Shown: positions 1 to 64,000 of the stretch, in pieces
How the letters are laid out: every line of letters begins with the position of its first letter
How positions within the stretch are numbered: the stretch's first letter is position 1
Origin: Planctomycetia bacterium
Lineage (GTDB): Bacteria > Planctomycetota > Phycisphaerae > Phycisphaerales > SM1A02
Length of the DNA stretch: 64,000 nucleotides
Direction: 5' to 3'
Assembly: GCA_005787685.1 (NCBI GenBank)
Contig: SYAC01000041.1
Location: 1-64,000 of the forward strand
Notes under the pieces: generated by a model
The model's database searches: none
Told to the model about the DNA's origin: nothing
Seen by the model: only the letters and a program-made list of their open reading frames with translations
Translations under genes and position numbers: made by a program

Positions 1-14
1 CACGCATTAAAATA

Positions 15-32
15 CCCCCCCCCCCCCCCCCC
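15..32. repeat. Homopolymeric C18 tract
   Basis: Eighteen consecutive C residues, followed directly by nine A residues that form the T-tract of the minus-strand terminator. Such a run is prone to slippage in the cell and to error in sequencing, so its exact length should not be trusted. Confidence 0.9.
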
Positions 33-72
33 AAAAAAAAAGAAGACGGACCCAATTCAATTGGGTCCGTCT
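33..72 (-). terminator. Rho-independent terminator of the M36-like peptidase gene
   Basis: Positions 44-57 and 59-72 form a perfect 14-bp inverted repeat around a single central base. On the minus strand the hairpin is followed by TTC and nine T residues. It lies 24 bases past the stop codon of the metallopeptidase gene and is the best-formed terminator in the window. Confidence 0.9.
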
Positions 73-95
73 GTGAAATTAACTGTGTGAATGGC

Positions 96-2939
96 TTATT
101 GAATCTGGAGCAGCAGCAAACCGATATCTGCATTGTCCACTTCGCCGCTATCGTCTAAATCAGATGGACAATCAAGTGGATCTGGACAAATTCCAAAATC
201 AAGGAGTTGAATGCCGAGATCCGAAATGTCAACAAATCCATCTCCATTCAAATCGCCAAAGATGGATTCAATACATTTCACGCTAGTGAATGTGACGCTG
301 TCAATGCCGGCTTCAACTACATTGTCCGTGCCATTGTCCTGAGCCACGAACTTCACACGCATTTGGTTGGTGGTAGGGATTAGGCTAAGCACATCCACCG
401 ACTTCAAAGACCAAGTGTTGGTTCCAGTGGCTGCGGTATAAGAAGCAGCCAAGGTCCAAGTGCTGCCACCGTTATTGCTGACGAATACTTCCAATGGATC
501 ATCAATTGGAGTCGCTCCGTTGTAACTCAAAAAGATGGCGTAGGACAATTCAACCGTATCCCCAGATGAAGCGTCAACGATTGGGCTCATCAATGTAGTC
601 TTACCTCCGTCAACATCCACACACGAACCGAAAGCTGTAACAAACGCCTTTGTTCCGCTGTATGAAACTGTGTTAGCGCCGCAACCAGACAACACCGCAT
701 TACGCACCCAAGTACCCGCGGTTGCGTTGTCGCCCGCCGCCCCAACGGTGAATGACGTTGAACTGCCATCAAAGTTGTCTGAAATTAATGTTTCAAACAA
801 AACTGCGGCCGAGGCTAAATAGGGCTCCGATGCGCCGCCGCTTGGAAGGGTCACTGCAGTTCCACTTGTTGAAGTGGCTTGCACATAGAACTGCACTTTT
901 GTATTGCAATCAAACGCAGGAAAGGTGCCAAGATAACTGTTGCCGCCGGTTGAAGTTAAAAGAGCTGAACTCCAAGTTGAAGCAGTGCTTGGCTTATAAA
1001 ACAATTTTTGACTGCCTGCAGCAACCGTGCCAGTAACAGGGGTGATGTTCACAGCCATGGTAGTTCCGCCAGATGGCATAACCGTGGTTGGTGCGCCATT
1101 TGGAGCCGCAATGACGAATAAGCTTAACGGCGGGGCAGTCAAACCATGGTTGTTGAATGCGGCTGAGATTGCATAATAATTTGGACTACCGTCACCCAAA
1201 TTTCCGTTGTTGTCATCTAATGTAAGATAATCAATTGTGATGTCGTTTTGGATAGTGGAAGATCCAGCATGCAACGGCATGGCATTCACGGCTAGCAGAG
1301 CCAAGCGGGTGCGGTAGTCGCTGGGATATGTGGCCAAATAGGAATTGCGAAGATCCCACACGCAACCCGAGAGCAACTGACCACACGAATGGATCGCACT
1401 GCCGCAACTAGAACAACCACTGGCTGAATACATGCATGTATTACTGGCAGTGCGGATACCTGTGCTGCATGTTTGAAAACCGTAGCCCAAAATAGCCGCG
1501 TCAGTTAACAAGACTCCTATGACATCGGATTGACCTTCCCCGTATTGATTTTGGCCGCTGCCTGCGCTTGCGATCGCGTGGTGACCGTATTCATGGGCTA
1601 CTACATCGCCGAATCCAGTGTTGGAGCAACCGCCACCAGAGAGGTAAAAATTTAAATTGCCGTCGTAATATGCGTTGCATGTTCCCGACAAATTGGGGCG
1701 AACTATGAAGCCAGTTTGTGTAGAAATGGATGGATAGCTTGGACTTGCCGCCAAAATTAAATCTCTGGTATTATTCGCCATTTCATAGACATTTGTTTGC
1801 GCGGTTGTAGTGGCCGCGTTGGCCGCGTTTGGGTTGAACAGGAATGTGGCTGATCCACCATCGACCACGCTTTGAGAAGGGACCGTGTTGAGAGTTCCAG
1901 ACCCCACAGATACAGTGAAATATTTTCCACTCATTGTTGGGGCGACGGTGATTGGACCCGTTCCTGAATAGGTATGGGTCAGTTTTCCGGTTGAATTGGT
2001 GTAGTAACTCACTCCACCAATAACAACCTTCGCGTATGGCATGCCGCGAGTGGTTTCCGGGCCGCATGTGTCGGCTTTAAAGTTGGAGGTGACATATTCA
2101 TTCACCTGAATAGTTGCGGTGCCGTAATAAATCATGCTCTCTTGATACAGAATGTCGCCGTTAGAGGCATCGACCACAAACAACACCTTTCGATAATCGT
2201 CGGTGCCTTCGCCGCTGATGACTTTGAACTCGACCGCAAGTTTGGAGGCTTGAATATCTTGGTCGAGGCCGGACCAAATCACATAGCGCGGCGAAGACAT
2301 TTCTGGTGGAGCGTTGAATTGGCCAAGCACTTGACTACTGACCGTTTCTAGATTGATGAAGGATGGATCAATGTCCACGCCTTCTAGACGGGTTTCCATA
2401 TTGCCAATGTCACGCAGTGTGCCGCCACCTAGAACCATTGGGTAATTATCTTCATTGCGAACTAGGCCCCAGCCGTAGGAGCGGAACACGGGAACCCCCT
2501 TGGCGTGTTGACGGAAATAGGCCACCGTGAATTTTGTGTTCTCTCCATCATCGTCGGCGACCAACGGCAGCGTGTGACCGCCATCTTCTGTTGGTCCAAC
2601 TTTTTCAAGTTGCGAGTAAGGCACCTTCCACAGCATGGACCACTTTTGCATGAACTTGTCGGCGCTATCGCTAGGTGAAACACCAGTGGAAAAAGTTGTT
2701 CCAAACACACGGCGCAGCACGCCTTGAATGTCGTGTAAGCGACCTGTTGGAAAACTTTGGGCAAATGAATCACGAATGCCTTCACCAGGATCGGCCACTC
2801 CTCCAGTTGTTCGCGTGCCAATTCCTGGCTTGATTCCGTTGCCATTGGCAGCTTGCAGGCCGCCAGCGGCAAATGCAAACGATGCCATTCCAAGGATGAC
2901 GCTACCTACTAGGGACAATTTAGGTGAAATCATTTTCAT
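96..2939 (-). CDS. Secreted M36/fungalysin-like zinc metallopeptidase with C-terminal dockerin-like repeats
   Basis: Predicted 947-residue exported protease. An N-terminal signal peptide (MKMISPK then a hydrophobic stretch ending AFA) precedes a propeptide-like region. The zinc site HEYGHH lies near residues 448-453, with a GEGQSD motif about 14 residues later supplying the likely glutamate ligand, the M36 pattern at unusually short spacing. The last 50 residues hold two calcium-loop motifs, DLNGDGFVDISDL and DLDDSGEVDNADI, like type I dockerin repeats. I chose the ATG at 2939 because AAAGAAAG precedes it; a TTG at 2963 extends the frame by 8 residues. The gene stands alone and ends in a strong terminator. 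Peptidase class is fairly sure; substrate and the role of the C-terminal tag are unknown. Confidence 0.85.
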   Translation of the reverse strand: MKMISPKLSLVGSVILGMASFAFAAGGLQAANGNGIKPGIGTRTTGGVADPGEGIRDSFAQSFPTGRLHDIQGVLRRVFGTTFSTGVSPSDSADKFMQKWSMLWKVPYSQLEKVGPTEDGGHTLPLVADDDGENTKFTVAYFRQHAKGVPVFRSYGWGLVRNEDNYPMVLGGGTLRDIGNMETRLEGVDIDPSFINLETVSSQVLGQFNAPPEMSSPRYVIWSGLDQDIQASKLAVEFKVISGEGTDDYRKVLFVVDASNGDILYQESMIYYGTATIQVNEYVTSNFKADTCGPETTRGMPYAKVVIGGVSYYTNSTGKLTHTYSGTGPITVAPTMSGKYFTVSVGSGTLNTVPSQSVVDGGSATFLFNPNAANAATTTAQTNVYEMANNTRDLILAASPSYPSISTQTGFIVRPNLSGTCNAYYDGNLNFYLSGGGCSNTGFGDVVAHEYGHHAIASAGSGQNQYGEGQSDVIGVLLTDAAILGYGFQTCSTGIRTASNTCMYSASGCSSCGSAIHSCGQLLSGCVWDLRNSYLATYPSDYRTRLALLAVNAMPLHAGSSTIQNDITIDYLTLDDNNGNLGDGSPNYYAISAAFNNHGLTAPPLSLFVIAAPNGAPTTVMPSGGTTMAVNITPVTGTVAAGSQKLFYKPSTASTWSSALLTSTGGNSYLGTFPAFDCNTKVQFYVQATSTSGTAVTLPSGGASEPYLASAAVLFETLISDNFDGSSTSFTVGAAGDNATAGTWVRNAVLSGCGANTVSYSGTKAFVTAFGSCVDVDGGKTTLMSPIVDASSGDTVELSYAIFLSYNGATPIDDPLEVFVSNNGGSTWTLAASYTAATGTNTWSLKSVDVLSLIPTTNQMRVKFVAQDNGTDNVVEAGIDSVTFTSVKCIESIFGDLNGDGFVDISDLGIQLLDFGICPDPLDCPSDLDDSGEVDNADIGLLLLQIQ

Positions 2940-3227
2940 TTGCTTTCTTTGGTTGATAATCAACTTGGGGACAGGCCTGTGATGACAAATTACAACAACT
3001 TCATCTCAACACGAGAAATTTAATTAATGCCATGATGTGGCTCGGAGGCAAGATAATAATCAAATTTTAATTGAATTTATTGCTTTTAAACTCACAAATG
3101 GGCGCAAGCGGTACGCAGGGGGTTGCTTAGCCTATTCTACGAGTTGGACAATAATTTAAGTTTTCATAAAAAAAGAATGTTGCGAATATTGTTCTTAGCA
3201 AAAAATGACTAAATTTGAGCCAAAATA

Positions 3228-3698
3228 GTGACAAAAGACACCAGAGAACCCGAAATTGAGAACCGCAAGGCGCGCCATGATTTTGTAATTGAAGAGACTT
3301 TTGAGTGCGGCATGGTTCTGCGTGGTTCGGAGGTGAAAAGCATCCGAAAAGGTCAGATAAGTCTTGCCGAGGGATGGGTGATGGCGCGTGAAGCTCCACC
3401 ACAATTGGAATTGCACGGGGTCAATGTGGCACCATACCCGCCGGCGGGCAAGGACAGGCAGCATGAACCGCTGCGTACAAGGCGGCTTTTGGCGCATAAA
3501 AGCGAAATTAAAAAGTTGGCATTTGCCATGAAGGCCAAGGGGTCTTCATTGGTGCCGCTGAAGTTGTACTTTAAAAATGGCGTAGCCAAGTTGCTGGTAG
3601 GCGTGGCCGTTGGCCGCAAGAAAGCCGACAAGCGCGCGGCCATTCGAGAGAAGGAAATGAAGCGCGATATGGATCGCGACTCGGGAAGGCGACGTTGA
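3228..3698 (+). CDS. smpB: SsrA-binding protein SmpB
   Basis: This 156-residue protein binds tmRNA and brings it to stalled ribosomes for trans-translation. It shows the family signature: ENRKARHDF near the N-terminus, then GMVLRGSEVKSIRKG, VNVAPYPPAG, and a basic tail (REKEMKRDMDRDSGRRR) of the kind that inserts into the decoding centre. Length is normal for the family. The start is GTG with no clear Shine-Dalgarno. The tmRNA gene itself is not in this window. The gene is transcribed away from the upstream peptidase and is followed by a tandem repeat. Confidence 0.96.
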   Translation: MTKDTREPEIENRKARHDFVIEETFECGMVLRGSEVKSIRKGQISLAEGWVMAREAPPQLELHGVNVAPYPPAGKDRQHEPLRTRRLLAHKSEIKKLAFAMKAKGSSLVPLKLYFKNGVAKLLVGVAVGRKKADKRAAIREKEMKRDMDRDSGRRR

Positions 3699-3718
3699 AC
3701 GATGGCGCAATGGTTTCG

Positions 3719-3806
3719 GACTGATTGACTGATTGACTGATGACGGACTGATGACGGACTGATGACGGACTGATGACGGACTGATTACGGACTGATTACG
3801 GACTGG
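3719..3806. repeat. Tandem repeat of 11-bp units overlapping the SDR stop codon
   Basis: Six head-to-tail 11-bp units run from 3737 to 3802: four copies of CTGATGACGGA, then two of CTGATTACGGA. They are preceded by a shorter 8-bp register (GACTGATT). The stop codon and last three residues of the minus-strand SDR gene lie in the final copies, so expansion or contraction could alter the C-terminus of that protein. Confidence 0.95.
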
Positions 3807-4497
3807 GCATTAAAATTATTTTACCCTGGTCGTCGGCGCGTTTGCCTTCAATGCAGTCAGTGATTGTGGCGGCCACACTTTCAGGAGAAATGGTTTTATG
3901 CGGCGGAACCATTTTTTCGTTGAAGTTAGAGCGCAGTAACGGAGTTTCAACGCAGCCCAAATTCACGCTGAAAGCGCGCACGCCAAGGGTGCGACCTTCG
4001 CGGGCGGCACTGCGGGTCAGTGAATCAAGTGCGGATTTGCTGGCGGCGTAGACAAAAAATCCAGGAAATGGATCGGAGGATCCAAGCGTTCCAACATTCA
4101 CAATGCAGCCGCCTTTTTGCGCACGAAATTGCGGCCAGCAGGCGGCAATCAGATATCCAGCCCCGAATGTGTTGATGGAGAAAACCTCGGTGAATAAGTC
4201 CTTATTGGTCCTGTCAATGGGCGCGCTGGGCGCGATACCAGCGCAATTCACAAGATTGTCGATTCGACCAAAGCGCTCCATGGTTTGATCAATGACGGAC
4301 TTGGCCTGCTCGGGGTCTGAAATATCGGCGCGTGCGAGCATGACATCGCCGTTGCCCACGGCGCGAATCTCATCGGCGGCGTCGGCAAGTTTATTTTCAG
4401 TTCGACCCACCAAAACCAGTTGGTGCTTGCGATTGGACAACATGAGAGCGCATGCGCGGCCAATTCCAGAACCAGCTCCAGTGATAAGTGTGACCAT
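3796..4497 (-). CDS. Short-chain dehydrogenase/reductase (classical SDR)
   Basis: A 233-residue NAD(P)-dependent oxidoreductase of unknown substrate. It has the cofactor motif GAGSGIG near the N-terminus, the NCAG strand motif, and the catalytic YAASK preceded by a serine-bearing strand. An arginine after the second strand (VGRTENK) suggests NADP(H). The start is set at the ATG at 4497, preceded by GGAG at loose spacing; a TTG at 4521 would add 8 residues. It follows rseP by 35 bases on the same strand and is probably the last gene of the rne-dxr-rseP run. Its 3' end lies in the 11-bp tandem repeat. Confidence 0.88.
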   Translation of the reverse strand: MVTLITGAGSGIGRACALMLSNRKHQLVLVGRTENKLADAADEIRAVGNGDVMLARADISDPEQAKSVIDQTMERFGRIDNLVNCAGIAPSAPIDRTNKDLFTEVFSINTFGAGYLIAACWPQFRAQKGGCIVNVGTLGSSDPFPGFFVYAASKSALDSLTRSAAREGRTLGVRAFSVNLGCVETPLLRSNFNEKMVPPHKTISPESVAATITDCIEGKRADDQGKIILMPSP

Positions 4498-4532
4498 TGT
4501 TAATTTTTGCTCCGATATCAATGTGTGGTAAT

Positions 4533-6698
4533 TTATCCGCCAGTAAAGAGACGAACCACATCGTTATAAAATGTAATCACAAACAAACTGCCAAGGAACG
4601 CAAGTCCAAGCAGCGAGGCCGCGTTTTGAAAGCGGACACTTGGCGGACGGCCAAAGCAACCCTCATACAGTAGGAATAAGAACAAGCCACCGTCCACAAT
4701 GGGCAGGGGTAGAAAATTCAGCACCGCTAAATTCACGCTAATCATTGCTAAAAAGAACAGTAAATACATTATTCCGCGGTCGGCGACGCGCGTTCCCACT
4801 TGCACAATTCCTACCGGCCCGCGCAGTTGCTCCACGCCCACAGTGCCACGCGCCAGGCGATCAAGAGTGAGCCAAGTGAGCACGGCAAGTTTTTTAGTTT
4901 CGGTGAAGCCCATGGTGGCGGCCAGCAAGGGATTGCCTCCAGCGCTGCGAGTGATCATTTGCGGCTGAAACAAGTCGCTTGGCAGTGGACTAGACCAACC
5001 AAGTTTTTGCAGGGTGTTGATTTCAGCCGCCCCCACGGTGATCACGGCGGATTTCACCGGCGAATTGGGCTGCATATTTTCAAAGGAAATATTCAGCGTC
5101 GCGGGGGAGTTGGTCGCAAACGCATCGGCGGTGGTGACCCACAACGCGTCGCGCATGGACGCCCAATCAGTGAGCGGTATGTCGTTGATCGAAATTATTT
5201 TTGTGAGCGATCGAAGTTCAAGCGACGCGATTGGCGTAGGCACGGTTTGCGTGGATTGAAGGTCTAGTGGATTTTCTAGCACCCGGTCAATCACACGCGC
5301 GCTTATCAACACGTTCCACGCTGGACCTACCATCACATCCAGGCGACCTTGACTATCGACACGAGCGTTGATGGAAAGTGTTTGCCCGGCACGCAGAATT
5401 TGTAATTGCACTGACCGATTGGCATATGTTTGAATCAGCGATCGAAACTCGCCGAGTCGCGGACCAGAGCGATCTTGGATAGCAAGAACAATGTCGCCTA
5501 CCTGCAAAATACCAATATTTGGGCTAGTTTTTTGAATAAAATCAATTCGCACCAAGGGGGAAAATCCAATCAAGCCCAGGTCGTATTCGCCGCTGGACTT
5601 GGAATCCGTTGCAAAGAGCTGCTCAAATTTAGGTTCTGCCGAAAGAGACAGCGTGACCAGCATATCTGGTGGAGTTGTGGCGCTGCCAAGCGACGGGTTG
5701 AGCGCAGGTGTATTGGATATGTGCGCCAACGACCATGTTGTTGAAATTGGTTTGCCATTTGATTGAGCAAACGCCAAATCGAGAGCCTGCGCATTCATAA
5801 CCGCAACGCCATTGATGGCAGTCAGCGTAGAGCCAGGTTTTACGCCCATGGCAGCGAGTCCAGATGTCACCAACATATTTTCAATCACTGGCGCGATCTC
5901 TTGATTATCCGCAAGCGTTGCGCTGCGGGCGGGTGTGACTCCAAATGAGCGCAGACCACTGGTCGTATCTTTGATGGGATCAATTTCAAATTGCAATGGA
6001 GTTGGGACGCCGGCACGAGTGACTTGCAAAATGAATTGATCATTGGGATGGCTCATGGCCGCGCCAATTTGAATGTCGGCGAAGGTGGTCATGGGTTCAC
6101 CGTTTATGGAATCTATTTGATCGCCAGGCATAAGGCCGTTGGCGACGCCGTTGAGACCGCGCGCGCGGGCCGCTGGGCTGTCGGCACGCACTGCACCAAT
6201 CATTGGGGCCTCAAATTTCACCCCCACCATGAATGCGACCACGAACAAAATCACGGCGGTGACCATGTTCAAGAAGACGCCCGCGCTCACCACAATCATG
6301 CGTTTCCACACAGGTTTACTGCCATAACCGTCAATGGCGTGGTTGGTGGCGGTGGGATCCATGTCCTCTTGCCCCTTCATACGCACAAAGCCGCCAATGG
6401 GCAGAAGCCGCAGTGAATATTCCGTTTCACCAACACCGTCGGCGTGCAATTCGGCAGTTGGAATTTTTTCTGGCTCAGCGCCGTAACGAGTTTTAATGTC
6501 GGGTGCGGTGCTGCCAAAGCGTACTCCAAGGCCGCGGCGATACGCCAACACGGTTGGACCCATGCCCACGGCAAATGATTCAACACGAATGCCTGCCCAA
6601 CGCGCCGCGATAAAATGTCCAAACTCATGGATGGCAATGAGAAGACCAAAGCCAATCACAATGAGCGCGATATTGGATGTGCTGCTGAGTATTTCCAC
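4533..6698 (-). CDS. rseP: RIP zinc metalloprotease RseP (site-2 protease, M50)
   Basis: Intramembrane protease that cleaves membrane-anchored anti-sigma factors and signal-peptide remnants. The zinc motif HEFGH lies in the first transmembrane segment, and the second metal motif, PLPIVDGG, sits near the C-terminus in a NxLPxPxxDGG context with a final membrane helix. A PDZ-like region (DQIDSINGEPMTT) follows the second helix, and the central part holds further PDZ-like stretches (GSTLTAINGV, VGDIVLAIQD). At 721 residues it is much longer than E. coli RseP (about 450), the excess lying between the PDZ region and the last helices. The start is GTG. It lies directly downstream of dxr, a frequent bacterial pairing. 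Confidence 0.92.
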   Translation of the reverse strand: MEILSSTSNIALIVIGFGLLIAIHEFGHFIAARWAGIRVESFAVGMGPTVLAYRRGLGVRFGSTAPDIKTRYGAEPEKIPTAELHADGVGETEYSLRLLPIGGFVRMKGQEDMDPTATNHAIDGYGSKPVWKRMIVVSAGVFLNMVTAVILFVVAFMVGVKFEAPMIGAVRADSPAARARGLNGVANGLMPGDQIDSINGEPMTTFADIQIGAAMSHPNDQFILQVTRAGVPTPLQFEIDPIKDTTSGLRSFGVTPARSATLADNQEIAPVIENMLVTSGLAAMGVKPGSTLTAINGVAVMNAQALDLAFAQSNGKPISTTWSLAHISNTPALNPSLGSATTPPDMLVTLSLSAEPKFEQLFATDSKSSGEYDLGLIGFSPLVRIDFIQKTSPNIGILQVGDIVLAIQDRSGPRLGEFRSLIQTYANRSVQLQILRAGQTLSINARVDSQGRLDVMVGPAWNVLISARVIDRVLENPLDLQSTQTVPTPIASLELRSLTKIISINDIPLTDWASMRDALWVTTADAFATNSPATLNISFENMQPNSPVKSAVITVGAAEINTLQKLGWSSPLPSDLFQPQMITRSAGGNPLLAATMGFTETKKLAVLTWLTLDRLARGTVGVEQLRGPVGIVQVGTRVADRGIMYLLFFLAMISVNLAVLNFLPLPIVDGGLFLFLLYEGCFGRPPSVRFQNAASLLGLAFLGSLFVITFYNDVVRLFTGG

Positions 6699-6743
6699 TG
6701 TGAGATTGTTGCGCCTTTCTGGCGAGTTGTGGTGAATAAAAAA

Positions 6744-7970
6744 TTAATGCGGTCGAGTGGCCGCAGGTTGCGGCAAATGATTTTGAATTGGCGTGATGAG
6801 CGAATACGCATGGCGGCGGGCATTGTGGTCGGCGGCTTGCACATCGGCCAGCGTTGTGATGGCGTGGGTGGGCAACGCGTGCAGCGTGTCCTTGACGATA
6901 CGCGCAATGTCGCCAAAGCGAATGTGGTGATTCATGAACGCTTCAACCGCAATCTCATTGGCGGCATTCAGCGTGGCGCCCGCGCTGCCGCCGCTCTCAA
7001 TCACATGCTTGGCCAGCTCAATCGCGGGAAACCGATCATGATCAATTTGCTCAAAATCGAGTGTTCTAAGCGTGTTCCAATTCAGTTTTTTGGCCACGCC
7101 TTCAAAACGTTGGGGCCAACACAGCGCAGCTTGAATGGGCAACTTCATGTCGGGCGGGGATAGTTGTGCAATCACGCTGCCATCGGCGTATTCAATCATG
7201 GCGTGCACAATGCTTTGTGGATGCACAATGGCGTCAATGCGATCGGCGCCTAAATCAAACAGCCAATGCGCTTCGATAATTTCAAGGGCCTTGTTCATCA
7301 GCGTTGCGCTATCAATTGTGACCTTGGGTCCCATCTTCCATGTTGGGTGGTTCAGCGCTTGCTCAACGGTGGCGTTGAATGTGTGCTCACTGCTCCATGT
7401 TCGAAATGGTCCGCCGCTTGCGGTCAGAACCACGCGCGCGATTTCTTTTTGCTCGCCCGAGCGCAGGCATTGAGCCAGTCCACTGTGCTCGCTGTCCACC
7501 GGCAACAACATGATGCCGGCGCGTTTGGCGGCCGCGGTCATAAGCGATCCGGCGGCGACCAATGTTTCTTTGTTTGCAAGAGCGATGGTGCAACCGATTT
7601 CAATGGCCGCAAGAGTTGGCGCCAGGCCCGCGAAGCCAACCATGGCGGCCACAACAATGTCGCCAGGACGCGCGATGTCTTGCACCAGTTTCAGGGCCGC
7701 GTTTGGACCGCAGCGCACGTTGTGAAATCCCGCAAGGGCAGCGGCAGAATCCGCCGCTAAAATTGCAAGGTTTTTGACGCCAAATTTGCGCGCTTGATTG
7801 GCAAGTTCCGCGGCGTTTTTGCCCGCGGCAAGTCCAACAATTTCAAATCTTGGCGCGTTGGGCGCGGATTGCATGGCCGCAAAATGTGAAACAACTTCGA
7901 GCGTGCTCACACCAATCGAACCCGTCGAACCAAGCACGATCAATCGTTGCACGGGTCGAGACGCGTTCAT
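6744..7970 (-). CDS. dxr: 1-deoxy-D-xylulose 5-phosphate reductoisomerase
   Basis: Second enzyme of the MEP isoprenoid pathway, converting DXP to 2-C-methyl-D-erythritol 4-phosphate with NADPH. The protein has 408 residues with the Rossmann motif LGSTGSIG at the N-terminus, ANKETLVAAG, the PVDSEHS metal/substrate loop, ASGGPFR, and KMGPKVTIDSATLMNKALE. The start ATG has a strong Shine-Dalgarno (AAAGGAG) that lies inside the end of rne, so translation is closely linked. The product feeds isoprenoids, including the menaquinone tail made by the men genes further on. Confidence 0.97.
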   Translation of the reverse strand: MNASRPVQRLIVLGSTGSIGVSTLEVVSHFAAMQSAPNAPRFEIVGLAAGKNAAELANQARKFGVKNLAILAADSAAALAGFHNVRCGPNAALKLVQDIARPGDIVVAAMVGFAGLAPTLAAIEIGCTIALANKETLVAAGSLMTAAAKRAGIMLLPVDSEHSGLAQCLRSGEQKEIARVVLTASGGPFRTWSSEHTFNATVEQALNHPTWKMGPKVTIDSATLMNKALEIIEAHWLFDLGADRIDAIVHPQSIVHAMIEYADGSVIAQLSPPDMKLPIQAALCWPQRFEGVAKKLNWNTLRTLDFEQIDHDRFPAIELAKHVIESGGSAGATLNAANEIAVEAFMNHHIRFGDIARIVKDTLHALPTHAITTLADVQAADHNARRHAYSLITPIQNHLPQPAATRPH

Positions 7971-7976
7971 TTCTGA

Positions 7977-10900
7977 TCACTCCTTTCGCTGCGCATTTTT
8001 GGCGGAGCCCGGGGCAAGACCGCGTCGAGCGGCGCCGTACAAGCTGCGTAAAAAACCTGGTTTCTTTTGCTCAGTGGCCGCGGGTTGCGCCGCCGCCGAA
8101 TTGCCAGACACATTGCCAGACACATTGCCAGACACATTGCCAGACACATTTGCCGGCGCGGAAGAAGCCGGATTGACTGGCGCAGGTGAGGAATTGCCAG
8201 TGGATAAATTGGAATACGAGCCAGGATTGGACCGTGGATTCAAACCTTGTTGCGCCGCGGCGCGTTGCGAAGCATTGGGATAAATAATTGGCTCGCGGTT
8301 TGATCCTTGATCTTGGCCACGTCCGTCGCCGCGACCACCACGACCGCGTCGCCGACGGCGGCCGCGTGGACCATCGCCCGCGGGCGCGTTGGGATCGCGC
8401 GGTTGATTGGAATTGTTTGCACCTTCGCTATTGTTGCCCGCGTCTTGCAAGGAACCCGACTGAGTACTGGATTGATCATTGGTGATTTCGCCAGATTCTT
8501 GAGGCGCATTGCCACCAGTTTCATTTGGCGCATCACCATTTCTACCACCGCGGCGACCACGACCACCACGGCGACCGCGACGACGGCGCGGACTTCCATC
8601 TGGATTTGCGACTTCTGGTGTTGGATTGTTTGGATCAACCCGAAGCGCGCCCTCAACAGGCTCGCCTTCGATTGGTGTTAAACCATCTGGACGACCCGCC
8701 GACGCAAGCGGCGAACGTTGCGGTTGACCGGGTTGCGAACGACCTTGACCTCGTCCATCACCGCGACCTCCACGACCGCGATCTTGTCCACGACCCCCAC
8801 GGCCGCGTTGATCACGGCGTGAATCAACTCGTGATTGCGAATAGCCTTCGGTGTTGGCATCGCCGTCGACATCGGTGGACTCTTCGCCCTCCTCAAGTTC
8901 TTTCGCGCGCACTTCATCAATCACCGCGGGTTCATCTTCCATCACCTCCGGAAGATCATCAAAGGCACCGCTCATAAGCATGGCTGTGGCGTCGGCGGGC
9001 AAAACCCGTCGACGACCACGACTACGACCGCGGCCACGGCCGCGTGAATTATCTTCTTTGACGCTATCGGATGAAATAGCATCATCCATTTCTGGCGGCT
9101 CGGTTGGAAGGTCCTCAAGCCGCGGCGCCGACAAATGCGATAGACGAGGAATTTCCACATCCGCGCCACGATCGTCATAGGCGTATAAATCCACGCGATC
9201 TCCAGCAATTGCCTCGCTAATGCGCACATCAATGCGCTTGGCGCAATCGCGTTCAATCTCCACCAATTGACGGCGGCGTGTTGAAAGAATCACGCTGGCC
9301 ACGCGCACCCCGCACACCATTTCCACGCGGTGGATTTGCGGGTAGCTCAACAAAAGTTGAATTTGTCGCAATCCATCGGCGGCGGTTGAATCTGGAAGAC
9401 GAACCTCACCTGTGCCGGCGCAGTGTGAACAATCCATGTAGTGCGCCTTGCGAATACTTGGTCGCATGCGCTGACGCGTGAGTTCAATCATGCCGAAGGC
9501 GCTGATGGGAGCCACGGTGGTCTTCGCGCGGTCTTTCTTCAAATGTTCGGCGATGCGCATTTCAATGTCGCGTCGGTGGCGCGGCATGCGCATATCAATA
9601 AGATCGCACACAACCAGTCCGCCCAAATCGCGCAGACGAAGTTGGCGGCAAATTTCCTCCACCGCCTCCTTGTTGGTGTTGTAGGCGTTGGTCTCGCTGT
9701 CGCGCGCGGAGCGGCTCTTGCCGCTGTTCACGTCAATGGCCACAAGCGCCTCGGTTTGATCAAGCACAAGCGCGCCGCCCGAGGGCAGCGGAACTTCGCG
9801 ACTATGAATGCCGTCGATTTGCCGGTCTAGATCGAACGCCGAGAAGATGGGCGCGGGGCGATTATAAAACAGGACTTTTGGCGCATCTTTTGCAAAGACC
9901 ACTTCCAGGAACGCGGTCACGCGTTGCCACGCCGCCTCGTTGTCAACAATGATATGGCTGATGGTTTCATCAACCATTTCGCGAACGGTGCGCAGCAAAA
10001 TATCGCTTTCGGTGTACAACTCGGCGGGCGCGCCAACGGAGTTGATGCGTTTAGCCATGGCTTGCCACAAGCGTTGCAAGTACGCGGCGTCGCGTTGCAG
10101 TTCCGTGCGACTGCGATCAAAGCCAGCGGTGCGAAGAATAAATCCAAAGCCCTCGGGCAAGTCAAGCGAGTCCAAGATCTTGCGCATCTCGCGGCGCTGT
10201 TGCTCGTCTTCCACCTTGCGGCTGACGCCAACCTTGTCCATGTCTGGCATCATCACCAACAGGCGGCCAGGCACGCTGACATAACTGGTGAGCGTTGGCC
10301 CCTTGGTTCCAATGCCTTGCTTGATCACTTGCACGGTGATCTCCTGGCCCTTCTTCACGCAATCTTGAATGGCTGGTCGATCATGGCGCGGAATTTTGTG
10401 GCCCACGCTTTCAGCCTTGTTGTTGCCTGGAAAATATTTTGGATGCAAATCGCTGACATGCAGGAAGCCATTTTGGCCCTCGCCAAAATCAATGAAAGCG
10501 GCTTGAATTGCGGCCTCCACATTGGTGACGCGGCCCTTGTAAATATTGCCCACATTGGTGGCGCTGGTCACGCGCTCGGCGAAGTACGACTCAAGACGGC
10601 GACCGCGCACAAAGGCCACGCGGCATTCGTCGCCGGGAACTTCATTCACAATCATGATGGTGTCGCGCGCCTTGGGCGCTTCACGGCGCTTCACCACTCG
10701 GCGCATCGGTTTGGTGGGCGCGCCGTCGGCGGGGACATCTTGCGTGGTTCCTTCAACGCTGTCCACGGTTTCACTGACTTCGGCGCCTTCCTCAAGCGCG
10801 TCGCCTTTCACGGCATCGTCGTCGGATTCTTCAACATGTTCAATCTCTTCAAGCTCGTCAACGCTCTCCATTTCGGATGCATCAGTTGCCGCCGCTTCAA

Positions 10901-11171
10901 TTTCATACGCATCTTCGGCGGGGTCCGACTCAACGAGCGCGTGACGCTTTGGAAGCGGGGTGGCCTCCTCAAATGGAGTCCAGATTTGACCTGTTGGCAT
11001 GTGTTCGCCGGCATGCTCGGTTTCCGAGGCGAGTTCGGAGTGCGGCGTGTGCCCAGTTTCCGAAGGGGGTGTTGATACTTGGTCGCTTTGATCGCCTGTT
11101 GGCGCACTTCCAGAAAAATGTTGCGATGGGGTCTCAGACGGTTTGTTATTGGGGTCGATAGGTTCTGCCAC
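7977..11171 (-). CDS. rne: Ribonuclease E/G family endoribonuclease
   Basis: Single-strand-specific endonuclease for mRNA decay and rRNA processing. The 1064-residue protein has an acidic N-terminal extension of about 170 residues, an S1 domain (GNIYKGRVTNV, FIDFGEGQNGFL), then the DNase I-like catalytic part with VAIDVNSGKSR and VCDLIDMR carrying the two metal-binding aspartates, and a Zn-link motif CSHCAGTG. The C-terminal third is disordered and rich in RGRGGRG-type runs, probably RNA binding or degradosome scaffolding, and ends with a four-copy NVSG repeat. The start is GTG with AGGA upstream. A small GCCGCA/TGCGGC hairpin sits just upstream of the ribosome-binding site. Confidence 0.95.
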   Translation of the reverse strand: MAEPIDPNNKPSETPSQHFSGSAPTGDQSDQVSTPPSETGHTPHSELASETEHAGEHMPTGQIWTPFEEATPLPKRHALVESDPAEDAYEIEAAATDASEMESVDELEEIEHVEESDDDAVKGDALEEGAEVSETVDSVEGTTQDVPADGAPTKPMRRVVKRREAPKARDTIMIVNEVPGDECRVAFVRGRRLESYFAERVTSATNVGNIYKGRVTNVEAAIQAAFIDFGEGQNGFLHVSDLHPKYFPGNNKAESVGHKIPRHDRPAIQDCVKKGQEITVQVIKQGIGTKGPTLTSYVSVPGRLLVMMPDMDKVGVSRKVEDEQQRREMRKILDSLDLPEGFGFILRTAGFDRSRTELQRDAAYLQRLWQAMAKRINSVGAPAELYTESDILLRTVREMVDETISHIIVDNEAAWQRVTAFLEVVFAKDAPKVLFYNRPAPIFSAFDLDRQIDGIHSREVPLPSGGALVLDQTEALVAIDVNSGKSRSARDSETNAYNTNKEAVEEICRQLRLRDLGGLVVCDLIDMRMPRHRRDIEMRIAEHLKKDRAKTTVAPISAFGMIELTRQRMRPSIRKAHYMDCSHCAGTGEVRLPDSTAADGLRQIQLLLSYPQIHRVEMVCGVRVASVILSTRRRQLVEIERDCAKRIDVRISEAIAGDRVDLYAYDDRGADVEIPRLSHLSAPRLEDLPTEPPEMDDAISSDSVKEDNSRGRGRGRSRGRRRVLPADATAMLMSGAFDDLPEVMEDEPAVIDEVRAKELEEGEESTDVDGDANTEGYSQSRVDSRRDQRGRGGRGQDRGRGGRGDGRGQGRSQPGQPQRSPLASAGRPDGLTPIEGEPVEGALRVDPNNPTPEVANPDGSPRRRRGRRGGRGRRGGRNGDAPNETGGNAPQESGEITNDQSSTQSGSLQDAGNNSEGANNSNQPRDPNAPAGDGPRGRRRRRGRGGRGDGRGQDQGSNREPIIYPNASQRAAAQQGLNPRSNPGSYSNLSTGNSSPAPVNPASSAPANVSGNVSGNVSGNVSGNSAAAQPAATEQKKPGFLRSLYGAARRGLAPGSAKNAQRKE
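8101..8148. repeat. Four 12-bp tandem repeats inside rne
   Basis: Four identical copies of TTGCCAGACACA on the plus strand encode consecutive NVSG tetrapeptides in the disordered C-terminal tail of RNase E. Being in frame, copy-number change would lengthen or shorten the tail without breaking the gene. Confidence 0.93.
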
Positions 11172-11182
11172 GAGTTAATCCT

Positions 11183-11197
11183 GCCGCACTATGCGGC
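11183..11197 (-). promoter_or_regulatory. Small hairpin next to the rne ribosome-binding site
   Basis: GCCGCA and TGCGGC form a 6-bp stem with a 3-base loop; its 3' arm abuts the AGGA that serves the GTG start of rne. RNase E controls its own mRNA in other bacteria, so a leader hairpin here could affect translation or cleavage. Only the inverted repeat is seen; the role is inference. Confidence 0.4.
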
Positions 11198-11212
11198 GAT
11201 TTGTGGCGGGCG

Positions 11213-11371
11213 CTAGTGGCTTGCAATTTCCAAAATACAGCCGCAACGAGGATAGCCCTCGGGGTAACTGAGATTGGTTTGATCGCACATCATGAGCGTT
11301 CCGCCATTGATTCTGAAGACTGGCTGGGGCCGCACCTTGCCGAATTGTTCGGGGGCGACATCTGCAGTCAA
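11213..11371 (-). CDS. Possible small protein between ptsI and rne
   Basis: An open frame of about 52 codons begins inside the end of the enzyme I gene and continues through the spacer before rne. The C-terminal half (MMCDQTNLSYPEGYPRCGC) looks more protein-like than the arginine-rich upstream part, which is just enzyme I read out of frame. Possible starts are TTG 11371, GTG 11335 and ATG 11293, none with an ideal ribosome-binding site. I recognise no family. It could be chance. Confidence 0.25.
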   Translation of the reverse strand: MTADVAPEQFGKVRPQPVFRINGGTLMMCDQTNLSYPEGYPRCGCILEIASH

Positions 11372-11403
11372 AGCAGAATCGAGTTCCTGTTGTCCCGCGT
11401 GGC

Positions 11404-13161
11404 TCAGGCCGTAGCCCAGCCGCCGAAGTTCGCGGGGTCTAATTTTCGTAACTCGTCGCGCAGACTTGTTTGAATCTGACGCTCGGAGTCGAACGAGCCG
11501 ACCTTTCGGGCGAGGCGTTCGCAAAGTTCGAGGTTTACTGACCGAATCACCCTTTTGATGAGTGGAATTTGACCTGGAACAAGAGATAGAGTACGCAAAC
11601 CCATCCCAATTAGCAACATGGTGAAAACTGGGTCTCCAGCGATCTCACCGCACAGGCTGGTTTCAATGTTGGCGTAGCGGCCTGCGCGAATGGTGTTTTT
11701 CACCAAATGCAGCACCGCAGGGCTAGCCGCGGTGTACAGATTGGCCACTCTTTCATTGCCGCGATCGACCGCTAGGGTGTACTGCACCAGGTCATTGGTG
11801 CCAATGCTGAAAAAATCCACCTCGCTGGCGAAGGTTCGCGCCATGAGGGCGGCGCTGGGGACCTCGATCATGATGCCAATTTTGGGTTGCGGGTCAAAAG
11901 CGATTCCCTCTTCTTCCAATTCTTCCATGACATCGCGCACGATCAATTTTGATTGGCGCAATTCCATCAGCGTGCTGACCAGCGGAAACATAATTCGCGC
12001 TGGACCAAAAGCGCTGGCGCGCAGAATGGCGCGCAGTTGAGATTTGAACATGGGCTGATGTTGCAAGCTGTAGCGAATGCTGCGCAATCCCAAAAACGGA
12101 TTTCGCTCCGGTTCGCTCAACATGCCTTGCGTCATCTTGTCGGCGCCAAGGTCGAGGGTGCGTAAAGTGCAGGGCCGTCCCTTCAACATCAAGATTGTGT
12201 TTTTGTAGGACTCGAATTGCTCCTCCTCATCGGGCGGCGTGTCGCTGGTCAGGAATAAAAATTCCGTGCGGTATAAACCCACGCCGTCGCCGCCATGCTT
12301 GAGCACATTCTCCACCTCGGCTGGAAATTCAATATTGCCGTGCAGTTGAATGCGCACGCCGTCGGTGGTGATGGACTCAAGTGAATCCGTTTCCTCCAAT
12401 TTCAAACGCACGCGCGCGCTCTGCTCGGCGCGCTTTTGAAAGTCGGATTGAATATGCGTATCGGGCTTCAGAACAATTTCGCCGGAGTCGCCATCGACAA
12501 TGATTTCATCACCATCCTGCAGTTTTTTGGCGATATTGAGGCAACCCACCACGGCGGGAACCCCCATGGCGCGGAACACAATTGAAGTGTGGCCAGTCAA
12601 ACCGCCGGCCTCCGTGACAAACGCAATCACCTTGCTGCGCGGCACCGCGGCCACTTGGCTGGGCGTGAGTTCGTGCGCAACAATGATGGTTGGCTCGCTG
12701 AGGCGCTCAAGTCGGTCCTCTTCTTCGCCCATGAGCAATCCCAACACGCGCCGCTGCAAGTCAAGAATGTCGTCGGCTTTGGCGGCAAAAATTTCATTGC
12801 CCATGGAGCGAAATTGCCGCGAGAGTTTTTGAAATTGATCCGTGACCGCGGCTTCAACATTGGCGTGCGCCACGCGAATGGAATTTTCAATCGGGTCAAT
12901 CAGTGAACGATCTTTCAGCATGCCTTCATGGAAGGCAAAAATTTTCGCGGCGTCTGCGCCAAGTTCACGCTCGGTGTGTTGGCGAAGTTGGGCCAGCGCG
13001 CGCAACGCGTGCGCAAGCGTGGTGTGCAGGCGATCAATTTCCCCGGGGATTTCCTTTTCTACAATGATGCGGCGCGGAACATGGGTTTCCGCCTCACCGA
13101 GAAGCAGAACTTTTCCCCAAACGATGCCGGGACTAGCGGCGATGCCTTTGATTCGTTCCAT
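11404..13161 (-). CDS. ptsI: Phosphoenolpyruvate-protein phosphotransferase (PTS enzyme I)
   Basis: Transfers phosphate from PEP to HPr in the cytoplasm, starting the PTS chain. The protein has 585 residues. The N-terminal domain begins GIAASPGIVWGK. The phospho-histidine domain carries GGLTGHTSI with the active-site histidine, followed by MGVPAVVG. The TIM-barrel PEP-binding domain has DGVGLYRTEFLF, LRTLDLGADK, FLGLRSIR, GIMIEVPSAA, FSIGTNDL and the catalytic-cysteine stretch ETSLCGEIAGDP. No HPr or EII gene is adjacent, so the role may be regulatory or the partners lie elsewhere. Confidence 0.95.
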   Translation of the reverse strand: MERIKGIAASPGIVWGKVLLLGEAETHVPRRIIVEKEIPGEIDRLHTTLAHALRALAQLRQHTERELGADAAKIFAFHEGMLKDRSLIDPIENSIRVAHANVEAAVTDQFQKLSRQFRSMGNEIFAAKADDILDLQRRVLGLLMGEEEDRLERLSEPTIIVAHELTPSQVAAVPRSKVIAFVTEAGGLTGHTSIVFRAMGVPAVVGCLNIAKKLQDGDEIIVDGDSGEIVLKPDTHIQSDFQKRAEQSARVRLKLEETDSLESITTDGVRIQLHGNIEFPAEVENVLKHGGDGVGLYRTEFLFLTSDTPPDEEEQFESYKNTILMLKGRPCTLRTLDLGADKMTQGMLSEPERNPFLGLRSIRYSLQHQPMFKSQLRAILRASAFGPARIMFPLVSTLMELRQSKLIVRDVMEELEEEGIAFDPQPKIGIMIEVPSAALMARTFASEVDFFSIGTNDLVQYTLAVDRGNERVANLYTAASPAVLHLVKNTIRAGRYANIETSLCGEIAGDPVFTMLLIGMGLRTLSLVPGQIPLIKRVIRSVNLELCERLARKVGSFDSERQIQTSLRDELRKLDPANFGGWATA

Positions 13162-13327
13162 GCGGTACTCGGCGGGGCGTTCGGCGTGATGGCCTGGAGA
13201 ATGCCAGACAGATCAAGCGGATCGGTGCCATATATAAAGGTAGCGAATTCTTGAAATGAGCAAGCTCCAAAGGCGGTGATGTTGGGGGCAGTTTGCAGCG
13301 CTGCCTCTGAGAACGAAATCCACCGCA

Positions 13328-14275
13328 TTAGCGCACATTGACGCGGCCAAGCCCATTCCACCAGCCATTATCCACATTGCCATCACCGTCAAAGTCATCC
13401 AGTGCGGCGGGGTCCATTGGTTCGGTGTGACCGTCAAGGAATCCGGCATTGACTTTGCCAAGATTCCGTGGTGACGGTGTTGCCCGACAAGTCGGATCTC
13501 CAACACGGCTGCTGAGCGCGCCATTTTCGCCTTTGAGAACGCCGTCAGCGCCACCCTGATATCCGTAGTTGGAAGCGGTTGGTCCACCTTGCGCCTTTCG
13601 GGATCCAAGTGAACCAAGCGTTCTTGATCCTAAAGGTGGATCGATGACATAGACCCCGTTGCTGCTCCAAGGCGACTCCATTGTTTGACCACTTGAATTG
13701 TTTGTTTGCTCGGCCTTGGTGCCGTCGGTGTCGCTCATGAGAACAGTTCGAGAGGGCGCGGGCAACATCGCTCCTGTGCGCGCGTGAAACGGGACGTTGT
13801 ACGGAGCCTGCAAAGTCGCCGTATGTCGACCGTTGCCAAGGTATTGATAGTTGTAGCCGTATCCGCCAAACTTCAGAGTGGGGTCGTGGGCAAAGGGTAT
13901 CACCATGCGCGCTAGATCACCCGTTGTCAGTTGCGGCGAGATGTACATTTCGCGAACTTCCATGTAAGGCCAAATTGCGTCGATCCATCGAATGCGTGGC
14001 GTTGGTGGCGACGGATACGCGCCCGCTGGTAGAAAGCCTTTTTGGCCAAGTGCGTACATTGTCACGCCCAACGACAGTTGGCGTAGTTGAGCAAGCGATT
14101 TCGAACCACGCGCAAGCGTAAGCACATGACCGACCGTGGGCGTCAGAAGCGCCACGAGCAGGCCGATGACCGTAACGACCACAAGCAGTTCGATCAAAGT
14201 GAACGCATTACGAGTGCCGGAGAATTGACCAATATTGATACTGGAATGAATGGGACTGTTTTGAATTGATCGCAC
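13328..14275 (-). CDS. Type II secretion/type IV pilin-like protein (DUF1559-like pseudopilin)
   Basis: The protein has 315 residues with a class III prepilin signal: a short charged leader, then FTLIELLVVVTVIGLLVALL, the methylation/cleavage motif and hydrophobic assembly helix. The rest is soluble and ends with FLDGHTEPMDPAALDDFDGDGNVDNGWWNG, shown here only to mark two parts: the DGH motif and the acidic calcium-like loop seen in planctomycete pseudopilins. Planctomycetes carry many such genes, often unlinked to secretion machinery, as here. The start is a GTG at 14275; no clear Shine-Dalgarno is visible. Precise function is unknown. Confidence 0.85.
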   Translation of the reverse strand: MRSIQNSPIHSSINIGQFSGTRNAFTLIELLVVVTVIGLLVALLTPTVGHVLTLARGSKSLAQLRQLSLGVTMYALGQKGFLPAGAYPSPPTPRIRWIDAIWPYMEVREMYISPQLTTGDLARMVIPFAHDPTLKFGGYGYNYQYLGNGRHTATLQAPYNVPFHARTGAMLPAPSRTVLMSDTDGTKAEQTNNSSGQTMESPWSSNGVYVIDPPLGSRTLGSLGSRKAQGGPTASNYGYQGGADGVLKGENGALSSRVGDPTCRATPSPRNLGKVNAGFLDGHTEPMDPAALDDFDGDGNVDNGWWNGLGRVNVR

Positions 14276-14817
14276 AAGGATATTTTTAGCAGGGTTTAGA
14301 GAATGAGTTTAAAATAATATCAATAAGAATGATTTGTGAGCGTGATTGAGCAAAAATATGCCACACATTGATAATTGAAGCCCTGGGTGCAAGTATTTAT
14401 TGCAGGGCGATCACATTCCATCTGTCTTCAAAATGGAAAGAAAATAATGTGCGCGGTCCATCCATCCGCCGACGCTTGTTGCCAAGAGCAGTCATGTTTG
14501 TCCTGCAAGACACCTCACATGATTAGACGAGAGCCCATAGCAAGAGGATGTTCATTGCAAGAAATGGGCGGATGATTTATTTGTAAACACAGAACCCTTC
14601 CAAATCAAAGTCTTGGTGTGGATGCACATCCACAAAAATTGAAAGCGTGGTGTTGGATCTCGGAATCCATGAATCCATTTACTTTTATCCACTGGGTAGC
14701 AAATCAATATTTGCGGATGCGTTCCTAGAGTGGGATATGGCGAAAGAAATTGAAGCCGAATATCTGGATTTACAAAAAAGCGGGCGGAATGGGTTGCGAA
14801 TTCTTGCAAAAAGGAAT
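14276..14817. other. Intergenic region upstream of ahcY, no gene seen
   Basis: This stretch separates the divergent pseudopilin and ahcY genes. Open frames on both strands are short and unlike proteins. The ahcY frame stays open back to 14647, but the encoded extension resembles no SAH hydrolase, so I treat it as untranslated. Confidence 0.6.
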
Positions 14818-14846
14818 TTGCCTTGGGCGGCGTGGTGGGGTAGACT
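14818..14846 (+). promoter_or_regulatory. Candidate sigma-70-type promoter of ahcY
   Basis: TTGCCT at 14818 and TAGACT at 14841 are separated by 17 bases. Transcription would start near 14853 and give a leader of about 73 bases before the GTG of ahcY. The fit to consensus is moderate (4 of 6 in each hexamer). Confidence 0.45.
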
Positions 14847-14854
14847 GTTCATGT

Positions 14855-14887
14855 ATCCGGATAAACGGATGAATGCGGAAGTCCGCA
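14855..14887 (+). promoter_or_regulatory. Two consecutive hairpins in the ahcY leader
   Basis: ATCCG/CGGAT with a 6-base loop (14855-14870) is followed by TGCGG/CCGCA with a 4-base AAGT loop (14874-14887). They fill the first part of the leader predicted from the promoter at 14818. SAH hydrolase genes are sometimes under riboswitch control, but I cannot match this to the known SAH or SAM classes. Confidence 0.35.
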
Positions 14888-14925
14888 CTCTTCGTTCTTC
14901 TTTCAACACTTTTTGGAGTCTGCCC

Positions 14926-16455
14926 GTGACCGCAACCGCAACGACAACGAATTCAACCGTCAAGCCATCCGTCAACACAACCACCTTCATGGACACCGGA
15001 CTTTCGCTTAACAGCACCGCGCCATTTTATGTGAAAGACCTCAGCGAAGCCACCGTAAAGTTTGGCCGCAAGGAAATTGAATTAGCCGAACACGAAATGC
15101 CAGGCTTGATGGCGACACGCGAACAATACAAGGGCAAGTTTCCGCTCAAGGGCGCGCGCATCACCGGCAGTTTGCACATGACCATTCAAACCGCTGTCTT
15201 AATTGAGACCTTGGTTGAACTTGGCGCGCAAGTGCGCTGGGCAAGTTGCAATATCTTCTCCACGCAAGATCACGCCGCCGCCGCGGTTGTGGTTGGTCCA
15301 AATGGAACAGTCGCAAATCCCAAGGGCATTCCAGTGTTCGCATGGAAGGGTGAGACGCTTCCAGAATATTGGTGGTGCACATGGCGTGCGCTTGATTGGG
15401 GCAACGGTAAAGGTCCAAACATGATTTTGGATGACGGTGGCGATGCGACCATGCTGGTGCACAAGGGTCTTGAGTTCAACAACTTAGGCAAGGTGCCATC
15501 GCCAGACACGGCCGACAACGAGGAGTTTAAGGTTGTGTTGCAACTTTTAACTGACTTGCAAAAGACCAACGCCGGCTATTGGAAGCCAGTGGTCAATGAC
15601 ATTATTGGCGTGAGCGAAGAAACCACCACCGGCGTGCATCGCTTGTATGAAATGCAAAAAACCGGCGAACTTTTGTTCCCAGCGATCGATGTCAATAGCT
15701 CTGTGACCAAGAGCAAGTTTGACAATTTGTATGGCTGCCGCCACTCATTGGTGGACGGAATCATGCGCGCCACCGATGTCATGTTGAGTGGGAAAACGGC
15801 AGTTGTGTGCGGCTACGGTGATGTGGGCAAGGGCTCCGCGCAAAGTTTGCGTGGCCAAGGTTGCCGCGTGAAGATCACGGAAATCGATCCAATCTGCGCG
15901 CTTCAAGCGTGCATGGAAGGCTACGAAGTAGTCACGCTTGAGGAGGTTCTTGGCACCACCGATTTGTTCGTGACCGCCACCGGCAACAAAGACATTATTA
16001 CCAGTGACCAAATGTTGCGCATGAAGGACAAAGCGATTATTGGAAACATTGGCCACTTTGACAACGAGATTGACATAGCCGGCTTGAAGAAGATCAAGGG
16101 CGCCACGCAAGTCAACATCAAGCCACAAGTGGATGAATGGAAACTTCCAAACGGTCGCTCCATCATCATGCTTGCGGAAGGTCGCTTGCTGAATCTTGGT
16201 TGCGGCACTGGTCATCCAAGCTTTGTCATGAGTACCAGTTTCACCAACCAAGTGATGGCGCAGGTTGAGTTGTTCCAGAACCATAAGAATTATGAGAAGA
16301 AGGTCTACTCACTTTCAAAGACACTTGATGAGAAGGTGGCGCGTTTGCACCTTGGCAAGTTGGGCGCAAAGTTGACCGAGCTTCGCAAGGATCAGGCGGA
16401 TTACATCTGCGTATCGGTGCATGGTCCGTATAAACCAGAGAACTATCGCTATTGA
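14926..16455 (+). CDS. ahcY: Adenosylhomocysteinase (SAH hydrolase)
   Basis: Splits S-adenosylhomocysteine into adenosine and homocysteine, relieving product inhibition of methyltransferases. NAD-dependent, cytoplasmic. Motifs: [43 protein letters not shown], the NAD-binding [24 protein letters not shown], and the C-terminal KPENYRY. I chose the GTG at 14926 because GGAG stands seven bases before it, giving 509 residues. This leaves a Thr/Ser-rich N-terminal extension of about 40 residues; ATG 14989 is a shorter alternative. The gene is monocistronic, with its own promoter and terminator. Confidence 0.96.
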
Positions 16456-16516
16456 TTTTGTTATTGGTTCATAATTTTGGGGATCGCAGGGTCCCTGTAA
16501 AAGCCTGATATTATTC

Positions 16517-16546
16517 AAACCCGCGGATTCGTCCGCGGGTTTTTTA
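16517..16546 (+). terminator. Rho-independent terminator of ahcY
   Basis: An 11-bp stem (16517-16527 with 16532-16542) closes a TTCG tetraloop and ends in a run of six T residues. It separates ahcY from the men operon. Confidence 0.93.
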
Positions 16547-16674
16547 TTTGCGCGCCACGCAAGATTGTGTGCCTGAAAAATTGGCGAAGAATAAGAAATC
16601 AAATTCAAATTCGCCTACCCTCTTTATTCATGCAAACAGGAACTCTACAACCCGCATTTGGTGGGCAAACTCTC

Positions 16675-17997
16675 ATGGAAAATGCTGTGCGCGAAATGTT
16701 GGCGCGCATTATCCATGTGAAAGCGATCGTTGAGCCCAATACATATACACGTTTGGAAGTGCCCATTGATTGCGACGGTCAGGCGTGCGACTTTTTACAG
16801 TGGCTTCGCACCGCTCCCACGGGCGAGCGCCGTTATTTTAGAAATCGCAGTGGCAAGTTTGAGATTGCCGGTGTTGGTATGTGCGTTGCAAGCGCCTTTG
16901 GCGAGCATGAAAAATTTAATCAGAGGGTGGGGGATCTACAAATCGCGGCTCAATCTGTTTGGTTTATCGCGCTTCCATTTGACGCCACCTGCTCGCTTGA
17001 TAGTGCGTGGAGTTCATACAGACATATTGGTTGCGTGCTTCCAGAAATAGAATTACGACGTGATGGTCACGCTCACACACTGGCGGTGAACATGTCGCAA
17101 AACACATCGCTTGACGGGTTGAAGCAACGCCTGCATTCGTTAGCCGCGCCCGTGAAAAAATGCGCCATTGAGCCCGCGCTTGTGCGCGAGGCGGATGACA
17201 TTAGCGAAGAGCAGTGGACGGATGTTGTGCAAAGTAGCCTGCATAAAATTCAATCGGGAAAGTTGCGCAAGATTGTGATTGCGCGAACCCTGCTGTATTC
17301 CGCAAGTGGTCCGCTAGATCCAGTGCTTGTTCTTGCGCGGCTGTGCGCGCATGAAAGCAATGGATTTCGATTTCTTGTAGAAGCCGCTCCTGGCAAGGCG
17401 TTTCTTGGTGTCACGCCCGAGCGGCTGCTGTCTCGTATTGGGCGCTTGGTGCGCAGCGAGGCCATTGCGGGAACGCGTCCGCGCGGCGTGGATGAGGTGG
17501 CCGATCGCCTGCTTGGCGAATCACTTTTGGCAAGTGAAAAAGATCGCCGCGAACATGAATTTGTGGTGGAGCGATTGCGCGATGTGCTGTGCGGGCTTTC
17601 AGTTTCGTTGCGTGTTGATGCCCAACCAAGAATTTTGCGCCAGGCGTATGTGCAACATTTGGCTACGCGCGTGCAGGCAGAAATTCGCCCGGACTTTTCT
17701 GACGCCGACCTTGTCGCTTTGTTGCATCCAACGCCCGCGGTGGCTGGCGCGCCGGTGCCTTGCGCCATCAAAGCGCTTCGTGAATTAGAGACCATTGGCC
17801 GTGGCTTGTATTCAGGGCCAGTGGGAATTGTCTCGCGTGATAAGACGGAAATTGCCGTCGCGATACGTTCAGCCCGCATTGATGGATGCACGCTCAAGGC
17901 CTACGCTGGCGCGGGCATTGTGCAAGGTTCCAATGCCGCTGATGAGTGGCGCGAAACCGTGCACAAGTTGCTGGCCTTCGAGCGTCTTGCCACATAA
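16675..17997 (+). CDS. menF: Isochorismate synthase MenF
   Basis: Converts chorismate to isochorismate, the first committed step of the classical menaquinone route. Chorismate-enzyme motifs are all in the C-terminal half: KIQSGKLRKIVIAR, FLVEAAPGKAFLGVTPERLL, EAIAGTRPRG, LHPTPAVAGAP and a final GAGIVQGSNAADEW. I place the start at ATG 16675 (440 residues, GGTGGG upstream); ATG 16630 in the same frame would add 15 residues but has no ribosome-binding site. It is the first gene of menFDHBACE, with menD starting 48 bases on. It could be annotated as a generic salicylate/isochorismate synthase, but the operon settles it. Confidence 0.94.
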   Translation: MENAVREMLARIIHVKAIVEPNTYTRLEVPIDCDGQACDFLQWLRTAPTGERRYFRNRSGKFEIAGVGMCVASAFGEHEKFNQRVGDLQIAAQSVWFIALPFDATCSLDSAWSSYRHIGCVLPEIELRRDGHAHTLAVNMSQNTSLDGLKQRLHSLAAPVKKCAIEPALVREADDISEEQWTDVVQSSLHKIQSGKLRKIVIARTLLYSASGPLDPVLVLARLCAHESNGFRFLVEAAPGKAFLGVTPERLLSRIGRLVRSEAIAGTRPRGVDEVADRLLGESLLASEKDRREHEFVVERLRDVLCGLSVSLRVDAQPRILRQAYVQHLATRVQAEIRPDFSDADLVALLHPTPAVAGAPVPCAIKALRELETIGRGLYSGPVGIVSRDKTEIAVAIRSARIDGCTLKAYAGAGIVQGSNAADEWRETVHKLLAFERLAT

Positions 17998-18045
17998 TTG
18001 ATTACGCGAGCGAACGAAGCCATTTGCTATCTTGGCACTTTGCCC

Positions 18046-19752
18046 ATGCACAACGCGCCCAACATCAATCTTGCTTGGACCATGCTGGCCGTCGAGGAGT
18101 GCTTTCGACTTGGTGTACGCCATGCGGTGATTTGTCCCGGGTCGCGTAGCGCGCCGCTGGCCATTGCGTTTGCGCGCCATGGAAAAATTCAAACTCATGT
18201 GGCCCACGATGAACGCGCCGGCGCGTTCATGGCGCTTGGCGTTGCCAAGTCATCGGGCTTTCCTGCCGTGATTGTGATGACCAGCGGAACCGCGGTCGCC
18301 AACGCCTTGCCCGCCGTGGTTGAGGCGCGCATGTCGCGCACGCCGTTGCTGGTGTTCAGCGCGGATCGACCTCCAGAGCTGCGTGATTGCGGCGCAAATC
18401 AGGCCATTTCGCAAGCTGGACTTCTGGCGGGCGCGGCCCGTTGGTGCTGTGATATTCCCTGTCCAAGCGAGCAGATTGCGGCTGAATATATTTTGTCCAC
18501 CGTCGACGAGGCGTTTGCGCGCGCGTGCGGTGATGCGGGCGCGCAGGCTGGCGCGTCGCATTTGAATTGGCAGTTTCGTGAACCGCTTGCGCCTGAAATC
18601 GCGCCGTGGAATAAAAATTGGTTGAGCACTATTGCGCGATGGACAAAGAATAAATCGCGCGCGCCGTGGCGTGCCACTCGCGCCGTCAACGCCACCAACC
18701 TGTCGCTGACAGACACGCTGGTTATCGCGGGGCGCTGCAATGTGGCCACGCGTGAATCGCTTTCCAAGTGGCGCGGCACCATGCTTGCCGATGTGACCAG
18801 TGGACTTGCCGCCGGCGCAACCGTGGGCGCCGATCTTGTGTTGCGCGCCGCCTACGATGGTTCAGGCAATCCTGCGCTACGCGAGGCTCTGCGGGTGCAA
18901 GCGGTTGCGGTGGTTGGCGATGCCGTTGTTTCCAAGCGCTTGAACGCGTGGATCAATCGTCAAGAGAATGTGATGGTGTTTGGCGCGGGCGATCCGCGGG
19001 TTGACCCGTCGCACCGCGCGTCGGGCGCCTATTACGGACCCGTTGTGTTGAAAGCGGGGGCGCGGCTCCGGCCTCACGCCGGTTGGATGCGCGCGCTTTC
19101 GTGCGCCACGCGCGCGGCGCGCAAAGCCATGGCAAACGAAAGCGCGCTTGTAGAGCCAACGGCCATCGCAGACGCTTCGAGCGCCTGCGCCAAGTTGAAA
19201 ATTGGAACTCTCTTTTATGGATCGAGCATGCCAATTCGCGATGCCGAATTTTTGGCGCTGCATCCGCCACGAGGCTGGCACGTTGGTTCCAACCGCGGTG
19301 CCAGTGGAATTGACGGGCTGCTTGCAACCGCGGTGGGACAAGCGCTTGCGTCAGGGCAACCGGTGGTGGCATTTGTGGGAGATGTCAGCGCGCTGCATGA
19401 TTTGAACACGCTGCAACTTGCATCGCGTATCAACACGCCACTGGTGTTGATTGTGCTGAACAACGATGGCGGTGGCATATTTCGATATTTGCCCGTGGCC
19501 AAACATGCGGATGTGTTTACCGAGCTGTTCACCACGCCGCATGGACGCGCGTTCACGCCCATTGCCAAGGCGTTTGAACTTGCCAATGAAAGTCCGACCA
19601 CGCGCGCCGCATTTTCCAAATGCGTCTCCAAGGCGCTCGCTCGCAAGGGCGCCACATTGATCGAGGTGCGTTGCCAGGCGCAAGCCAGCGAGGCGGCGCG
19701 CGCGCGCATTGCCAACGCCTCCATAGCCGCGCTGGCCAAAGAGTTCCGCTGA
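18046..19752 (+). CDS. menD: 2-succinyl-5-enolpyruvyl-6-hydroxy-3-cyclohexene-1-carboxylate synthase MenD
   Basis: ThDP-dependent enzyme joining isochorismate and 2-oxoglutarate to form SEPHCHC. The protein has 568 residues with the N-terminal pyrimidine-domain signature HAVICPGSRSAPL, HDERAGAFMALGVAK, TSGTAVANALPAV and SADRPPELRDCGANQAI, then the ThDP motif region GDVSALHDLNTL ending in NNDGGGIF. I chose ATG 18046 since MenD proteins begin with an NxNxxW-type segment like the one here; a TTG at 17998, directly after the menF stop, would add 16 residues. Its stop overlaps the menH start (TGATG). Confidence 0.97.
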   Translation: MHNAPNINLAWTMLAVEECFRLGVRHAVICPGSRSAPLAIAFARHGKIQTHVAHDERAGAFMALGVAKSSGFPAVIVMTSGTAVANALPAVVEARMSRTPLLVFSADRPPELRDCGANQAISQAGLLAGAARWCCDIPCPSEQIAAEYILSTVDEAFARACGDAGAQAGASHLNWQFREPLAPEIAPWNKNWLSTIARWTKNKSRAPWRATRAVNATNLSLTDTLVIAGRCNVATRESLSKWRGTMLADVTSGLAAGATVGADLVLRAAYDGSGNPALREALRVQAVAVVGDAVVSKRLNAWINRQENVMVFGAGDPRVDPSHRASGAYYGPVVLKAGARLRPHAGWMRALSCATRAARKAMANESALVEPTAIADASSACAKLKIGTLFYGSSMPIRDAEFLALHPPRGWHVGSNRGASGIDGLLATAVGQALASGQPVVAFVGDVSALHDLNTLQLASRINTPLVLIVLNNDGGGIFRYLPVAKHADVFTELFTTPHGRAFTPIAKAFELANESPTTRAAFSKCVSKALARKGATLIEVRCQAQASEAARARIANASIAALAKEFR

Positions 19753-20474
19753 TGCCGCGCGCGGTTTTTGTGCATGGATTTCTTGGCTCGCCAGAGGACT
19801 GGTCCGATGTACGCGCTCAATTGAATCCAGCGATCCATTGTGAATGCGTTTCGCTGCGGGATCTTGGGTGCGCGTCGATTGCGGCGGCGGCGGATGCGTT
19901 GGCCATGGAACTGCAAAAAAATCGCTGCGATGTGCTGGTGGGATATTCCATGGGTGGGCGCATTGCGCTTGAACTGACCTGCACACATCCAGAGTTGACG
20001 CATCGGCTGGTTTTGCTTTCAACAAGTTTGGGGTTGCATGACGAGCAAGAACGCCGCGCGCGCGCCGCGAAAGATGATGCGCGCGCCGAGCAGTTGCGCA
20101 CGCAAGGCATGGCGGCATTTACACGAGATTGGTATGCCTTGCCAATGTTTGCCCCGTTTCGCGCGCATGATTCATTCGCACGCGCTTGCGAACGCCGCGT
20201 GGCGGGCAACCCGGAATTTTGGGCCGCATGCATAACCAATTGTTCGCCAGGACGAAGTGCGTATCGTGCGCGCGACGTTGGAAGTTTGACCGCGCGCGTG
20301 GTTCTAGCCGTGGGCGATTTGGACGAGTATTATGTTGATCTTGCCTTACGGGCCACGCAGCTTTGTCCCACTTTGCAAGTTGAAAGAATCGCAGGCTCGG
20401 GGCATGCGCTTCCCTTAGAGGTGCCTTTGGCTTGCGCCGGCATCATTGAAAGAGCGTTGAAAATTGATTCTTAG
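19752..20474 (+). CDS. menH: SHCHC synthase MenH (alpha/beta hydrolase)
   Basis: Removes pyruvate from SEPHCHC to give 2-succinyl-6-hydroxy-2,4-cyclohexadiene-1-carboxylate. The 240-residue alpha/beta-hydrolase has an HGFLGS oxyanion loop at the N-terminus, the nucleophile elbow GYSMGG, and the C-terminal catalytic histidine in GSGHALPLE. The start ATG shares a base with the menD stop, so translation is coupled. Frames extending upstream overlap menD and are not real. By sequence alone it could be another hydrolase; its position between menD and menB makes MenH very likely. Confidence 0.93.
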   Translation: MPRAVFVHGFLGSPEDWSDVRAQLNPAIHCECVSLRDLGCASIAAAADALAMELQKNRCDVLVGYSMGGRIALELTCTHPELTHRLVLLSTSLGLHDEQERRARAAKDDARAEQLRTQGMAAFTRDWYALPMFAPFRAHDSFARACERRVAGNPEFWAACITNCSPGRSAYRARDVGSLTARVVLAVGDLDEYYVDLALRATQLCPTLQVERIAGSGHALPLEVPLACAGIIERALKIDS

Positions 20475-20492
20475 TTTATTGACGAGTACCCC

Positions 20493-21377
20493 ATGACATC
20501 ACGCAACAAAACTTTGACTGTAAAGCCATCCACCGAGACCGCCGAAAAAATTAGATCCGCATGTGATTGGAAAGACGTTGCTTGTGCAAACCAGTTTGCA
20601 GAAGTGAAGTACCACAAGTCGGGGGGAATAGCCAAGATCACAATCAATCGTCCGCAAGCGCGCAATTCGTTCACGCCGCGCACGGTGGAGGAAATGCGCG
20701 CGGCGTTGCTTGACGCCAAGAATGACCGCGATATTGGCGTTGTCATTCTTACTGGCGAAGGCGAGCGCGCATTTTGCTCGGGTGGTGATCAGCGCGTGCG
20801 CGGGCATGCTGGATATAAATCCGAAACGGGCAGCGAGGTGCTGAATGTGCTGGAGTTTCAACGCGAGATTCGCAACTGCTACAAGCCGGTCATCGCCATG
20901 GTGGCGGGTTGGGCCATTGGCGGCGGACATGTGTTGCACATGATGTGCGACCTTACGATTGCAGCGGAAAATGCGCGATTTGGCCAAGTTGGTCCGCGCA
21001 TGGGGAGCTTTGATGGAGGCTTTGGCGCCAGCTACATGGCGCGCATCATCGGGCAAAAGCGCGCTCGTGAAATGTGGATGTTGTGCCGCAGCTACAACGC
21101 GCAAGAAGCGCTTTCCATGGGTCTGATCAACACTGTGGTTTCCGTGAGCGAGCTTGAAGAAGTCACCGTACAGTGGTGCAATGAGATTCTGGCGAATTCT
21201 CCAACCGCGTTGCGCGCAATCAAAGTTGCGTTGAACGCCGACTGCGATGGTCAAGCGGGTCTTCAAGAACTTTCAGGTCTTGCCACTATGTTGTATTACA
21301 TGACCGACGAGGCCAAAGAGGGAAAGAACGCTCAACTGGAAAAGCGCGTGGCGAATTTTAGAAAGCATGCGCCGTAA
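20493..21377 (+). CDS. menB: 1,4-dihydroxy-2-naphthoyl-CoA synthase MenB
   Basis: Crotonase-fold enzyme that closes the naphthoquinone ring of o-succinylbenzoyl-CoA. In 294 residues it shows [17 protein letters not shown], the oxyanion-hole segment [44 protein letters not shown] and [17 protein letters not shown], all typical of MenB rather than general enoyl-CoA hydratases. About 40 N-terminal residues precede the fold. The stop TAA overlaps the start of menA (TAATG). Confidence 0.97.
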
Positions 21378-22309
21378 TGAACCCTGCGCGACCGTCCACG
21401 GCCGCGGTATGGGTATCCGCGCTTCGACCCAAGACACTCGGCGCTTCATTGTGTCCCGTGCTCATGGGTGGCGCGCTTGCGTATCACGATGGAGCGTTGA
21501 AGGACACATTGCAATGGCAACTTGTTGGTTCCGCATTCGCTGGCGCGTGCCTGTTGCAGATCGCCAGCAACTTTGCCAACGATCTTTTTGACGGCTTGCG
21601 TGGCACGGATTCAGGTGAGCGGCTTGGTCCCGCGCGGGCGGTTGGCTGCAAACTGGTCACGCCGCGCGCCATGGTCTTCGCGCTGTGTATAACGCTTGTT
21701 TTTGCTGGGTTTCCCGCCTGGTTTCTAGCTCATCATTCGGGTGTGGTCTTTGCCATCATTGGAGTGTGCGGCGCGATCGCCGCGGTGGGCTATACCGCGC
21801 CACCATTCACGCTTGCGTATAGAGGGCTTGGCGATTTATTTGTATTTGTGTTCTTTGGCCCAATCGCCGTGGCTGGAACACGCGCGGCGTGCGATGGCGC
21901 GTGGACAATCTCTGCGCTTGTATGTGGACTTGCGCCTGGCGCGATCGCCGTATGCTTGCTTGCCACAAACAATCTTCGTGACCGCGTGGGTGATTTGAGC
22001 AATGACAAACGAACATTGGTGGCGCGCTTTGGCCAGCGCTTTGGTCGCACACAAATTATTGTCTGCCATGTGTTGGCGTGTATTGTTCCTATGTTCGCAG
22101 TAATTATGTTGCAACTTCCACCAACGATTATGCTGGCCTCATTCATCGCCTTCATGTTCGCACCAGCATCCATCACAATTGCACGTGGCCGCGATGGCGT
22201 TGCGCTGAATAAAAATTTGGCTATGTTTGGCGCGCTGCTTTATGTGTACGGCGCCACCTTCGCGCTGGCTATTTGGACAGGTCAGTCCATGAGCGGGGGC
22301 GCGAAATGA
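21377..22309 (+). CDS. menA: 1,4-dihydroxy-2-naphthoate polyprenyltransferase MenA
   Basis: UbiA-family membrane enzyme that attaches the polyprenyl tail to DHNA to form demethylmenaquinone. The 310 residues include about eight or nine hydrophobic segments. The first aspartate-rich prenyl-diphosphate motif is ASNFANDLFDGLRGTD, and the second is NNLRDRVGDLSNDKRTLVARFG, a typical MenA pattern. Start and stop overlap menB and menC by a few bases. The final methylation enzyme (MenG/UbiE) is not in this window. Confidence 0.95.
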   Translation: MNPARPSTAAVWVSALRPKTLGASLCPVLMGGALAYHDGALKDTLQWQLVGSAFAGACLLQIASNFANDLFDGLRGTDSGERLGPARAVGCKLVTPRAMVFALCITLVFAGFPAWFLAHHSGVVFAIIGVCGAIAAVGYTAPPFTLAYRGLGDLFVFVFFGPIAVAGTRAACDGAWTISALVCGLAPGAIAVCLLATNNLRDRVGDLSNDKRTLVARFGQRFGRTQIIVCHVLACIVPMFAVIMLQLPPTIMLASFIAFMFAPASITIARGRDGVALNKNLAMFGALLYVYGATFALAIWTGQSMSGGAK

Positions 22310-23286
22310 ATTTTGAAATGCTGCGGGTTTCCCTACCGGTGCGCGCGCAAGCGCGGCAGCTTGTTGGAGCCGACGCGCGTGAAATTATTTTTATCGCGGC
22401 GCGCGACCAAGATCGCATTGGCTTTGGCGAATGCGCTCCGCTGCCGGGGCTTCATGCAGAAACGCTTGAATTCTGCATGGAATCAATGGAAAATTGGAGC
22501 AACGGCATGGGTGAAATGAACTCGCTTGCGCCGTGCGCGGCGTTCGCTCTGTCGTGCGCCTTGGAAACGCTCAACGGCTTTGGCGCAAGTGAGGTTGCGC
22601 CCGCGAAAGTGGCGCATTTTTTTCCAGGCACATTTGCGCAGTGCGATCAAGCGGCACTTGATTCTTTGCGTGAAGCCAAAATTGTCAAAATAAAATGGGG
22701 TCGTGACAGCGAGAGCAATGATCGCGCGTTGTTGGCGCGGTTGTGCGGCGCGCTACCCGCGGCGCAGTTTCGCGTGGATGCAAATCAACTGTTATCACGG
22801 GCGGAGTGCGTCACACGCCTAGAAGGCATAGACGCATTGCGTGTGGAATATCTGGAGGACCCGCTGCGTGATCCGTCACAACTTGCGTTGCTTGCCAATA
22901 CCACGGGCATTTCCATTGCCCTTGATGAAACCGTGGTTGACCAATCCACGCAGGCCCAAGCCTTGCGCGCATCACTGGCGCATGATGGCTGCGTTGCAGC
23001 GTGGGTATTGCGTATGTCCACCATTGGATCGCTTGACGCCATTCGCGCCATGGCCGCTGAGGCCGCGCGACTTTCGGCCGACGCCGTGCTTTCCACCGCC
23101 TACGAAAGTTCCTATTCACTGCGCGTGGCGGTTCATGTGGCGGCTTCCATTCCAAACGCTTCGCGCGCCCACGGAATTGGCACCGCGGCACTGCTACAGC
23201 AAGATTCATGCATAGCGGCAACCCCGCGCGATGGTTTGATTGATGGCGCTCCACTTCCAAATCCGTTCGCGGAGGCTTGGTTATGA
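22306..23286 (+). CDS. menC: o-Succinylbenzoate synthase MenC
   Basis: Enolase-superfamily enzyme that dehydrates SHCHC to o-succinylbenzoate. The 326-residue protein has the catalytic VKIKWG lysine strand, metal ligands in FRVDANQ and EYLEDPL, and ALDETV near the third ligand. The N-terminal capping domain ends with GFGECAPLPG. The ATG at 22306 overlaps the menA stop (ATGA); the frame is open further upstream but inside menA. Family sequences diverge strongly, so the operon supports the specific name. Confidence 0.93.
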   Translation: MNFEMLRVSLPVRAQARQLVGADAREIIFIAARDQDRIGFGECAPLPGLHAETLEFCMESMENWSNGMGEMNSLAPCAAFALSCALETLNGFGASEVAPAKVAHFFPGTFAQCDQAALDSLREAKIVKIKWGRDSESNDRALLARLCGALPAAQFRVDANQLLSRAECVTRLEGIDALRVEYLEDPLRDPSQLALLANTTGISIALDETVVDQSTQAQALRASLAHDGCVAAWVLRMSTIGSLDAIRAMAAEAARLSADAVLSTAYESSYSLRVAVHVAASIPNASRAHGIGTAALLQQDSCIAATPRDGLIDGAPLPNPFAEAWL

Positions 23287-24509
23287 GCTCGGGCGCAATT
23301 CTCGCTTGCGAAATTGTTGCGGGTGAAAACCCGCTGCCAACGCTGTGTTGCGCATGGGAGCGCGGCGAAAGAGTGTTGCTTGTTTCCAAAAATATGTCCG
23401 CTCTTGCCCGCCAGCAATTGTTTACCAGCGCGCGCGTGCAAACTGTGGCGCCAACAAGCGCGGGCGATCACGCTGGGCAAAAAATAAATCTTGACGCGTA
23501 TCCATCAACCGCCTCCGTGTTGATTGAAACAAGTGGTTCATCCGCCGCGCCGCGCTTGGTTGAAATTGGTCTTGACGCGCTTGTCGCCAGCGCGCGCATT
23601 GGCGCGCACGCCATCGCCTTTGGACCAGGCGATGTCTGGCATGCCTCGCTTCCAGCCACGCATATTGGCGGATTGATGATTCATGTTCGAGCACTCGTTC
23701 TTGGCGGCGCGATTCGCTACGCCGGCGCGGCGCAATGTTGGGCGGACTTGCATGGCGTCACGCATGTTTCGCTTGTTGCAACGCAATTGGCGAGGCTTTT
23801 GCAGGACACCAACCAGCCACCTTCATCTTTGAAAGCCATCATGCTGGGTGGCGGGCCAAGTTCCCAATCGCTGCGTGACAGCGCGTTGCGCATAGGCCTT
23901 CCATTATTCGCAACATACGGCATGACCGAAACCGCCTCTCAAATTGCCACTGGTCCCATTGCCATGGGTGACGCGGCAACGCTGGCGGGCGCGCCGCTTC
24001 CAGGCATTCAAATCTTGATTGATTCTTCCAATAATGAAATTCTTGTTCATGGTCCAACCATGGCGCGCGCAACGCTTGTCAATGGAAATCTTGTTCCGTT
24101 GCCAGTGCCACTGCGCACGCGCGATGTTGGGTTTATTGACGAGCAAGGCGCCCTGCATATTTCAGGACGGCTTGACGCCATGTTTATTTCCGGTGGCCGC
24201 AATATTCATCCAGAAACAATCGAGCGCGCGCTGATGCAATTCTCCGAGGTTTGTTCAGCGTGCGTTGTGGGAATAGCCAACGAGAAGTGGGGAATGCGAC
24301 CAGTCGCATTTGTGCAGCTTGCACCATTGCCGCGGAAAACCCAGCCGCGCATTTCACTTGTAAAGCAATTGCGTGAAACCTTGGAGCCATTTCTTGTTCC
24401 AGACCTCATTTTTGAAATGCCCGTTGAGGAGATTTCACGCATGAAACCTTCACGCGCCGCACTCGCGCAGCGCCTTGCTCAGGGCGAGCGCTTTCAAGCG
24501 CTTGCTTAA
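23283..24509 (+). CDS. menE: o-Succinylbenzoate-CoA ligase MenE
   Basis: Adenylate-forming ligase that activates o-succinylbenzoate with CoA. It has 408 residues. Motifs include ETSGSSAAPRLVEI (a reduced P-loop of the ANL family), FATYGMTETASQIA, TRDVGFIDEQGALHISGRLDAMFISGG, and a C-terminal hinge domain, though the usual PxTxxGK lysine segment reads EEISRMKPSRAA here. The ATG overlaps the menC stop, with GGAGG ahead of it. The N-terminal domain is shorter than in larger acyl-CoA synthetases, as is usual for MenE. Confidence 0.93.
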   Translation: MSSGAILACEIVAGENPLPTLCCAWERGERVLLVSKNMSALARQQLFTSARVQTVAPTSAGDHAGQKINLDAYPSTASVLIETSGSSAAPRLVEIGLDALVASARIGAHAIAFGPGDVWHASLPATHIGGLMIHVRALVLGGAIRYAGAAQCWADLHGVTHVSLVATQLARLLQDTNQPPSSLKAIMLGGGPSSQSLRDSALRIGLPLFATYGMTETASQIATGPIAMGDAATLAGAPLPGIQILIDSSNNEILVHGPTMARATLVNGNLVPLPVPLRTRDVGFIDEQGALHISGRLDAMFISGGRNIHPETIERALMQFSEVCSACVVGIANEKWGMRPVAFVQLAPLPRKTQPRISLVKQLRETLEPFLVPDLIFEMPVEEISRMKPSRAALAQRLAQGERFQALA

Positions 24510-24515
24510 ATTCAT

Positions 24516-24947
24516 TCAGACTTTCCTGGCGATTTGAGTCTGTGAATGCACAAGCCATTTTTTCAAGGCCTCGGGCAACCCAACGCTACCGCCGGACTTG
24601 GTGTCAATCGCAACTCGTTTCACGCGCGTCTGCATGGCAATTTTTCCATCCAGAATTAATTGCCATGAAAGTGTGAAGCCACTACGGCCAATTTCTACGG
24701 CTTTCAACTGCGCCGCAAGTCGATCACCCACGCGTACAGGTATTTGATAATCGCCATCGCAGTGCACCACTGGAGTAGGCGCAAGCGATCCATCAAGCAT
24801 GGATCGCAAACTGAATTCACCAGCTTCCAGCCATTTCTCAAACAAATCCTGTTCAAGTTCAAAAAGCCTCGGATAAAAAATCACTCCCATGGCATCGGTA
24901 TGAGGCAGACGAATCACAACTTGTTCGGTGAAATCGACGGGGTTCAT
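24516..24947 (-). CDS. Hotdog-fold acyl-CoA thioesterase, probable DHNA-CoA hydrolase
   Basis: A 143-residue 4HBT-type thioesterase. The active-site segment LPHTDAMGVIFYPRLFELEQDLFEKW carries the catalytic aspartate followed by the helix typical of 4-hydroxybenzoyl-CoA-type enzymes, the class that includes cyanobacterial DHNA-CoA hydrolases. It is convergent with menE, seven bases from its stop. Inference: it hydrolyses DHNA-CoA between MenB and MenA, the only menaquinone step not otherwise represented here. It could instead be a YbgC-like general thioesterase. Confidence 0.78.
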   Translation of the reverse strand: MNPVDFTEQVVIRLPHTDAMGVIFYPRLFELEQDLFEKWLEAGEFSLRSMLDGSLAPTPVVHCDGDYQIPVRVGDRLAAQLKAVEIGRSGFTLSWQLILDGKIAMQTRVKRVAIDTKSGGSVGLPEALKKWLVHSQTQIARKV

Positions 24948-25026
24948 GCGATGAGTTTAAGGGCAACCGTGGAACCCGTCGGCATGCATCGGGTGAAGAT
25001 TGCATTGAAGTACTCAAACGGAATAT

Positions 25027-25896
25027 TTACTCGAACAACCACCAGCGGCGTTGCACTTTTTCGCGGTATTTCAATCCAAATCTTCGCCGCGCAGTTTCGC
25101 TGATGTAATCAGCGGCCTCCACGGGCTCGTCCGTAATTCGGTACAGCGACCTATCTTTTGAATCGATCGCTCCATCTGGAACAAGTCGTTGATCAATGAA
25201 TTGAAATAGACCATTCCAATATTCGCGACCCATGAGCACAATGGGAAAGTCGGCGATTTTTTTAGTTTGCACCAGCGTGATGGCTTCAAAGAATTCATCT
25301 AGCGTTCCAAAGCCGCCCGGTATGACCACAAAGCCATAAGAATATTTCACCAGCATTACTTTGCGGATAAAGAAATATCGAAACCATACGGTCGTGTCGC
25401 AATATGGATTTTCAACCTGCTCGTATGGCAGCACAATGTTGCAACCAATGCTTGGAGCCTTTACATCGCGCGCTCCACGGTTGGCGGCTTCCATAATGCC
25501 GGGACCGCCGCCAGTCATCACGGTGAAACCCCGCCGGCCAAGCTCCGCGCCAACTTGTCGCGCGAGTTGGTACCACTTGTTGTCCTCTTGAAAGCGCGCG
25601 CTGCCAAACACAGTGACGCACGGACCCGCAAAGTGTAACTTGCGGAAGCCATTTATAAATTCCCATGCAATGCGCACAATCCGAAAAAACTCCTCGGATC
25701 GCGGGCGCGGTCCCTTCAACATCATTTGCTCTGGCGGATCGGATTTAGAATTCAATGATTCGGGCGTGGTCACGCAAGAAAGAATAGTGCACTTGCACTG
25801 TGGCGCTTCGTAATGCGCCCAAGATTCGCACGATTCAGTTGCCGAGAGAGATTCAACTCGCGCATTGTCAGGGAGGACTAGATCGACCCAGCGCAA
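25027..25896 (-). CDS. LOG-family (TIGR00730) Rossmann-fold protein
   Basis: Contains the two diagnostic motifs of lysine-decarboxylase-like/LOG proteins, TGGGPGIMEAANRGA and VVIPGGFGTLDEFFEAIT, with VTVFGSAR at the first strand. Family members release nucleobases from nucleoside monophosphates, making cytokinin-type products or recycling nucleotides; the substrate here is unknown. The start is uncertain: the frame opens with TTG 25896, but the conserved part begins near ATG 25725, and GTG 25773 lies between. It sits 24 bases after the thiolase stop on the same strand and may be cotranscribed with it. Confidence 0.85.
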   Translation of the reverse strand: MRWVDLVLPDNARVESLSATESCESWAHYEAPQCKCTILSCVTTPESLNSKSDPPEQMMLKGPRPRSEEFFRIVRIAWEFINGFRKLHFAGPCVTVFGSARFQEDNKWYQLARQVGAELGRRGFTVMTGGGPGIMEAANRGARDVKAPSIGCNIVLPYEQVENPYCDTTVWFRYFFIRKVMLVKYSYGFVVIPGGFGTLDEFFEAITLVQTKKIADFPIVLMGREYWNGLFQFIDQRLVPDGAIDSKDRSLYRITDEPVEAADYISETARRRFGLKYREKVQRRWWLFE

Positions 25897-25920
25897 CGGA
25901 TTCGCGGTGTCGCACTGGTA

Positions 25921-27096
25921 TTAGCACATTTCAATCAGCATGCTGACCGCGTTGCCGCCGCCAAGGCACAGCGAACAAATGCCGCGCTTGCCGCCGGTGC
26001 GTTTCAGTTGGTGAATCAGCGTGACCAAAACGCGAGCGCCACTGGCGCCAATGGGGTGGCCCAGCGCAACGCCGCCGCCACAAATGTTGAGCTTCTCGTG
26101 CGGTATGCCAAGTGGCGTGACATCGGCCAACACTTGCGCGGCGAACGCCTCGTTCACTTCGAACAGGTCGATGTCTTTCACGGATAAATTATTTTTCTTG
26201 AGCAACATTTCAATGCCAAGTTTGGGCGCAAAGAATAAATCTTTGGGCGCAACGCCAGCGGTGTTGTAATCAATAATTTTCGCCAGTGGTTTGGCGCCAA
26301 TACTTTTGGCGTACGCCTCGCTTGCCACAATCACCGCGGCGGCGCCATCGGAAATTTGGCTGGAGTTGCCGGCCGTCACCGTTCCATCTTTTTCAAATGA
26401 CGGACGCAACTTGGTCAGCGACTCAAGATTGGAGTCGGCGCGGAAACCTTCGTCCGCATCAAGGCCTTGCTTCTGCATAATTTGCTCGGCGCTGAGCGCA
26501 ACCATTTCCGCTTTGTAGAAGCCGTCCTTGGTGGCTTGCGCGGCGCGTAGATGGCTTTGCACGCTGAACTTGTCCTGCGCCTCGCGCGTCACGCCAGCGC
26601 TTTTTGCCGTGTAATCCGCCGCAAAACCCATGCCCCATTTTTCAAAGGCGCAGGTCAGACCGTCCGCGGACATGTGGTCAATGAACTTGGCGTCGCCAAA
26701 GCGCACCCCGGCGCGGATGTGGGCAAAGTGCGGCGCAAGATCCATGTTCTCCATGCCGCCAGCCACGCCGCATTCAATGTCGCCAGCCTTAATGCTGGCC
26801 GCCATTTGCATAACGGCTTGCAAACCAGAGCCGCAGACTTTGTTCACGGTTGTGGCATTGAGCGTGTCAGGCAACCCAGCTTTCAAACCGGCTTGACGCG
26901 CTGGATTTTGTCCCAAACCAGCCTGCAACACGCAGCCCATCACGCATTCTTGCACGCCCGCTTTGGCGGCTGGCACATCCCCAAGAACAGCGGCAATGGC
27001 AAACGCGCCAAGTTGCGGCGAAGAAATTTTGGCAAGTGATCCACCAAACTTTCCAATGGGTGTGCGGCGCGCGGCAAGGATGACGGGTTGGTTCAT
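25921..27096 (-). CDS. Acetyl-CoA C-acetyltransferase (thiolase)
   Basis: A 391-residue thiolase that condenses or cleaves acetoacetyl-CoA and similar 3-ketoacyl-CoAs. The acylated cysteine is in VNKVCGSGLQAV, the catalytic histidine in GGGVALGHPIGASGAR, and the second cysteine in SLCLGGGNAVSM. GGMENMDLAP and NEAFAAQV also match. The start ATG has AGGAG upstream. Length and motifs fit biosynthetic or acetoacetate-degrading types equally. It is transcribed divergently from fbp. Confidence 0.93.
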   Translation of the reverse strand: MNQPVILAARRTPIGKFGGSLAKISSPQLGAFAIAAVLGDVPAAKAGVQECVMGCVLQAGLGQNPARQAGLKAGLPDTLNATTVNKVCGSGLQAVMQMAASIKAGDIECGVAGGMENMDLAPHFAHIRAGVRFGDAKFIDHMSADGLTCAFEKWGMGFAADYTAKSAGVTREAQDKFSVQSHLRAAQATKDGFYKAEMVALSAEQIMQKQGLDADEGFRADSNLESLTKLRPSFEKDGTVTAGNSSQISDGAAAVIVASEAYAKSIGAKPLAKIIDYNTAGVAPKDLFFAPKLGIEMLLKKNNLSVKDIDLFEVNEAFAAQVLADVTPLGIPHEKLNICGGGVALGHPIGASGARVLVTLIHQLKRTGGKRGICSLCLGGGNAVSMLIEMC

Positions 27097-27253
27097 GAAG
27101 TGCTCCTAAGTAAATGAGTTGGTGATATGCGTTGCACGATGCGATTCAAGCATTACCAATGACGCCAGCCTGCGCACGCCAATCGCGCACATGATGGGAG
27201 GCGGATGGTAGCCTGAGTTTGGGGCTTGTTCTTGCCCTTTCTGGAGTCCAAGT

Positions 27254-28366
27254 ATGCCCGCCGCCAAGATAAACAAATCCAAATCAAAGCCAGTCAAAAA
27301 GCGTCAATCCAAGTCGATTGCTCATCGTCGATCCAAGGGCAAGAATTTTGCGCGCGCCAATCCAAAGCGTAAGGATGTGGTGACCGACAATTTGGTCAGC
27401 CTGCAAAGTTTTATTCTTGAGCAAGAGCAGCGCTACCCAAACGCGACCGGCGAACTGAGTTGGATTATTTCCGCCATTTCGCTGGCTGCAAAAATTATCG
27501 CTTTCAAAGTTCGACACGTGCGCTTGCAAGGCGTAATTGGTCAAGAGGGTGTGACCAACGTGCAAGGTGAGGCGCAGATTCGCATGGATGTGATTTCAAA
27601 CGAAGTGATTACGCGCGTGCTTGGATCGCGCCCTTCCATTGCCGTTCTTGGAAGCGAGGAGGATCAGGAGCCAACGATCTTGCGCAAGGGCAGCGAGGGT
27701 GGAAAGTATTGCGTGTTGTTTGATCCACTTGATGGATCCAGCAATTTGGATACCGCTGTGGGCGTGGGAACTATTTTTACGGTGCTCAAGAATGATCCCA
27801 ATATTCCCGGCGCCATGGAGACCGTGTGTCAACGCGGCGCGGACCAGATTGCGGCGGGTTATGTGTTGTATGGATCAAGCACCGTGTTCATGTTGACGAC
27901 CGGACATGGCACGCACATGTTTGAGCTTGACACCAGTGTTGGAAGTTTCCTGTTGGTCAAGCGTGACTTGCAAATTCCCAGGGCAAACAAGGTGTATTCA
28001 GTGAATGAGGCCAACCTAGAGGGCTTTCCAAAGGGCTACCGCGACTACGTTGCATGGACGCACAACAATCAATACACAAGCCGCTATATCGGCAGCATGG
28101 TGGCGGATGTGCATCGCACATTGGTCAACGGAGGCGTATTCCTGTATCCGCCAACCAAGAAACATCCGTCAGGAAAATTACGCCTGTTGTATGAAGCCAA
28201 CCCCATGAGTTTCCTGATGGAGCAGGCGGGGGGGAAAAGCACAACTGGTTCGCAGCGCACCATGCTTGTGTTGCCCAAGCAGTTACATGAGCGCACGCCG
28301 TTGGTCATGGGTTCGCCCGATGAGGTGAGTCATGTACTTCGTATTTCCCATGGCGGGAAGCGTTGA
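27254..28366 (+). CDS. fbp: Fructose-1,6-bisphosphatase class 1
   Basis: Gluconeogenic phosphatase releasing fructose 6-phosphate. The metal-binding motif VLFDPLDGSSNLD, GSEEDQEP upstream of it, TGHGTHMFELD, NNQYTSRYIGSMVADVHR and KLRLLYEANPMSFLMEQAGG are classic. Length is 370 residues because of a lysine/arginine-rich extension of about 40 residues (KPVKKRQSKS) before the catalytic fold, which is unusual for the family. GGAG precedes the ATG at good spacing. No partner gene is adjacent. Confidence 0.96.
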   Translation: MPAAKINKSKSKPVKKRQSKSIAHRRSKGKNFARANPKRKDVVTDNLVSLQSFILEQEQRYPNATGELSWIISAISLAAKIIAFKVRHVRLQGVIGQEGVTNVQGEAQIRMDVISNEVITRVLGSRPSIAVLGSEEDQEPTILRKGSEGGKYCVLFDPLDGSSNLDTAVGVGTIFTVLKNDPNIPGAMETVCQRGADQIAAGYVLYGSSTVFMLTTGHGTHMFELDTSVGSFLLVKRDLQIPRANKVYSVNEANLEGFPKGYRDYVAWTHNNQYTSRYIGSMVADVHRTLVNGGVFLYPPTKKHPSGKLRLLYEANPMSFLMEQAGGKSTTGSQRTMLVLPKQLHERTPLVMGSPDEVSHVLRISHGGKR

Positions 28367-28452
28367 TAGATGGTTGCGCTCTTACACGCATTATGAATTG
28401 AAAAATTAGAGTGGAAATACGCGATTTTGAAATTACAACAGAAAGAAAAAAT

Positions 28453-31400
28453 ATGTTACGCACATTATTTTGGATTGTGGGATTTGTATTGGTTGTGACC
28501 TTGGTGGAGTACGCCGCAACGGCGCAACCCTCACAAGATAATCAAAACACAAACGCGTTCGTGGCAAATAGCGCGCCAATTTCAAGCGACGGCAAGGCGC
28601 CCCCCATGCTCGCACCCGCGCCAGGGCGCGGCTACTTGTCACATCCTGCCATTCACGGCCAGCGACTTGTATTTGTGGCCGAGCGTGATCTATGGACCAC
28701 AAAAGTCGGCGGCGTGGCGCCCTACGAAGCTGCGCGCTTAACTAGCGGCGCGGGCGGCGAAAGTTGGCCGGTGATTTCCCCGGATGGAAAAACCCTGGCA
28801 TTTGCTGCGGATTATGATGGAAATCCAGAATTGTACGCCATGCCCATCACAGGCGGTTCGCCCACGCGCTTGACCTTTCACGACTCCAGCGAGCAACCAT
28901 TGGCATTCACGCCCGATAGTCAAGCTGTTATTTTCCGATCGGCTCGCACCAATCCACTTGGACGCATGGAGCTTTGGCAGGTGCCAATTCTAGGCGGTCC
29001 CGCCAAGCCATTGAACATTGGCGAGGCAAGTTTGGTGTCCATCAATCCCATCACTGGGCAAATGGCGTTCACGCGTTGGTCCAATGAAGGCTGGCATTGG
29101 AAGGGCTACCGCGGCGGCACCGCGCCCGACATGTGGTTGGCGAGCGATAATGGAAAAGCGTTCGCGCAATTGACCAAGTCGCCCGAAAACGAATTGTTTC
29201 CCATGTGGGTTGGCGGGCGCATATGGTTTTTGTCTGACACAGGTGGTGTTATGAATGTGTGGAGCGTGGACGCGCAGGGTGGCCAGCGCACGCAGCACAC
29301 ATTTTTTACCACGGCAAATCTTGAGCCGCGCTGGGCGAGCGCGGATAGCTCCAGTGATGCAAGTGTGATTGTGTTCGCGCGTGGTGGTGAAATTATTTAC
29401 TTTGACACCGCCAACAACACAATGCAGGCGCTTGATATTCGTCTTGTGGGCGACCGTTTGCAGAGTCGTCCACGCGTTGAATCGCTCATGCAGAACGCCA
29501 GCGGATTTTCACTGTCTCCTGGTGGCGAACGATTAGCCATTGAGTCGCGCGGTGAAGTCACGGTGATCGCGGTGGATGCAATGAATGGCGGCTCCGTAAC
29601 AACGCCCTTGCAATTTCCAGGTCGAAGTGAAAGCCGCGAGCGCGATGTGGCGTGGATTGGCGGCAATCAAGTGGCGTATATCAGCGATATTCATTGCGAA
29701 TCCGACATCATGACGCGCCGGCTTCAAGTGGAATCCGACGCCGCGCGGGACACGGATAAGCCAGTTGATCTACTTGCACTGGATGAGACCAAAGTGGAAA
29801 GCAGCGAGTCGTGGATATATCCATTGGTGAGCAGTTTGAATGGAAAGTATTTGGCATGGAGCACCAAGACAGGATTTCTGCGCGTGCTTGATCTTGAATC
29901 CAAGACCTCCGTGGAGGTGGACTCGTCCACCAATGGACCTATTTTAGATTATCGATTTAGTTCTGATTCTGAATCACTTGCTTGGACGCGTCCGCTCGCC
30001 AACGGCATGCAGCAAATTGTGATTCGAAATATAAAAAGTGGTGTGAATACGCCTATTGGCGACGGTATGACCAATGATTATGCTCCGCGCTGGGACCCCG
30101 CGAATTTCTATTTGTATTTTCTTTCCGACCGACATTTTAATCCAACGCCCGATGAATCAGAGTTGAATTTTGCCAATCTGAAAACAACGCTTGTGTGCGT
30201 TGTTTCGCTGTATGCAAAATTTCCGCCGCCGCTTCGCAAAGAAGCCGCGCAATTTGGAATGAATTTGCAGGCGTGGCAAAGTGTGGGCGAGTTGTTGAAG
30301 GAACCCCATGATGCACAAGACAACCAGGAAACCGCGTCTTCCAGCGAGGATCAGGAGCCCGACAAAACCCAGTCCAGCCAGGGGCAGGGATTTCATGGCG
30401 TCGTTCCACCATCGGAGGTTGTGGGCACTAAAACAGAATCCGCTGCCAATGAGCGTGAAAAATCGGCTGCATTGGCCAAACTGAATGACGAAATGCCGAG
30501 TGAAATTGATGCGGCTGGCCTGTCCAACCGCGTCAGCGTGTTGCCAATTCAGCCTGGCAACTTTGACGGCTTCGAGGCCATCGCGGGTGGCGTGTTGCTT
30601 GGTCGGCGGCCACTGAACGGCGTATTGGATGAGAAGTGGCCAACTCCAACCCTGGGTCAAGGTGGAATTAAAGTAGAGCACTTTGATTTGGTCAAGGAAA
30701 AATTATCGCCGCTATTCTCAAACGAGGTTGACGCGTGGACCATGGATCCAACTGGCGCAATTGTGGTGGCGTGGGATGGCTCGGAGCTTCTCAGTATTGA
30801 TGCTAGTGGCGGCGAACCTGAAACCATTCAGACCAAGGGTCTCACTGTGCCGGTGAATCCCAAGGCGGAGTGGAGGCAAATGTTTGAGGAGGCGTGGCGC
30901 CTGCAACGCGATTTTTTCTGGCGCGAGGATATGAATGGCGTGGACTGGGCGGGCATGCGCGAGCGCTATCGACCACTGGTTGATCTCGTTGGTTCGCGCG
31001 CGGATTTAAACGATGTGATTGGCGAGTTGATGTCGGAGCTTCGCAACAGCCACGCGTATGTTTCGGGTGGCGACGACTTTTCAGAGACGCAGTCCGTGTC
31101 CGTTGGCGCGCTTGGAGTGGACTTGGAACAAGCGGTTGATGGCTGGAAAATTGCGCGTATTTTGCCTGACTTTTCCGCTATTGGGAGCGCGGAAAGTCCT
31201 TTGGCAAAACCGTTTCGACAAGTGAATGCGGGGCAGTATCTGCTTGCCATTGACGGCAAAAAGTTGGATGTGACCAAGGACCCAGGCGAGCTGCTAGTGG
31301 ACAAAGGCGGCAAAGATGTGCGACTATTGATCGCGGATTCGGCGGACGGAAAAAATAGCAACTTGATCGAAGTCACCCTGCCTTCAAGCGACCAAATGCT

Positions 31401-32043
31401 TCGCTACTTTGATTGGGTGAAGAAAAATGAAAAATTGGTGGACACACTTTCGAATGGAAAGCTTGCTTACATTCATTTGCCTGACATGGATTCAAACGGT
31501 CTAATTTCTTTTATGCGTACCTTTTATCCGCAGACCGATCGCCAAGGCCTGTTGGTGGACATTCGCGAAAATGGTGGCGGGTATATCAGCTCGTTGCTGG
31601 TGGAAAAACTTTCGCGCAAGCCGTGGGCCTACACCGTTCCACGCGAGGGACGCATTGAGCCCTATCCATCGCGTGTGATTGACGGACCAATCGTGGTGCT
31701 GATGGACCAAGGCGCGGGCAGCGACGGCGATATTTTTCCGGAATCGATGCGCTCCGTGAATGGCACCACGCTTGTGGGCACGCGCACATGGGGTGGCGTG
31801 GTTGGCATTGATGGCGACAAGGATTTAATGGATGGCGGAATGTCAACGCAACCTAGTTATGGATTTTGGACGCCCAAGCGCGGCTACAAAGTTGAAAATG
31901 AAGGCGTGGCCCCCGATGTTGTATTGGAGTGGTTACCCCAAGATCAACAAGCAGGTCGTGACACGCAACTGGAACGGGCCGTTGAGATTTTAATGAAACA
32001 ATTACCTGCGCCCCACGAAATGCCAGTGCGGATAAAAAAATAA
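28453..32043 (+). CDS. Tricorn-like protease (S41 family) with signal peptide
   Basis: A 1196-residue protein laid out like archaeal tricorn protease: an N-terminal hydrophobic signal or anchor, beta-propeller repeats (ISPDGKTLAFAADYDGNPEL), a linker rich in Glu/Gln, a PDZ-like part, and a C-terminal S41 core. Likely catalytic residues are His in ELRNSHAYVS and Ser in DQGAGSDGDIFPE. Tricorn trims proteasome-type peptides; bacterial homologues are less known, and the signal peptide suggests work outside the cytoplasm. ATG 28453 fits GAAAGAAAA and the hydrophobic start better than GTG 28411. Confidence 0.9.
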   Translation: MLRTLFWIVGFVLVVTLVEYAATAQPSQDNQNTNAFVANSAPISSDGKAPPMLAPAPGRGYLSHPAIHGQRLVFVAERDLWTTKVGGVAPYEAARLTSGAGGESWPVISPDGKTLAFAADYDGNPELYAMPITGGSPTRLTFHDSSEQPLAFTPDSQAVIFRSARTNPLGRMELWQVPILGGPAKPLNIGEASLVSINPITGQMAFTRWSNEGWHWKGYRGGTAPDMWLASDNGKAFAQLTKSPENELFPMWVGGRIWFLSDTGGVMNVWSVDAQGGQRTQHTFFTTANLEPRWASADSSSDASVIVFARGGEIIYFDTANNTMQALDIRLVGDRLQSRPRVESLMQNASGFSLSPGGERLAIESRGEVTVIAVDAMNGGSVTTPLQFPGRSESRERDVAWIGGNQVAYISDIHCESDIMTRRLQVESDAARDTDKPVDLLALDETKVESSESWIYPLVSSLNGKYLAWSTKTGFLRVLDLESKTSVEVDSSTNGPILDYRFSSDSESLAWTRPLANGMQQIVIRNIKSGVNTPIGDGMTNDYAPRWDPANFYLYFLSDRHFNPTPDESELNFANLKTTLVCVVSLYAKFPPPLRKEAAQFGMNLQAWQSVGELLKEPHDAQDNQETASSSEDQEPDKTQSSQGQGFHGVVPPSEVVGTKTESAANEREKSAALAKLNDEMPSEIDAAGLSNRVSVLPIQPGNFDGFEAIAGGVLLGRRPLNGVLDEKWPTPTLGQGGIKVEHFDLVKEKLSPLFSNEVDAWTMDPTGAIVVAWDGSELLSIDASGGEPETIQTKGLTVPVNPKAEWRQMFEEAWRLQRDFFWREDMNGVDWAGMRERYRPLVDLVGSRADLNDVIGELMSELRNSHAYVSGGDDFSETQSVSVGALGVDLEQAVDGWKIARILPDFSAIGSAESPLAKPFRQVNAGQYLLAIDGKKLDVTKDPGELLVDKGGKDVRLLIADSADGKNSNLIEVTLPSSDQMLRYFDWVKKNEKLVDTLSNGKLAYIHLPDMDSNGLISFMRTFYPQTDRQGLLVDIRENGGGYISSLLVEKLSRKPWAYTVPREGRIEPYPSRVIDGPIVVLMDQGAGSDGDIFPESMRSVNGTTLVGTRTWGGVVGIDGDKDLMDGGMSTQPSYGFWTPKRGYKVENEGVAPDVVLEWLPQDQQAGRDTQLERAVEILMKQLPAPHEMPVRIKK

Positions 32044-32044
32044 T

Positions 32045-32071
32045 TTCCGCCGTGTTGCGCGGAATAATTTC
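32045..32071 (+). terminator. Weak terminator-like hairpin after the tricorn gene
   Basis: TTCCGC (32045-32050) pairs with GCGGAA (32059-32064) across an 8-base loop and is followed by TAATTT. The U-tract is broken, so termination efficiency is doubtful. Confidence 0.35.
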
Positions 32072-32139
32072 AATTGGAGATGCATTCACTTCGAGCGCAA
32101 CCGCCCAGTCAATTCACCGCGTGTGCTTTTATCTTTGCA

Positions 32140-33687
32140 CTACTCAAATGTGCCGCGATCAAGCAGTTGAAAGTCATACAGCGCCGCAAGTTGCTTGCGA
32201 TTCAGCGAGCCGAGCTTGCCCAGCGTGGCGATGAGTGATTTGCTTTTCTTCACACCCAGTTTGCCCATCATGGTGAACTTGGTGGCAAGAATGTCATTCA
32301 AATTAGCCGTGGTGTTGCGCGCGTGGCCGCCAGGAAACATGACTAAGCCGCTGTCATGCGTGCCCGTATCGGTGGTGATTTGAACCTGGGTTGGAATGCC
32401 CTCTGGATAGCGGCGATCAAATTCAGGACCGCCATGCTGAAATTGAATCTTGGCCATCAGCGCGCGCGTGTTTGGATTCAATATGGCATCCGATCCATAA
32501 TCCTCCGGCTCCAACATCAGATTTTTCCAAGCGTCGTCGCTGCTTGCGCCCAGTCCCGCGCGTCCATGCGACGCCACGCACTCAATGGCCTTGCGCAGCA
32601 ATGTGCTGACAATGTAAAGCATGGAATGATCCGCGCTTTGGCGCGTTTTTGGATCACGCTTGGCGGGATCGCCAATAATTCCAAACGCTGGCTCATATGC
32701 CGTGATCACAATACTTTGTATTGAATCGGGCTTCTGCGCCAACTCTGGATGGCGTTGCACCAAATCAATCACGCCTTGCAGCGCGCCCGCGCTTTGGTGC
32801 TCATACAAGCCAAGTTTGAAGTGCATGCCCATGACCGCAAAGTCATCACCCGACATGGACAAATGCAAATCAAATGGACTGTCGCCTTGCGTGCGCTCGA
32901 ATTGGCGGAACATGCTTTCGGGATTGCGAAAAATGTCACGCGGACCCATGAAGCCGCGCATAGATCGCTGCATGCAAAGCACCGCGAATTCAGTACTGAT
33001 AGCAGCGCTTGCACCCTTTGAATCGCTGAGCTGTTTGCCAGCGCGAATGGCGCGCCATGGAATGGCGTGCGCTACGAACATGCCAATAGCGCTCTCGATT
33101 TCCTGAGCCGTTGCCCCCAGAATGGCGCCGTACACCGCCGCGCTGGCAATGGCGCCGTGCACCACATGGTCAATCTTGTAGGTCTTGAGTGAAAAAACTT
33201 CAGCAAGTCGTCCGCGAATTTCATCAATGCACACCATGGCGCGCAACGCCATGTCGCCACCCTCTTGGGCAAGTTGCGCCGCCGCAATCGCCACCGGATA
33301 AAAATCATTGTGGCCAAATTCGCCGGCCGTGTGTTGAAGCTCTGGTCTATAGCCGAAATTTGTTCCGTTGGAATCCCATTCGCGTACCGCGGCGCAATTG
33401 GCCACGATGGCTTTTTCTGGCGCCACCAATTTGTCGCCGCCAAAGACGGGCACGCCATTTTTATCGCGGTAACTCAAAGCCTCTTTGCGTAGCAGCACTG
33501 GCGCGTTGGTGCCAAGAGCCAGTGCGCTGACGCCGCATAACACCGCGTCAGTGTGGAACAAGGTTGTCCGATCAAGCACCGCTTGCGACGGCATGCCCTC
33601 GCGCAGAAAATCAATCGCGTATTGCCCAATGCCTAAAGCCTGGTTTGTGTTGCGGGCCAAAACGCGCACAGATGTGGAATCACTCAT
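32140..33687 (-). CDS. MmgE/PrpD-family protein, possible 2-methylcitrate dehydratase
   Basis: The 515-residue protein matches the PrpD/IDS-epimerase fold: FHTDAVLCGVSALALG, VREWDSNGTNF near the active site, the helix segment HVVHGAIASAAVYGA, KGASAAISTEFAV and DDFAVMGMHFKLG. PrpD dehydrates 2-methylcitrate in propionate breakdown; other members act on other hydroxy acids. Its start overlaps the stop of the B12/G-protein fusion (ATGA), which supports a link to propionyl-CoA metabolism. No methylcitrate synthase is nearby, so the exact substrate is open. Confidence 0.82.
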   Translation of the reverse strand: MSDSTSVRVLARNTNQALGIGQYAIDFLREGMPSQAVLDRTTLFHTDAVLCGVSALALGTNAPVLLRKEALSYRDKNGVPVFGGDKLVAPEKAIVANCAAVREWDSNGTNFGYRPELQHTAGEFGHNDFYPVAIAAAQLAQEGGDMALRAMVCIDEIRGRLAEVFSLKTYKIDHVVHGAIASAAVYGAILGATAQEIESAIGMFVAHAIPWRAIRAGKQLSDSKGASAAISTEFAVLCMQRSMRGFMGPRDIFRNPESMFRQFERTQGDSPFDLHLSMSGDDFAVMGMHFKLGLYEHQSAGALQGVIDLVQRHPELAQKPDSIQSIVITAYEPAFGIIGDPAKRDPKTRQSADHSMLYIVSTLLRKAIECVASHGRAGLGASSDDAWKNLMLEPEDYGSDAILNPNTRALMAKIQFQHGGPEFDRRYPEGIPTQVQITTDTGTHDSGLVMFPGGHARNTTANLNDILATKFTMMGKLGVKKSKSLIATLGKLGSLNRKQLAALYDFQLLDRGTFE

Positions 33688-34811
33688 AAAGGGAATATAG
33701 CGTTGAGCAATTCAACCACGCCTTTGCCTTGTGTGGCAATGGTTTCAAGAATTGGCCTGCCCGCCGCCACATCAAGAAGCTCGCGCACCAATTTGGCTTC
33801 GCCCGCGTGGTCGGCTTTGTTGGCCACAAACAAATCCGCAATCTCCAGCAATCCAGCCTTGTCCATTTGCACGGAGTCGCCCATGCCCGGGACAACCACA
33901 ACAATGCAGCGGTCCACATGGCGGCGAATAGCCACATCATTCTGTCCTGCTCCCACGGTTTCAACAATCACATCGTTGTATCCAGCCGCGCCAAGTAAAC
34001 CCAGAATGTCGTTCAGCGTGGCGTAGTCCTCGCCAACAATGGCAAGCGATCGGTAGAAAATGCCTTCATCCACGGCGTTAAAGTCCACGCGCAAGCGGTC
34101 ACCTAGTAGCGCGCCACTGGTAATGGGACTCATTGGATCAAAGGCGATCACCGCCAACTTGCTGCCGCGCAACACGCTTTCGCGCGCCATGGCGGCAACC
34201 AGCGTGCTTTTGCCGGCGCCAGGCGCGCCCGTGATGCCAATCACGCGCTTTGGTTTTTTGCGGGGTGTGAGCGCGTCAAGCCGCTTGGCGTGCGCCAAAG
34301 AAATCATGCGTCCAAGTTGCGCGGTTGGATGCGGCGTTGGAGTGAAAGGCAATGGCGCGTAGTCGCGCACCGCCGCGCGCACGCTTTCAACAATGGGATC
34401 AAGCCCGGCGCCCGTGTGAAAAATCTGGTTCACGCCCGCGGTCAAAAGAACTTTCACATCTTCTTGTGGAATAATTCCGCCCACATTCACAATCATGTCG
34501 GGACGGCCAACTTTGCGGCACTCATCCAGCAGGCGCGGCACCAACACCAAGTGGCTGTTGCTCATCATGGAGCATGCGATGCAATCCGCGTCTTCATCGC
34601 GCGCGCCAATGGCCAAGCTGCGCGGTGTCTGCCACAACCCGCTGTAAATAACATGCACACCGCTGTCGCGCAGCAGTCGCGCAATAAGTTTGACCCCGCG
34701 GTCATGACCATCCAGACCCATTTTCCCCAGCAAAACCCGCGGGCGATGCGGCAAGCCGCCGCACCTATCTTTTTTTTCAATCGCGGTTGTTGGTTCGGTG
34801 GTGGCGCGCAT
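33684..34811 (-). CDS. B12-binding domain fused to a MeaB/ArgK-type GTPase (IcmF-like N-terminal half)
   Basis: The 375-residue protein has two domains. Residues about 22-145 form a cobalamin-binding Rossmann domain with the base-off motif GLDGHDRG and the downstream MIVNVGGIIPQEDV loop. Residues about 185-375 form a G domain with GITGAPGAGKST, FDPMSPITSG, VIVETVGAGQND and VANKAD. This order matches the N-terminal half of the fused mutase IcmF, but no mutase substrate domain follows and the MeaB C-terminal arm is missing. Likely role: chaperone loading or protecting adenosylcobalamin on a mutase encoded elsewhere. It overlaps the PrpD-family gene by four bases. Confidence 0.85.
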   Translation of the reverse strand: MRATTEPTTAIEKKDRCGGLPHRPRVLLGKMGLDGHDRGVKLIARLLRDSGVHVIYSGLWQTPRSLAIGARDEDADCIACSMMSNSHLVLVPRLLDECRKVGRPDMIVNVGGIIPQEDVKVLLTAGVNQIFHTGAGLDPIVESVRAAVRDYAPLPFTPTPHPTAQLGRMISLAHAKRLDALTPRKKPKRVIGITGAPGAGKSTLVAAMARESVLRGSKLAVIAFDPMSPITSGALLGDRLRVDFNAVDEGIFYRSLAIVGEDYATLNDILGLLGAAGYNDVIVETVGAGQNDVAIRRHVDRCIVVVVPGMGDSVQMDKAGLLEIADLFVANKADHAGEAKLVRELLDVAAGRPILETIATQGKGVVELLNAIFPL

Positions 34812-34842
34812 GGTGTGTCAATATGTTGAGCGACCGCAGCAT

Positions 34843-35535
34843 TTAAGAGGCGGATCCCTCGGCGGTTCCTTGCTCCGTCGTATTTTCGCCAACGCGCTTA
34901 GCCTGATCCGTCCACTTGTCCGGCATCATGCGATGTGCGATGGAGCCAATTATCAAGTACATGTTCTTAAAATCATGGTCATCCAAAAGAACTCGCGTGC
35001 CATCCGTGGTTACCACGGTCGCGGTCCAAGTGCTGCGGCGGTCGCCTTCCTTGGCGCACCATCGGCTCATATCTATTTCCACTATATCCTTTTGCTTAAA
35101 TGTGCCAACTGGCGTGACCAAAGTTCCGTCGTCTTGTAATTCATAAATTAGTTTTTTAATTTTAATAATTGGCCAGATAAAGAACGGCGTTCCAAGTAAG
35201 CCGCAGCCAATGATGTATAGCCACAATTGTAAAATGCGGTCATATTGCGAGGGTTTGGAGGGAGCGCCAGAATTTCGGGCGGTGATTTGTGCGACGGTTT
35301 TTTGTAAGTCTTCAAATGTGGACTTTTCGGAATCACTGAGTGGCGTGGTGGTCGATTGCGTTTCCAATTTCTTGATTCCTTCCTTGGCTTGTTCAAAGGC
35401 CAAGCAATCGACTTCCAAATTTGGAATTTTAATCGAGTAGTCATACCAACCCCAAAGGGCAAATACGATGCACAGCGTCGCAAAGATCGCGTTTCGCCAA
35501 AACACGAATGGTGCAATAGTGGTTCGAATTGGCAT
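34843..35535 (-). CDS. Unknown two-helix membrane protein
   Basis: A 230-residue protein not recognised as a family. A hydrophobic helix lies near residues 13-31 (IFATLCIVFALWGWY), then a soluble segment of about 70 residues with helical, coiled-coil-like character, a second hydrophobic stretch (LWLYIIGCGLLGTPFFIWPI), and a C-terminal domain of about 90 residues with beta character (DGTLVTPVGTFKQKDI) that resembles a PH-like membrane-protein domain. The start ATG follows a perfect TATAAT by eight bases, suggesting a leaderless mRNA. TTG 35544 is an alternative start. Confidence 0.7.
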   Translation of the reverse strand: MPIRTTIAPFVFWRNAIFATLCIVFALWGWYDYSIKIPNLEVDCLAFEQAKEGIKKLETQSTTTPLSDSEKSTFEDLQKTVAQITARNSGAPSKPSQYDRILQLWLYIIGCGLLGTPFFIWPIIKIKKLIYELQDDGTLVTPVGTFKQKDIVEIDMSRWCAKEGDRRSTWTATVVTTDGTRVLLDDHDFKNMYLIIGSIAHRMMPDKWTDQAKRVGENTTEQGTAEGSAS

Positions 35536-35543
35536 GAAATTCA

Positions 35544-35549
35544 ATTATA
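35544..35549 (-). promoter_or_regulatory. TATAAT -10 element of the two-helix membrane protein gene
   Basis: A perfect TATAAT hexamer ends eight bases before the ATG at 35535. With a normal start point six or seven bases downstream, the mRNA would have almost no 5' leader. The -35 box is not obvious (GTTCTT at 16 bases is weak). Confidence 0.45.
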
Positions 35550-35595
35550 GCGCATGATTTGATTTAAGAACTTGAACGCCAGCCACTATGGGTGC

Positions 35596-35797
35596 GGCGT
35601 AAGGGCGATGGGGGCAGTCTTTGGAGGCAGGCCACCTTGACGGATTCGGAATCCATTCCAAATCGTACGGCTTCCGGTATCAGCCGCAGCCAAGGGGTCG
35701 GGAGAGCGGTCTCCATGCTCGTCCGACCAGTGCAAGGAGGTCCATCCACATGCCGACTAGTGCCTCTGGGGTCTAACCCCCATCGCGTGCATACGCC
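35596..35797. ncRNA. Candidate structured RNA with long-range closing helix
   Basis: The two ends pair: GGCGTA (35596-35601) with TACGCC (35792-35797), and after a small internal loop a perfect 10-bp helix GCGATGGGGG (35605-35614) with CCCCCATCGC (35777-35786). Further in, GAGGC (35624-35628) pairs with GCCTC (35762-35766), and CCTTG (35635-35639) with CAAGG (35733-35737). The interior adds local hairpins: GGATT/AATCC, and GGTCGG/CCGACC containing GAGC/GCTC. The size and helix-with-bubbles plan recall 6S RNA, but I cannot match it to that or to RNase P, SRP or tmRNA. Strand is undetermined; it lies between nrdJ and a membrane protein gene. Confidence 0.55.
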
Positions 35798-35848
35798 CAA
35801 GTCATTATCGGAGTGATGAACAACTTGGGAGATGTTTGTGAAGATGAA

Positions 35849-38800
35849 TCAACTGCAACCCATGCTGTTGCCGCAGTTCAGACATCGATAGCAAGTTCCA
35901 TTGCGAACAGTGATTGCTCCGCACACGTCACAAGCTGGAGCGTCGCCCATGAGTTGGGCATTTGATTGGTCAAGCACGGACGCTGCTTGGAAGGCGGTGC
36001 CTTCGAACTCTTCTGTGATCTTCACGGGGGCTGCCACTCCAGCCAAAGATTCGCCCGTCAATCGTCCAAGATCCGCAACTGACAATCTGCTGGCAGCAGC
36101 GTCGATCTTCGCCAGGTCTTCGAAGCTGGGGGCGTTGGACATTTGATCGGCCAAACCGCTCAATGTATTGCCAATTCCTTCCATATTCGCAAATCGATCC
36201 GCCGGCTGATTCGTGGCGCCGTCCATTCGTTGTGACCATGCAGTGTCCTCCTTGACAGGTTTGACAAATCCAGCGGTTGGAACATCCAACGTTGAATTTG
36301 AAGCCACGGCAGCTCCGCGCCGCGGCGAATTTTGTTCGCGATATCCATGAATGAATTGCATGCCCATCCAACGGAATATGTAATCCACCAAACTTTTAGC
36401 AAATGGAATTTCCGAATTCGTTGTCATGCCCATGGGTTCAAATCGCTGATGTGCGAACTTGGTCACCAGGCTTTCAACAGGCACGCCATATTGCAGCGCC
36501 ACGCTAATTGCGGTGCCAAGCGAGTCCATGAGCCCGCCAATGGTCGAACCTTCTTTGGCCATGGTGATAAACAGTTCGCCTGGTCGGCCGTCCTCGTACA
36601 AGCCGACAATCAAGTAGCCCTCATGTCCAGCCACATTGAACTTGTGCGTAATGCTGCCACGCGTTTCCGGCAAGCGGCGACGAAGCGGCCGCTCAATGAT
36701 GCGTTCAACAACGCGTTCAACAACGCGTTCCACAAATTCACCGCTGGTGTTCGTTGGCACAATCACCGATTCCGTGGCGGCGACCTCGATCACGCGGTCA
36801 ACGGTTTGCGTGCCGGATGAAACCGTCTCATGAATGACGGTGGTGGTGATGGTTGTTTCAGAGGAAAGATCCAAACCCTCCATGTCCTCGTCCTCTTGCT
36901 CCACATCCGTCTTGGTATTGAGCGGTTGGCTCAACTTGCTGCCATCGCGGTACAAGGCGTTGGCTTTCAGGCCAAGTTCCCAACTCAACCGGTAGGACGC
37001 GCCGACATCAGCAATAGTGGCTTTTGTGGGCAAATTGATGGTTTTTGAAATGGCGCCAGAGATGAAAGGTTGCGCCGCGGCCATCATGTGAATGTGGCCG
37101 TCGGGACGAATGAAGCGCGTGCCGGTTATACCGCATGTGTTGGCGCAATCAAACACAGGCAAGTGCTCTGGATTGAGCAGTGGCGTGCCTTCTACGGTTT
37201 GTGTTCCACAAATCAAACGGTTCAGGGTTTCAATTTGCTTTTTCTTTAAACCAAGTTTGCGCAAGCCGTTGAACTTGGGATCGCTCTTGGCGGCGGTGGC
37301 GTCAATACCAATATTTTCCAGGACATGCACGGGAATGCTCCAGGCGGAGAAGGCAAATCCCAATTCGAACATCATGGGCAATTGATTTTCCAACGCCACC
37401 AAGTCGTCGCCGGTGTAGCCCTTGGCGCTGAGATAGTCACGCAGCGTGGTTGTATCGTTTGTAATTTCGCCACTCACGCTTGGTAGCGCGGTGTCAATGC
37501 TGAGCGTGCCAATGACATGCGTCATAATGCGGTCGCTGATCTCATCGCTGTACCCCAACGCCTTGATGGCGGGGCGCAAACTTTGATTGGCAATCTTGAA
37601 GTAGCCGCCACCGGCGAGCTTTTTAAACTTGGTCAACGCAAAATCTGGCTCGACGCCAGTGGTATCGCAATCCATGAGCAAGCCAATGGTTCCAGTTGGC
37701 GCAATCACGGTGACTTGCGCGTTGCGGAAACCAAATTTGGTTCCAAACAACAACGCATCGTCCCAACACGCCAATGAGCGCGCCAGCATGTCGCTCGCGT
37801 TTGCAATCGAAATCGTGCCCGCCTTGAACAAGCTGTGATCAATGGAAACAGGGCGAATATCAAGCGATTCCCACTCGCTTGCGGTGCGATCCACACCGTA
37901 TGCGGCGCGTCTATGGTTGCGAATGACACGCAACATGCTCTCGCGATTTTCGCCGTAGCCATCAAACGCACCGTGTTCCGCTGCAAGCAGGGCGCTGGCG
38001 GCGTAACTGCGGCCAGTAAGAATGGCGGACAACGCCGCACACACCGCGCGACCTTGACCGCTGTCGTAGGCAATGCCGGCTTGCATAAGCATGGCGCCCA
38101 AGTTGGCGTAGCCCAAACCAAGCGTGCGATATTTCCAGCTGAGTTGGGCGATTTCCTTGGAAGGAAACGCCGCCATCATGACGCTAATTTCCAGCACCGC
38201 GGTCCACAAACTAATTGCGTGCTCATAGCCCTCAAGATCAAAGGTGCGGGATTGTGCGTTATAAAATTTCAGCAAGTTAATGCTGGCCAAGTTGCACGCG
38301 GTGTTGTCCAGGAACATGTATTCGCTGCATGGATTGCTGGCGTTAATGCGGCCACCAGCGGGGCAGGTGTGCCACGCGTTGATGGTGCTGTCGTATTGCA
38401 AGCCAGGATCGGCGCATTGCCACGCCGCGAAATTAATTTGCTGCCACAGGTCGCGCGCGGGAAGCGTCTTTGAAATTTTTCCATCGGTGCGCTGAATCAA
38501 GTTCCATTGCGCGTCGTTGTCGACGGCGTTCATGAACTCATCCGATAGGCGGATTGAGTTGTTGGAATTTTGCCCGCTGACTGTTTGATAGCACTCGCCG
38601 TTGAAATCGAAATCAAGTTTCAATTTCAAACGATTCGCAATTTCCGCCTGCTCAGGCGTGAACTTTTTAGCGCCTTCAACCAAGGCAGCCACCTTCAGTT
38701 CCTCGCGCACCTTCCAATTCACAAAGGCCTCAATATCAGGGTGATTCACGTCCAAACACACCATTTTGGCGGCGCGGCGGGTTGTTCCGCCACTCTTGAT

Positions 38801-39553
38801 TGCGCCTGCGGCGCGATCACCAATTTTCAGGAAACTCATGAGGCCGGAACTTTTTCCGCCACCTGAAAGAGGCTCATTATCGCCGCGCAGATGGCTGAAA
38901 TTGGTTCCAGTTCCCGATCCATATTTGAACAGGCGCGCCTCGCGCGTCCACAAATCCATGATGCCACCATCGCCCACAAGGTCGTCGCGCACGCTTTGAA
39001 TAAAGCACGCATGTGGTTGCGGATGGCTGTACGCATCGGTGGCTAGCGACACTTCACCGCTGGTGTGATCGGCGATCCAGTGTCCTTGCGCCGGACCGTT
39101 GATTCCATAAGCCCAGTGCAAACCTGTGTTGAACCACTGCGGACTATTTGGCGCAGCGACTTGGTTGAGCAACATCCAAGAAATTTCGTTGTAGAACGAT
39201 TGCGCATCTTGGGACGAGGCGAAGTAGCCAAACTTCTCGCCCCAATGGCGCCAACAGCCAGCCAGGCGGTGCACGACTTGTTTCACGGAACGCTCAGGAC
39301 CAAGAATAGTTTTTCCAGCCGCGTCAACTTTGTTCTTGCCACTTGCGTCCACTTGGGGCACGCCCGCCTTACGGAAATATTTACTCACCACTATGTCCGT
39401 TGCAAGTTGGCTCCAAGATGCCGGGATTTCTGCGTCATTCATTTCAAACACCGTTGATCCGTCGCTATTACTTATGCGACTGGTTCGCGTACTCCACTCA
39501 ACAGTGCTGAAGACGTCTTGTCCTGGACGAGTGAATCGTGGGGTGATCTTCAT
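35849..39553 (-). CDS. nrdJ: Adenosylcobalamin-dependent ribonucleoside-diphosphate reductase (class II)
   Basis: Makes deoxyribonucleotides using adenosylcobalamin, so it needs no oxygen and no small subunit. The 1234-residue protein contains NSPQWFNTGLHWAYG, FKYGSGTGTNFS, NPCSEYMFLDNTACNLASINLL carrying active-site residues, and APTGTIGLLMDCDTTGVEPDFAL. Residues past about 950 hold a charged linker with VVERVVERIIER and then a TSCPD-type domain, ending with a CxxC...CxxC cluster (CDVCGAITVRNGTCYRC). ATG 39553 follows AAGGA; TTG 39562 is also in frame. A cobalamin riboswitch was looked for upstream and not found. Confidence 0.96.
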   Translation of the reverse strand: MKITPRFTRPGQDVFSTVEWSTRTSRISNSDGSTVFEMNDAEIPASWSQLATDIVVSKYFRKAGVPQVDASGKNKVDAAGKTILGPERSVKQVVHRLAGCWRHWGEKFGYFASSQDAQSFYNEISWMLLNQVAAPNSPQWFNTGLHWAYGINGPAQGHWIADHTSGEVSLATDAYSHPQPHACFIQSVRDDLVGDGGIMDLWTREARLFKYGSGTGTNFSHLRGDNEPLSGGGKSSGLMSFLKIGDRAAGAIKSGGTTRRAAKMVCLDVNHPDIEAFVNWKVREELKVAALVEGAKKFTPEQAEIANRLKLKLDFDFNGECYQTVSGQNSNNSIRLSDEFMNAVDNDAQWNLIQRTDGKISKTLPARDLWQQINFAAWQCADPGLQYDSTINAWHTCPAGGRINASNPCSEYMFLDNTACNLASINLLKFYNAQSRTFDLEGYEHAISLWTAVLEISVMMAAFPSKEIAQLSWKYRTLGLGYANLGAMLMQAGIAYDSGQGRAVCAALSAILTGRSYAASALLAAEHGAFDGYGENRESMLRVIRNHRRAAYGVDRTASEWESLDIRPVSIDHSLFKAGTISIANASDMLARSLACWDDALLFGTKFGFRNAQVTVIAPTGTIGLLMDCDTTGVEPDFALTKFKKLAGGGYFKIANQSLRPAIKALGYSDEISDRIMTHVIGTLSIDTALPSVSGEITNDTTTLRDYLSAKGYTGDDLVALENQLPMMFELGFAFSAWSIPVHVLENIGIDATAAKSDPKFNGLRKLGLKKKQIETLNRLICGTQTVEGTPLLNPEHLPVFDCANTCGITGTRFIRPDGHIHMMAAAQPFISGAISKTINLPTKATIADVGASYRLSWELGLKANALYRDGSKLSQPLNTKTDVEQEDEDMEGLDLSSETTITTTVIHETVSSGTQTVDRVIEVAATESVIVPTNTSGEFVERVVERVVERIIERPLRRRLPETRGSITHKFNVAGHEGYLIVGLYEDGRPGELFITMAKEGSTIGGLMDSLGTAISVALQYGVPVESLVTKFAHQRFEPMGMTTNSEIPFAKSLVDYIFRWMGMQFIHGYREQNSPRRGAAVASNSTLDVPTAGFVKPVKEDTAWSQRMDGATNQPADRFANMEGIGNTLSGLADQMSNAPSFEDLAKIDAAASRLSVADLGRLTGESLAGVAAPVKITEEFEGTAFQAASVLDQSNAQLMGDAPACDVCGAITVRNGTCYRCLNCGNSMGCS
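36701..36736. repeat. Three 12-bp tandem repeats inside nrdJ
   Basis: GCGTTCAACAAC occurs twice head to tail, followed by the variant GCGTTCCACAAA. They encode the repeated VVER segment in the linker between the reductase core and the C-terminal domain. Confidence 0.85.
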
Positions 39554-39562
39554 GTTGCTCAA

Positions 39563-40032
39563 TCCTTAAACGAGGTGACAAAAATATGAAAACAAGAGTG
39601 ACGGGAAGATATTTATGCAAGGAGCGGTGAAAGCGGTAACAGGTGTAGAAGTTGCAAATCTGGACTCATTTTTCACAATCTTTTAAACACATTTCCACTT
39701 GTCGCGACTGCCAAATTTCTAATTGAAAATAATTCACAAAACACGCTAAAATCATAGTCAAAGCATTGGAAATTACCCCAAAAACCACGATATAATTGAA
39801 TCCTACCCCTATACTTGGGGGGCGCAAGTAGGTAGGGCACATAATGTTGTGATTTTGTAAATTGAATTTGCAAGCCTTTATTTTGTAAGTCTTTGAGTAT
39901 CGGATAATTATTTATATCCACCCCATATTTTGTGTATAAATCTTGCCTTTGGAGGTGTGCGACACAACAAATAGTGTTTTTATTACTTTTCTCTCGTAAA
40001 ACATGAATTTTTTTGGTCACTAGACTCTTGAA
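39563..40032. other. AT-rich spacer between nrdJ and the pcrA/uvrD gene
   Basis: About 470 bases visibly richer in A+T than the flanking genes, holding the start regions of two divergent genes. It contains a nested hairpin around 39805-39835 (TACTTG/CAAGTA with CCCC/GGGG alternatives). One open frame of 124 codons is listed separately. No riboswitch or transfer RNA was recognised. Confidence 0.6.
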
Positions 40033-40047
40033 GTGCTTCAAAACCAT
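39673..40047 (-). CDS. Possible small AT-rich gene of unknown function
   Basis: A 124-codon frame with an ATG start that overlaps the 5' end of the divergent helicase gene by 15 bases. In an AT-rich stretch, where stops are common, a frame this long is notable. The product is basic and aromatic (KYRGRIQLYRGFWGNFQCF) and matches no family I know. There is no clear Shine-Dalgarno. It may be chance or a relic of acquired DNA. Confidence 0.25.
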   Translation of the reverse strand: MVLKHFKSLVTKKIHVLREKSNKNTICCVAHLQRQDLYTKYGVDINNYPILKDLQNKGLQIQFTKSQHYVPYLLAPPKYRGRIQLYRGFWGNFQCFDYDFSVFCELFSIRNLAVATSGNVFKRL

Positions 40048-42288
40048 TTACTAGAAGGCTTAACTCAACCACAACGTCAAGCTGTTTTGCATGCTGACGG
40101 GCCGTTGCTGGTGCTGGCTGGGCCAGGCTCTGGAAAGACACGCGTGATTGTGCATCGCATCGCGCATTTGGTGTCGCAAGGCATTGCGCCGTGGAGCATT
40201 TTGTCTTTGACATTCACCAACAAAGCCGCCGGTGAAATGCGCAGGCGCGTTGAGTTGTTGCTGCCGCAAGATATTCCAGATCGCGGGCGGGTTTTCGCGG
40301 GAACATTTCACTCCTTTGGCGTGCGCGTGTTGCGCCGCTTCGCAGCGCAGGCGAACTTGGATCCCAATTTCAATGTGCTCGATGTGGATGATCAACGCGC
40401 TGCGTGCAAAGCCGCAATCAAGCACGCGGGTGAGAGTGACACCCGCTTTACACCTGCGAGTGTGTTGAGTGAAATTTCAAACTTGAAAAATAAATTAATC
40501 TCACCAGCCCAGGCTATTTCTTTGGCAACGGATTGGCGCAGCAAAGTTGTGGCGCGTATTTTTGACGCATATCAACAAGTGATGGCGCGCAACGCCAGTC
40601 TTGATTTTGATGATTTACTTGGGAAATTAGCGGTTTTATTGCAAACCGATCAATCCGTGCGCGAGACATTGCAGCGCCGCTTTCAATATGTGTCGGTGGA
40701 TGAATACCAAGACACCAACTTCGCGCAATTTTCAATTGTTCTGGAAATCGCAAGGGCGCACCGCAACTTGTGCGTGGTGGGCGATCCCGATCAAAGCATT
40801 TATGGTTGGCGCGGCGCCGACATTGGAAACATCCTCAACTTTGAGGAGCATTTTCCAGGCGCGAAAGTAATTCCACTTGGTGAAAATTTCCGTTCTACCA
40901 AGCCCATTGTTGACGCGGCTGCCAGTTTGATTTCCAGAAACCGCCAACGCCGGCATAAGGAATTAAAATCCATGAAGGGCGACGGCGAGTCTCCGCAGTA
41001 TGTTCGCTGCGCCGATGAGCATGCCGAGGCTGCGCTGGTTGCGGACAGAATTGCGCAAGCCACCGACCAAGGCATTCCCTGGCGTGGAATGGCTGTGTTG
41101 TATCGCATGAATTCACTCAGTCGTGTCATGGAGGAGGCGCTTCGACGCCGCTCTATTCCATACCAAGTGGTGCGTGGAACGGCGTTCTATGACCGGCGAG
41201 AAGTGAAGGATTTACTGGCATATTTGCGCCTTGCGGCCAATCCCAGCGATGACTTGGCGCTGGGGCGTATCGCCAACACCCCCACGCGCGGTTTGGGATC
41301 CACCAGTTTCGACAAGATTGAATTGTGGGCCGCCAAAAATGGCGTCACGTTGCTGGAGGGTTTGCGCCACGCAGAAAGTTCCGGCGCCACCAAGCGCGCC
41401 GCCGCCAGCGCGGTGGAGTTGGCGGCACTCATTGCGTCATGGCGCCATGCCGCTGAAAATAGTTTGCCCGACGAGCTTGGCGATTTCACGGCGCGCATTC
41501 TCAAGGAGAGCGGCTTGGAGTCCTACTACTTGTTGGCTGATCGCACCGACGCGGAGGCCGACGAGTCGCGCACTGAAAATTTGGCGCAGGTTGTCAGCGC
41601 GTCGGCGGATTTTGTGGTGGACAGGCTCAAGCGCGAAAGCGGTGGCGACATGGATGAGGCCGTTGCCCCCATGAACACATTGCTGGACGCGTTGCGCGCG
41701 TATCTGGAGCAAGTGTCGTTGGTGGCGGACTCGGACGCGTTTGATCCGGAGCTTGGCGCCGTGACGCTCATGACGCTGCACGCCTCAAAAGGGCTTGAAT
41801 TTCCATTTGTTTGCATCATTGGCGTGGAGCAGGGAAACCTGCCGCATGTGCGCAGCTTCGAAAGCACCGAGCAAATGGAGGAGGAGCGACGCTTGTTATT
41901 CGTTGGCATGACGCGTGCCGAACAAAAGCTTCTCATCACCGCGGCCGCAGTTCGCACCCAGCGCGGCACTCCTATGTCAAGTATTGAAAGTGGTTTTATT
42001 CGCGAGTTGCCCGAGGGCGTGGTTCGCGATGACCGGGTGCGTGGTCCGCGCTGGGATGAAACGGACATGGACGCCGATCAAGGTGAATCCACGCATGATG
42101 GCATTGACGCGCCGCACGGTGCAAGTGGAATGAAGGCCGGCATGCGCGTGCAACATCCGCTGTTTGGGTTGGGCGTTATTGAAACACTGTCGCCGCGTGG
42201 TAGCAGCACCATGGTGCGCGTGAAGTTTCAAAAAGTGGGCGTAAAATCTCTGGTGCTTGAATTCGCGCGGCTACAAGTTGTTGGCTAA
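40033..42288 (+). CDS. UvrD/PcrA-family ATP-dependent DNA helicase
   Basis: Superfamily 1A 3'-5' helicase for repair and replication restart. The 751-residue protein contains LTQPQRQAVLHADG (Q motif), LAGPGSGKTRV (Walker A), SLTFTNKAAGEMRRR (Ia), FDDLLGKLA, VSVDEYQDTNF (motif II), VVGDPDQSIYGWRGA (III), LGENFRSTKPI (IV), VTLMTLHASKGLEF (V) and LFVGMTRAEQKLL (VI). The C-terminus (MRVQHPLFGLGVIE) is the Tudor-like tail seen in PcrA. The start is GTG with no strong ribosome-binding site. Confidence 0.96.
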   Translation: MLQNHLLEGLTQPQRQAVLHADGPLLVLAGPGSGKTRVIVHRIAHLVSQGIAPWSILSLTFTNKAAGEMRRRVELLLPQDIPDRGRVFAGTFHSFGVRVLRRFAAQANLDPNFNVLDVDDQRAACKAAIKHAGESDTRFTPASVLSEISNLKNKLISPAQAISLATDWRSKVVARIFDAYQQVMARNASLDFDDLLGKLAVLLQTDQSVRETLQRRFQYVSVDEYQDTNFAQFSIVLEIARAHRNLCVVGDPDQSIYGWRGADIGNILNFEEHFPGAKVIPLGENFRSTKPIVDAAASLISRNRQRRHKELKSMKGDGESPQYVRCADEHAEAALVADRIAQATDQGIPWRGMAVLYRMNSLSRVMEEALRRRSIPYQVVRGTAFYDRREVKDLLAYLRLAANPSDDLALGRIANTPTRGLGSTSFDKIELWAAKNGVTLLEGLRHAESSGATKRAAASAVELAALIASWRHAAENSLPDELGDFTARILKESGLESYYLLADRTDAEADESRTENLAQVVSASADFVVDRLKRESGGDMDEAVAPMNTLLDALRAYLEQVSLVADSDAFDPELGAVTLMTLHASKGLEFPFVCIIGVEQGNLPHVRSFESTEQMEEERRLLFVGMTRAEQKLLITAAAVRTQRGTPMSSIESGFIRELPEGVVRDDRVRGPRWDETDMDADQGESTHDGIDAPHGASGMKAGMRVQHPLFGLGVIETLSPRGSSTMVRVKFQKVGVKSLVLEFARLQVVG

Positions 42289-42303
42289 CTTCATCGCTTG
42301 CAA

Positions 42304-44499
42304 TTAATTTTTACTTGTTCCAGCTGGCGCCACCGCCGCAGAAGCGCCAGTTGACACTTGATTGCACAGACCTGTTTGCGACATTAAAAACGACCAAATA
42401 TCAACGCTTTCGCGTATTCGGTTCACCAACGGTTTGCCTTGACCGTGTCCCGCCTCGCGATCTACCCACAGATAAATTGGCTTGGCGTCTTTCTGATTTG
42501 CGCACATGGCTTGCATGCGTGCCGCCATTTTGCGCGCGTGCAGTGGATGCACGCGGCTGTCATTTTCACCCGCGGTGAACATGACCGCTGGATACTTAGT
42601 GTTGGCTTTCACATTGTGGTAGGGCGAGTAGGCGCGCAACCACGCAAATTGTTTGGCGTCCTCACTTGAGCCATATTCAGGAACCCAATATTTCGCCAAC
42701 AGGAATTGTTGATAGCGCAACATGTCAAGCAACGGCACCGCGCTAATAGCCGCGGCGAACAAATCGGGTCGTTGCGTAATGGCAACGCCCGTAAGCAGTC
42801 CACCGTTGCTACCGCCTTGAATGGCCAAGTGCGAGGAGTCGGTCCATTTATTTCCAATCAGCCATTCGGCACAGGCGTAGAAGTCGTCAAAAACATTTTG
42901 CTTGTTGCCAAGCATTCCGGCTTCGTGCCAACTCTCTCCGTACTCGCCGCCGCCGCGCAAGTTGGCAACCGCGTAAATACCGCCCGCCTCGATCCACGGA
43001 ATAATGGTGGGGTTGAAGCCTGGCTCCAAACTCACGTTAAACCCGCCATATCCGTACAAAAGCGTGGGACAGGCGCCAGTGGGGGAAATACTTTTCTTGC
43101 GCACCATGAACAGCGGAACCATTGTTCCATCCTTGCTGGCCACGCGCACGCGCTCCACCATGAACTTGGAAAGATCCACTGGAATGGTTGGCTTCCACCA
43201 CACGGAAAGTGTTGGCATGGAAAGATTTTCAATTCGGTAAATCGTGCGCGGCTCGTCGTAGCTGGTGTAGCTCAGGTATGCGTCGGCGTGTTCCTCGTCG
43301 GTGCTTATGCCGGCGCTTCCCAAACCAGGCAACGGGATTTCGCCAAGCGACTTACCCGTGAAATCAAATCGCTCAAGGCGTGAGCACACATGCTTGGTGT
43401 AGCTGCCAATCATTTCGTTCAGTGAAAAACTCACGCCCTCCAGAACCTCATCTTTGCGCTCTGGAATAATCACTTTCCAATTGGCTTGCTCAGGTTGATT
43501 CAGATTCACGGCCATCAATGTTCCGTTGGACGCGTTGAGCGTGGTTTGCATGAACATCATGTCCCCGCGAACCTCCACGGGCGAAAATTTGGCGGCAATG
43601 CCAACCGCCACAGGCACAATTTTCAGATCTCTTTTGCCGCTTTGCATCCAGTTTTGAAAGTTCGCCACGGACAAATCGTTGGCTTGCCAGCCATGGCTGT
43701 AGCCCAGCATCAACCATTTGCCGTCGCGGCTCAGACCACCAAATGGAACGTCGCTTGGAGTGATCTGCTTCAATAGAATCGCGTCGCTTTCAACAGGTTG
43801 TCCCAAGGTGTGAAAGCGCACTTCGCGGCTGTATGGATCTTTGGCGTCGCGCAGCGACGAGTACAGAATGCCATCGCCCTTGGGTGTCCAAGATTCAAAG
43901 CTCACTTTGCCGGTGATCACATCGGGTAGCGCCGCGCCGGTGGCCACATCAATCACGCGCAGTTCGCTCATCTCGCTGCCCGACATGCTGCTGCCATACG
44001 CCACCAACTTTCCATCTTGGCTGGGCCGCCACCAATCAAGCGACAGCAGGCCTTTATCATTCATTGTATTTGGATCAAGTAGCACACGCGGCGCGCCGGT
44101 CGCGCTGGCGCGCGTCATAAGCACACCTTGATTTTGATCGCCACTGCGCTGGCCATAGAAAATACTTGCGCCAGCCATGACAGGCGTGCCCATACCGGGC
44201 AACTTCATAAGCGGTTCAAGTTGTGCGGCGATTGTTCCGCGGCAGGGAAGGGCGTCCAGTGCGGCGCGCGTGCGCTCAATTTGCATGGTGGTCCAGTCGG
44301 CAACCGCGGGCGAATCCTTTTCAAGCGACTCCAGCCAGCGATTTTCATCAGTGAATTGCTCGCCTTGCACGGTTTCCACAACCGGCGCCATGGCGGGAAC
44401 CATGCCTTGCTCTGGTGGCGCGGCAAATGCCAGCACGCCTACAAAAATGTTTGTCGAAAAAAGTTGGCCGATAATGACAAGAGCAATTTTTGAGATCAT
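42304..44499 (-). CDS. Prolyl oligopeptidase family serine peptidase (S9A), exported
   Basis: Cleaves short peptides after proline. The 731-residue protein has a signal peptide (VIIGQLFSTNIFVGVLAFAAP), a seven-bladed propeller region, and an alpha/beta-hydrolase domain with LYGYGGFNVS, ANLRGGGEYGESWHEAG, the nucleophile GGSNGG, aspartate in FTAGENDSRVHPLH and histidine in REAGHGQGK. It is convergent with the helicase gene, 15 bases apart. An exported form suggests degradation of scavenged peptides, alongside the other secreted peptidases here. Confidence 0.94.
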   Translation of the reverse strand: MISKIALVIIGQLFSTNIFVGVLAFAAPPEQGMVPAMAPVVETVQGEQFTDENRWLESLEKDSPAVADWTTMQIERTRAALDALPCRGTIAAQLEPLMKLPGMGTPVMAGASIFYGQRSGDQNQGVLMTRASATGAPRVLLDPNTMNDKGLLSLDWWRPSQDGKLVAYGSSMSGSEMSELRVIDVATGAALPDVITGKVSFESWTPKGDGILYSSLRDAKDPYSREVRFHTLGQPVESDAILLKQITPSDVPFGGLSRDGKWLMLGYSHGWQANDLSVANFQNWMQSGKRDLKIVPVAVGIAAKFSPVEVRGDMMFMQTTLNASNGTLMAVNLNQPEQANWKVIIPERKDEVLEGVSFSLNEMIGSYTKHVCSRLERFDFTGKSLGEIPLPGLGSAGISTDEEHADAYLSYTSYDEPRTIYRIENLSMPTLSVWWKPTIPVDLSKFMVERVRVASKDGTMVPLFMVRKKSISPTGACPTLLYGYGGFNVSLEPGFNPTIIPWIEAGGIYAVANLRGGGEYGESWHEAGMLGNKQNVFDDFYACAEWLIGNKWTDSSHLAIQGGSNGGLLTGVAITQRPDLFAAAISAVPLLDMLRYQQFLLAKYWVPEYGSSEDAKQFAWLRAYSPYHNVKANTKYPAVMFTAGENDSRVHPLHARKMAARMQAMCANQKDAKPIYLWVDREAGHGQGKPLVNRIRESVDIWSFLMSQTGLCNQVSTGASAAVAPAGTSKN

Positions 44500-44618
44500 G
44501 CATCAATTATAGAGCAAGATTTGAAGCACGAATGGCGACCTGCGCCGCGTGAAATTTAGCGCAAGAATTTTTGTGCAGATTCAAGCCTGTTTCGTGGCCT
44601 ATCCGCCACGGAAATGAC

Positions 44619-45851
44619 TTAGCTCGCCACGCGCATTCGAATTGTTTCAGGCAGCGACCGCAACGAATTCATAATGTTGGCGTCCTGAAATTCATCCACA
44701 TCTAAAATAACATAGGAAGTGTGCTGATCGCTTTGCAAATGCTCGGCGTTAATGTTCACGCCAGCGTTGGCAAGCAATGTGTGCATTTTGCTTAACACGC
44801 CTGGCACATTTTGGTGCACGTGCAAAATGCGAACTTGACCGCTGCGCACATTTGGCAAATCGACTGCAGGAAAGTTCACACTGGTGGCGGTGCAACCTTG
44901 CCCCCAAAAACGCGCCAATTTTTCGGCCACATCCACTGCGATCGCCTCTTGCGCCTCCTCGGTGCTGCCGCCAATGTGCGGCGTAAGAATGACATTGAGC
45001 AAACCCGCGAGCGGAGTCATGAACCCCTGGCCATTTTCCGCGGGTTCCTCTGGAAAAACATCAACCGCCGCGCCGCCAATGTGGCCACTTTGAAGGGCCG
45101 TTGCAAGCGCCACAAGGTCCACCACTTTGCCACGACTGTTGTTCACCAGCATGGCGCCGGGCTTCATGGTTTTCAATTGCGCCGCGCCAATTAAATTGCG
45201 CGTAGAGGCCATATCGGGCACATGCAGCGACACAAAATCCGATGTGGCCAGCACTGCGTCCATGTTCGCTAGGGAGTGCGCGTTGCCCAGCGCCAACTTG
45301 CGAGCGGTATCAAAGAACACCACGCGCATGCCCAGCGATTCCGCCAACACGCTGAGCTGGCTTCCAATATGTCCATATCCAATAATGCCAAGCGTGCGTC
45401 CACGAACCTCGCGCGAGTTTTTTGAGCTTTTGTCCCATCGCCCCGCATGCAATTGCGAACTCTTTTGAAATAAAGCGCGCGACAAGGAAATAATTTCGGC
45501 CAAGGTCATTTCCGCAACGCTGCGCGTGTTGGAAAATGGCGCGTTAAAAACTGGAATTCCCAAGCCAGACGCGCTCTCATCGACTTGGTCCGTACCAATG
45601 CAGAAACATCCAATGGCTGCAAGTGACGGCGAGGCGCGCAGCAATTGCTGCGAAATTTTGGTTTTGCTGCGTACCCCAATAAGCGTGGCAGTTTCGGCAA
45701 GCGTCGCCAATTCTTGCGCGCTCGGACTGTGTTGGATTGAATCCACGCGAAATCCATGCTCTTGCAAAATACTGGTCGCCACAGGATGAACAGCCTCAAA
45801 CAGCGCCACACGCGGCTTAGTTGTTTCGCTTGCCATCTTCAATTTTTGCAT
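44619..45851 (-). CDS. serA: D-3-phosphoglycerate dehydrogenase (E. coli SerA-like, 410 residues)
   Basis: Oxidises 3-phosphoglycerate in the first step of serine synthesis. Features in order: GVRSKTKIS, AIGCFCIGTDQVD, NAPFSNTRSVAEM, the NAD motif GIIGYGHIGSQL, SLHVPDMASTRN, AAVDVFPEEPAENG, the catalytic histidine in TPHIGGSTEEAQE, and a C-terminal ACT domain (RILHVHQNVPGVL, GVNINAEHLQSD). The 410-residue length and layout are those of the E. coli enzyme rather than the longer type common in many bacteria. It overlaps the map stop, or starts two bases after it if ATG 45836 is used. Confidence 0.95.
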   Translation of the reverse strand: MQKLKMASETTKPRVALFEAVHPVATSILQEHGFRVDSIQHSPSAQELATLAETATLIGVRSKTKISQQLLRASPSLAAIGCFCIGTDQVDESASGLGIPVFNAPFSNTRSVAEMTLAEIISLSRALFQKSSQLHAGRWDKSSKNSREVRGRTLGIIGYGHIGSQLSVLAESLGMRVVFFDTARKLALGNAHSLANMDAVLATSDFVSLHVPDMASTRNLIGAAQLKTMKPGAMLVNNSRGKVVDLVALATALQSGHIGGAAVDVFPEEPAENGQGFMTPLAGLLNVILTPHIGGSTEEAQEAIAVDVAEKLARFWGQGCTATSVNFPAVDLPNVRSGQVRILHVHQNVPGVLSKMHTLLANAGVNINAEHLQSDQHTSYVILDVDEFQDANIMNSLRSLPETIRMRVAS

Positions 45852-46660
45852 CCCACCACATCGGGCAAGTCACTCATACCCGCGGTTAAATCTTCGCAAC
45901 CATTGGCTGTCACCATGACATCGGCTTCATAGTGCACGCTTAAACTTCCATCGGCGGTGTAAATGGGCCACGCGCTTCCGTTGGAGCGGACTTCATTGGT
46001 GCCTAAAGAAATCATGGGCTCAACCGCCAGCAACATGCCAGACTCGAAGGTTGTCCAAGCTTCGTTCCACTCGCCGGGATAGGTTGGCGCAGTGTTTGAA
46101 ATGTAGGGCGATTCATGCAGCGAGCGACCAATACCGTGGCCGCCAAGGCCGCGCACCAAATAAAAGCCGCTTTCCTTTTCCACATATCCCTGCACCGCCT
46201 TGGCCCATTCAATCAAAGGGCGGCCCGGTCGAATGGCGGCAATACCTCGGCGTAAACTTTCACGGCCGCACTTTTGCAATTTCAAACCCATTTCGGTGGC
46301 ACTACCAATGGAGTATGTCCATGCCGCGTCGCCAATAAATCCGCGGTGCTTCACGCCAATATCCAGCGCCAATAAATCGCCTTCTTTGAGTGGTTCCACA
46401 ATGGAATCGTGCTCGCCGTGGACCACCATGTCATTCAAGCTTAGACATGTGTGGCTTTTAAACGGCGGATGCCCGCGAACCTTGTAGCCCTTGAACGCGC
46501 TTTCGCATTGCAACTCTTTGAACACATCCGCGCAAAATGAATCCACCTCTGCCAGCGTCAGGCCAACGCGCAGCCACCGCGCAAGTCGTCGATGTGTTTC
46601 AACAACACATTGCGCCGCGGCGCGAGCGTCAGAAATATCCCGTGGAGAAGATGCGACCAT
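45839..46660 (-). CDS. map: Methionine aminopeptidase, type I
   Basis: Removes the initiator methionine from new proteins. The 273-residue protein has CLSLNDMVVHGE (substrate histidine), metal ligands in LLALDIGVKHRGFIGDAAW, the histidine in RGLGGHGIGRSLHE, glutamate in LLAVEPMIS, and a final glutamate in SVHYEADVMV. I chose ATG 46660 because the frame upstream (to 46729) encodes a hydrophobic stretch foreign to the family. No Shine-Dalgarno is visible. It is cotranscribed with serA. Confidence 0.93.
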   Translation of the reverse strand: MVASSPRDISDARAAAQCVVETHRRLARWLRVGLTLAEVDSFCADVFKELQCESAFKGYKVRGHPPFKSHTCLSLNDMVVHGEHDSIVEPLKEGDLLALDIGVKHRGFIGDAAWTYSIGSATEMGLKLQKCGRESLRRGIAAIRPGRPLIEWAKAVQGYVEKESGFYLVRGLGGHGIGRSLHESPYISNTAPTYPGEWNEAWTTFESGMLLAVEPMISLGTNEVRSNGSAWPIYTADGSLSVHYEADVMVTANGCEDLTAGMSDLPDVVGCKN

Positions 46661-46864
46661 GAAGAACAAGATAGTAACGCCCGCGCATAGACCAGTGAGC
46701 CATAAATAAAAGGTCCCCACGATTTGCAATGGATTGGCTTTGGGGGTTGCAATGCAGCGCGCATAGACATGGCGGTGCCAGCGATTGTGAACTCAAGTGA
46801 CCAGGTAAATATGTGAATTCATTGCCCCGACCGCGAGTATCCGCAAGATAAACAAGACTGATCA

Positions 46865-47138
46865 ATGCGGCTGTGCCTGGGGCGGATTGGCATTTGCAGT
46901 CACTGTGATTTCTTCATCGCCGTGCATGGTTCAGCCAGAGAAGCTTGAGATATTGATCTTCGAGTCGTTGATACCAATGGGTTCACCGCGGCACCCAGTG
47001 AGGAAGCCGATATTTTAATTTTGTTGCCAAGCCATGTTGCTGTTCGAGAAGTCACGACCAACATTCTGCGAAGCATTGACGGTCGATGCCTGGAAATACG
47101 CACGAGTGATCAACATGCTCATGCTGATGGCCTAATGG
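46865..47138 (+). pseudogene. Possible relic of a prephenate/arogenate dehydrogenase gene
   Basis: A plus-strand frame from ATG 46865 is interrupted by one TGA at 46946 and continues to the end of hutI. It reads like a shortened TyrA: LGRIGI at the start, a strand end RVVDTNGF, then EEADILILLPSHVAVREV resembling the NAD-domain strand with its VP motif, and HAHADGLMA resembling the HDxxMA motif. The long central part of a normal TyrA is absent. The match is by eye and weak, and no functional start signal is seen. Confidence 0.3.
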
Positions 47139-48364
47139 CGATCATTGATCAATTTGCCCGCCAACACAATGTGGCGCGGCGGCGGGCCGGAAAAGCCATG
47201 GGCCAATGCTCGTTCATCTCGCTCTTCTAAAACAATTGCGTCGGCGCGCTTGCCCACGTTCAGGCTTCCGACTTGTGTTTCAATGCCAAGCGCGCATGCC
47301 GCGTTCCATGTTGCGGCTGTCAGCGCTTCGCTGGGGCTGAAGCCGCAGTGACGCACCGCCAAGTGCATTGCAAATCGCAAGTCAATGGTGGGGGCGCTGC
47401 CGGGATTGGCGTTGCTGGCAACCGCCACGGCCGCGCCTTGATCAATCATGGATCGGCCACGCGCGTATGAGCCACCCAGCGCGTACACGGAGCACGGCAA
47501 CAGCACCGCGATTGTTTTTGATTTGGCCAGCGCCGCGATGGAGTTCTCATTAGCCGCCTCCAAATGATCAACGGTGGTTGCGCCGCATTCAATAGCCATT
47601 TCAACGCCACCTATTGAATTGAACTGATCTGTATGCAGGCGCCGTGGCACATTGAATTTTTTCGCCTGCACAAATATCTGGCGGCATTGCTCCACGCTGA
47701 GTGCGCTGCGTTCACAAAATGCGTCCACCGCCACGCCAGGAAATTGCCGCGCCAACTCCGCAATATGCGCCGCAAATTGTTCCGGCCACGCCGCGTTATC
47801 TGCGGGAATTGCGTGGCCGCCTAAACATGTGGCCAAGACATGTTGGGGCGTCTGTTGCGCGGCTTGGGCAATGGCGGTCAGCATTTTTATTTCGCTTGGC
47901 CAATCAAGTCCGTAGCCGCTTTTCACCTCAACGCTACCCACACCCAAGTACGCAAGCATGCGCAAGCGATCCGCAAGGTCTTGCGCCAGCGTGGCCACTG
48001 AAGCTTGCCGAGTGGCGCCAACCGTGGACATAATTCCACCGCCCGCGGCCAAAATAGATTCGTAACTTCTGCCCGCACGCAACTGCTCCCATTCATTCCA
48101 GCGATCGCCGGCAAAGCATAAGTGCGTGTGGCAATCGATTAGCGCTGGCATGCACACGCGACCGCCCGCGTCAATCACTTCGCCCGCAAGCGAATTGGGG
48201 CGGCCACTTGCAACCGCGGTGATCACGCCGTCGCGCATGCACACATGGCCACTCTCAATCACGCCAAGTTCATTCATGGCGGCACCATGGCGCGCGCCGG
48301 TGTGCGTATGGGCGCTGCCGTGTGCGCGCATGGTGACCACGCGCGCGTTGATGATTGAAAGCAT
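47132..48364 (-). CDS. hutI: Imidazolonepropionase HutI
   Basis: Amidohydrolase that opens imidazolone propionate in histidine breakdown. The 410-residue protein has CHTHLCFAGDRWNEWEQL with two zinc histidines, EVKSGYGLDWPSE, the DAFCERSALS strand, RLHTDQFNSIGG, TVDHLEAAN and VASNANPGSAPT. The last segment normally reads T/S-D-x-N-P-G, where the aspartate binds the metal; here it is asparagine. ATG 48364 is the family-like start (MLSIINARVVTM); ATG 48370 is also possible. No other hut genes are present. Confidence 0.9.
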   Translation of the reverse strand: MLSIINARVVTMRAHGSAHTHTGARHGAAMNELGVIESGHVCMRDGVITAVASGRPNSLAGEVIDAGGRVCMPALIDCHTHLCFAGDRWNEWEQLRAGRSYESILAAGGGIMSTVGATRQASVATLAQDLADRLRMLAYLGVGSVEVKSGYGLDWPSEIKMLTAIAQAAQQTPQHVLATCLGGHAIPADNAAWPEQFAAHIAELARQFPGVAVDAFCERSALSVEQCRQIFVQAKKFNVPRRLHTDQFNSIGGVEMAIECGATTVDHLEAANENSIAALAKSKTIAVLLPCSVYALGGSYARGRSMIDQGAAVAVASNANPGSAPTIDLRFAMHLAVRHCGFSPSEALTAATWNAACALGIETQVGSLNVGKRADAIVLEERDERALAHGFSGPPPRHIVLAGKLINDRH

Positions 48365-48409
48365 TCCCATTCTGCCAAAGGTAGTTCCCGTTCTAGTAAT
48401 ATGCTTGCC

Positions 48410-48922
48410 ATGAAACTGATTGTTGTGCGCCATGCCAAAGCCAAGGACCGCGACGCCGCACGATTTCCAGATGACGGCTTGCGGCCTCTTAGCGCCAATG
48501 GCCGCCGTGAATTTGTGAAGTTCGCGCGCCGCATGGGGCGTTGGCTAGAGCCGCCGTCCATCGTGCTGGCCAGTGGTTGGACACGCGCCTGGGATAGCGC
48601 CGACATTCTTCAGACCCAATCCAAATGGCCCGTCGCCAAGCGTTGCCAGGCGCTGCAAAGCGAGGGAGGATTTGCCGCGGTGGAGGTGATTCTGCAAATG
48701 TTGGCTCAATATCACAATGAACAAAGCGTGGCGCTTGTGGGCCACGAGCCCTTGCTTAGCCAACTGCTTTCGCGCTTGATGGGCGCGAGTGAGCACGCGA
48801 TTGATGTGGCCAAGGGCGCAGTGGCCGTGATTGAAATCACAAATACGCAACCCATGCGCGGTGAATTGCAGGCATTGGTTTCACCAAGCACGGCGCTGAA
48901 TCGGTTAAAAATGCGTCGATGA
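48410..48922 (+). CDS. sixA: Phosphohistidine phosphatase SixA-like
   Basis: Small histidine-phosphatase-superfamily protein of 170 residues with VVRHAKAKD carrying the catalytic RHG-type motif, DDGLRPLSANGRRE, SGWTRAWDSADIL and the second histidine in LVGHEPLLSQL. SixA removes phosphate from histidines in HPt or PTS-related proteins; a PTS enzyme I is encoded earlier in the window, but any link is speculative. ATG 48401 is an alternative start. The stop overlaps ATG 48919 of the STAS gene frame. Confidence 0.88.
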   Translation: MKLIVVRHAKAKDRDAARFPDDGLRPLSANGRREFVKFARRMGRWLEPPSIVLASGWTRAWDSADILQTQSKWPVAKRCQALQSEGGFAAVEVILQMLAQYHNEQSVALVGHEPLLSQLLSRLMGASEHAIDVAKGAVAVIEITNTQPMRGELQALVSPSTALNRLKMRR

Positions 48923-48954
48923 TTTTGGTATCTTATTTGAAAAGGAATCTCAAC

Positions 48955-49347
48955 TTGAGCACAGAACCAATCAACTTGCCTGCCCAGAAAACAACGCCAC
49001 TTGTTCATTTAAATTGGGACGGAAAAGTTCTGATGATTCGCTTGGTCGGCCCCAACATAGGCCAGCGCGAAAGCCCAATCATTACAGAGGAATTTTCCCC
49101 GTACTTTAAGCAATATGGCAAGGCCGTGAAGTTTCTTGTGCTTGATCTTTCCACCGTCAGTTTTATGGCCAGCATGGGGCTGGGCATGTGCATTGCGTGC
49201 CGCAATCAAGCCGCTGCTATTGGCGCAACTCCCTTGCTCTTTGGTTTGAACAAAGAATTGCAGGAGCTGATGGCCATGATGAAGATTGAAAAACTTTTCC
49301 GCATTATTAAGACGCAAGCCGAGTTGCAACAGATCTGCTCCAAATAA
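48955..49347 (+). CDS. STAS-domain protein (anti-sigma factor antagonist-like)
   Basis: A 130-residue STAS fold with LVLDLSTVSFMASMGLGM, where a serine sits at the site phosphorylated by anti-sigma kinases in SpoIIAA/RsbV relatives, and LLFGLNKELQELMAMMKIEKLF. Two starts compete: TTG 48955, with AAAAGGAA seven bases upstream and a typical STEP N-terminus, which I prefer; and ATG 48919, overlapping the sixA stop. It may act with a kinase/phosphatase pair encoded elsewhere in partner switching. SixA overlap suggests joint expression. Confidence 0.85.
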   Translation: MSTEPINLPAQKTTPLVHLNWDGKVLMIRLVGPNIGQRESPIITEEFSPYFKQYGKAVKFLVLDLSTVSFMASMGLGMCIACRNQAAAIGATPLLFGLNKELQELMAMMKIEKLFRIIKTQAELQQICSK

Positions 49348-49400
49348 TGTATTGACGTATCGCAGGCAAAATAGGCTGTTTTTTGGCCCATTTCGCGAAT

Positions 49401-50042
49401 TTAATTTCGATTTTTCAAATCTTCAGGGGATCGCGGTTGATTATTTTGCAAATCGCTTGGCGCAACCACGCGCGTGGGCGCGGTGTAGGCTACCACGTCG
49501 GCTTTGCGCACATCTTCATTGCGTAAATAACGAACAGAACTAGACACCAACGCCAAGGTGAACACGCAGTCGCTGGGGTGCGCCCTACGAATGGCGGATG
49601 AAATATCTGGCAAACTTTGCGCGCCCGCGTAGTGAATCAGCACTCGGCGGGTGCCTTTGGGCACATTGTTCAACTCGGACACAACCGCGGCGCTGTCGCC
49701 AGATGATTCAAAGGACAAACTTGGTGGAAATGCCGCAATCACATCACTCGTCAGCGCTTCCTGCATCCACGCTCCGCCTTGGCAATTGGGATCGCGTGCA
49801 ATCACAATCACATCGGCCCATGAGGTGAGATCAATCACATCGCTCCACATCAGCACGCGGCCATTGACCGCGTCAAACATGGCAAAGTCGCGTGGCGGAA
49901 ATGGCTTGTCCGCAAGCGTGGTTGAATATGGCATTGGGGAAGCCCACGGCTTTGCCAACTGCATTGATCCCGTGCAATGAACTTGAAACGCCAACGCGAC
50001 CACGCTCAAGAGGCCGTAAACTATGCATTTCAAGTTCTTCAC
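49401..50042 (-). CDS. ChaN-like (DUF399) lipoprotein, shortened and lacking the usual active-site motif
   Basis: A 213-residue protein with a signal segment ending in a cysteine context (FQVHCTGS) that could be lipid-modified. The segment SWADVIVIARDPN...DVIAAFP parallels the haem-binding ChaN strand, where relatives have a GExH motif, and RRVLIHYAGAQSLPD...FTLALVSSSVRYLRNEDVRKADVVAYT parallels the C-terminal part of planctomycete members. The conserved Glu-x-His is gone and the middle of the usual protein is missing. It is probably a reduced paralogue that has lost the original activity. Assignment is by eye. Confidence 0.5.
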   Translation of the reverse strand: MKNLKCIVYGLLSVVALAFQVHCTGSMQLAKPWASPMPYSTTLADKPFPPRDFAMFDAVNGRVLMWSDVIDLTSWADVIVIARDPNCQGGAWMQEALTSDVIAAFPPSLSFESSGDSAAVVSELNNVPKGTRRVLIHYAGAQSLPDISSAIRRAHPSDCVFTLALVSSSVRYLRNEDVRKADVVAYTAPTRVVAPSDLQNNQPRSPEDLKNRN

Positions 50043-50150
50043 GGGGGTACTGTGCGCCAGAACGGCACAAAGGTCAATACGAAGAAAACAATTTATCTAA
50101 ATCAGCAAGTATTGATTGGCGCGCGCTCTTTTTGCGTTTATTCTGAAGAT

Positions 50151-51959
50151 ATGAACATTAGCTTTCTGACGGTTATTGTTTTGTTGGGGCTTGCACCTCC
50201 AGCGGTCATAATTGACAGCCCGCTTGCAGCGCCCGTCACCACCAAAGGAGTCGCTGTACCAGCAGCGTTTGCCGCCGCTCCAGTTGCCGCGCCCCTTGAT
50301 CTCAATGACATGGTTCGATTTGATGGGGATGTTGTGGCGCGGGTCAGTATTCGCAGCGCGCAAGATTTAATGCTGGTCAATCAACTTAGTGACGACATGT
50401 GGAGCCACCATGTTGGCATTGGCGGCGACGCGGATTTCCGCATGTCGCAAGCAGATCTTGGCATATTGGATCGCGTCGGCATTCCATACCGTGTCACGAT
50501 CCCAGATTTGCAAAATAGAATCGACACCGAGCGCACTCGTTTGGCACAACCCATGGAGGGCCTTGCGTGGTTTTCCGATTTCAAAAATTTGGCTGCGGTG
50601 AACGCTCGCCTTGATGAACTGGTTGCCGCGTATCCAAATCTGGTCAGCATTGTGACCGCGGGAACATCCGTTCAAGGCCGCACGATTCGCGGTATTCGTA
50701 TTTCGCGCTACCCCGTTGGAACGGTGCTGCCAGCATTCATTTTCACTGGCACGCTGCACGCGCGCGAGTGGGCAAGCACAATGACCACCATGTGGATTGC
50801 CGATCAATTTGTGGAGAACAACACAATTGATCCACGAATTTCCGCGGTGTTGAATTCCGTGGAGGTGTATGTGTTTCCGGTCCAAAATCCGGATGGCTAT
50901 GAACACACATGGGCCACCGGCGGCAATCGCTTGTGGCGCAAGAATCGCCGGCTGAATAGTGGCAGCACATACGGCGTTGACTTAAACCGCAATTGGGGAG
51001 TGGGCTGGGGCGGTTCGGGTTCAAGCGGCTCAATAAGCAGCGAGACATACCGCGGTACAGCGGCCTTCAGCGAGCCAGAAAGCCAAGGCATGCGCGACTT
51101 TGTCCTTGCGCGTCCCAACTTGGTTGGTCACATTGACTTTCATAGTTACAGCCAATTATGGCTGTGGCCATGGTCATACACCACGACTCTATCGCCTGAT
51201 CAAGCCGCGCTTTCAGCGGTTGGCATTCCAATGAAGAACGCAATTGCAGCGGTGAATGGAAAGAACTATACGGCGGGTGCAAGCGGCAGTACATACGGTC
51301 TCACTGGAGGTTGCATTGATGATTGGACCTATGGAAACCAAGGGATCATGTCCGGCACCATTGAAGTGCGCGACACGGGCACCTATGGATTTGTCATGCC
51401 CACGAGCGAAATTATTCCGAATGCCAGGGAAAATTTTGCCGCCGCCATAACCATGATTGAAAAATTGTTGGCGTCAAGTCCAATCACAATCACGCTTGCG
51501 CCTGGCAGCGCGGTGGCAAACAACACCACGTCCACCGTTGAGATTCAAACGCTTCCAGTGGTCAGCACCCTGATCACCAACGGCGTGCGCTTGAAGTGGA
51601 GCTTGAATGGTGGCACGACTCAAAGTGCCGTCATGGCAAGTATTGGTGGAAATAAATATCGTGCGTCGCTTCCAGCCATGAGTTGCGGTTCGCAACTTTC
51701 GTGGTTTGTGGAGGCCGAGACCAAGTTCATCATTACGCGTGCGCCGCTGAACAATCCCACATCATTCAATCTCACTTCGACAGCTACCTGTCCAAATCCA
51801 GCGGATTTGGACGGCAGCGGATCTGTGGATATATCAGATCTCAGTTTCATGTTGCTTGAATTTGGATTATGTTCAGATCCTCTGAATTGTCCCGCCGACT
51901 TAGACCACAGTGGGGAAGTGGATAACGGGGATGTCAGCCTATTGTTGCTTGAGTTGTAA
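50151..51959 (+). CDS. Secreted M14 zinc carboxypeptidase with C-terminal dockerin-like repeats
   Basis: A 602-residue exported metallocarboxypeptidase. After a signal peptide and propeptide-like region comes the M14 core: GTLHAREWAS (zinc His and Glu), PVQNPDGYEHT, VDLNRNWGVGW with the substrate-binding Asn-Arg, IDFHSYSQLWLWPW (third zinc ligand) and GTIEVRDTGTYGF with the catalytic glutamate. The last 50 residues carry two calcium loops (DLDGSGSVDISDL, DLDHSGEVDNGDV), nearly the same tag as on the M36-like peptidase. ATG 50151 is chosen for its signal peptide and GAAG; the frame is open upstream to 49977. Confidence 0.93.
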   Translation: MNISFLTVIVLLGLAPPAVIIDSPLAAPVTTKGVAVPAAFAAAPVAAPLDLNDMVRFDGDVVARVSIRSAQDLMLVNQLSDDMWSHHVGIGGDADFRMSQADLGILDRVGIPYRVTIPDLQNRIDTERTRLAQPMEGLAWFSDFKNLAAVNARLDELVAAYPNLVSIVTAGTSVQGRTIRGIRISRYPVGTVLPAFIFTGTLHAREWASTMTTMWIADQFVENNTIDPRISAVLNSVEVYVFPVQNPDGYEHTWATGGNRLWRKNRRLNSGSTYGVDLNRNWGVGWGGSGSSGSISSETYRGTAAFSEPESQGMRDFVLARPNLVGHIDFHSYSQLWLWPWSYTTTLSPDQAALSAVGIPMKNAIAAVNGKNYTAGASGSTYGLTGGCIDDWTYGNQGIMSGTIEVRDTGTYGFVMPTSEIIPNARENFAAAITMIEKLLASSPITITLAPGSAVANNTTSTVEIQTLPVVSTLITNGVRLKWSLNGGTTQSAVMASIGGNKYRASLPAMSCGSQLSWFVEAETKFIITRAPLNNPTSFNLTSTATCPNPADLDGSGSVDISDLSFMLLEFGLCSDPLNCPADLDHSGEVDNGDVSLLLLEL

Positions 51960-51998
51960 GCCACGACTAGAACGAAGTATTGTCGGGCAATGCACGAA

Positions 51999-52553
51999 CT
52001 ACGCGCGGCTTTGATACGAACCGTCTTCAGTTGATATGCGCAGCTTCTCGCCAATACCAATGAACGGTGGAACGCGCGTCTTCAAACCTGTTTCCATTTC
52101 CGCCTCTTTCAACTGATTCGTGGCGGTTGCTCCTTTGATGCCAGGCGCGGTGTCCTTGACGACAAGTTCAACCATGTTTGGCAATTCAATCGCAATAGGA
52201 TTGCCATCGCACCAATTCACAACAACATTGGTGTTGGGCAACATGTACAGCGGCAAATCACCCACAAATTCCTGCGTCATTTCGGCTTGCTCAAAATTCT
52301 CGTTGTCCATAAACACAAACTTTGGTCCGTCCTTGTACAGATATTCCATGGGGCGGCGATCCAGTTCAACTTGCTCCACTTCCTCGCCGCTGCGAAGGCG
52401 CTTGTCGATAATTGATCCAGCTTTGAGGTCGCGCATTTTTACTTGAACAAATGCCCGCAAGTTGCCAGGGGTGACATGGGCGTATTGCATGATCAAGTAC
52501 AGGCGACCGTCCATTTTAATTGCGACACCAGGGCGTAATTCAGTGCTCTTCAT
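51999..52553 (-). CDS. efp: Elongation factor P with atypical tip
   Basis: Promotes peptide bonds at proline stretches on the ribosome. The 184-residue protein has the three-domain layout, with RAFVQVKMRDLKAGS, EYLYKDGPKFVFMD and the C-terminal ATATNQLKEAEMETG, IGIGEKLRISTEDGSY signature. In the domain I loop, relatives have PGKG (lysine modified by EpmA) or an arginine tip; here it is PGNLR, with Asn31 where the lysine would be. The start is ATG 52553; a frame extension to 52586 does not match the family. Confidence 0.95.
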   Translation of the reverse strand: MKSTELRPGVAIKMDGRLYLIMQYAHVTPGNLRAFVQVKMRDLKAGSIIDKRLRSGEEVEQVELDRRPMEYLYKDGPKFVFMDNENFEQAEMTQEFVGDLPLYMLPNTNVVVNWCDGNPIAIELPNMVELVVKDTAPGIKGATATNQLKEAEMETGLKTRVPPFIGIGEKLRISTEDGSYQSRA

Positions 52554-52698
52554 GGGTTGATCCAGTTCTGGCCAGTCGAATGGCAAATTGTGTAGAAAAG
52601 AAAGGCGAGTTTAGCGACAGATGCCATGAAGGCGGCTTGATTGGAGTTAAATACCAACAAATATGCTGATTTCCGGGGGATTTGAAAATAAAGGTCAA

Positions 52699-52728
52699 AA
52701 AAATACCCCCGGATACTAGATCCGGGGG
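52699..52728 (-). terminator. Strong minus-strand terminator with no annotated gene upstream
   Basis: CCCCCGGAT (52706-52714) pairs with ATCCGGGGG (52720-52728) across a 5-base loop. On the minus strand it is followed by TATTTTTTT. Nothing coding lies within range upstream on that strand, which suggests it ends a small RNA. Confidence 0.85.
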
Positions 52729-52806
52729 CGGAGGGAGGGAAAAGGGCAAATTCAGTGGCTACTTGCGCAGCCTAAACACACGAAAATACTGGATTCCAGC
52801 ACATTC
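52699..52806 (-). ncRNA. Candidate small RNA with C/U-rich anti-Shine-Dalgarno segment
   Basis: On the minus strand TTGAAG (52836-52841) and AGATAA (52813-52818) are 17 bases apart, predicting a start near 52806. The transcript would run about 108 bases to the terminator at 52699. It has small hairpins (CTGGA/TCCAG, GGCT/AGCC) and, just before the terminator, a run reading CCCTTTTCCCTCCCTCCGC that could pair with GGAGG-type ribosome-binding sites. No open frame of note. Promoter quality is moderate. Confidence 0.45.
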
Positions 52807-52997
52807 GTCAGTTTATCTTTGAGATTTATTTAAAACTTCAAAGACAATTCAAAGTAACCCGTATTTTGCAGGATGCAAATAAAGCATAGTAAAAAAAACA
52901 AAATTTAGACATTTTTGGGGTGTGAACTGCCGGGGTGGCAAACACAATTGGCAATTTTTTTTGTGACTACGACGGATACATTTCGTATCATAAGCTC

Positions 52998-54137
52998 ATG
53001 GATATGAGAGAATTTGCCGTTAGTTTTAGGCTTATTAAGCGGTATTGTGTTGCCATAGTGGTCTTGTGCAGCATGTTGGCAAACGCCATTTTTGCGGCGG
53101 AATTTGACCCGTCAACTCAAAATGTTCCTCGAACTGGAACAATTATTATTGGACCTCCGCCGTTGACCATTGACCCACCAGCGCTGGATTTTGGATTTAT
53201 TGCGCCAGGTGAAGAAAAAACTGGGGTCTTTACACTGAAGAACCCAACCACCAGCGCGCTCACCATTGTGGCGCTGCAGCCGACTTGCACTTGCACTTCA
53301 ACCACGGATTTAACTGGTCGCGTGATCGCGCCAGGGGAATCTATTCAGTTTGACGCAAGCTTGGCGGCGTCCATTGCAACTGGTCCACGCAAGTCAACAG
53401 TCAAGATCATCGTGGAAGGTTTCAACAAGCCTGTGGAGGTTGATGTTCGCGCTGAAGTTGTTGTCGCGTTGCGCGCCGTGCCACCAGCCATCAACGTGCT
53501 GCCAAATGTTCCCGTTACGGGACGAGTAGTGATTGAGAGCGTGGATAAAAAACCATTTCGCATTCTGTCAATGAACAACAATGCGCCAACATTTATTGGA
53601 TTTGATCCCGCAAAGGACGACGTCAAAAGCGCCTATCTTTTGCGCTACGACTTGACACGCGTCGCCAAAGACGCGTTGCCTGCTTGGTTTTTAATTGAAA
53701 CTGATCGAACTGATGCGCCAGTGTTGGCATTAAAAATTCGCAATGAGAAAATGCATATTGTGCCGGTCGTTCGTATGAAGGAATACAACTTGAACCTGGG
53801 GTTTATTCCGACGAATAGTTTCAAAGATTTTACATTTGATCTAGTTGATTGGACCGAGCCAGTGATCAGCGTGTCAAGTGTGTCGGATTTATTCACAGTA
53901 CAAATGTTGGCGCAAGAAAGAGTGGGCAAGGACATACAGGTTCGTTGTCGCGTAACTCCTAAACCGTACGCGACGGGACTTGTGCAATTCATAATGGAGT
54001 TGAAGACGGGAGTGCAAATTCAAAAGTTGTGGGCCTACGGCATGGTTCGTGAAGCCGCTCAAAGTACAGGGCAATCACAAGCAAATTCTTCGGCAAGCGC
54101 ACCCGCGCCGCCCGTCGCCGCACAACCCTCCAAGTAA
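52998..54137 (+). CDS. Exported DUF1573-domain protein
   Basis: A 379-residue protein with an N-terminal signal (IVVLCSMLANAIFAA). Residues about 45-160 match DUF1573, an Ig-like fold found in many planctomycetes and Bacteroidetes: ALDFGFIAPGEEKTGVFTLKNPT followed by the cysteine pair in PTCTCTSTT. The rest consists of further beta-rich segments and a low-complexity Ala/Pro/Ser C-terminus. Function is unknown; a structural or surface role is likely. ATG 52998 or 53004; a GTG 52935 extension has no signal peptide. Confidence 0.82.
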   Translation: MDMREFAVSFRLIKRYCVAIVVLCSMLANAIFAAEFDPSTQNVPRTGTIIIGPPPLTIDPPALDFGFIAPGEEKTGVFTLKNPTTSALTIVALQPTCTCTSTTDLTGRVIAPGESIQFDASLAASIATGPRKSTVKIIVEGFNKPVEVDVRAEVVVALRAVPPAINVLPNVPVTGRVVIESVDKKPFRILSMNNNAPTFIGFDPAKDDVKSAYLLRYDLTRVAKDALPAWFLIETDRTDAPVLALKIRNEKMHIVPVVRMKEYNLNLGFIPTNSFKDFTFDLVDWTEPVISVSSVSDLFTVQMLAQERVGKDIQVRCRVTPKPYATGLVQFIMELKTGVQIQKLWAYGMVREAAQSTGQSQANSSASAPAPPVAAQPSK

Positions 54138-54263
54138 CTGGGCCACCGATGGCTGGCTACGCGCAATAGCAACCTATGGAATTGCATTTATGTGGCGCAC
54201 ATATTTTCTCGCGTGGTTACTCTTGCATTCTCACACGCACCGACAAATGACAAAGGAATCGCA

Positions 54264-55043
54264 ATGGGAATACTTCAAGGTAAACGCGGACTGATTGTGG
54301 GAATCGCAAACGATCGATCCATGGCATCTGGCATCACGGAAAGTGTGTTGGCCCAAGGTGGACAATGTCTGTTCACCCACTTGCCAGGCGAAAAGATGGA
54401 GCGGCGCATTCGCATGTCACTAGAGGAATTGGGCGTGAAGGATCCCTGGGTTATGCCCATGGATGCCGGCAGTGACGAGCAAATTGATCAGGTGTTTACC
54501 AAAATTCAAAGTGAATTTGGCAAGTTGGATTTTTTGGTGCACTCCATTGCGTATGCCAACAAGGATTGGTTGAAAGTTGGCGCCTTCGCCGCCACCCCGC
54601 GCGAGGTATTCACACAAGCCATGGATTTGTCGGCGCATACTTATCAAGCCATGGCGCACCGCGCCGCACCCCTGATGACCGATGGCGGATCCATGATTGC
54701 TTTGAGTTATTACGGCGCCGAAAAAGCCGTGCCTGGCTACAACGTCATGGGCGTTGCTAAGTCCGCGCTTGAATCCACCAACCGATATTTAGCCATGGAA
54801 CTGGGTGAGAAAAATATCCGTTGTAATGTGATTTCGGCTGGGCCGCTCAAGACTCTGAGCGCCATGGCAGTGGGTGGATTTGGCCAAATTCTTGAATGGG
54901 TAGAAAAGAAGGCGCCGCTGAAACGCAACATTACCGCCAAAGATGTGGGCGACACCGCGGCTTGGTTACTTTCTGGTATGGCGAATGGAGTGACTGGTCA
55001 AACAATTTATGTGGACAGCGGCTACTCCATCATGGGACTATGA
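54264..55043 (+). CDS. fabI: Enoyl-[acyl-carrier-protein] reductase (NADH) FabI
   Basis: Last reduction step of fatty acid elongation. The 259-residue SDR-like protein has GLIVGIANDRSMASGI at the NADH site, VHSIAYANKD, the catalytic tyrosine-lysine pair in YYGAEKAVPGYNVMGVAKSALE, and ISAGPLKTLSA. ATG 54264 has AAAGGAA ahead at good spacing; the frame is open to 54192. It follows the DUF1573 gene by 126 bases. Probably the target of triclosan-type inhibitors, as in other FabI enzymes. Confidence 0.96.
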   Translation: MGILQGKRGLIVGIANDRSMASGITESVLAQGGQCLFTHLPGEKMERRIRMSLEELGVKDPWVMPMDAGSDEQIDQVFTKIQSEFGKLDFLVHSIAYANKDWLKVGAFAATPREVFTQAMDLSAHTYQAMAHRAAPLMTDGGSMIALSYYGAEKAVPGYNVMGVAKSALESTNRYLAMELGEKNIRCNVISAGPLKTLSAMAVGGFGQILEWVEKKAPLKRNITAKDVGDTAAWLLSGMANGVTGQTIYVDSGYSIMGL

Positions 55044-55090
55044 GAGTTGATTGCCCGAAGCTTCAGGTTGTTACCGACATAACTGTGGTG

Positions 55091-55130
55091 TAAAAACACA
55101 TACGGCCTGATCTTTTGGACCAGGCCGTAC
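55091..55130 (-). terminator. Terminator shared by fabI and the Flp-type pilin gene
   Basis: A 12-bp stem with one mismatch (55101-55112 with 55118-55129) lies between the convergent fabI and pilin genes. On the minus strand it is followed by TGTGTTTTT, on the plus strand by a weaker T-rich stretch, so it serves the pilin gene best and may act both ways. Confidence 0.75.
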
Positions 55131-55150
55131 GGAAACATTCCTTTTGTAAC

Positions 55151-55336
55151 TTAATCTATTCCGGCGTCTGAATCTTCCAAGATGCTGATCATGCTGGTTT
55201 GCTTTGCTTGAAGTGAATCTCTTAAAGCTGAAAGACCAGTAGCTGCACCACCGGTCATTACCACTGCGGTAATTCCGTACTCGGTTGCTGCTGTGCTAAG
55301 TTCATCCGCAATAAAATTTAGAATCCAATTTTTCAT
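55151..55336 (-). CDS. Flp-family type IVb pilin-like small protein
   Basis: A 61-residue protein with AGAGGAAA before its ATG. The sequence ADELSTAATEYGITAVVM matches the Flp/Fap pilin pattern D-E-x-G-A-T-A-x-E-Y-G, with the Glu-Tyr pair that is conserved at the start of the mature pilin, followed by a hydrophobic helix. A serine or threonine replaces the glycine before the expected prepilin peptidase site. No Tad assembly genes are nearby. Being 61 residues, it fits the family's small size. Family call is by motif only. Confidence 0.65.
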   Translation of the reverse strand: MKNWILNFIADELSTAATEYGITAVVMTGGAATGLSALRDSLQAKQTSMISILEDSDAGID

Positions 55337-55376
55337 ATATTTCCTCTGTAAAAATAATTTAAAAAACTTCAACACG

Positions 55377-55520
55377 ATGCTTGATCAAGCTCAAGTGTCT
55401 ATGGGCACGGCGATTCTTGGTTCATTGGTTGAACAAGGATCTGTGAATGTTGAATTTAATGATGTGATTAGCGCGCTCACCACAACGCCTGTGCTTGGTC
55501 GGGCACGGTTGGTGCGCTGA
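55377..55520 (+). CDS. Small open frame divergent from the pilin gene
   Basis: A 47-codon frame from ATG 55377 to TGA 55520, encoding a protein-like sequence (SMGTAILGSLVEQGSVNVEF, then RARLVR). It starts within the palindrome between it and the pilin gene. No ribosome-binding site is clear and no family is recognised. It may be a relic of a longer gene. Confidence 0.25.
   Translation: MLDQAQVSMGTAILGSLVEQGSVNVEFNDVISALTTTPVLGRARLVR
55379..55390. promoter_or_regulatory. 12-bp perfect palindrome upstream of the pilin gene
   Basis: GCTTGATCAAGC lies 43 bases before the pilin ATG, within a likely promoter region, and could be a dimeric regulator site. Only the symmetry is seen. Confidence 0.35.
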
Positions 55521-55574
55521 GCTGATTGCGTTTCAATTCTGATCGGACAAGGTGGTGTATTTGCGCTGGGGTGT

Positions 55575-56663
55575 TTAGAAAAATTGCCACGGGCGATCGC
55601 TGGCGATATCTGCGGCCGGCACAAGTTGTGCCCGCACGGCTTGCGCAAATTCAATCAAGCCGGCGCCTGTGCGCGCGCTGATGCGGAGCGAGTTGCCGGT
55701 GAGCATGGGCACTACCGTGGACAAGTCGCACATGGAGCGCACGCGAAGAATGTTTGAATGTTCAATGGCGGGCCACACTTGATCTGGCGCGGCAAGTGCG
55801 ATGACAAGATCGGCGCTGTAAATTTCTTGTCGTGCGCGCGCGATCGCGGCTTGATCAATTGCGCTTTGGACTTGCAATGAAGATGGCGCTTGATTTGAGG
55901 ATTGAATTGCAGATGGATTTGAATTGGTTTGGTTCAAATCTGTATGGAGGGAATTTTTTTTGAGGGAATTTTTTTCAGATATGTTTTTTTCAAACAATTT
56001 TTTTTCCACAAATCCAGGCGCGTCCACCACGCGGCAGACAAGACCCGAAAGCACAATGTTGGCGCTTACAAAGTCGAGCGTGGTGCCGGCAATGGGCGAA
56101 GTGACCGCGGCAGTTCGGCCGAGAAGCGCGTTTAAAAGCGTGCTTTTGCCGGCGTTTGGCGCGCCGGCAATCACCACGGTGGGTGGGTCAATTAAACGGC
56201 ACAGGCGCTTGCTTCTTGGCGCGTCGGCGGGCGTGGGCGCGCCATTTTTTCCCCAGCGCTCTGGCTGCGCAAGTAGCAGCGCAATGGCGTCCGCGCTGGC
56301 CGCGCGAGCCAGTGTGTAGAGCATGCGCGCTTGAATATCAGTGGTGGATTCCACAAAGAGGTCAGCGGGCGAAAGTTCGGTGGGGGATACAAATGAAATT
56401 CCAGCGTCGCTTATGGCGCGCACCAAACGTTGACGCAGCCGCGGCCCGCCATGCGGCGTGACAATAATCGTGTTGTCCGTCACGCGAAGCACAAGCGCCT
56501 CGTCAAGATTGCAAATACGCCGCAAGCTGGCGCGGCCAATATCTGGAAGCGTGATTGAAAGTGTTTTGGAAAGCCGCTGTGGTTGCGCGCGCATGTGCAA
56601 CACGCTGACAGCGCCAGATGCCGCCGTGGTGAGCCAACATGCGAACTCTTGATCCAAATTCAT
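55575..56663 (-). CDS. MnmE-like GTPase, shortened and lacking the CxGK tail
   Basis: A 362-residue relative of the tRNA-modification GTPase MnmE (about 450 residues). The N-terminus keeps a TrmE-N-like part (TDNTIIVTPHGGPRLRQRL). The G domain has AGAPNAGKSTLLNALLG (G1), SPIAGTTLD (G2) and VVDAPGF (G3), but the G4 NKxD reads SMCD, and the C-terminal Cys-x-Gly-Lys needed for uridine modification is absent. Residues about 220-270 are a Lys/Asn/Ser-rich insertion encoded by T-runs. It overlaps the coaX stop by four bases. A true MnmE may be elsewhere; this paralogue's role is unknown. Confidence 0.75.
   Translation of the reverse strand: MNLDQEFACWLTTAASGAVSVLHMRAQPQRLSKTLSITLPDIGRASLRRICNLDEALVLRVTDNTIIVTPHGGPRLRQRLVRAISDAGISFVSPTELSPADLFVESTTDIQARMLYTLARAASADAIALLLAQPERWGKNGAPTPADAPRSKRLCRLIDPPTVVIAGAPNAGKSTLLNALLGRTAAVTSPIAGTTLDFVSANIVLSGLVCRVVDAPGFVEKKLFEKNISEKNSLKKNSLHTDLNQTNSNPSAIQSSNQAPSSLQVQSAIDQAAIARARQEIYSADLVIALAAPDQVWPAIEHSNILRVRSMCDLSTVVPMLTGNSLRISARTGAGLIEFAQAVRAQLVPAADIASDRPWQFF
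55951..56008. repeat. Cluster of T7-T8 runs inside the MnmE-like gene
   Basis: Four runs of seven or eight T residues occur within about 55 bases, encoding the KK/KN-rich insertion. Such runs favour replication slippage and could shift the frame, which would truncate the protein after G3. Confidence 0.7.
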
Positions 56664-57466
56664 TCCTCGTGTGCGTCTACCGAGGAGTCGCTTTCATGCG
56701 AATCTTCCTCGATGGATTTTTCAGCGGCCACGCGAATACCAATCAGCACAAGGTCGGCCACATGTCGATCCACCAAATCATCGTCCCCAAACAGGACATG
56801 GGCATCGCCGCCGGTGACGACAACCATGGGAAATGCCTGGTAATGCTCGGCGTAACGCTCCACCAGTCGATGCATGGCGCCGCGCAAACCTTCGTACACG
56901 CCCAGCAACATGGCGGCGGCGGTGTTGCGTCCGAACGGTTCTTTTGCATCTGGTTGAGCGAAGGCCACGCGCGGAAGCGCCGCGGTATTTTCATGCAGTG
57001 ATTTTAATTGCAGCGCCGCGCCCGGAAGAATGGCGCCACCGTGGAACACTCCCTCGCCGTCCACAAAATCAACGGTCACGGCGGTGCCGGCGTCAACCAC
57101 AACAACGGCTTGCTTGAGCGAGTCATAGGCAGCCGCAGCGGCAAGTAGGCGGTCGTGCCCGGGAGTCGCGCCCTCGTCCAAGCACACGCCAATTGGAACG
57201 GGCAATTCTTTTCCAATGCGCAGCACCTCAGTCTTTAAGCGCATCTCTACTTTTATTTTCAGCGGGTTGGCGAATGTGTCATTCACGCTGGCCAGCACGA
57301 CAATGGCGTCGCTGTCGGATAATTCGGCCCACGCCGCGGCTATGCCATCAAGAATTTTATTTTCTTGAGTGTTCTCAATATGTTCCGCCGCGATCAACTT
57401 GCGATCCACAAAGCGCGCGAACGAGGTGCGGGTATTTCCAACTGAAATGGCGAGTAGGGCGGACAT
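56660..57466 (-). CDS. coaX: Type III pantothenate kinase CoaX
   Basis: First step of coenzyme A synthesis. The 268-residue protein shows the ASKHA fold: ISVGNTRTSFARF at the phosphate loop, GATPGHDRLLAAAAAYD, VVVDAGTAVTVDFVDG, GGAILPGAALQLKSL and VVTGGDAHVLFG. The phosphate-loop aspartate usual in family members (DxGNT) is replaced by serine here. The C-terminus is an acidic tail. Stop overlaps the MnmE-like start; 12 bases separate it from the aminotransferase stop upstream. Confidence 0.9.
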   Translation of the reverse strand: MSALLAISVGNTRTSFARFVDRKLIAAEHIENTQENKILDGIAAAWAELSDSDAIVVLASVNDTFANPLKIKVEMRLKTEVLRIGKELPVPIGVCLDEGATPGHDRLLAAAAAYDSLKQAVVVVDAGTAVTVDFVDGEGVFHGGAILPGAALQLKSLHENTAALPRVAFAQPDAKEPFGRNTAAAMLLGVYEGLRGAMHRLVERYAEHYQAFPMVVVTGGDAHVLFGDDDLVDRHVADLVLIGIRVAAEKSIEEDSHESDSSVDAHEE

Positions 57467-57478
57467 GGGAGTCTGATT

Positions 57479-58339
57479 CTACGGAGTCTTTGCCAGAAGA
57501 TTCTCCACCGCAAGACGCATGCCATTGATGACGGCGCACGCCATTTTTGCGGGCTTTCCTCCGCCAAACACCTTGCCATTCAGCGCCACGCAACTGGCAA
57601 GCACGCGGCCACTTCCAGTGACCCAAATTTCATTCGCCGTGGCAAGTTCCGCTTCTTCAATGGGGCGAATGGAAACTTCAAAGCCAAGTTTCCTGGCGGC
57701 TTCCATGGCCAATGTGCGCATGGTGCCATGCAGAATGGAAGGGTCCGTGTCGATAGGCGGCGTGATGACATTGTTTGCGCGCACAACAAAAATATTTGAA
57801 CTTGAGCCTTCGCTCACAAATCCGTCGCGAATTAAAATAGCCTCTTGCGCATTGTGGTGGCGTCCATCAAGCATGGGCAAAATACTTCCCATTAAACTGG
57901 TGCATTTAATTTCACAGCGATGCCAGCGCAGATCCGGTTGCACCGAAAGCGAGATCGGCGCCGCCGTGGTAAGTGTGTCAAGCGCGCCGGAAGCGTAGGC
58001 CATGGCGAACACGGTGGGTTGAATGTGTTCGGGCGGCATGTGCGCGCGCGTGGCGGCGACGCCGCGGGTGATTTGTAAATACACGCACGCGTCGCGCAAC
58101 TGTTCGGCTTGCAGAAGTTGCTCACACAGAGCGGGTAAGCCGCGCGCGTTGAATCCCTTGATGTGTGTGAGTTGCAAACTGCGCTCAAGCCGTTGTATGT
58201 GCGCATCCATGGCCATGCCGGCGCGGTCAAAGAAGCGCACCACTTCATAAATGCCATCGCCGAACATAAAGCCACGATCAAGCGGGCTAATGTGGGCTTT
58301 TTCAAGCGCAAGAATGTGGCCATTCAGCCAGACGTTCAT
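57479..58339 (-). CDS. D-amino acid transaminase (class IV aminotransferase)
   Basis: PLP enzyme probably making D-glutamate or D-alanine. The 286-residue protein starts with MNVWLNGHI and has SPLDRGFMFGDGIYEVVR, LQITRGVAATR, the Schiff-base lysine in CEIKCTSLM, EAILIRDGFVSEGSSSNIF and ILHGTMRTLAMEAA. DGIYE and the overall length favour D-amino acid transaminase over branched-chain or aminodeoxychorismate lyase types. Within a probable five-gene operon; a link to peptidoglycan precursor supply is plausible. Confidence 0.86.
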   Translation of the reverse strand: MNVWLNGHILALEKAHISPLDRGFMFGDGIYEVVRFFDRAGMAMDAHIQRLERSLQLTHIKGFNARGLPALCEQLLQAEQLRDACVYLQITRGVAATRAHMPPEHIQPTVFAMAYASGALDTLTTAAPISLSVQPDLRWHRCEIKCTSLMGSILPMLDGRHHNAQEAILIRDGFVSEGSSSNIFVVRANNVITPPIDTDPSILHGTMRTLAMEAARKLGFEVSIRPIEEAELATANEIWVTGSGRVLASCVALNGKVFGGGKPAKMACAVINGMRLAVENLLAKTP

Positions 58340-58508
58340 GCCTTGATCCTAGCCGTAATTCAAGCCGTAATCCGAGTTCAAGTTGCTTCGCGAAATGAAT
58401 CGGTTGGGGTGGGCGTATTTCACATGGCGTGAGAATGTGTGGACGCGCAAACATGGGTTCTTCTATTGAAGACAAAATTTCAATTCACATTCAAGCGCCC
58501 GCATATTT

Positions 58509-59315
58509 TTATTTGTTGCGCGCCGCCTTAATGAAAGCTTTGGCGCGCGCGGGGTCGATTGGATTTTGCCAACGACCTCCACGCTTCAAGTCGCTACCCA
58601 CAATAATGCCGTCAGCAATTTCCAGAAGTTCGCACGCATTGTCTGCGCGGGCGCCGGAGCCCACAAGCACGGGTACGCGCGACGCCTCCTTGACCAGGCC
58701 TAATTGCTCAAAGTCCACTGGCTGCCCTGTGGCATTACCTGTGACAATAATTGAGTCTGCACCGCAGAAAATAAGCGTGCGGGTTTGCTCGGCGGCATTC
58801 AGATCGCTTGTGATGGTGTGGCTGGCATGCTTCTTCAGCACATCAGCAGCGATCATGACGCGCTGTGCGCCCAACATTTTGCGGTGGCGCAAAAGCGGTC
58901 CGGCGTCGGCTTGATCAAATATCCCCTCGTCGGCAACGGAGGCAAGGGCGAAACCTTCAGCGCGAATAAACGCCGCGCCACATGCGTGCGCCACGCTCAT
59001 GGCCTCTTGATTTGCGCCCGCCAAAATCTGCAAGCCAATTGGAATTTTTACCGCGGCGCGCACCGACAGCACGCACGCGCTCATGGCCGCCACAATTTCG
59101 CTGCCCACATGGCGGCGTAAATAAGGCAAATCATGCATGTTTTCAAGCATGATGGCGTCAAAGCCAAGTCGCTCAAGCAACTTGGCCTCAATCACCGCTT
59201 GGCGCGCAATTTCTGAAACGCGCAATTCAGAGCGCGGCGAACCAGGCAACGCCGCCAAATGCACCATGCCAATCAGGCAACGAGGAACTCCAAGAAACGC
59301 AAAATCTCCACTCAT
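58509..59315 (-). CDS. BtpA/SgcQ family TIM-barrel protein
   Basis: A 268-residue member of the BtpA family, whose cyanobacterial member helps photosystem I stability and whose SgcQ relatives sit in sugar operons; the reaction is not established. Motifs: CLIGMVHLAALPGSPR at the N-terminus, LLERLGFDAIMLENMHDLPY, FIRAEGFALASVADEG and ADSIIVTGNATGQPVD, VPVLVGSGA near the end. ATG 59315 has AGGAG upstream and overlaps the channel gene stop (ATGA). Frames further upstream lie inside that gene. Confidence 0.87.
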   Translation of the reverse strand: MSGDFAFLGVPRCLIGMVHLAALPGSPRSELRVSEIARQAVIEAKLLERLGFDAIMLENMHDLPYLRRHVGSEIVAAMSACVLSVRAAVKIPIGLQILAGANQEAMSVAHACGAAFIRAEGFALASVADEGIFDQADAGPLLRHRKMLGAQRVMIAADVLKKHASHTITSDLNAAEQTRTLIFCGADSIIVTGNATGQPVDFEQLGLVKEASRVPVLVGSGARADNACELLEIADGIIVGSDLKRGGRWQNPIDPARAKAFIKAARNK

Positions 59316-60616
59316 AATGGGTCTCCTAAAAATAAATGTCGCATGGCTACCCACTCTTTCGTGTCGGTGATTTTCAGCAAGTGATAATTGAGAATATCCA
59401 ATGTTTGCGGATCCACTTCGCTGGAAACTGGAAACGCGGAGTACAGCCTGACGATTGGATTTGGAATCATGATTAGGTTTTTCCATTGCGGCTGATTCAT
59501 GAGCCAACTCAGTCGCACGCTTTCACCTAACACCGCGCTAATTTGTTTGCGGTCTAAAGCGCGCAAGCAATCGTCCATTGAGGCATATGGAGTCATGTCG
59601 TATTTCATATTCGCCCCGTCCACAAAGGCCGCGGAATTTAATACCGCCCCGCACTTCAATCGAAACAGATCATTGGGGGTGTGAATTTCAGAATTGATTC
59701 GCGCTACGGTCAAGATGCTGGAAAGCAAGCCAGCCAAAAGGCTGGTGAGAGCGAAGGCGATCAGCATCCAAAGACCCCCAACGAGACGGCCACGCTTGGT
59801 CTTGGGAACACGATCACCATAGCCAACCGTGCTGATTGTGGCGGAGCTCCACCAAACACCCTCGCCAATGGTGCTCCAGAAACCACCACCAAATTGACTT
59901 GTATTTTTTTTGCGCTCGATCAAGCCCACGATCACTCCAAAAATTATAAGAGTGAAAAGAACCACCCCAACAAAGTGTGGAATGATTGATTGCCAAATAC
60001 TTTCAACGAGGTTGAGCAAGGGTAAATGACTATGTTTGGTAATAGCGATACTGGTTCCGCTCAGTTCAAACGCGTTTGTGAAATTCATGGTCAATTCAAA
60101 TTCTGGCGTGGGGTCAACCGCAATTGCGGCAAAATCAATCGTGTTGTTTTCAACCGCTTTCATCACTTCATCCATGTTCTGGAATTCCGTCAATGAGTAG
60201 CGCAAGCCGCTTGCATTTGCGATGTGCTGTAATAGCGTGACCGCCAAACCGGACCATTGCCCACCACCGGAACGAAACGCAAACGGCGGCATATTGAATA
60301 CGCCAACACGAAACGGCGCTTGGTTTTCCAGGCTTTGAACGACAGTCATTTTCAATTTAGGAGTTTGGATGGAAGCCGCGATTAAAGTTGGCGTTTGCGG
60401 CGACAAGGTTTGTTGCGAAGTGGTGATGGAAGCGGTGGAGAATGTGGGCGTAGTTGAATCACGCGCTGGCGTGGGTTCTGATGTTTGGTTTGACGCAGAA
60501 GACAAACCTGACGCCGTGATTTGATTGAATGTGGACGCGAAATTGTTTCCCCATGCGTTGAAGCCACTGATTGTGAGAAGACAAATCACAAGGAAAAAGA
60601 ATCGCGCTCTTGGCAT
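59312..60616 (-). CDS. Ionotropic glutamate receptor-like ligand-gated potassium channel (GluR0-type)
   Basis: The 434-residue protein follows the bacterial GluR0 plan. A signal peptide and a Ser/Thr-rich linker (to about residue 90) lead into lobe 1 of a solute-binding domain (residues about 100-200), a transmembrane helix (about 213-233), a pore loop with the potassium filter TISTVGYGD (260-268), a second helix (about 278-303), then lobe 2 (about 305-430). The arginine that binds the ligand alpha-carboxylate in the family is phenylalanine 173 here (TPEFELTMNFT). The stop overlaps the BtpA start. Only 30 bases separate it from the divergent SDR gene. Confidence 0.88.
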   Translation of the reverse strand: MPRARFFFLVICLLTISGFNAWGNNFASTFNQITASGLSSASNQTSEPTPARDSTTPTFSTASITTSQQTLSPQTPTLIAASIQTPKLKMTVVQSLENQAPFRVGVFNMPPFAFRSGGGQWSGLAVTLLQHIANASGLRYSLTEFQNMDEVMKAVENNTIDFAAIAVDPTPEFELTMNFTNAFELSGTSIAITKHSHLPLLNLVESIWQSIIPHFVGVVLFTLIIFGVIVGLIERKKNTSQFGGGFWSTIGEGVWWSSATISTVGYGDRVPKTKRGRLVGGLWMLIAFALTSLLAGLLSSILTVARINSEIHTPNDLFRLKCGAVLNSAAFVDGANMKYDMTPYASMDDCLRALDRKQISAVLGESVRLSWLMNQPQWKNLIMIPNPIVRLYSAFPVSSEVDPQTLDILNYHLLKITDTKEWVAMRHLFLGDPL

Positions 60617-60646
60617 GGCGCTGCAGGATACGCTTGATGTCCACTT

Positions 60647-61507
60647 ATGGCGATCGGTGAACTACGAAATCGTGTGGCGGTGATCACGGGCGCAAGCAGC
60701 GGCATTGGCGCGGCCACGGCGCTGGCCATGTCGCGCGCCGGAATGCGCTTGGTTCTTGCGGCGAGGCGCGCGGATCGGCTTCAGGAATTGGCCGCGGAAA
60801 TTCGTACCCGTGGTTGCGAAGCGGTTGTTGTAGAAACGGACATGGCGCAAGTTGGCTCCAGCGAAAAATTACTGGCGCACGCCACCAGCGCCTTTGGCGT
60901 GGTGGATGTGGTGTTTGCCAACGCGGGCTACGGCGCGGAGATGGCGGTGCACGACATGTCCATGGCGCAGATACGCGAAATGTTTGAGGTGAATTTTTTC
61001 TCCGCCACCGAATTGCTTTCACTTGCCGCTCGCGACATGGTGGCGCAGAAACGGCGTGGACATTTGCTTATGACTTCAAGTTGTTTGTCCAAATTCACCA
61101 TTCCGTATTTTGGCATGTACGCCGCAACCAAGGCCGCGCAATCCATGGTGACGCGCTCCATGCGCTTTGAACTTGCGCCGCATGGAATTGAAGTTTCAAG
61201 TGTGCATCCAGTCAGCACCGCGACGGAATTTTTTCAGCAGGCGTCATTGCGCGGCGGCATTGATCCACAGGGCACAATGCTGCCCGACCACGCGCCAAAG
61301 ATGTTCATTCAAACTCCGGAGCAAGTTGCCAACGCCGTTGTGCGTTGCCTGCGCAAGCCAAAGAGTGAAGTGTGGACCAGCCTTACCGTGCGCTTGGCTT
61401 CTGGAATCATCAACGCGTTTCCGGGTGTTTACGACATGGCGTTGCGAAAGCAGGCCAAGATCATGGTGCGTAGCCAGAAAAAGCGTTTAAATGCACTAAA
61501 AACTTAA
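60647..61507 (+). CDS. Short-chain dehydrogenase/reductase
   Basis: A 286-residue classical [18 protein letters not shown], an arginine-rich turn after strand 2 (LAARRADRL) suggesting NADP(H), FANAGYG, a serine strand ([10 protein letters not shown]), the YAATKAA catalytic pair and [11 protein letters not shown]. The C-terminal 40 residues are basic, and members of this kind often act on lipids or steroids; the substrate is unknown. Divergent from the channel gene. Different from the SDR at the left end of the window. Confidence 0.87.
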
Positions 61508-61586
61508 TATTTTGAATCGGTTGCCCAAGCAAGCCCTTGGGCACTATCTTTCGTCTTTAAGATTTTCACAACAAAAGGAATCAGCC

Positions 61587-62606
61587 ATGGCAATTCGAAT
61601 TGGTATCAACGGATTTGGTCGCATTGGTCGCTTGGTGTATCGCGCGGCGGTGCAGCGTGGCGGATTTGAAATTGTTGGCGTGAATGACTTGGTTCCGGCG
61701 GACAACCTGGCGTATTTGTTGCAGTACGACACCAACCACGGGCGCTTTCAACATGAAGTGAAAGCTTCGGGCGAATCTTTTTCCGTGGCTGGTATGTCCA
61801 CGCGCACTCTGAGCGAGCGCGAGCCCGCCAAGCTTCCGTGGAAGGATCTCGGTTGCGCGTATGTTCTTGAAAGTACGGGACGCTTCACCGAATTCGAGTC
61901 CGCTCAGGCTCACATTACAGCCGGCGCCAAGCGTGTTGTCATTTCCGCGCCAACCAAAAGTGAGCAAGAAGTTCCAACGCTTGTCTATAAAGTCAATCAC
62001 CAACAATACGATCCAGCGCGCCACACCGTGATTAGCAACGCAAGTTGCACCACCAATTGTTTGGCGCCCATTGTGAAAGTGATCATGGATGAGTTTGGCC
62101 TTGAGGAGGGCTTAATGACCACAGTTCACGCCGCCACCGCGACGCAGCCCACGCAAGATGGTCCATCAAAGAAAGATTGGCGCGGCGGACGCAACGCGTA
62201 TCAAAATATTATTCCCGCCAGTACGGGCGCCGCCAAGGCTGTTGCGTTGTGCTTGCCTAGCACCAAGGGCAAGCTCACGGGTATGAGTTTCCGCGTGCCC
62301 GTGGCCAATGTGAGTTGCGTTGATTTGACCTTCCGTACCGCAAAATCCACCAGTTTGGATCGCATTCACGCCGCCATGAAAGCCGCATCGCAAGGTGCTA
62401 TGAAAGATGTGCTTGGCTATACCGAGGAGGAGGTGGTTTCGAGTGATTTCATGAGCGATCCTCGCAGCAGCATTTACGACGCGCGCGCATGCATTCAATT
62501 GAACGACCGTTTCTTCAAGGTGATCAGTTGGTATGACAACGAATCTGGCTACGCCAATCGATGCGTGGACATGTTGCAAATGATGGCTGATAAAGACAAG
62601 GCGTGA
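61587..62606 (+). CDS. gap: Glyceraldehyde-3-phosphate dehydrogenase, type I
   Basis: NAD-dependent glycolytic enzyme. The 339-residue protein has [17 protein letters not shown], the catalytic cysteine in [49 protein letters not shown], and [14 protein letters not shown] 61587 follows AAAAGGAA at good spacing; the frame is open to 61512 but that part is not conserved. Stands alone, 80 bases after the SDR. Confidence 0.97.
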
Positions 62607-62737
62607 GCGCCGCGAACATGATTTGCTGCATCCAGCCTGATCGGTTGTGAGGCCAAAGCGTTGTGTTTTGCAATGATGAATAGATTGCGTAAATAGCACA
62701 CTGACAATTCAAGGCGCGAATGTGAGAATGCAAATTG

Positions 62738-63208
62738 TCACTGCGTCAGCATGTGGACCAAACTAGCCGCTTCCATTTTGGTAAGCGCTCCGCCACTCCA
62801 ATTGGCCGCCACCAGGGATTGGTTCACACCCTCGTACATCTTGTCGGCGGTGTAATTGAACAAGCATTTGGCCTTATTCACGCCCTCCCACACTTTGCCG
62901 TCATCAATATTAAAAAGAACCTTGGCCTTGTTCACGCCCTCATAGACATTGTTGCCCGAGATGTTGAACAGGCACTTGGCTTTGTTGACGCCTTCCCAGG
63001 CTTTATCGCCGTCAATATTCAAAATAGCCTTTGATTTGTTCACGCCTTCATACAAAATGGTGCCGGTCAGGTTGCACACCGCCACGCCTTTGTTCGGTCC
63101 TTTGTAAAAGATACGATTGTTCATGGCTGTTGCTCCAAAGAGGGTGGCCAGCAGCACAATACATGCGACCCGCGATAAAAATGTATTTACTTGACGCACG
63201 ATTTGCAT
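62738..63208 (-). CDS. Exported protein of six 18-residue tandem repeats
   Basis: A 156-residue protein with a signal peptide (VACIVLLATLFGATA). The mature part repeats with exact 18-residue period: Y/W-x-G-x-N at residues 35, 53, 71, 89, 107 and 125, for example WEGVNKAKCLFNISGNNV. Tyrosine- and tryptophan-led copies alternate. The regular short strands suggest a beta-solenoid or similar fold. I recognise no named family. ATG 63208 has GGAG upstream; the frame is open to 63295 without one. Confidence 0.75.
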   Translation of the reverse strand: MQIVRQVNTFLSRVACIVLLATLFGATAMNNRIFYKGPNKGVAVCNLTGTILYEGVNKSKAILNIDGDKAWEGVNKAKCLFNISGNNVYEGVNKAKVLFNIDDGKVWEGVNKAKCLFNYTADKMYEGVNQSLVAANWSGGALTKMEAASLVHMLTQ

Positions 63209-63382
63209 GAAGTGATTCTCCAAAAATGTGTTGAGCCGCGGAGGCTCGTTTGACAATCTTACCGTGTGGGCTTGCAATTCGAGCATGGTGGACATTGCAC
63301 GACCATCTGTGAATTAAAATACGATGCGATCTCATGCTGGGGATTGCGATTGAATATTTGCCACTGATCGCAGCGGCATAAC

Positions 63383-63414
63383 AAAACCAGGCCCCGGAAT
63401 TGGGACCTGGTTTT
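63383..63414 (-). terminator. Terminator after the DUF932 gene
   Basis: AAAACCAGG (63383-63391) pairs with CCTGGTTTT (63406-63414), with an inner CCC/GGG extension. On the minus strand it is followed by GTTATG, so the A/T ends of the stem itself supply the U-run. It may work on both strands. Confidence 0.6.
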
Positions 63415-63451
63415 GCGGAGAAATTGTCGTGGCCGCGTTTGGGCTCGCGTG

Positions 63452-64000
63452 TTAGTTGCGTTGCGTACTGAAGAAAAGCGGCTTGAATTCCACCAATTCT
63501 GGGGCCGTGTCCTCAAGGTCAAATTCCCGGGAAATGTAATCGGAACTCCAACCATTGACCCGCAGCGAAGCGGGGGTGGAGACATGGTGCGTGGAAATTT
63601 CAGTGGCGATGTTGATCAAGTCGTAGGCACGCATGGTGGCTGGAAGCACTCGCAAGCGTCGCTCGGTCAGTGCCGACAAATTTGCAAAGCCGTAGCGTGC
63701 CGAGCAATCATCAATCAGTGATTGAAACCGATTGAGCACTGGAGCCGAACTTTCAGTCCGGGGCAACTTCATGATGAACGTGTGCAAGCGTTGCACCTCT
63801 GCCAGCGAGGCCCATGAGCGTTGCGAGGCTGCGAAGCGATCGCGAAGAACGCTGAATCCCTCCTCGTTGTCAAAGGTTGAAAGAGCCCGCTCTAAGACAT
63901 GTTGCGGTTCCTTTCCCATTCGCACGGCGCTGGTGAACGCTTTGGTCATGCCCACCATTCCGTTGAGGCAAATAAGTCGCAGCAAGCCTAAATGCAATTT
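63452..64000 (-). CDS. DUF932 (phage/plasmid-related) protein, 5' end beyond the window
   Basis: The C-terminal 182 codons are visible and the frame runs off the right edge. LGLLRLICLNGMVGM matches the conserved cysteine-asparagine-glycine motif of DUF932 proteins, which occur on phages, plasmids and integrated elements; later parts are alpha-helical (EVQRLHTFIMKLPRTE, RAYDLINIATEISTHHV). Function is unknown. Its presence may mark the edge of an acquired segment to the right. The apparent TTG start at 63997 is only the window limit. Confidence 0.7.
   Translation of the reverse strand, partial: KLHLGLLRLICLNGMVGMTKAFTSAVRMGKEPQHVLERALSTFDNEEGFSVLRDRFAASQRSWASLAEVQRLHTFIMKLPRTESSAPVLNRFQSLIDDCSARYGFANLSALTERRLRVLPATMRAYDLINIATEISTHHVSTPASLRVNGWSSDYISREFDLEDTAPELVEFKPLFFSTQRN

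Follow-up and report, generated by a model that had tools for sequence, protein, structure and literature searches.

The gap behind a ribonucleotide reductase gene in a planctomycete raises the question of whether a strongly folding intergenic stretch is a genuine RNA, and if it is, on which strand it is read and what it may do. In the window (the whole stretch of 64,000 nucleotides that was analysed), an earlier note had described positions 35596-35797 as a possible new or divergent structured RNA, in a gap of about 300 bases downstream of nrdJ. The element is a conserved structured RNA, encoded on the minus strand 3' of nrdJ and belonging to no Rfam family; its structure, strand, spread and linkage to nrdJ are established below by computation. 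The gap measures 304 nt, from the end of nrdJ at 35849 to the next gene, and the RNA lies inside it with its core starting about 60 nt 3' of nrdJ. The features are as follows.

35849..39562, minus: nrdJ, class II (B12-dependent) ribonucleotide reductase (Pfam PF08471 and PF02867; adjacent to the RNA on the same strand)
35796..35829, minus: hairpin P0, between the nrdJ stop and the core, with CTCCGA in its loop (35808-35813; variable stem, recurrent loop motif)
35605..35787, minus: core, consisting of closing stem P1 and four-way junction P2-P5 (match of 170.8 bits to a covariance model of which the window's own sequence is part; pair counts; covariation test)
35779..35786, minus: 5' strand of P1, pairing with 35605-35612 (two-sided changes in each of its 8 pairs; 92.8% of cells paired)
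35605..35612, minus: 3' strand of P1 (pair counts)
35730..35754, minus: hairpin P3, whose loop L3 carries GTGGATGGA (92.4% paired, two-sided changes in only 2 of 5 pairs; motif profile)
35741..35745, minus: ANGGA motif of L3 (ATGGA), proposed CsrA site (ANGGA in 67 of 68 sequences)
35696..35728, minus: hairpin P4, GGTCGG/CCGACC (6 pairs, 5 with two-sided changes, 97.6% of cells paired; top covarying pairs)
35712..35716, minus: ANGGA motif of L4 (ATGGA), proposed CsrA site (ANGGA in 66 of 68 sequences; conserved C and G flank)
35636..35695, minus: P5 with two lineage-specific arms (P5 pairs highest in covariation; loops from the window's minimum free energy fold)
35652..35656, minus: further ATGGA loop on a P5 arm in the window's genus (hairpin loop AATGGATT in the minimum free energy fold)
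34843-35544, minus: next gene, 233 aa

Structure, strand and coding potential

The minimum free energy (MFE) of 35596-35797 is -95.4 kcal/mol on the plus strand and -93.1 kcal/mol on the minus strand, with z-scores of -4.3 and -4.7 respectively, and none of 200 shuffles folded as well; the end-to-end pairing described in the earlier note is thus borne out, since the ends do pair and the energy lies far below that of the shuffles. In the layout, P1 (for the window, GCGATGGG/CCCATCGC) is followed by a continuation that varies and then by the four-way junction P2/P3/P4/P5. The RNA also extends past position 35797, because the conserved hairpin P0 lies between that point and nrdJ; P0, with its CTCCGA loop, is found upstream of P1 in most copies and is missing from some, and its stem differs among relatives. 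A kissing interaction between CTCCG in the P0 loop and CGGAG in L4 was considered and rejected, since the L4 variants AGGGA and AAGGA occur without matching changes in P0.

The evidence for the paired core comes from 87 aligned sequences, in an alignment fitted to the structure: pairing holds in 93.5% of pair cells, and two-sided (compensatory) changes occur in 27 of the 32 pairs. The covariation score is 0.399, compared to 0.183 in shuffles and at most 0.093 in slid versions, a comparison that leans towards the structure because of the same fitting. In a phylogeny-aware covariation test (our own script), all of the top ten pairs fall in P1, P4 and P5, with E-values from 5e-5 to 0.8. When the alignment is made blind to the structure, pairs of P4, P1 and P5 still head the list, and two P4 pairs alone come near significance (E about 0.05-0.07).

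The strand, which the earlier note did not name, was established from the counts of GU and AC pairs obtained by running RNAalifold on both strands. The GU:AC counts are 76:5 on the minus strand versus 13:17 on the plus strand in one distant clade, and 43:6 on minus versus 74:24 on plus in the window's own genus. This asymmetry indicates an RNA read on the minus strand, the same as nrdJ, and together with the terminators described below it leads to the rejection of a plus-strand RNA.

Two open reading frames cover the gap, one on the minus strand (35564-35800) and one on the plus strand (35592-35816). Both are broken in close relatives, by a 1-nt indel in loci L013 and L014 and by a stop in L011 where the window's frame runs on, and the differences in core length among relatives are not multiples of three, so the gap has no convincing protein frame, as had been noted earlier. 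A mobile or repeated element was rejected because the RNA is single-copy in its own genome and occurs once per genome in relatives.

Scanned with Rfam, neither the window nor 20 homologous loci gave a match above a family's threshold, and permissive E-values brought up nothing credible, which agrees with the earlier remark, made before any such search, that no known RNA signature fits. The likeness to 6S RNA (RF00013) that the same note had drawn is not supported. The RNA does share with 6S RNA a length near 200 nt and a long closing stem formed by end-to-end pairing, but it differs in location and in internal architecture, having a four-way junction rather than a single bubble, and the Rfam 6S model finds nothing in the window. 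Weak 6S-like candidates are present in two genomes that carry the nrdJ RNA (G016 and G032), on contigs other than that of the nrdJ RNA. That the RNA is a divergent 6S RNA is, on this evidence, extremely improbable.

A published “nrdJ RNA motif” is said to lie upstream of nrdJ. It was rejected as the identity of the present element, which has no Rfam match, and nothing on the motif was found in the open-access literature; nor did that literature yield a description of the present RNA.

Distribution and linkage to nrdJ

A DNA search found relatives within the genus at 73-96% identity and short conserved cores in other genera, and inspection of nrdJ loci on genome contigs located the core 3' of nrdJ in distant planctomycetes too. 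A first covariance model, R1, gave 45 matches, 43 of them in loci besides the window and its own genome copy, and in 79 of 201 relatives it located a single copy per genome. A second model, R2, found one copy each in 120 of the 181 genomes of the window's family, covering 35 of its 45 genera, as well as a single weak match (E = 0.002) in another family, 81 nt 3' of its nrdJ. The nrdJ gene itself is present in 178 of the 181 genomes. Genera without a clear match mostly have a more divergent RNA, designated type 2, at the same place. Type 2 shares a 3' module made up of a hairpin similar to CAAGGATG, the tract TCTTCCCTCC and a terminator whose loop has CCCACC, and intermediates of the core form (type 1) have the same module. 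With a model built on this module, R3, matches were obtained in five more families.

The linkage of the RNA to nrdJ, which the earlier note did not mention, is strict. Wherever nrdJ is within reach, which is so for 67 loci, the RNA follows it immediately on its 3' side and in the same orientation; a contig end truncates the single locus that has no nrdJ. This order also holds in 20 of 20 additional loci, and the weak match in another family is included in these counts. The 12 R3 matches that were fetched are all directly 3' of nrdJ, and a comparison of coordinates places those in other nrdJ loci likewise, so that all copies with usable flanks, 87 core hits and 12 modules, have this arrangement. 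The distance between nrdJ and the RNA ranges from about 40 to several hundred nt.

The genes downstream of the RNA vary. Many genomes have a membrane-like protein and a B12-binding/MeaB gene, while in others the opposite strand carries a gene that was named NuoA-like by eye. Since the downstream genes vary and can be convergent, a leader of the downstream gene was rejected as the identity of the RNA. In the window, the gene at 33684-34811 on the minus strand joins a B12-binding domain to a MeaB GTPase; it is located downstream of nrdJ and the RNA, as in many relatives, and gives the locus a B12-related neighbourhood. A TATAAT hexamer, seen by eye, is located at 35550-35555 on the minus strand, just upstream of the gene at 34843-35544; it is a possible promoter of that gene's own, and read-through from the RNA into the gene may therefore be absent.

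These neighbours bear on the possibility that the RNA is a riboswitch that senses a metabolite such as adenosylcobalamin or a nucleotide, which we judge very unlikely. Both nrdJ and the B12-binding/MeaB gene found in many genomes would suit such a sensor, as would a compact junction with invariant loops. The RNA, however, is placed 3' of nrdJ and not in its 5' leader, the genes further downstream vary and are in some cases on the opposite strand, and neither the cobalamin model nor any other Rfam riboswitch model matches.

Two other RNAs were observed in the course of this survey. In one genome (G024, C1:3022054-3022857) an RNase P RNA gene on the plus strand lies tail to tail with the nrdJ RNA on the minus strand, about 240 nt away. 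In three genomes (G076, G027 and G070) a second RNA with a CCCACC-loop terminator lies behind a MraZ-like gene (named by eye); in the MraZ-like loci L348, L349 and L352 it is found at about position 3001 in RNA orientation, and in L352 it has the GGTCAAGGATGACC hairpin. This RNA is perhaps a sister of the nrdJ RNA.

ANGGA loops and CsrA

A further property absent from the earlier note is the presence of GGA in the hairpin loops. In 68 dereplicated sequences, L3 has A in 99%, then a variable N (T, C or A), then GGA in 100%, with ANGGA in 67 of 68; L4 has C in 98%, A in 100%, N (C, T, A or G) and GGA in 100%, with ANGGA in 66 of 68. The A(N)GGAX loop is recognised by RsmE, a CsrA homologue, with N and X looped out (PMC4005645), and the A-N-GGA of L3 and L4, with its free N, is the published CsrA/RsmE motif, A(N)GGAX of RsmE/RsmZ (PMC4005645). 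In the window's copy GGA occurs in L4 and in the loops of both P5 arms in the MFE fold, and in L3 by family consensus; the consensus draws L3 as a large loop, and part of its ATGGA is base-paired in the window's MFE fold.

The number of ANGGA hairpin loops is 70 in 48 type-1 RNAs compared to 3.7 in shuffles (19-fold), 27 in 16 type-2 RNAs compared to 1.9 (14-fold), and 16 in a set of 20 RNAs, the majority from other families, which was analysed once the CsrA idea had been formed, compared to 2.4 (about 7-fold). Random 230-nt windows from the same loci have 0.05 such loops per window. Since L3 and L4 are homologous across the type-1 copies, the conservation in type 1 counts as one evolutionary fact and not 70. 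The enrichment is weaker outside the window's family, where some copies are without an ANGGA hairpin loop.

Genes for CsrA are present in 100 of 101 relatives, in most cases two paralogues (two in the window's genome, G000), and in only 3 of 14 control genomes; because it is nearly universal in these genomes, its presence does not discriminate. In the window's genome, one of the CsrA genes lies downstream of a gene identified by eye as FliW-like. Where a lineage has no strong CsrA match and only the second paralogue, GAA replaces the first GGA of L3: the loop reads GTGAATGGA instead of GTGGATGGA in G020, G016, G084, G081 and G080, and separately in G032, with G082 and G066 as exceptions to the pattern. 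As loss of the FliW-linked CsrA and the change of GGA to GAA in L3 go together in 2 of 4 losses, the link is a hint only.

The ANGGA loops, the CsrA genes and a precedent among predicted RNAs suggest, with somewhat better than even probability in our estimate, that this is a Csr/Rsm-type RNA that binds CsrA. The precedent is TwoAYGGAY (RF01731), a predicted CsrA-binding RNA outside the Gammaproteobacteria (PMC4333381), which is likewise a structured RNA with two conserved AYGGA-type loops and a CsrA role deduced from the motif, and which differs in lineage, architecture and genomic position. The established members, CsrB/CsrC and RsmX/RsmY/RsmZ, resemble the nrdJ RNA in having several A(N)GGA hairpin loops, an intergenic location, a CsrA in the genome and an intrinsic terminator, here in most copies, although none was found for the window's own. 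They are built of simple hairpins in a row and belong to Gammaproteobacteria, whereas the nrdJ RNA has a four-way junction under a long closing stem, is planctomycete, has fewer GGA sites and is fixed behind nrdJ. Neither the window nor the 20 homologous loci match the covariance models of CsrB, CsrC, RsmY, RsmZ or TwoAYGGAY at the family threshold.

Terminators, transcription and proposed function

A hairpin with a T-run occurs within 160 nt 3' of the RNA in 51 of 68 loci, compared to 3 of 68 on the reverse strand; none was found behind the window's own copy. With homologues and covariation, these terminators lend strong support to the initial suggestion of a new or divergent structured RNA. 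The gap between nrdJ and the RNA contains a terminator in 8 of 67 loci. Since most loci have no terminator in this gap, the gap of the window has no consensus promoter that we could find, and the 3' end of nrdJ shows no strong synonymous constraint, the RNA is probably made together with the nrdJ transcript and not from a promoter of its own.

The same observations, together with the unbroken same-strand linkage, would also be expected of a purely cis-acting 3' untranslated element that governs the stability, termination or decay of nrdJ mRNA, with or without CsrA and with no role in trans. This is an unlikely account, though one that keeps appreciable weight: a terminator or stability element alone needs neither a conserved four-way junction nor two ANGGA loops with a free N, and the distance from nrdJ to the RNA is not fixed.

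The terminators have a property that CsrA does not account for, nor does it account for the CTCCGA loop of P0. CCCACC lies in the loop of 36 of 46 terminators of the RNA versus 2 of 69 other terminator-like hairpins, and it is kept in other families. Pairing of CCCACC with GGGTGG in the core was rejected, as the match is inconsistent across copies. Pyrimidine tracts such as CCCTTTTCCCTCCCTCC occur directly upstream of other terminators too (L345, L346, L347, L350 and L351), so the tract is not special to the nrdJ RNA. C-rich loops serve as seeds in some known sRNAs, and the RNA could accordingly be pictured as a base-pairing sRNA with CCCACC or the CTCCGA of P0 as its seed and the GGA loops serving for folding. 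We regard this as quite unlikely, because the CCCACC loop has no counterpart in the window's genus and some other clades, and a free N within ANGGA fits recognition by a protein better.

Under the Csr/Rsm-type reading, the minus strand would give rise to a regulatory RNA immediately 3' of nrdJ; P1 and the four-way junction would present at least two A-N-GGA-X hairpin loops, to which the window's copy would add the GGA loops of P5; the loops would bind CsrA, as in CsrB/RsmZ; and the RNA would either titrate CsrA or let CsrA act on nrdJ mRNA. From sequence we infer that the RNA is transcribed, that it derives from the nrdJ transcript, that it binds CsrA and in which direction its effect goes.

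Leaving CsrA aside, in at least six families the RNA has kept its place next to nrdJ while its neighbours on the far side have changed, which makes a strong case that it is functional and connected with dNTP synthesis. Its alignment could seed a new Rfam family. We tentatively propose, at rather less than even probability, that it represents an order-wide, undescribed RNA class at the 3' end of class II nrdJ which couples dNTP synthesis, and hence growth or B12 supply, to CsrA, and that it may be, as far as we have searched, the first planctomycete Csr-type RNA, with the 3' end of a metabolic mRNA as its source. According to a 2014 paper, no CsrA-titrating sRNA had by then been identified outside the Gammaproteobacteria, though CsrA is widespread (PMC4333381). 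If the binding of CsrA is true, planctomycetes would possess an RNA antagonist of CsrA, and it would become testable whether ribonucleotide reductase is directly linked to post-transcriptional control at the global level.
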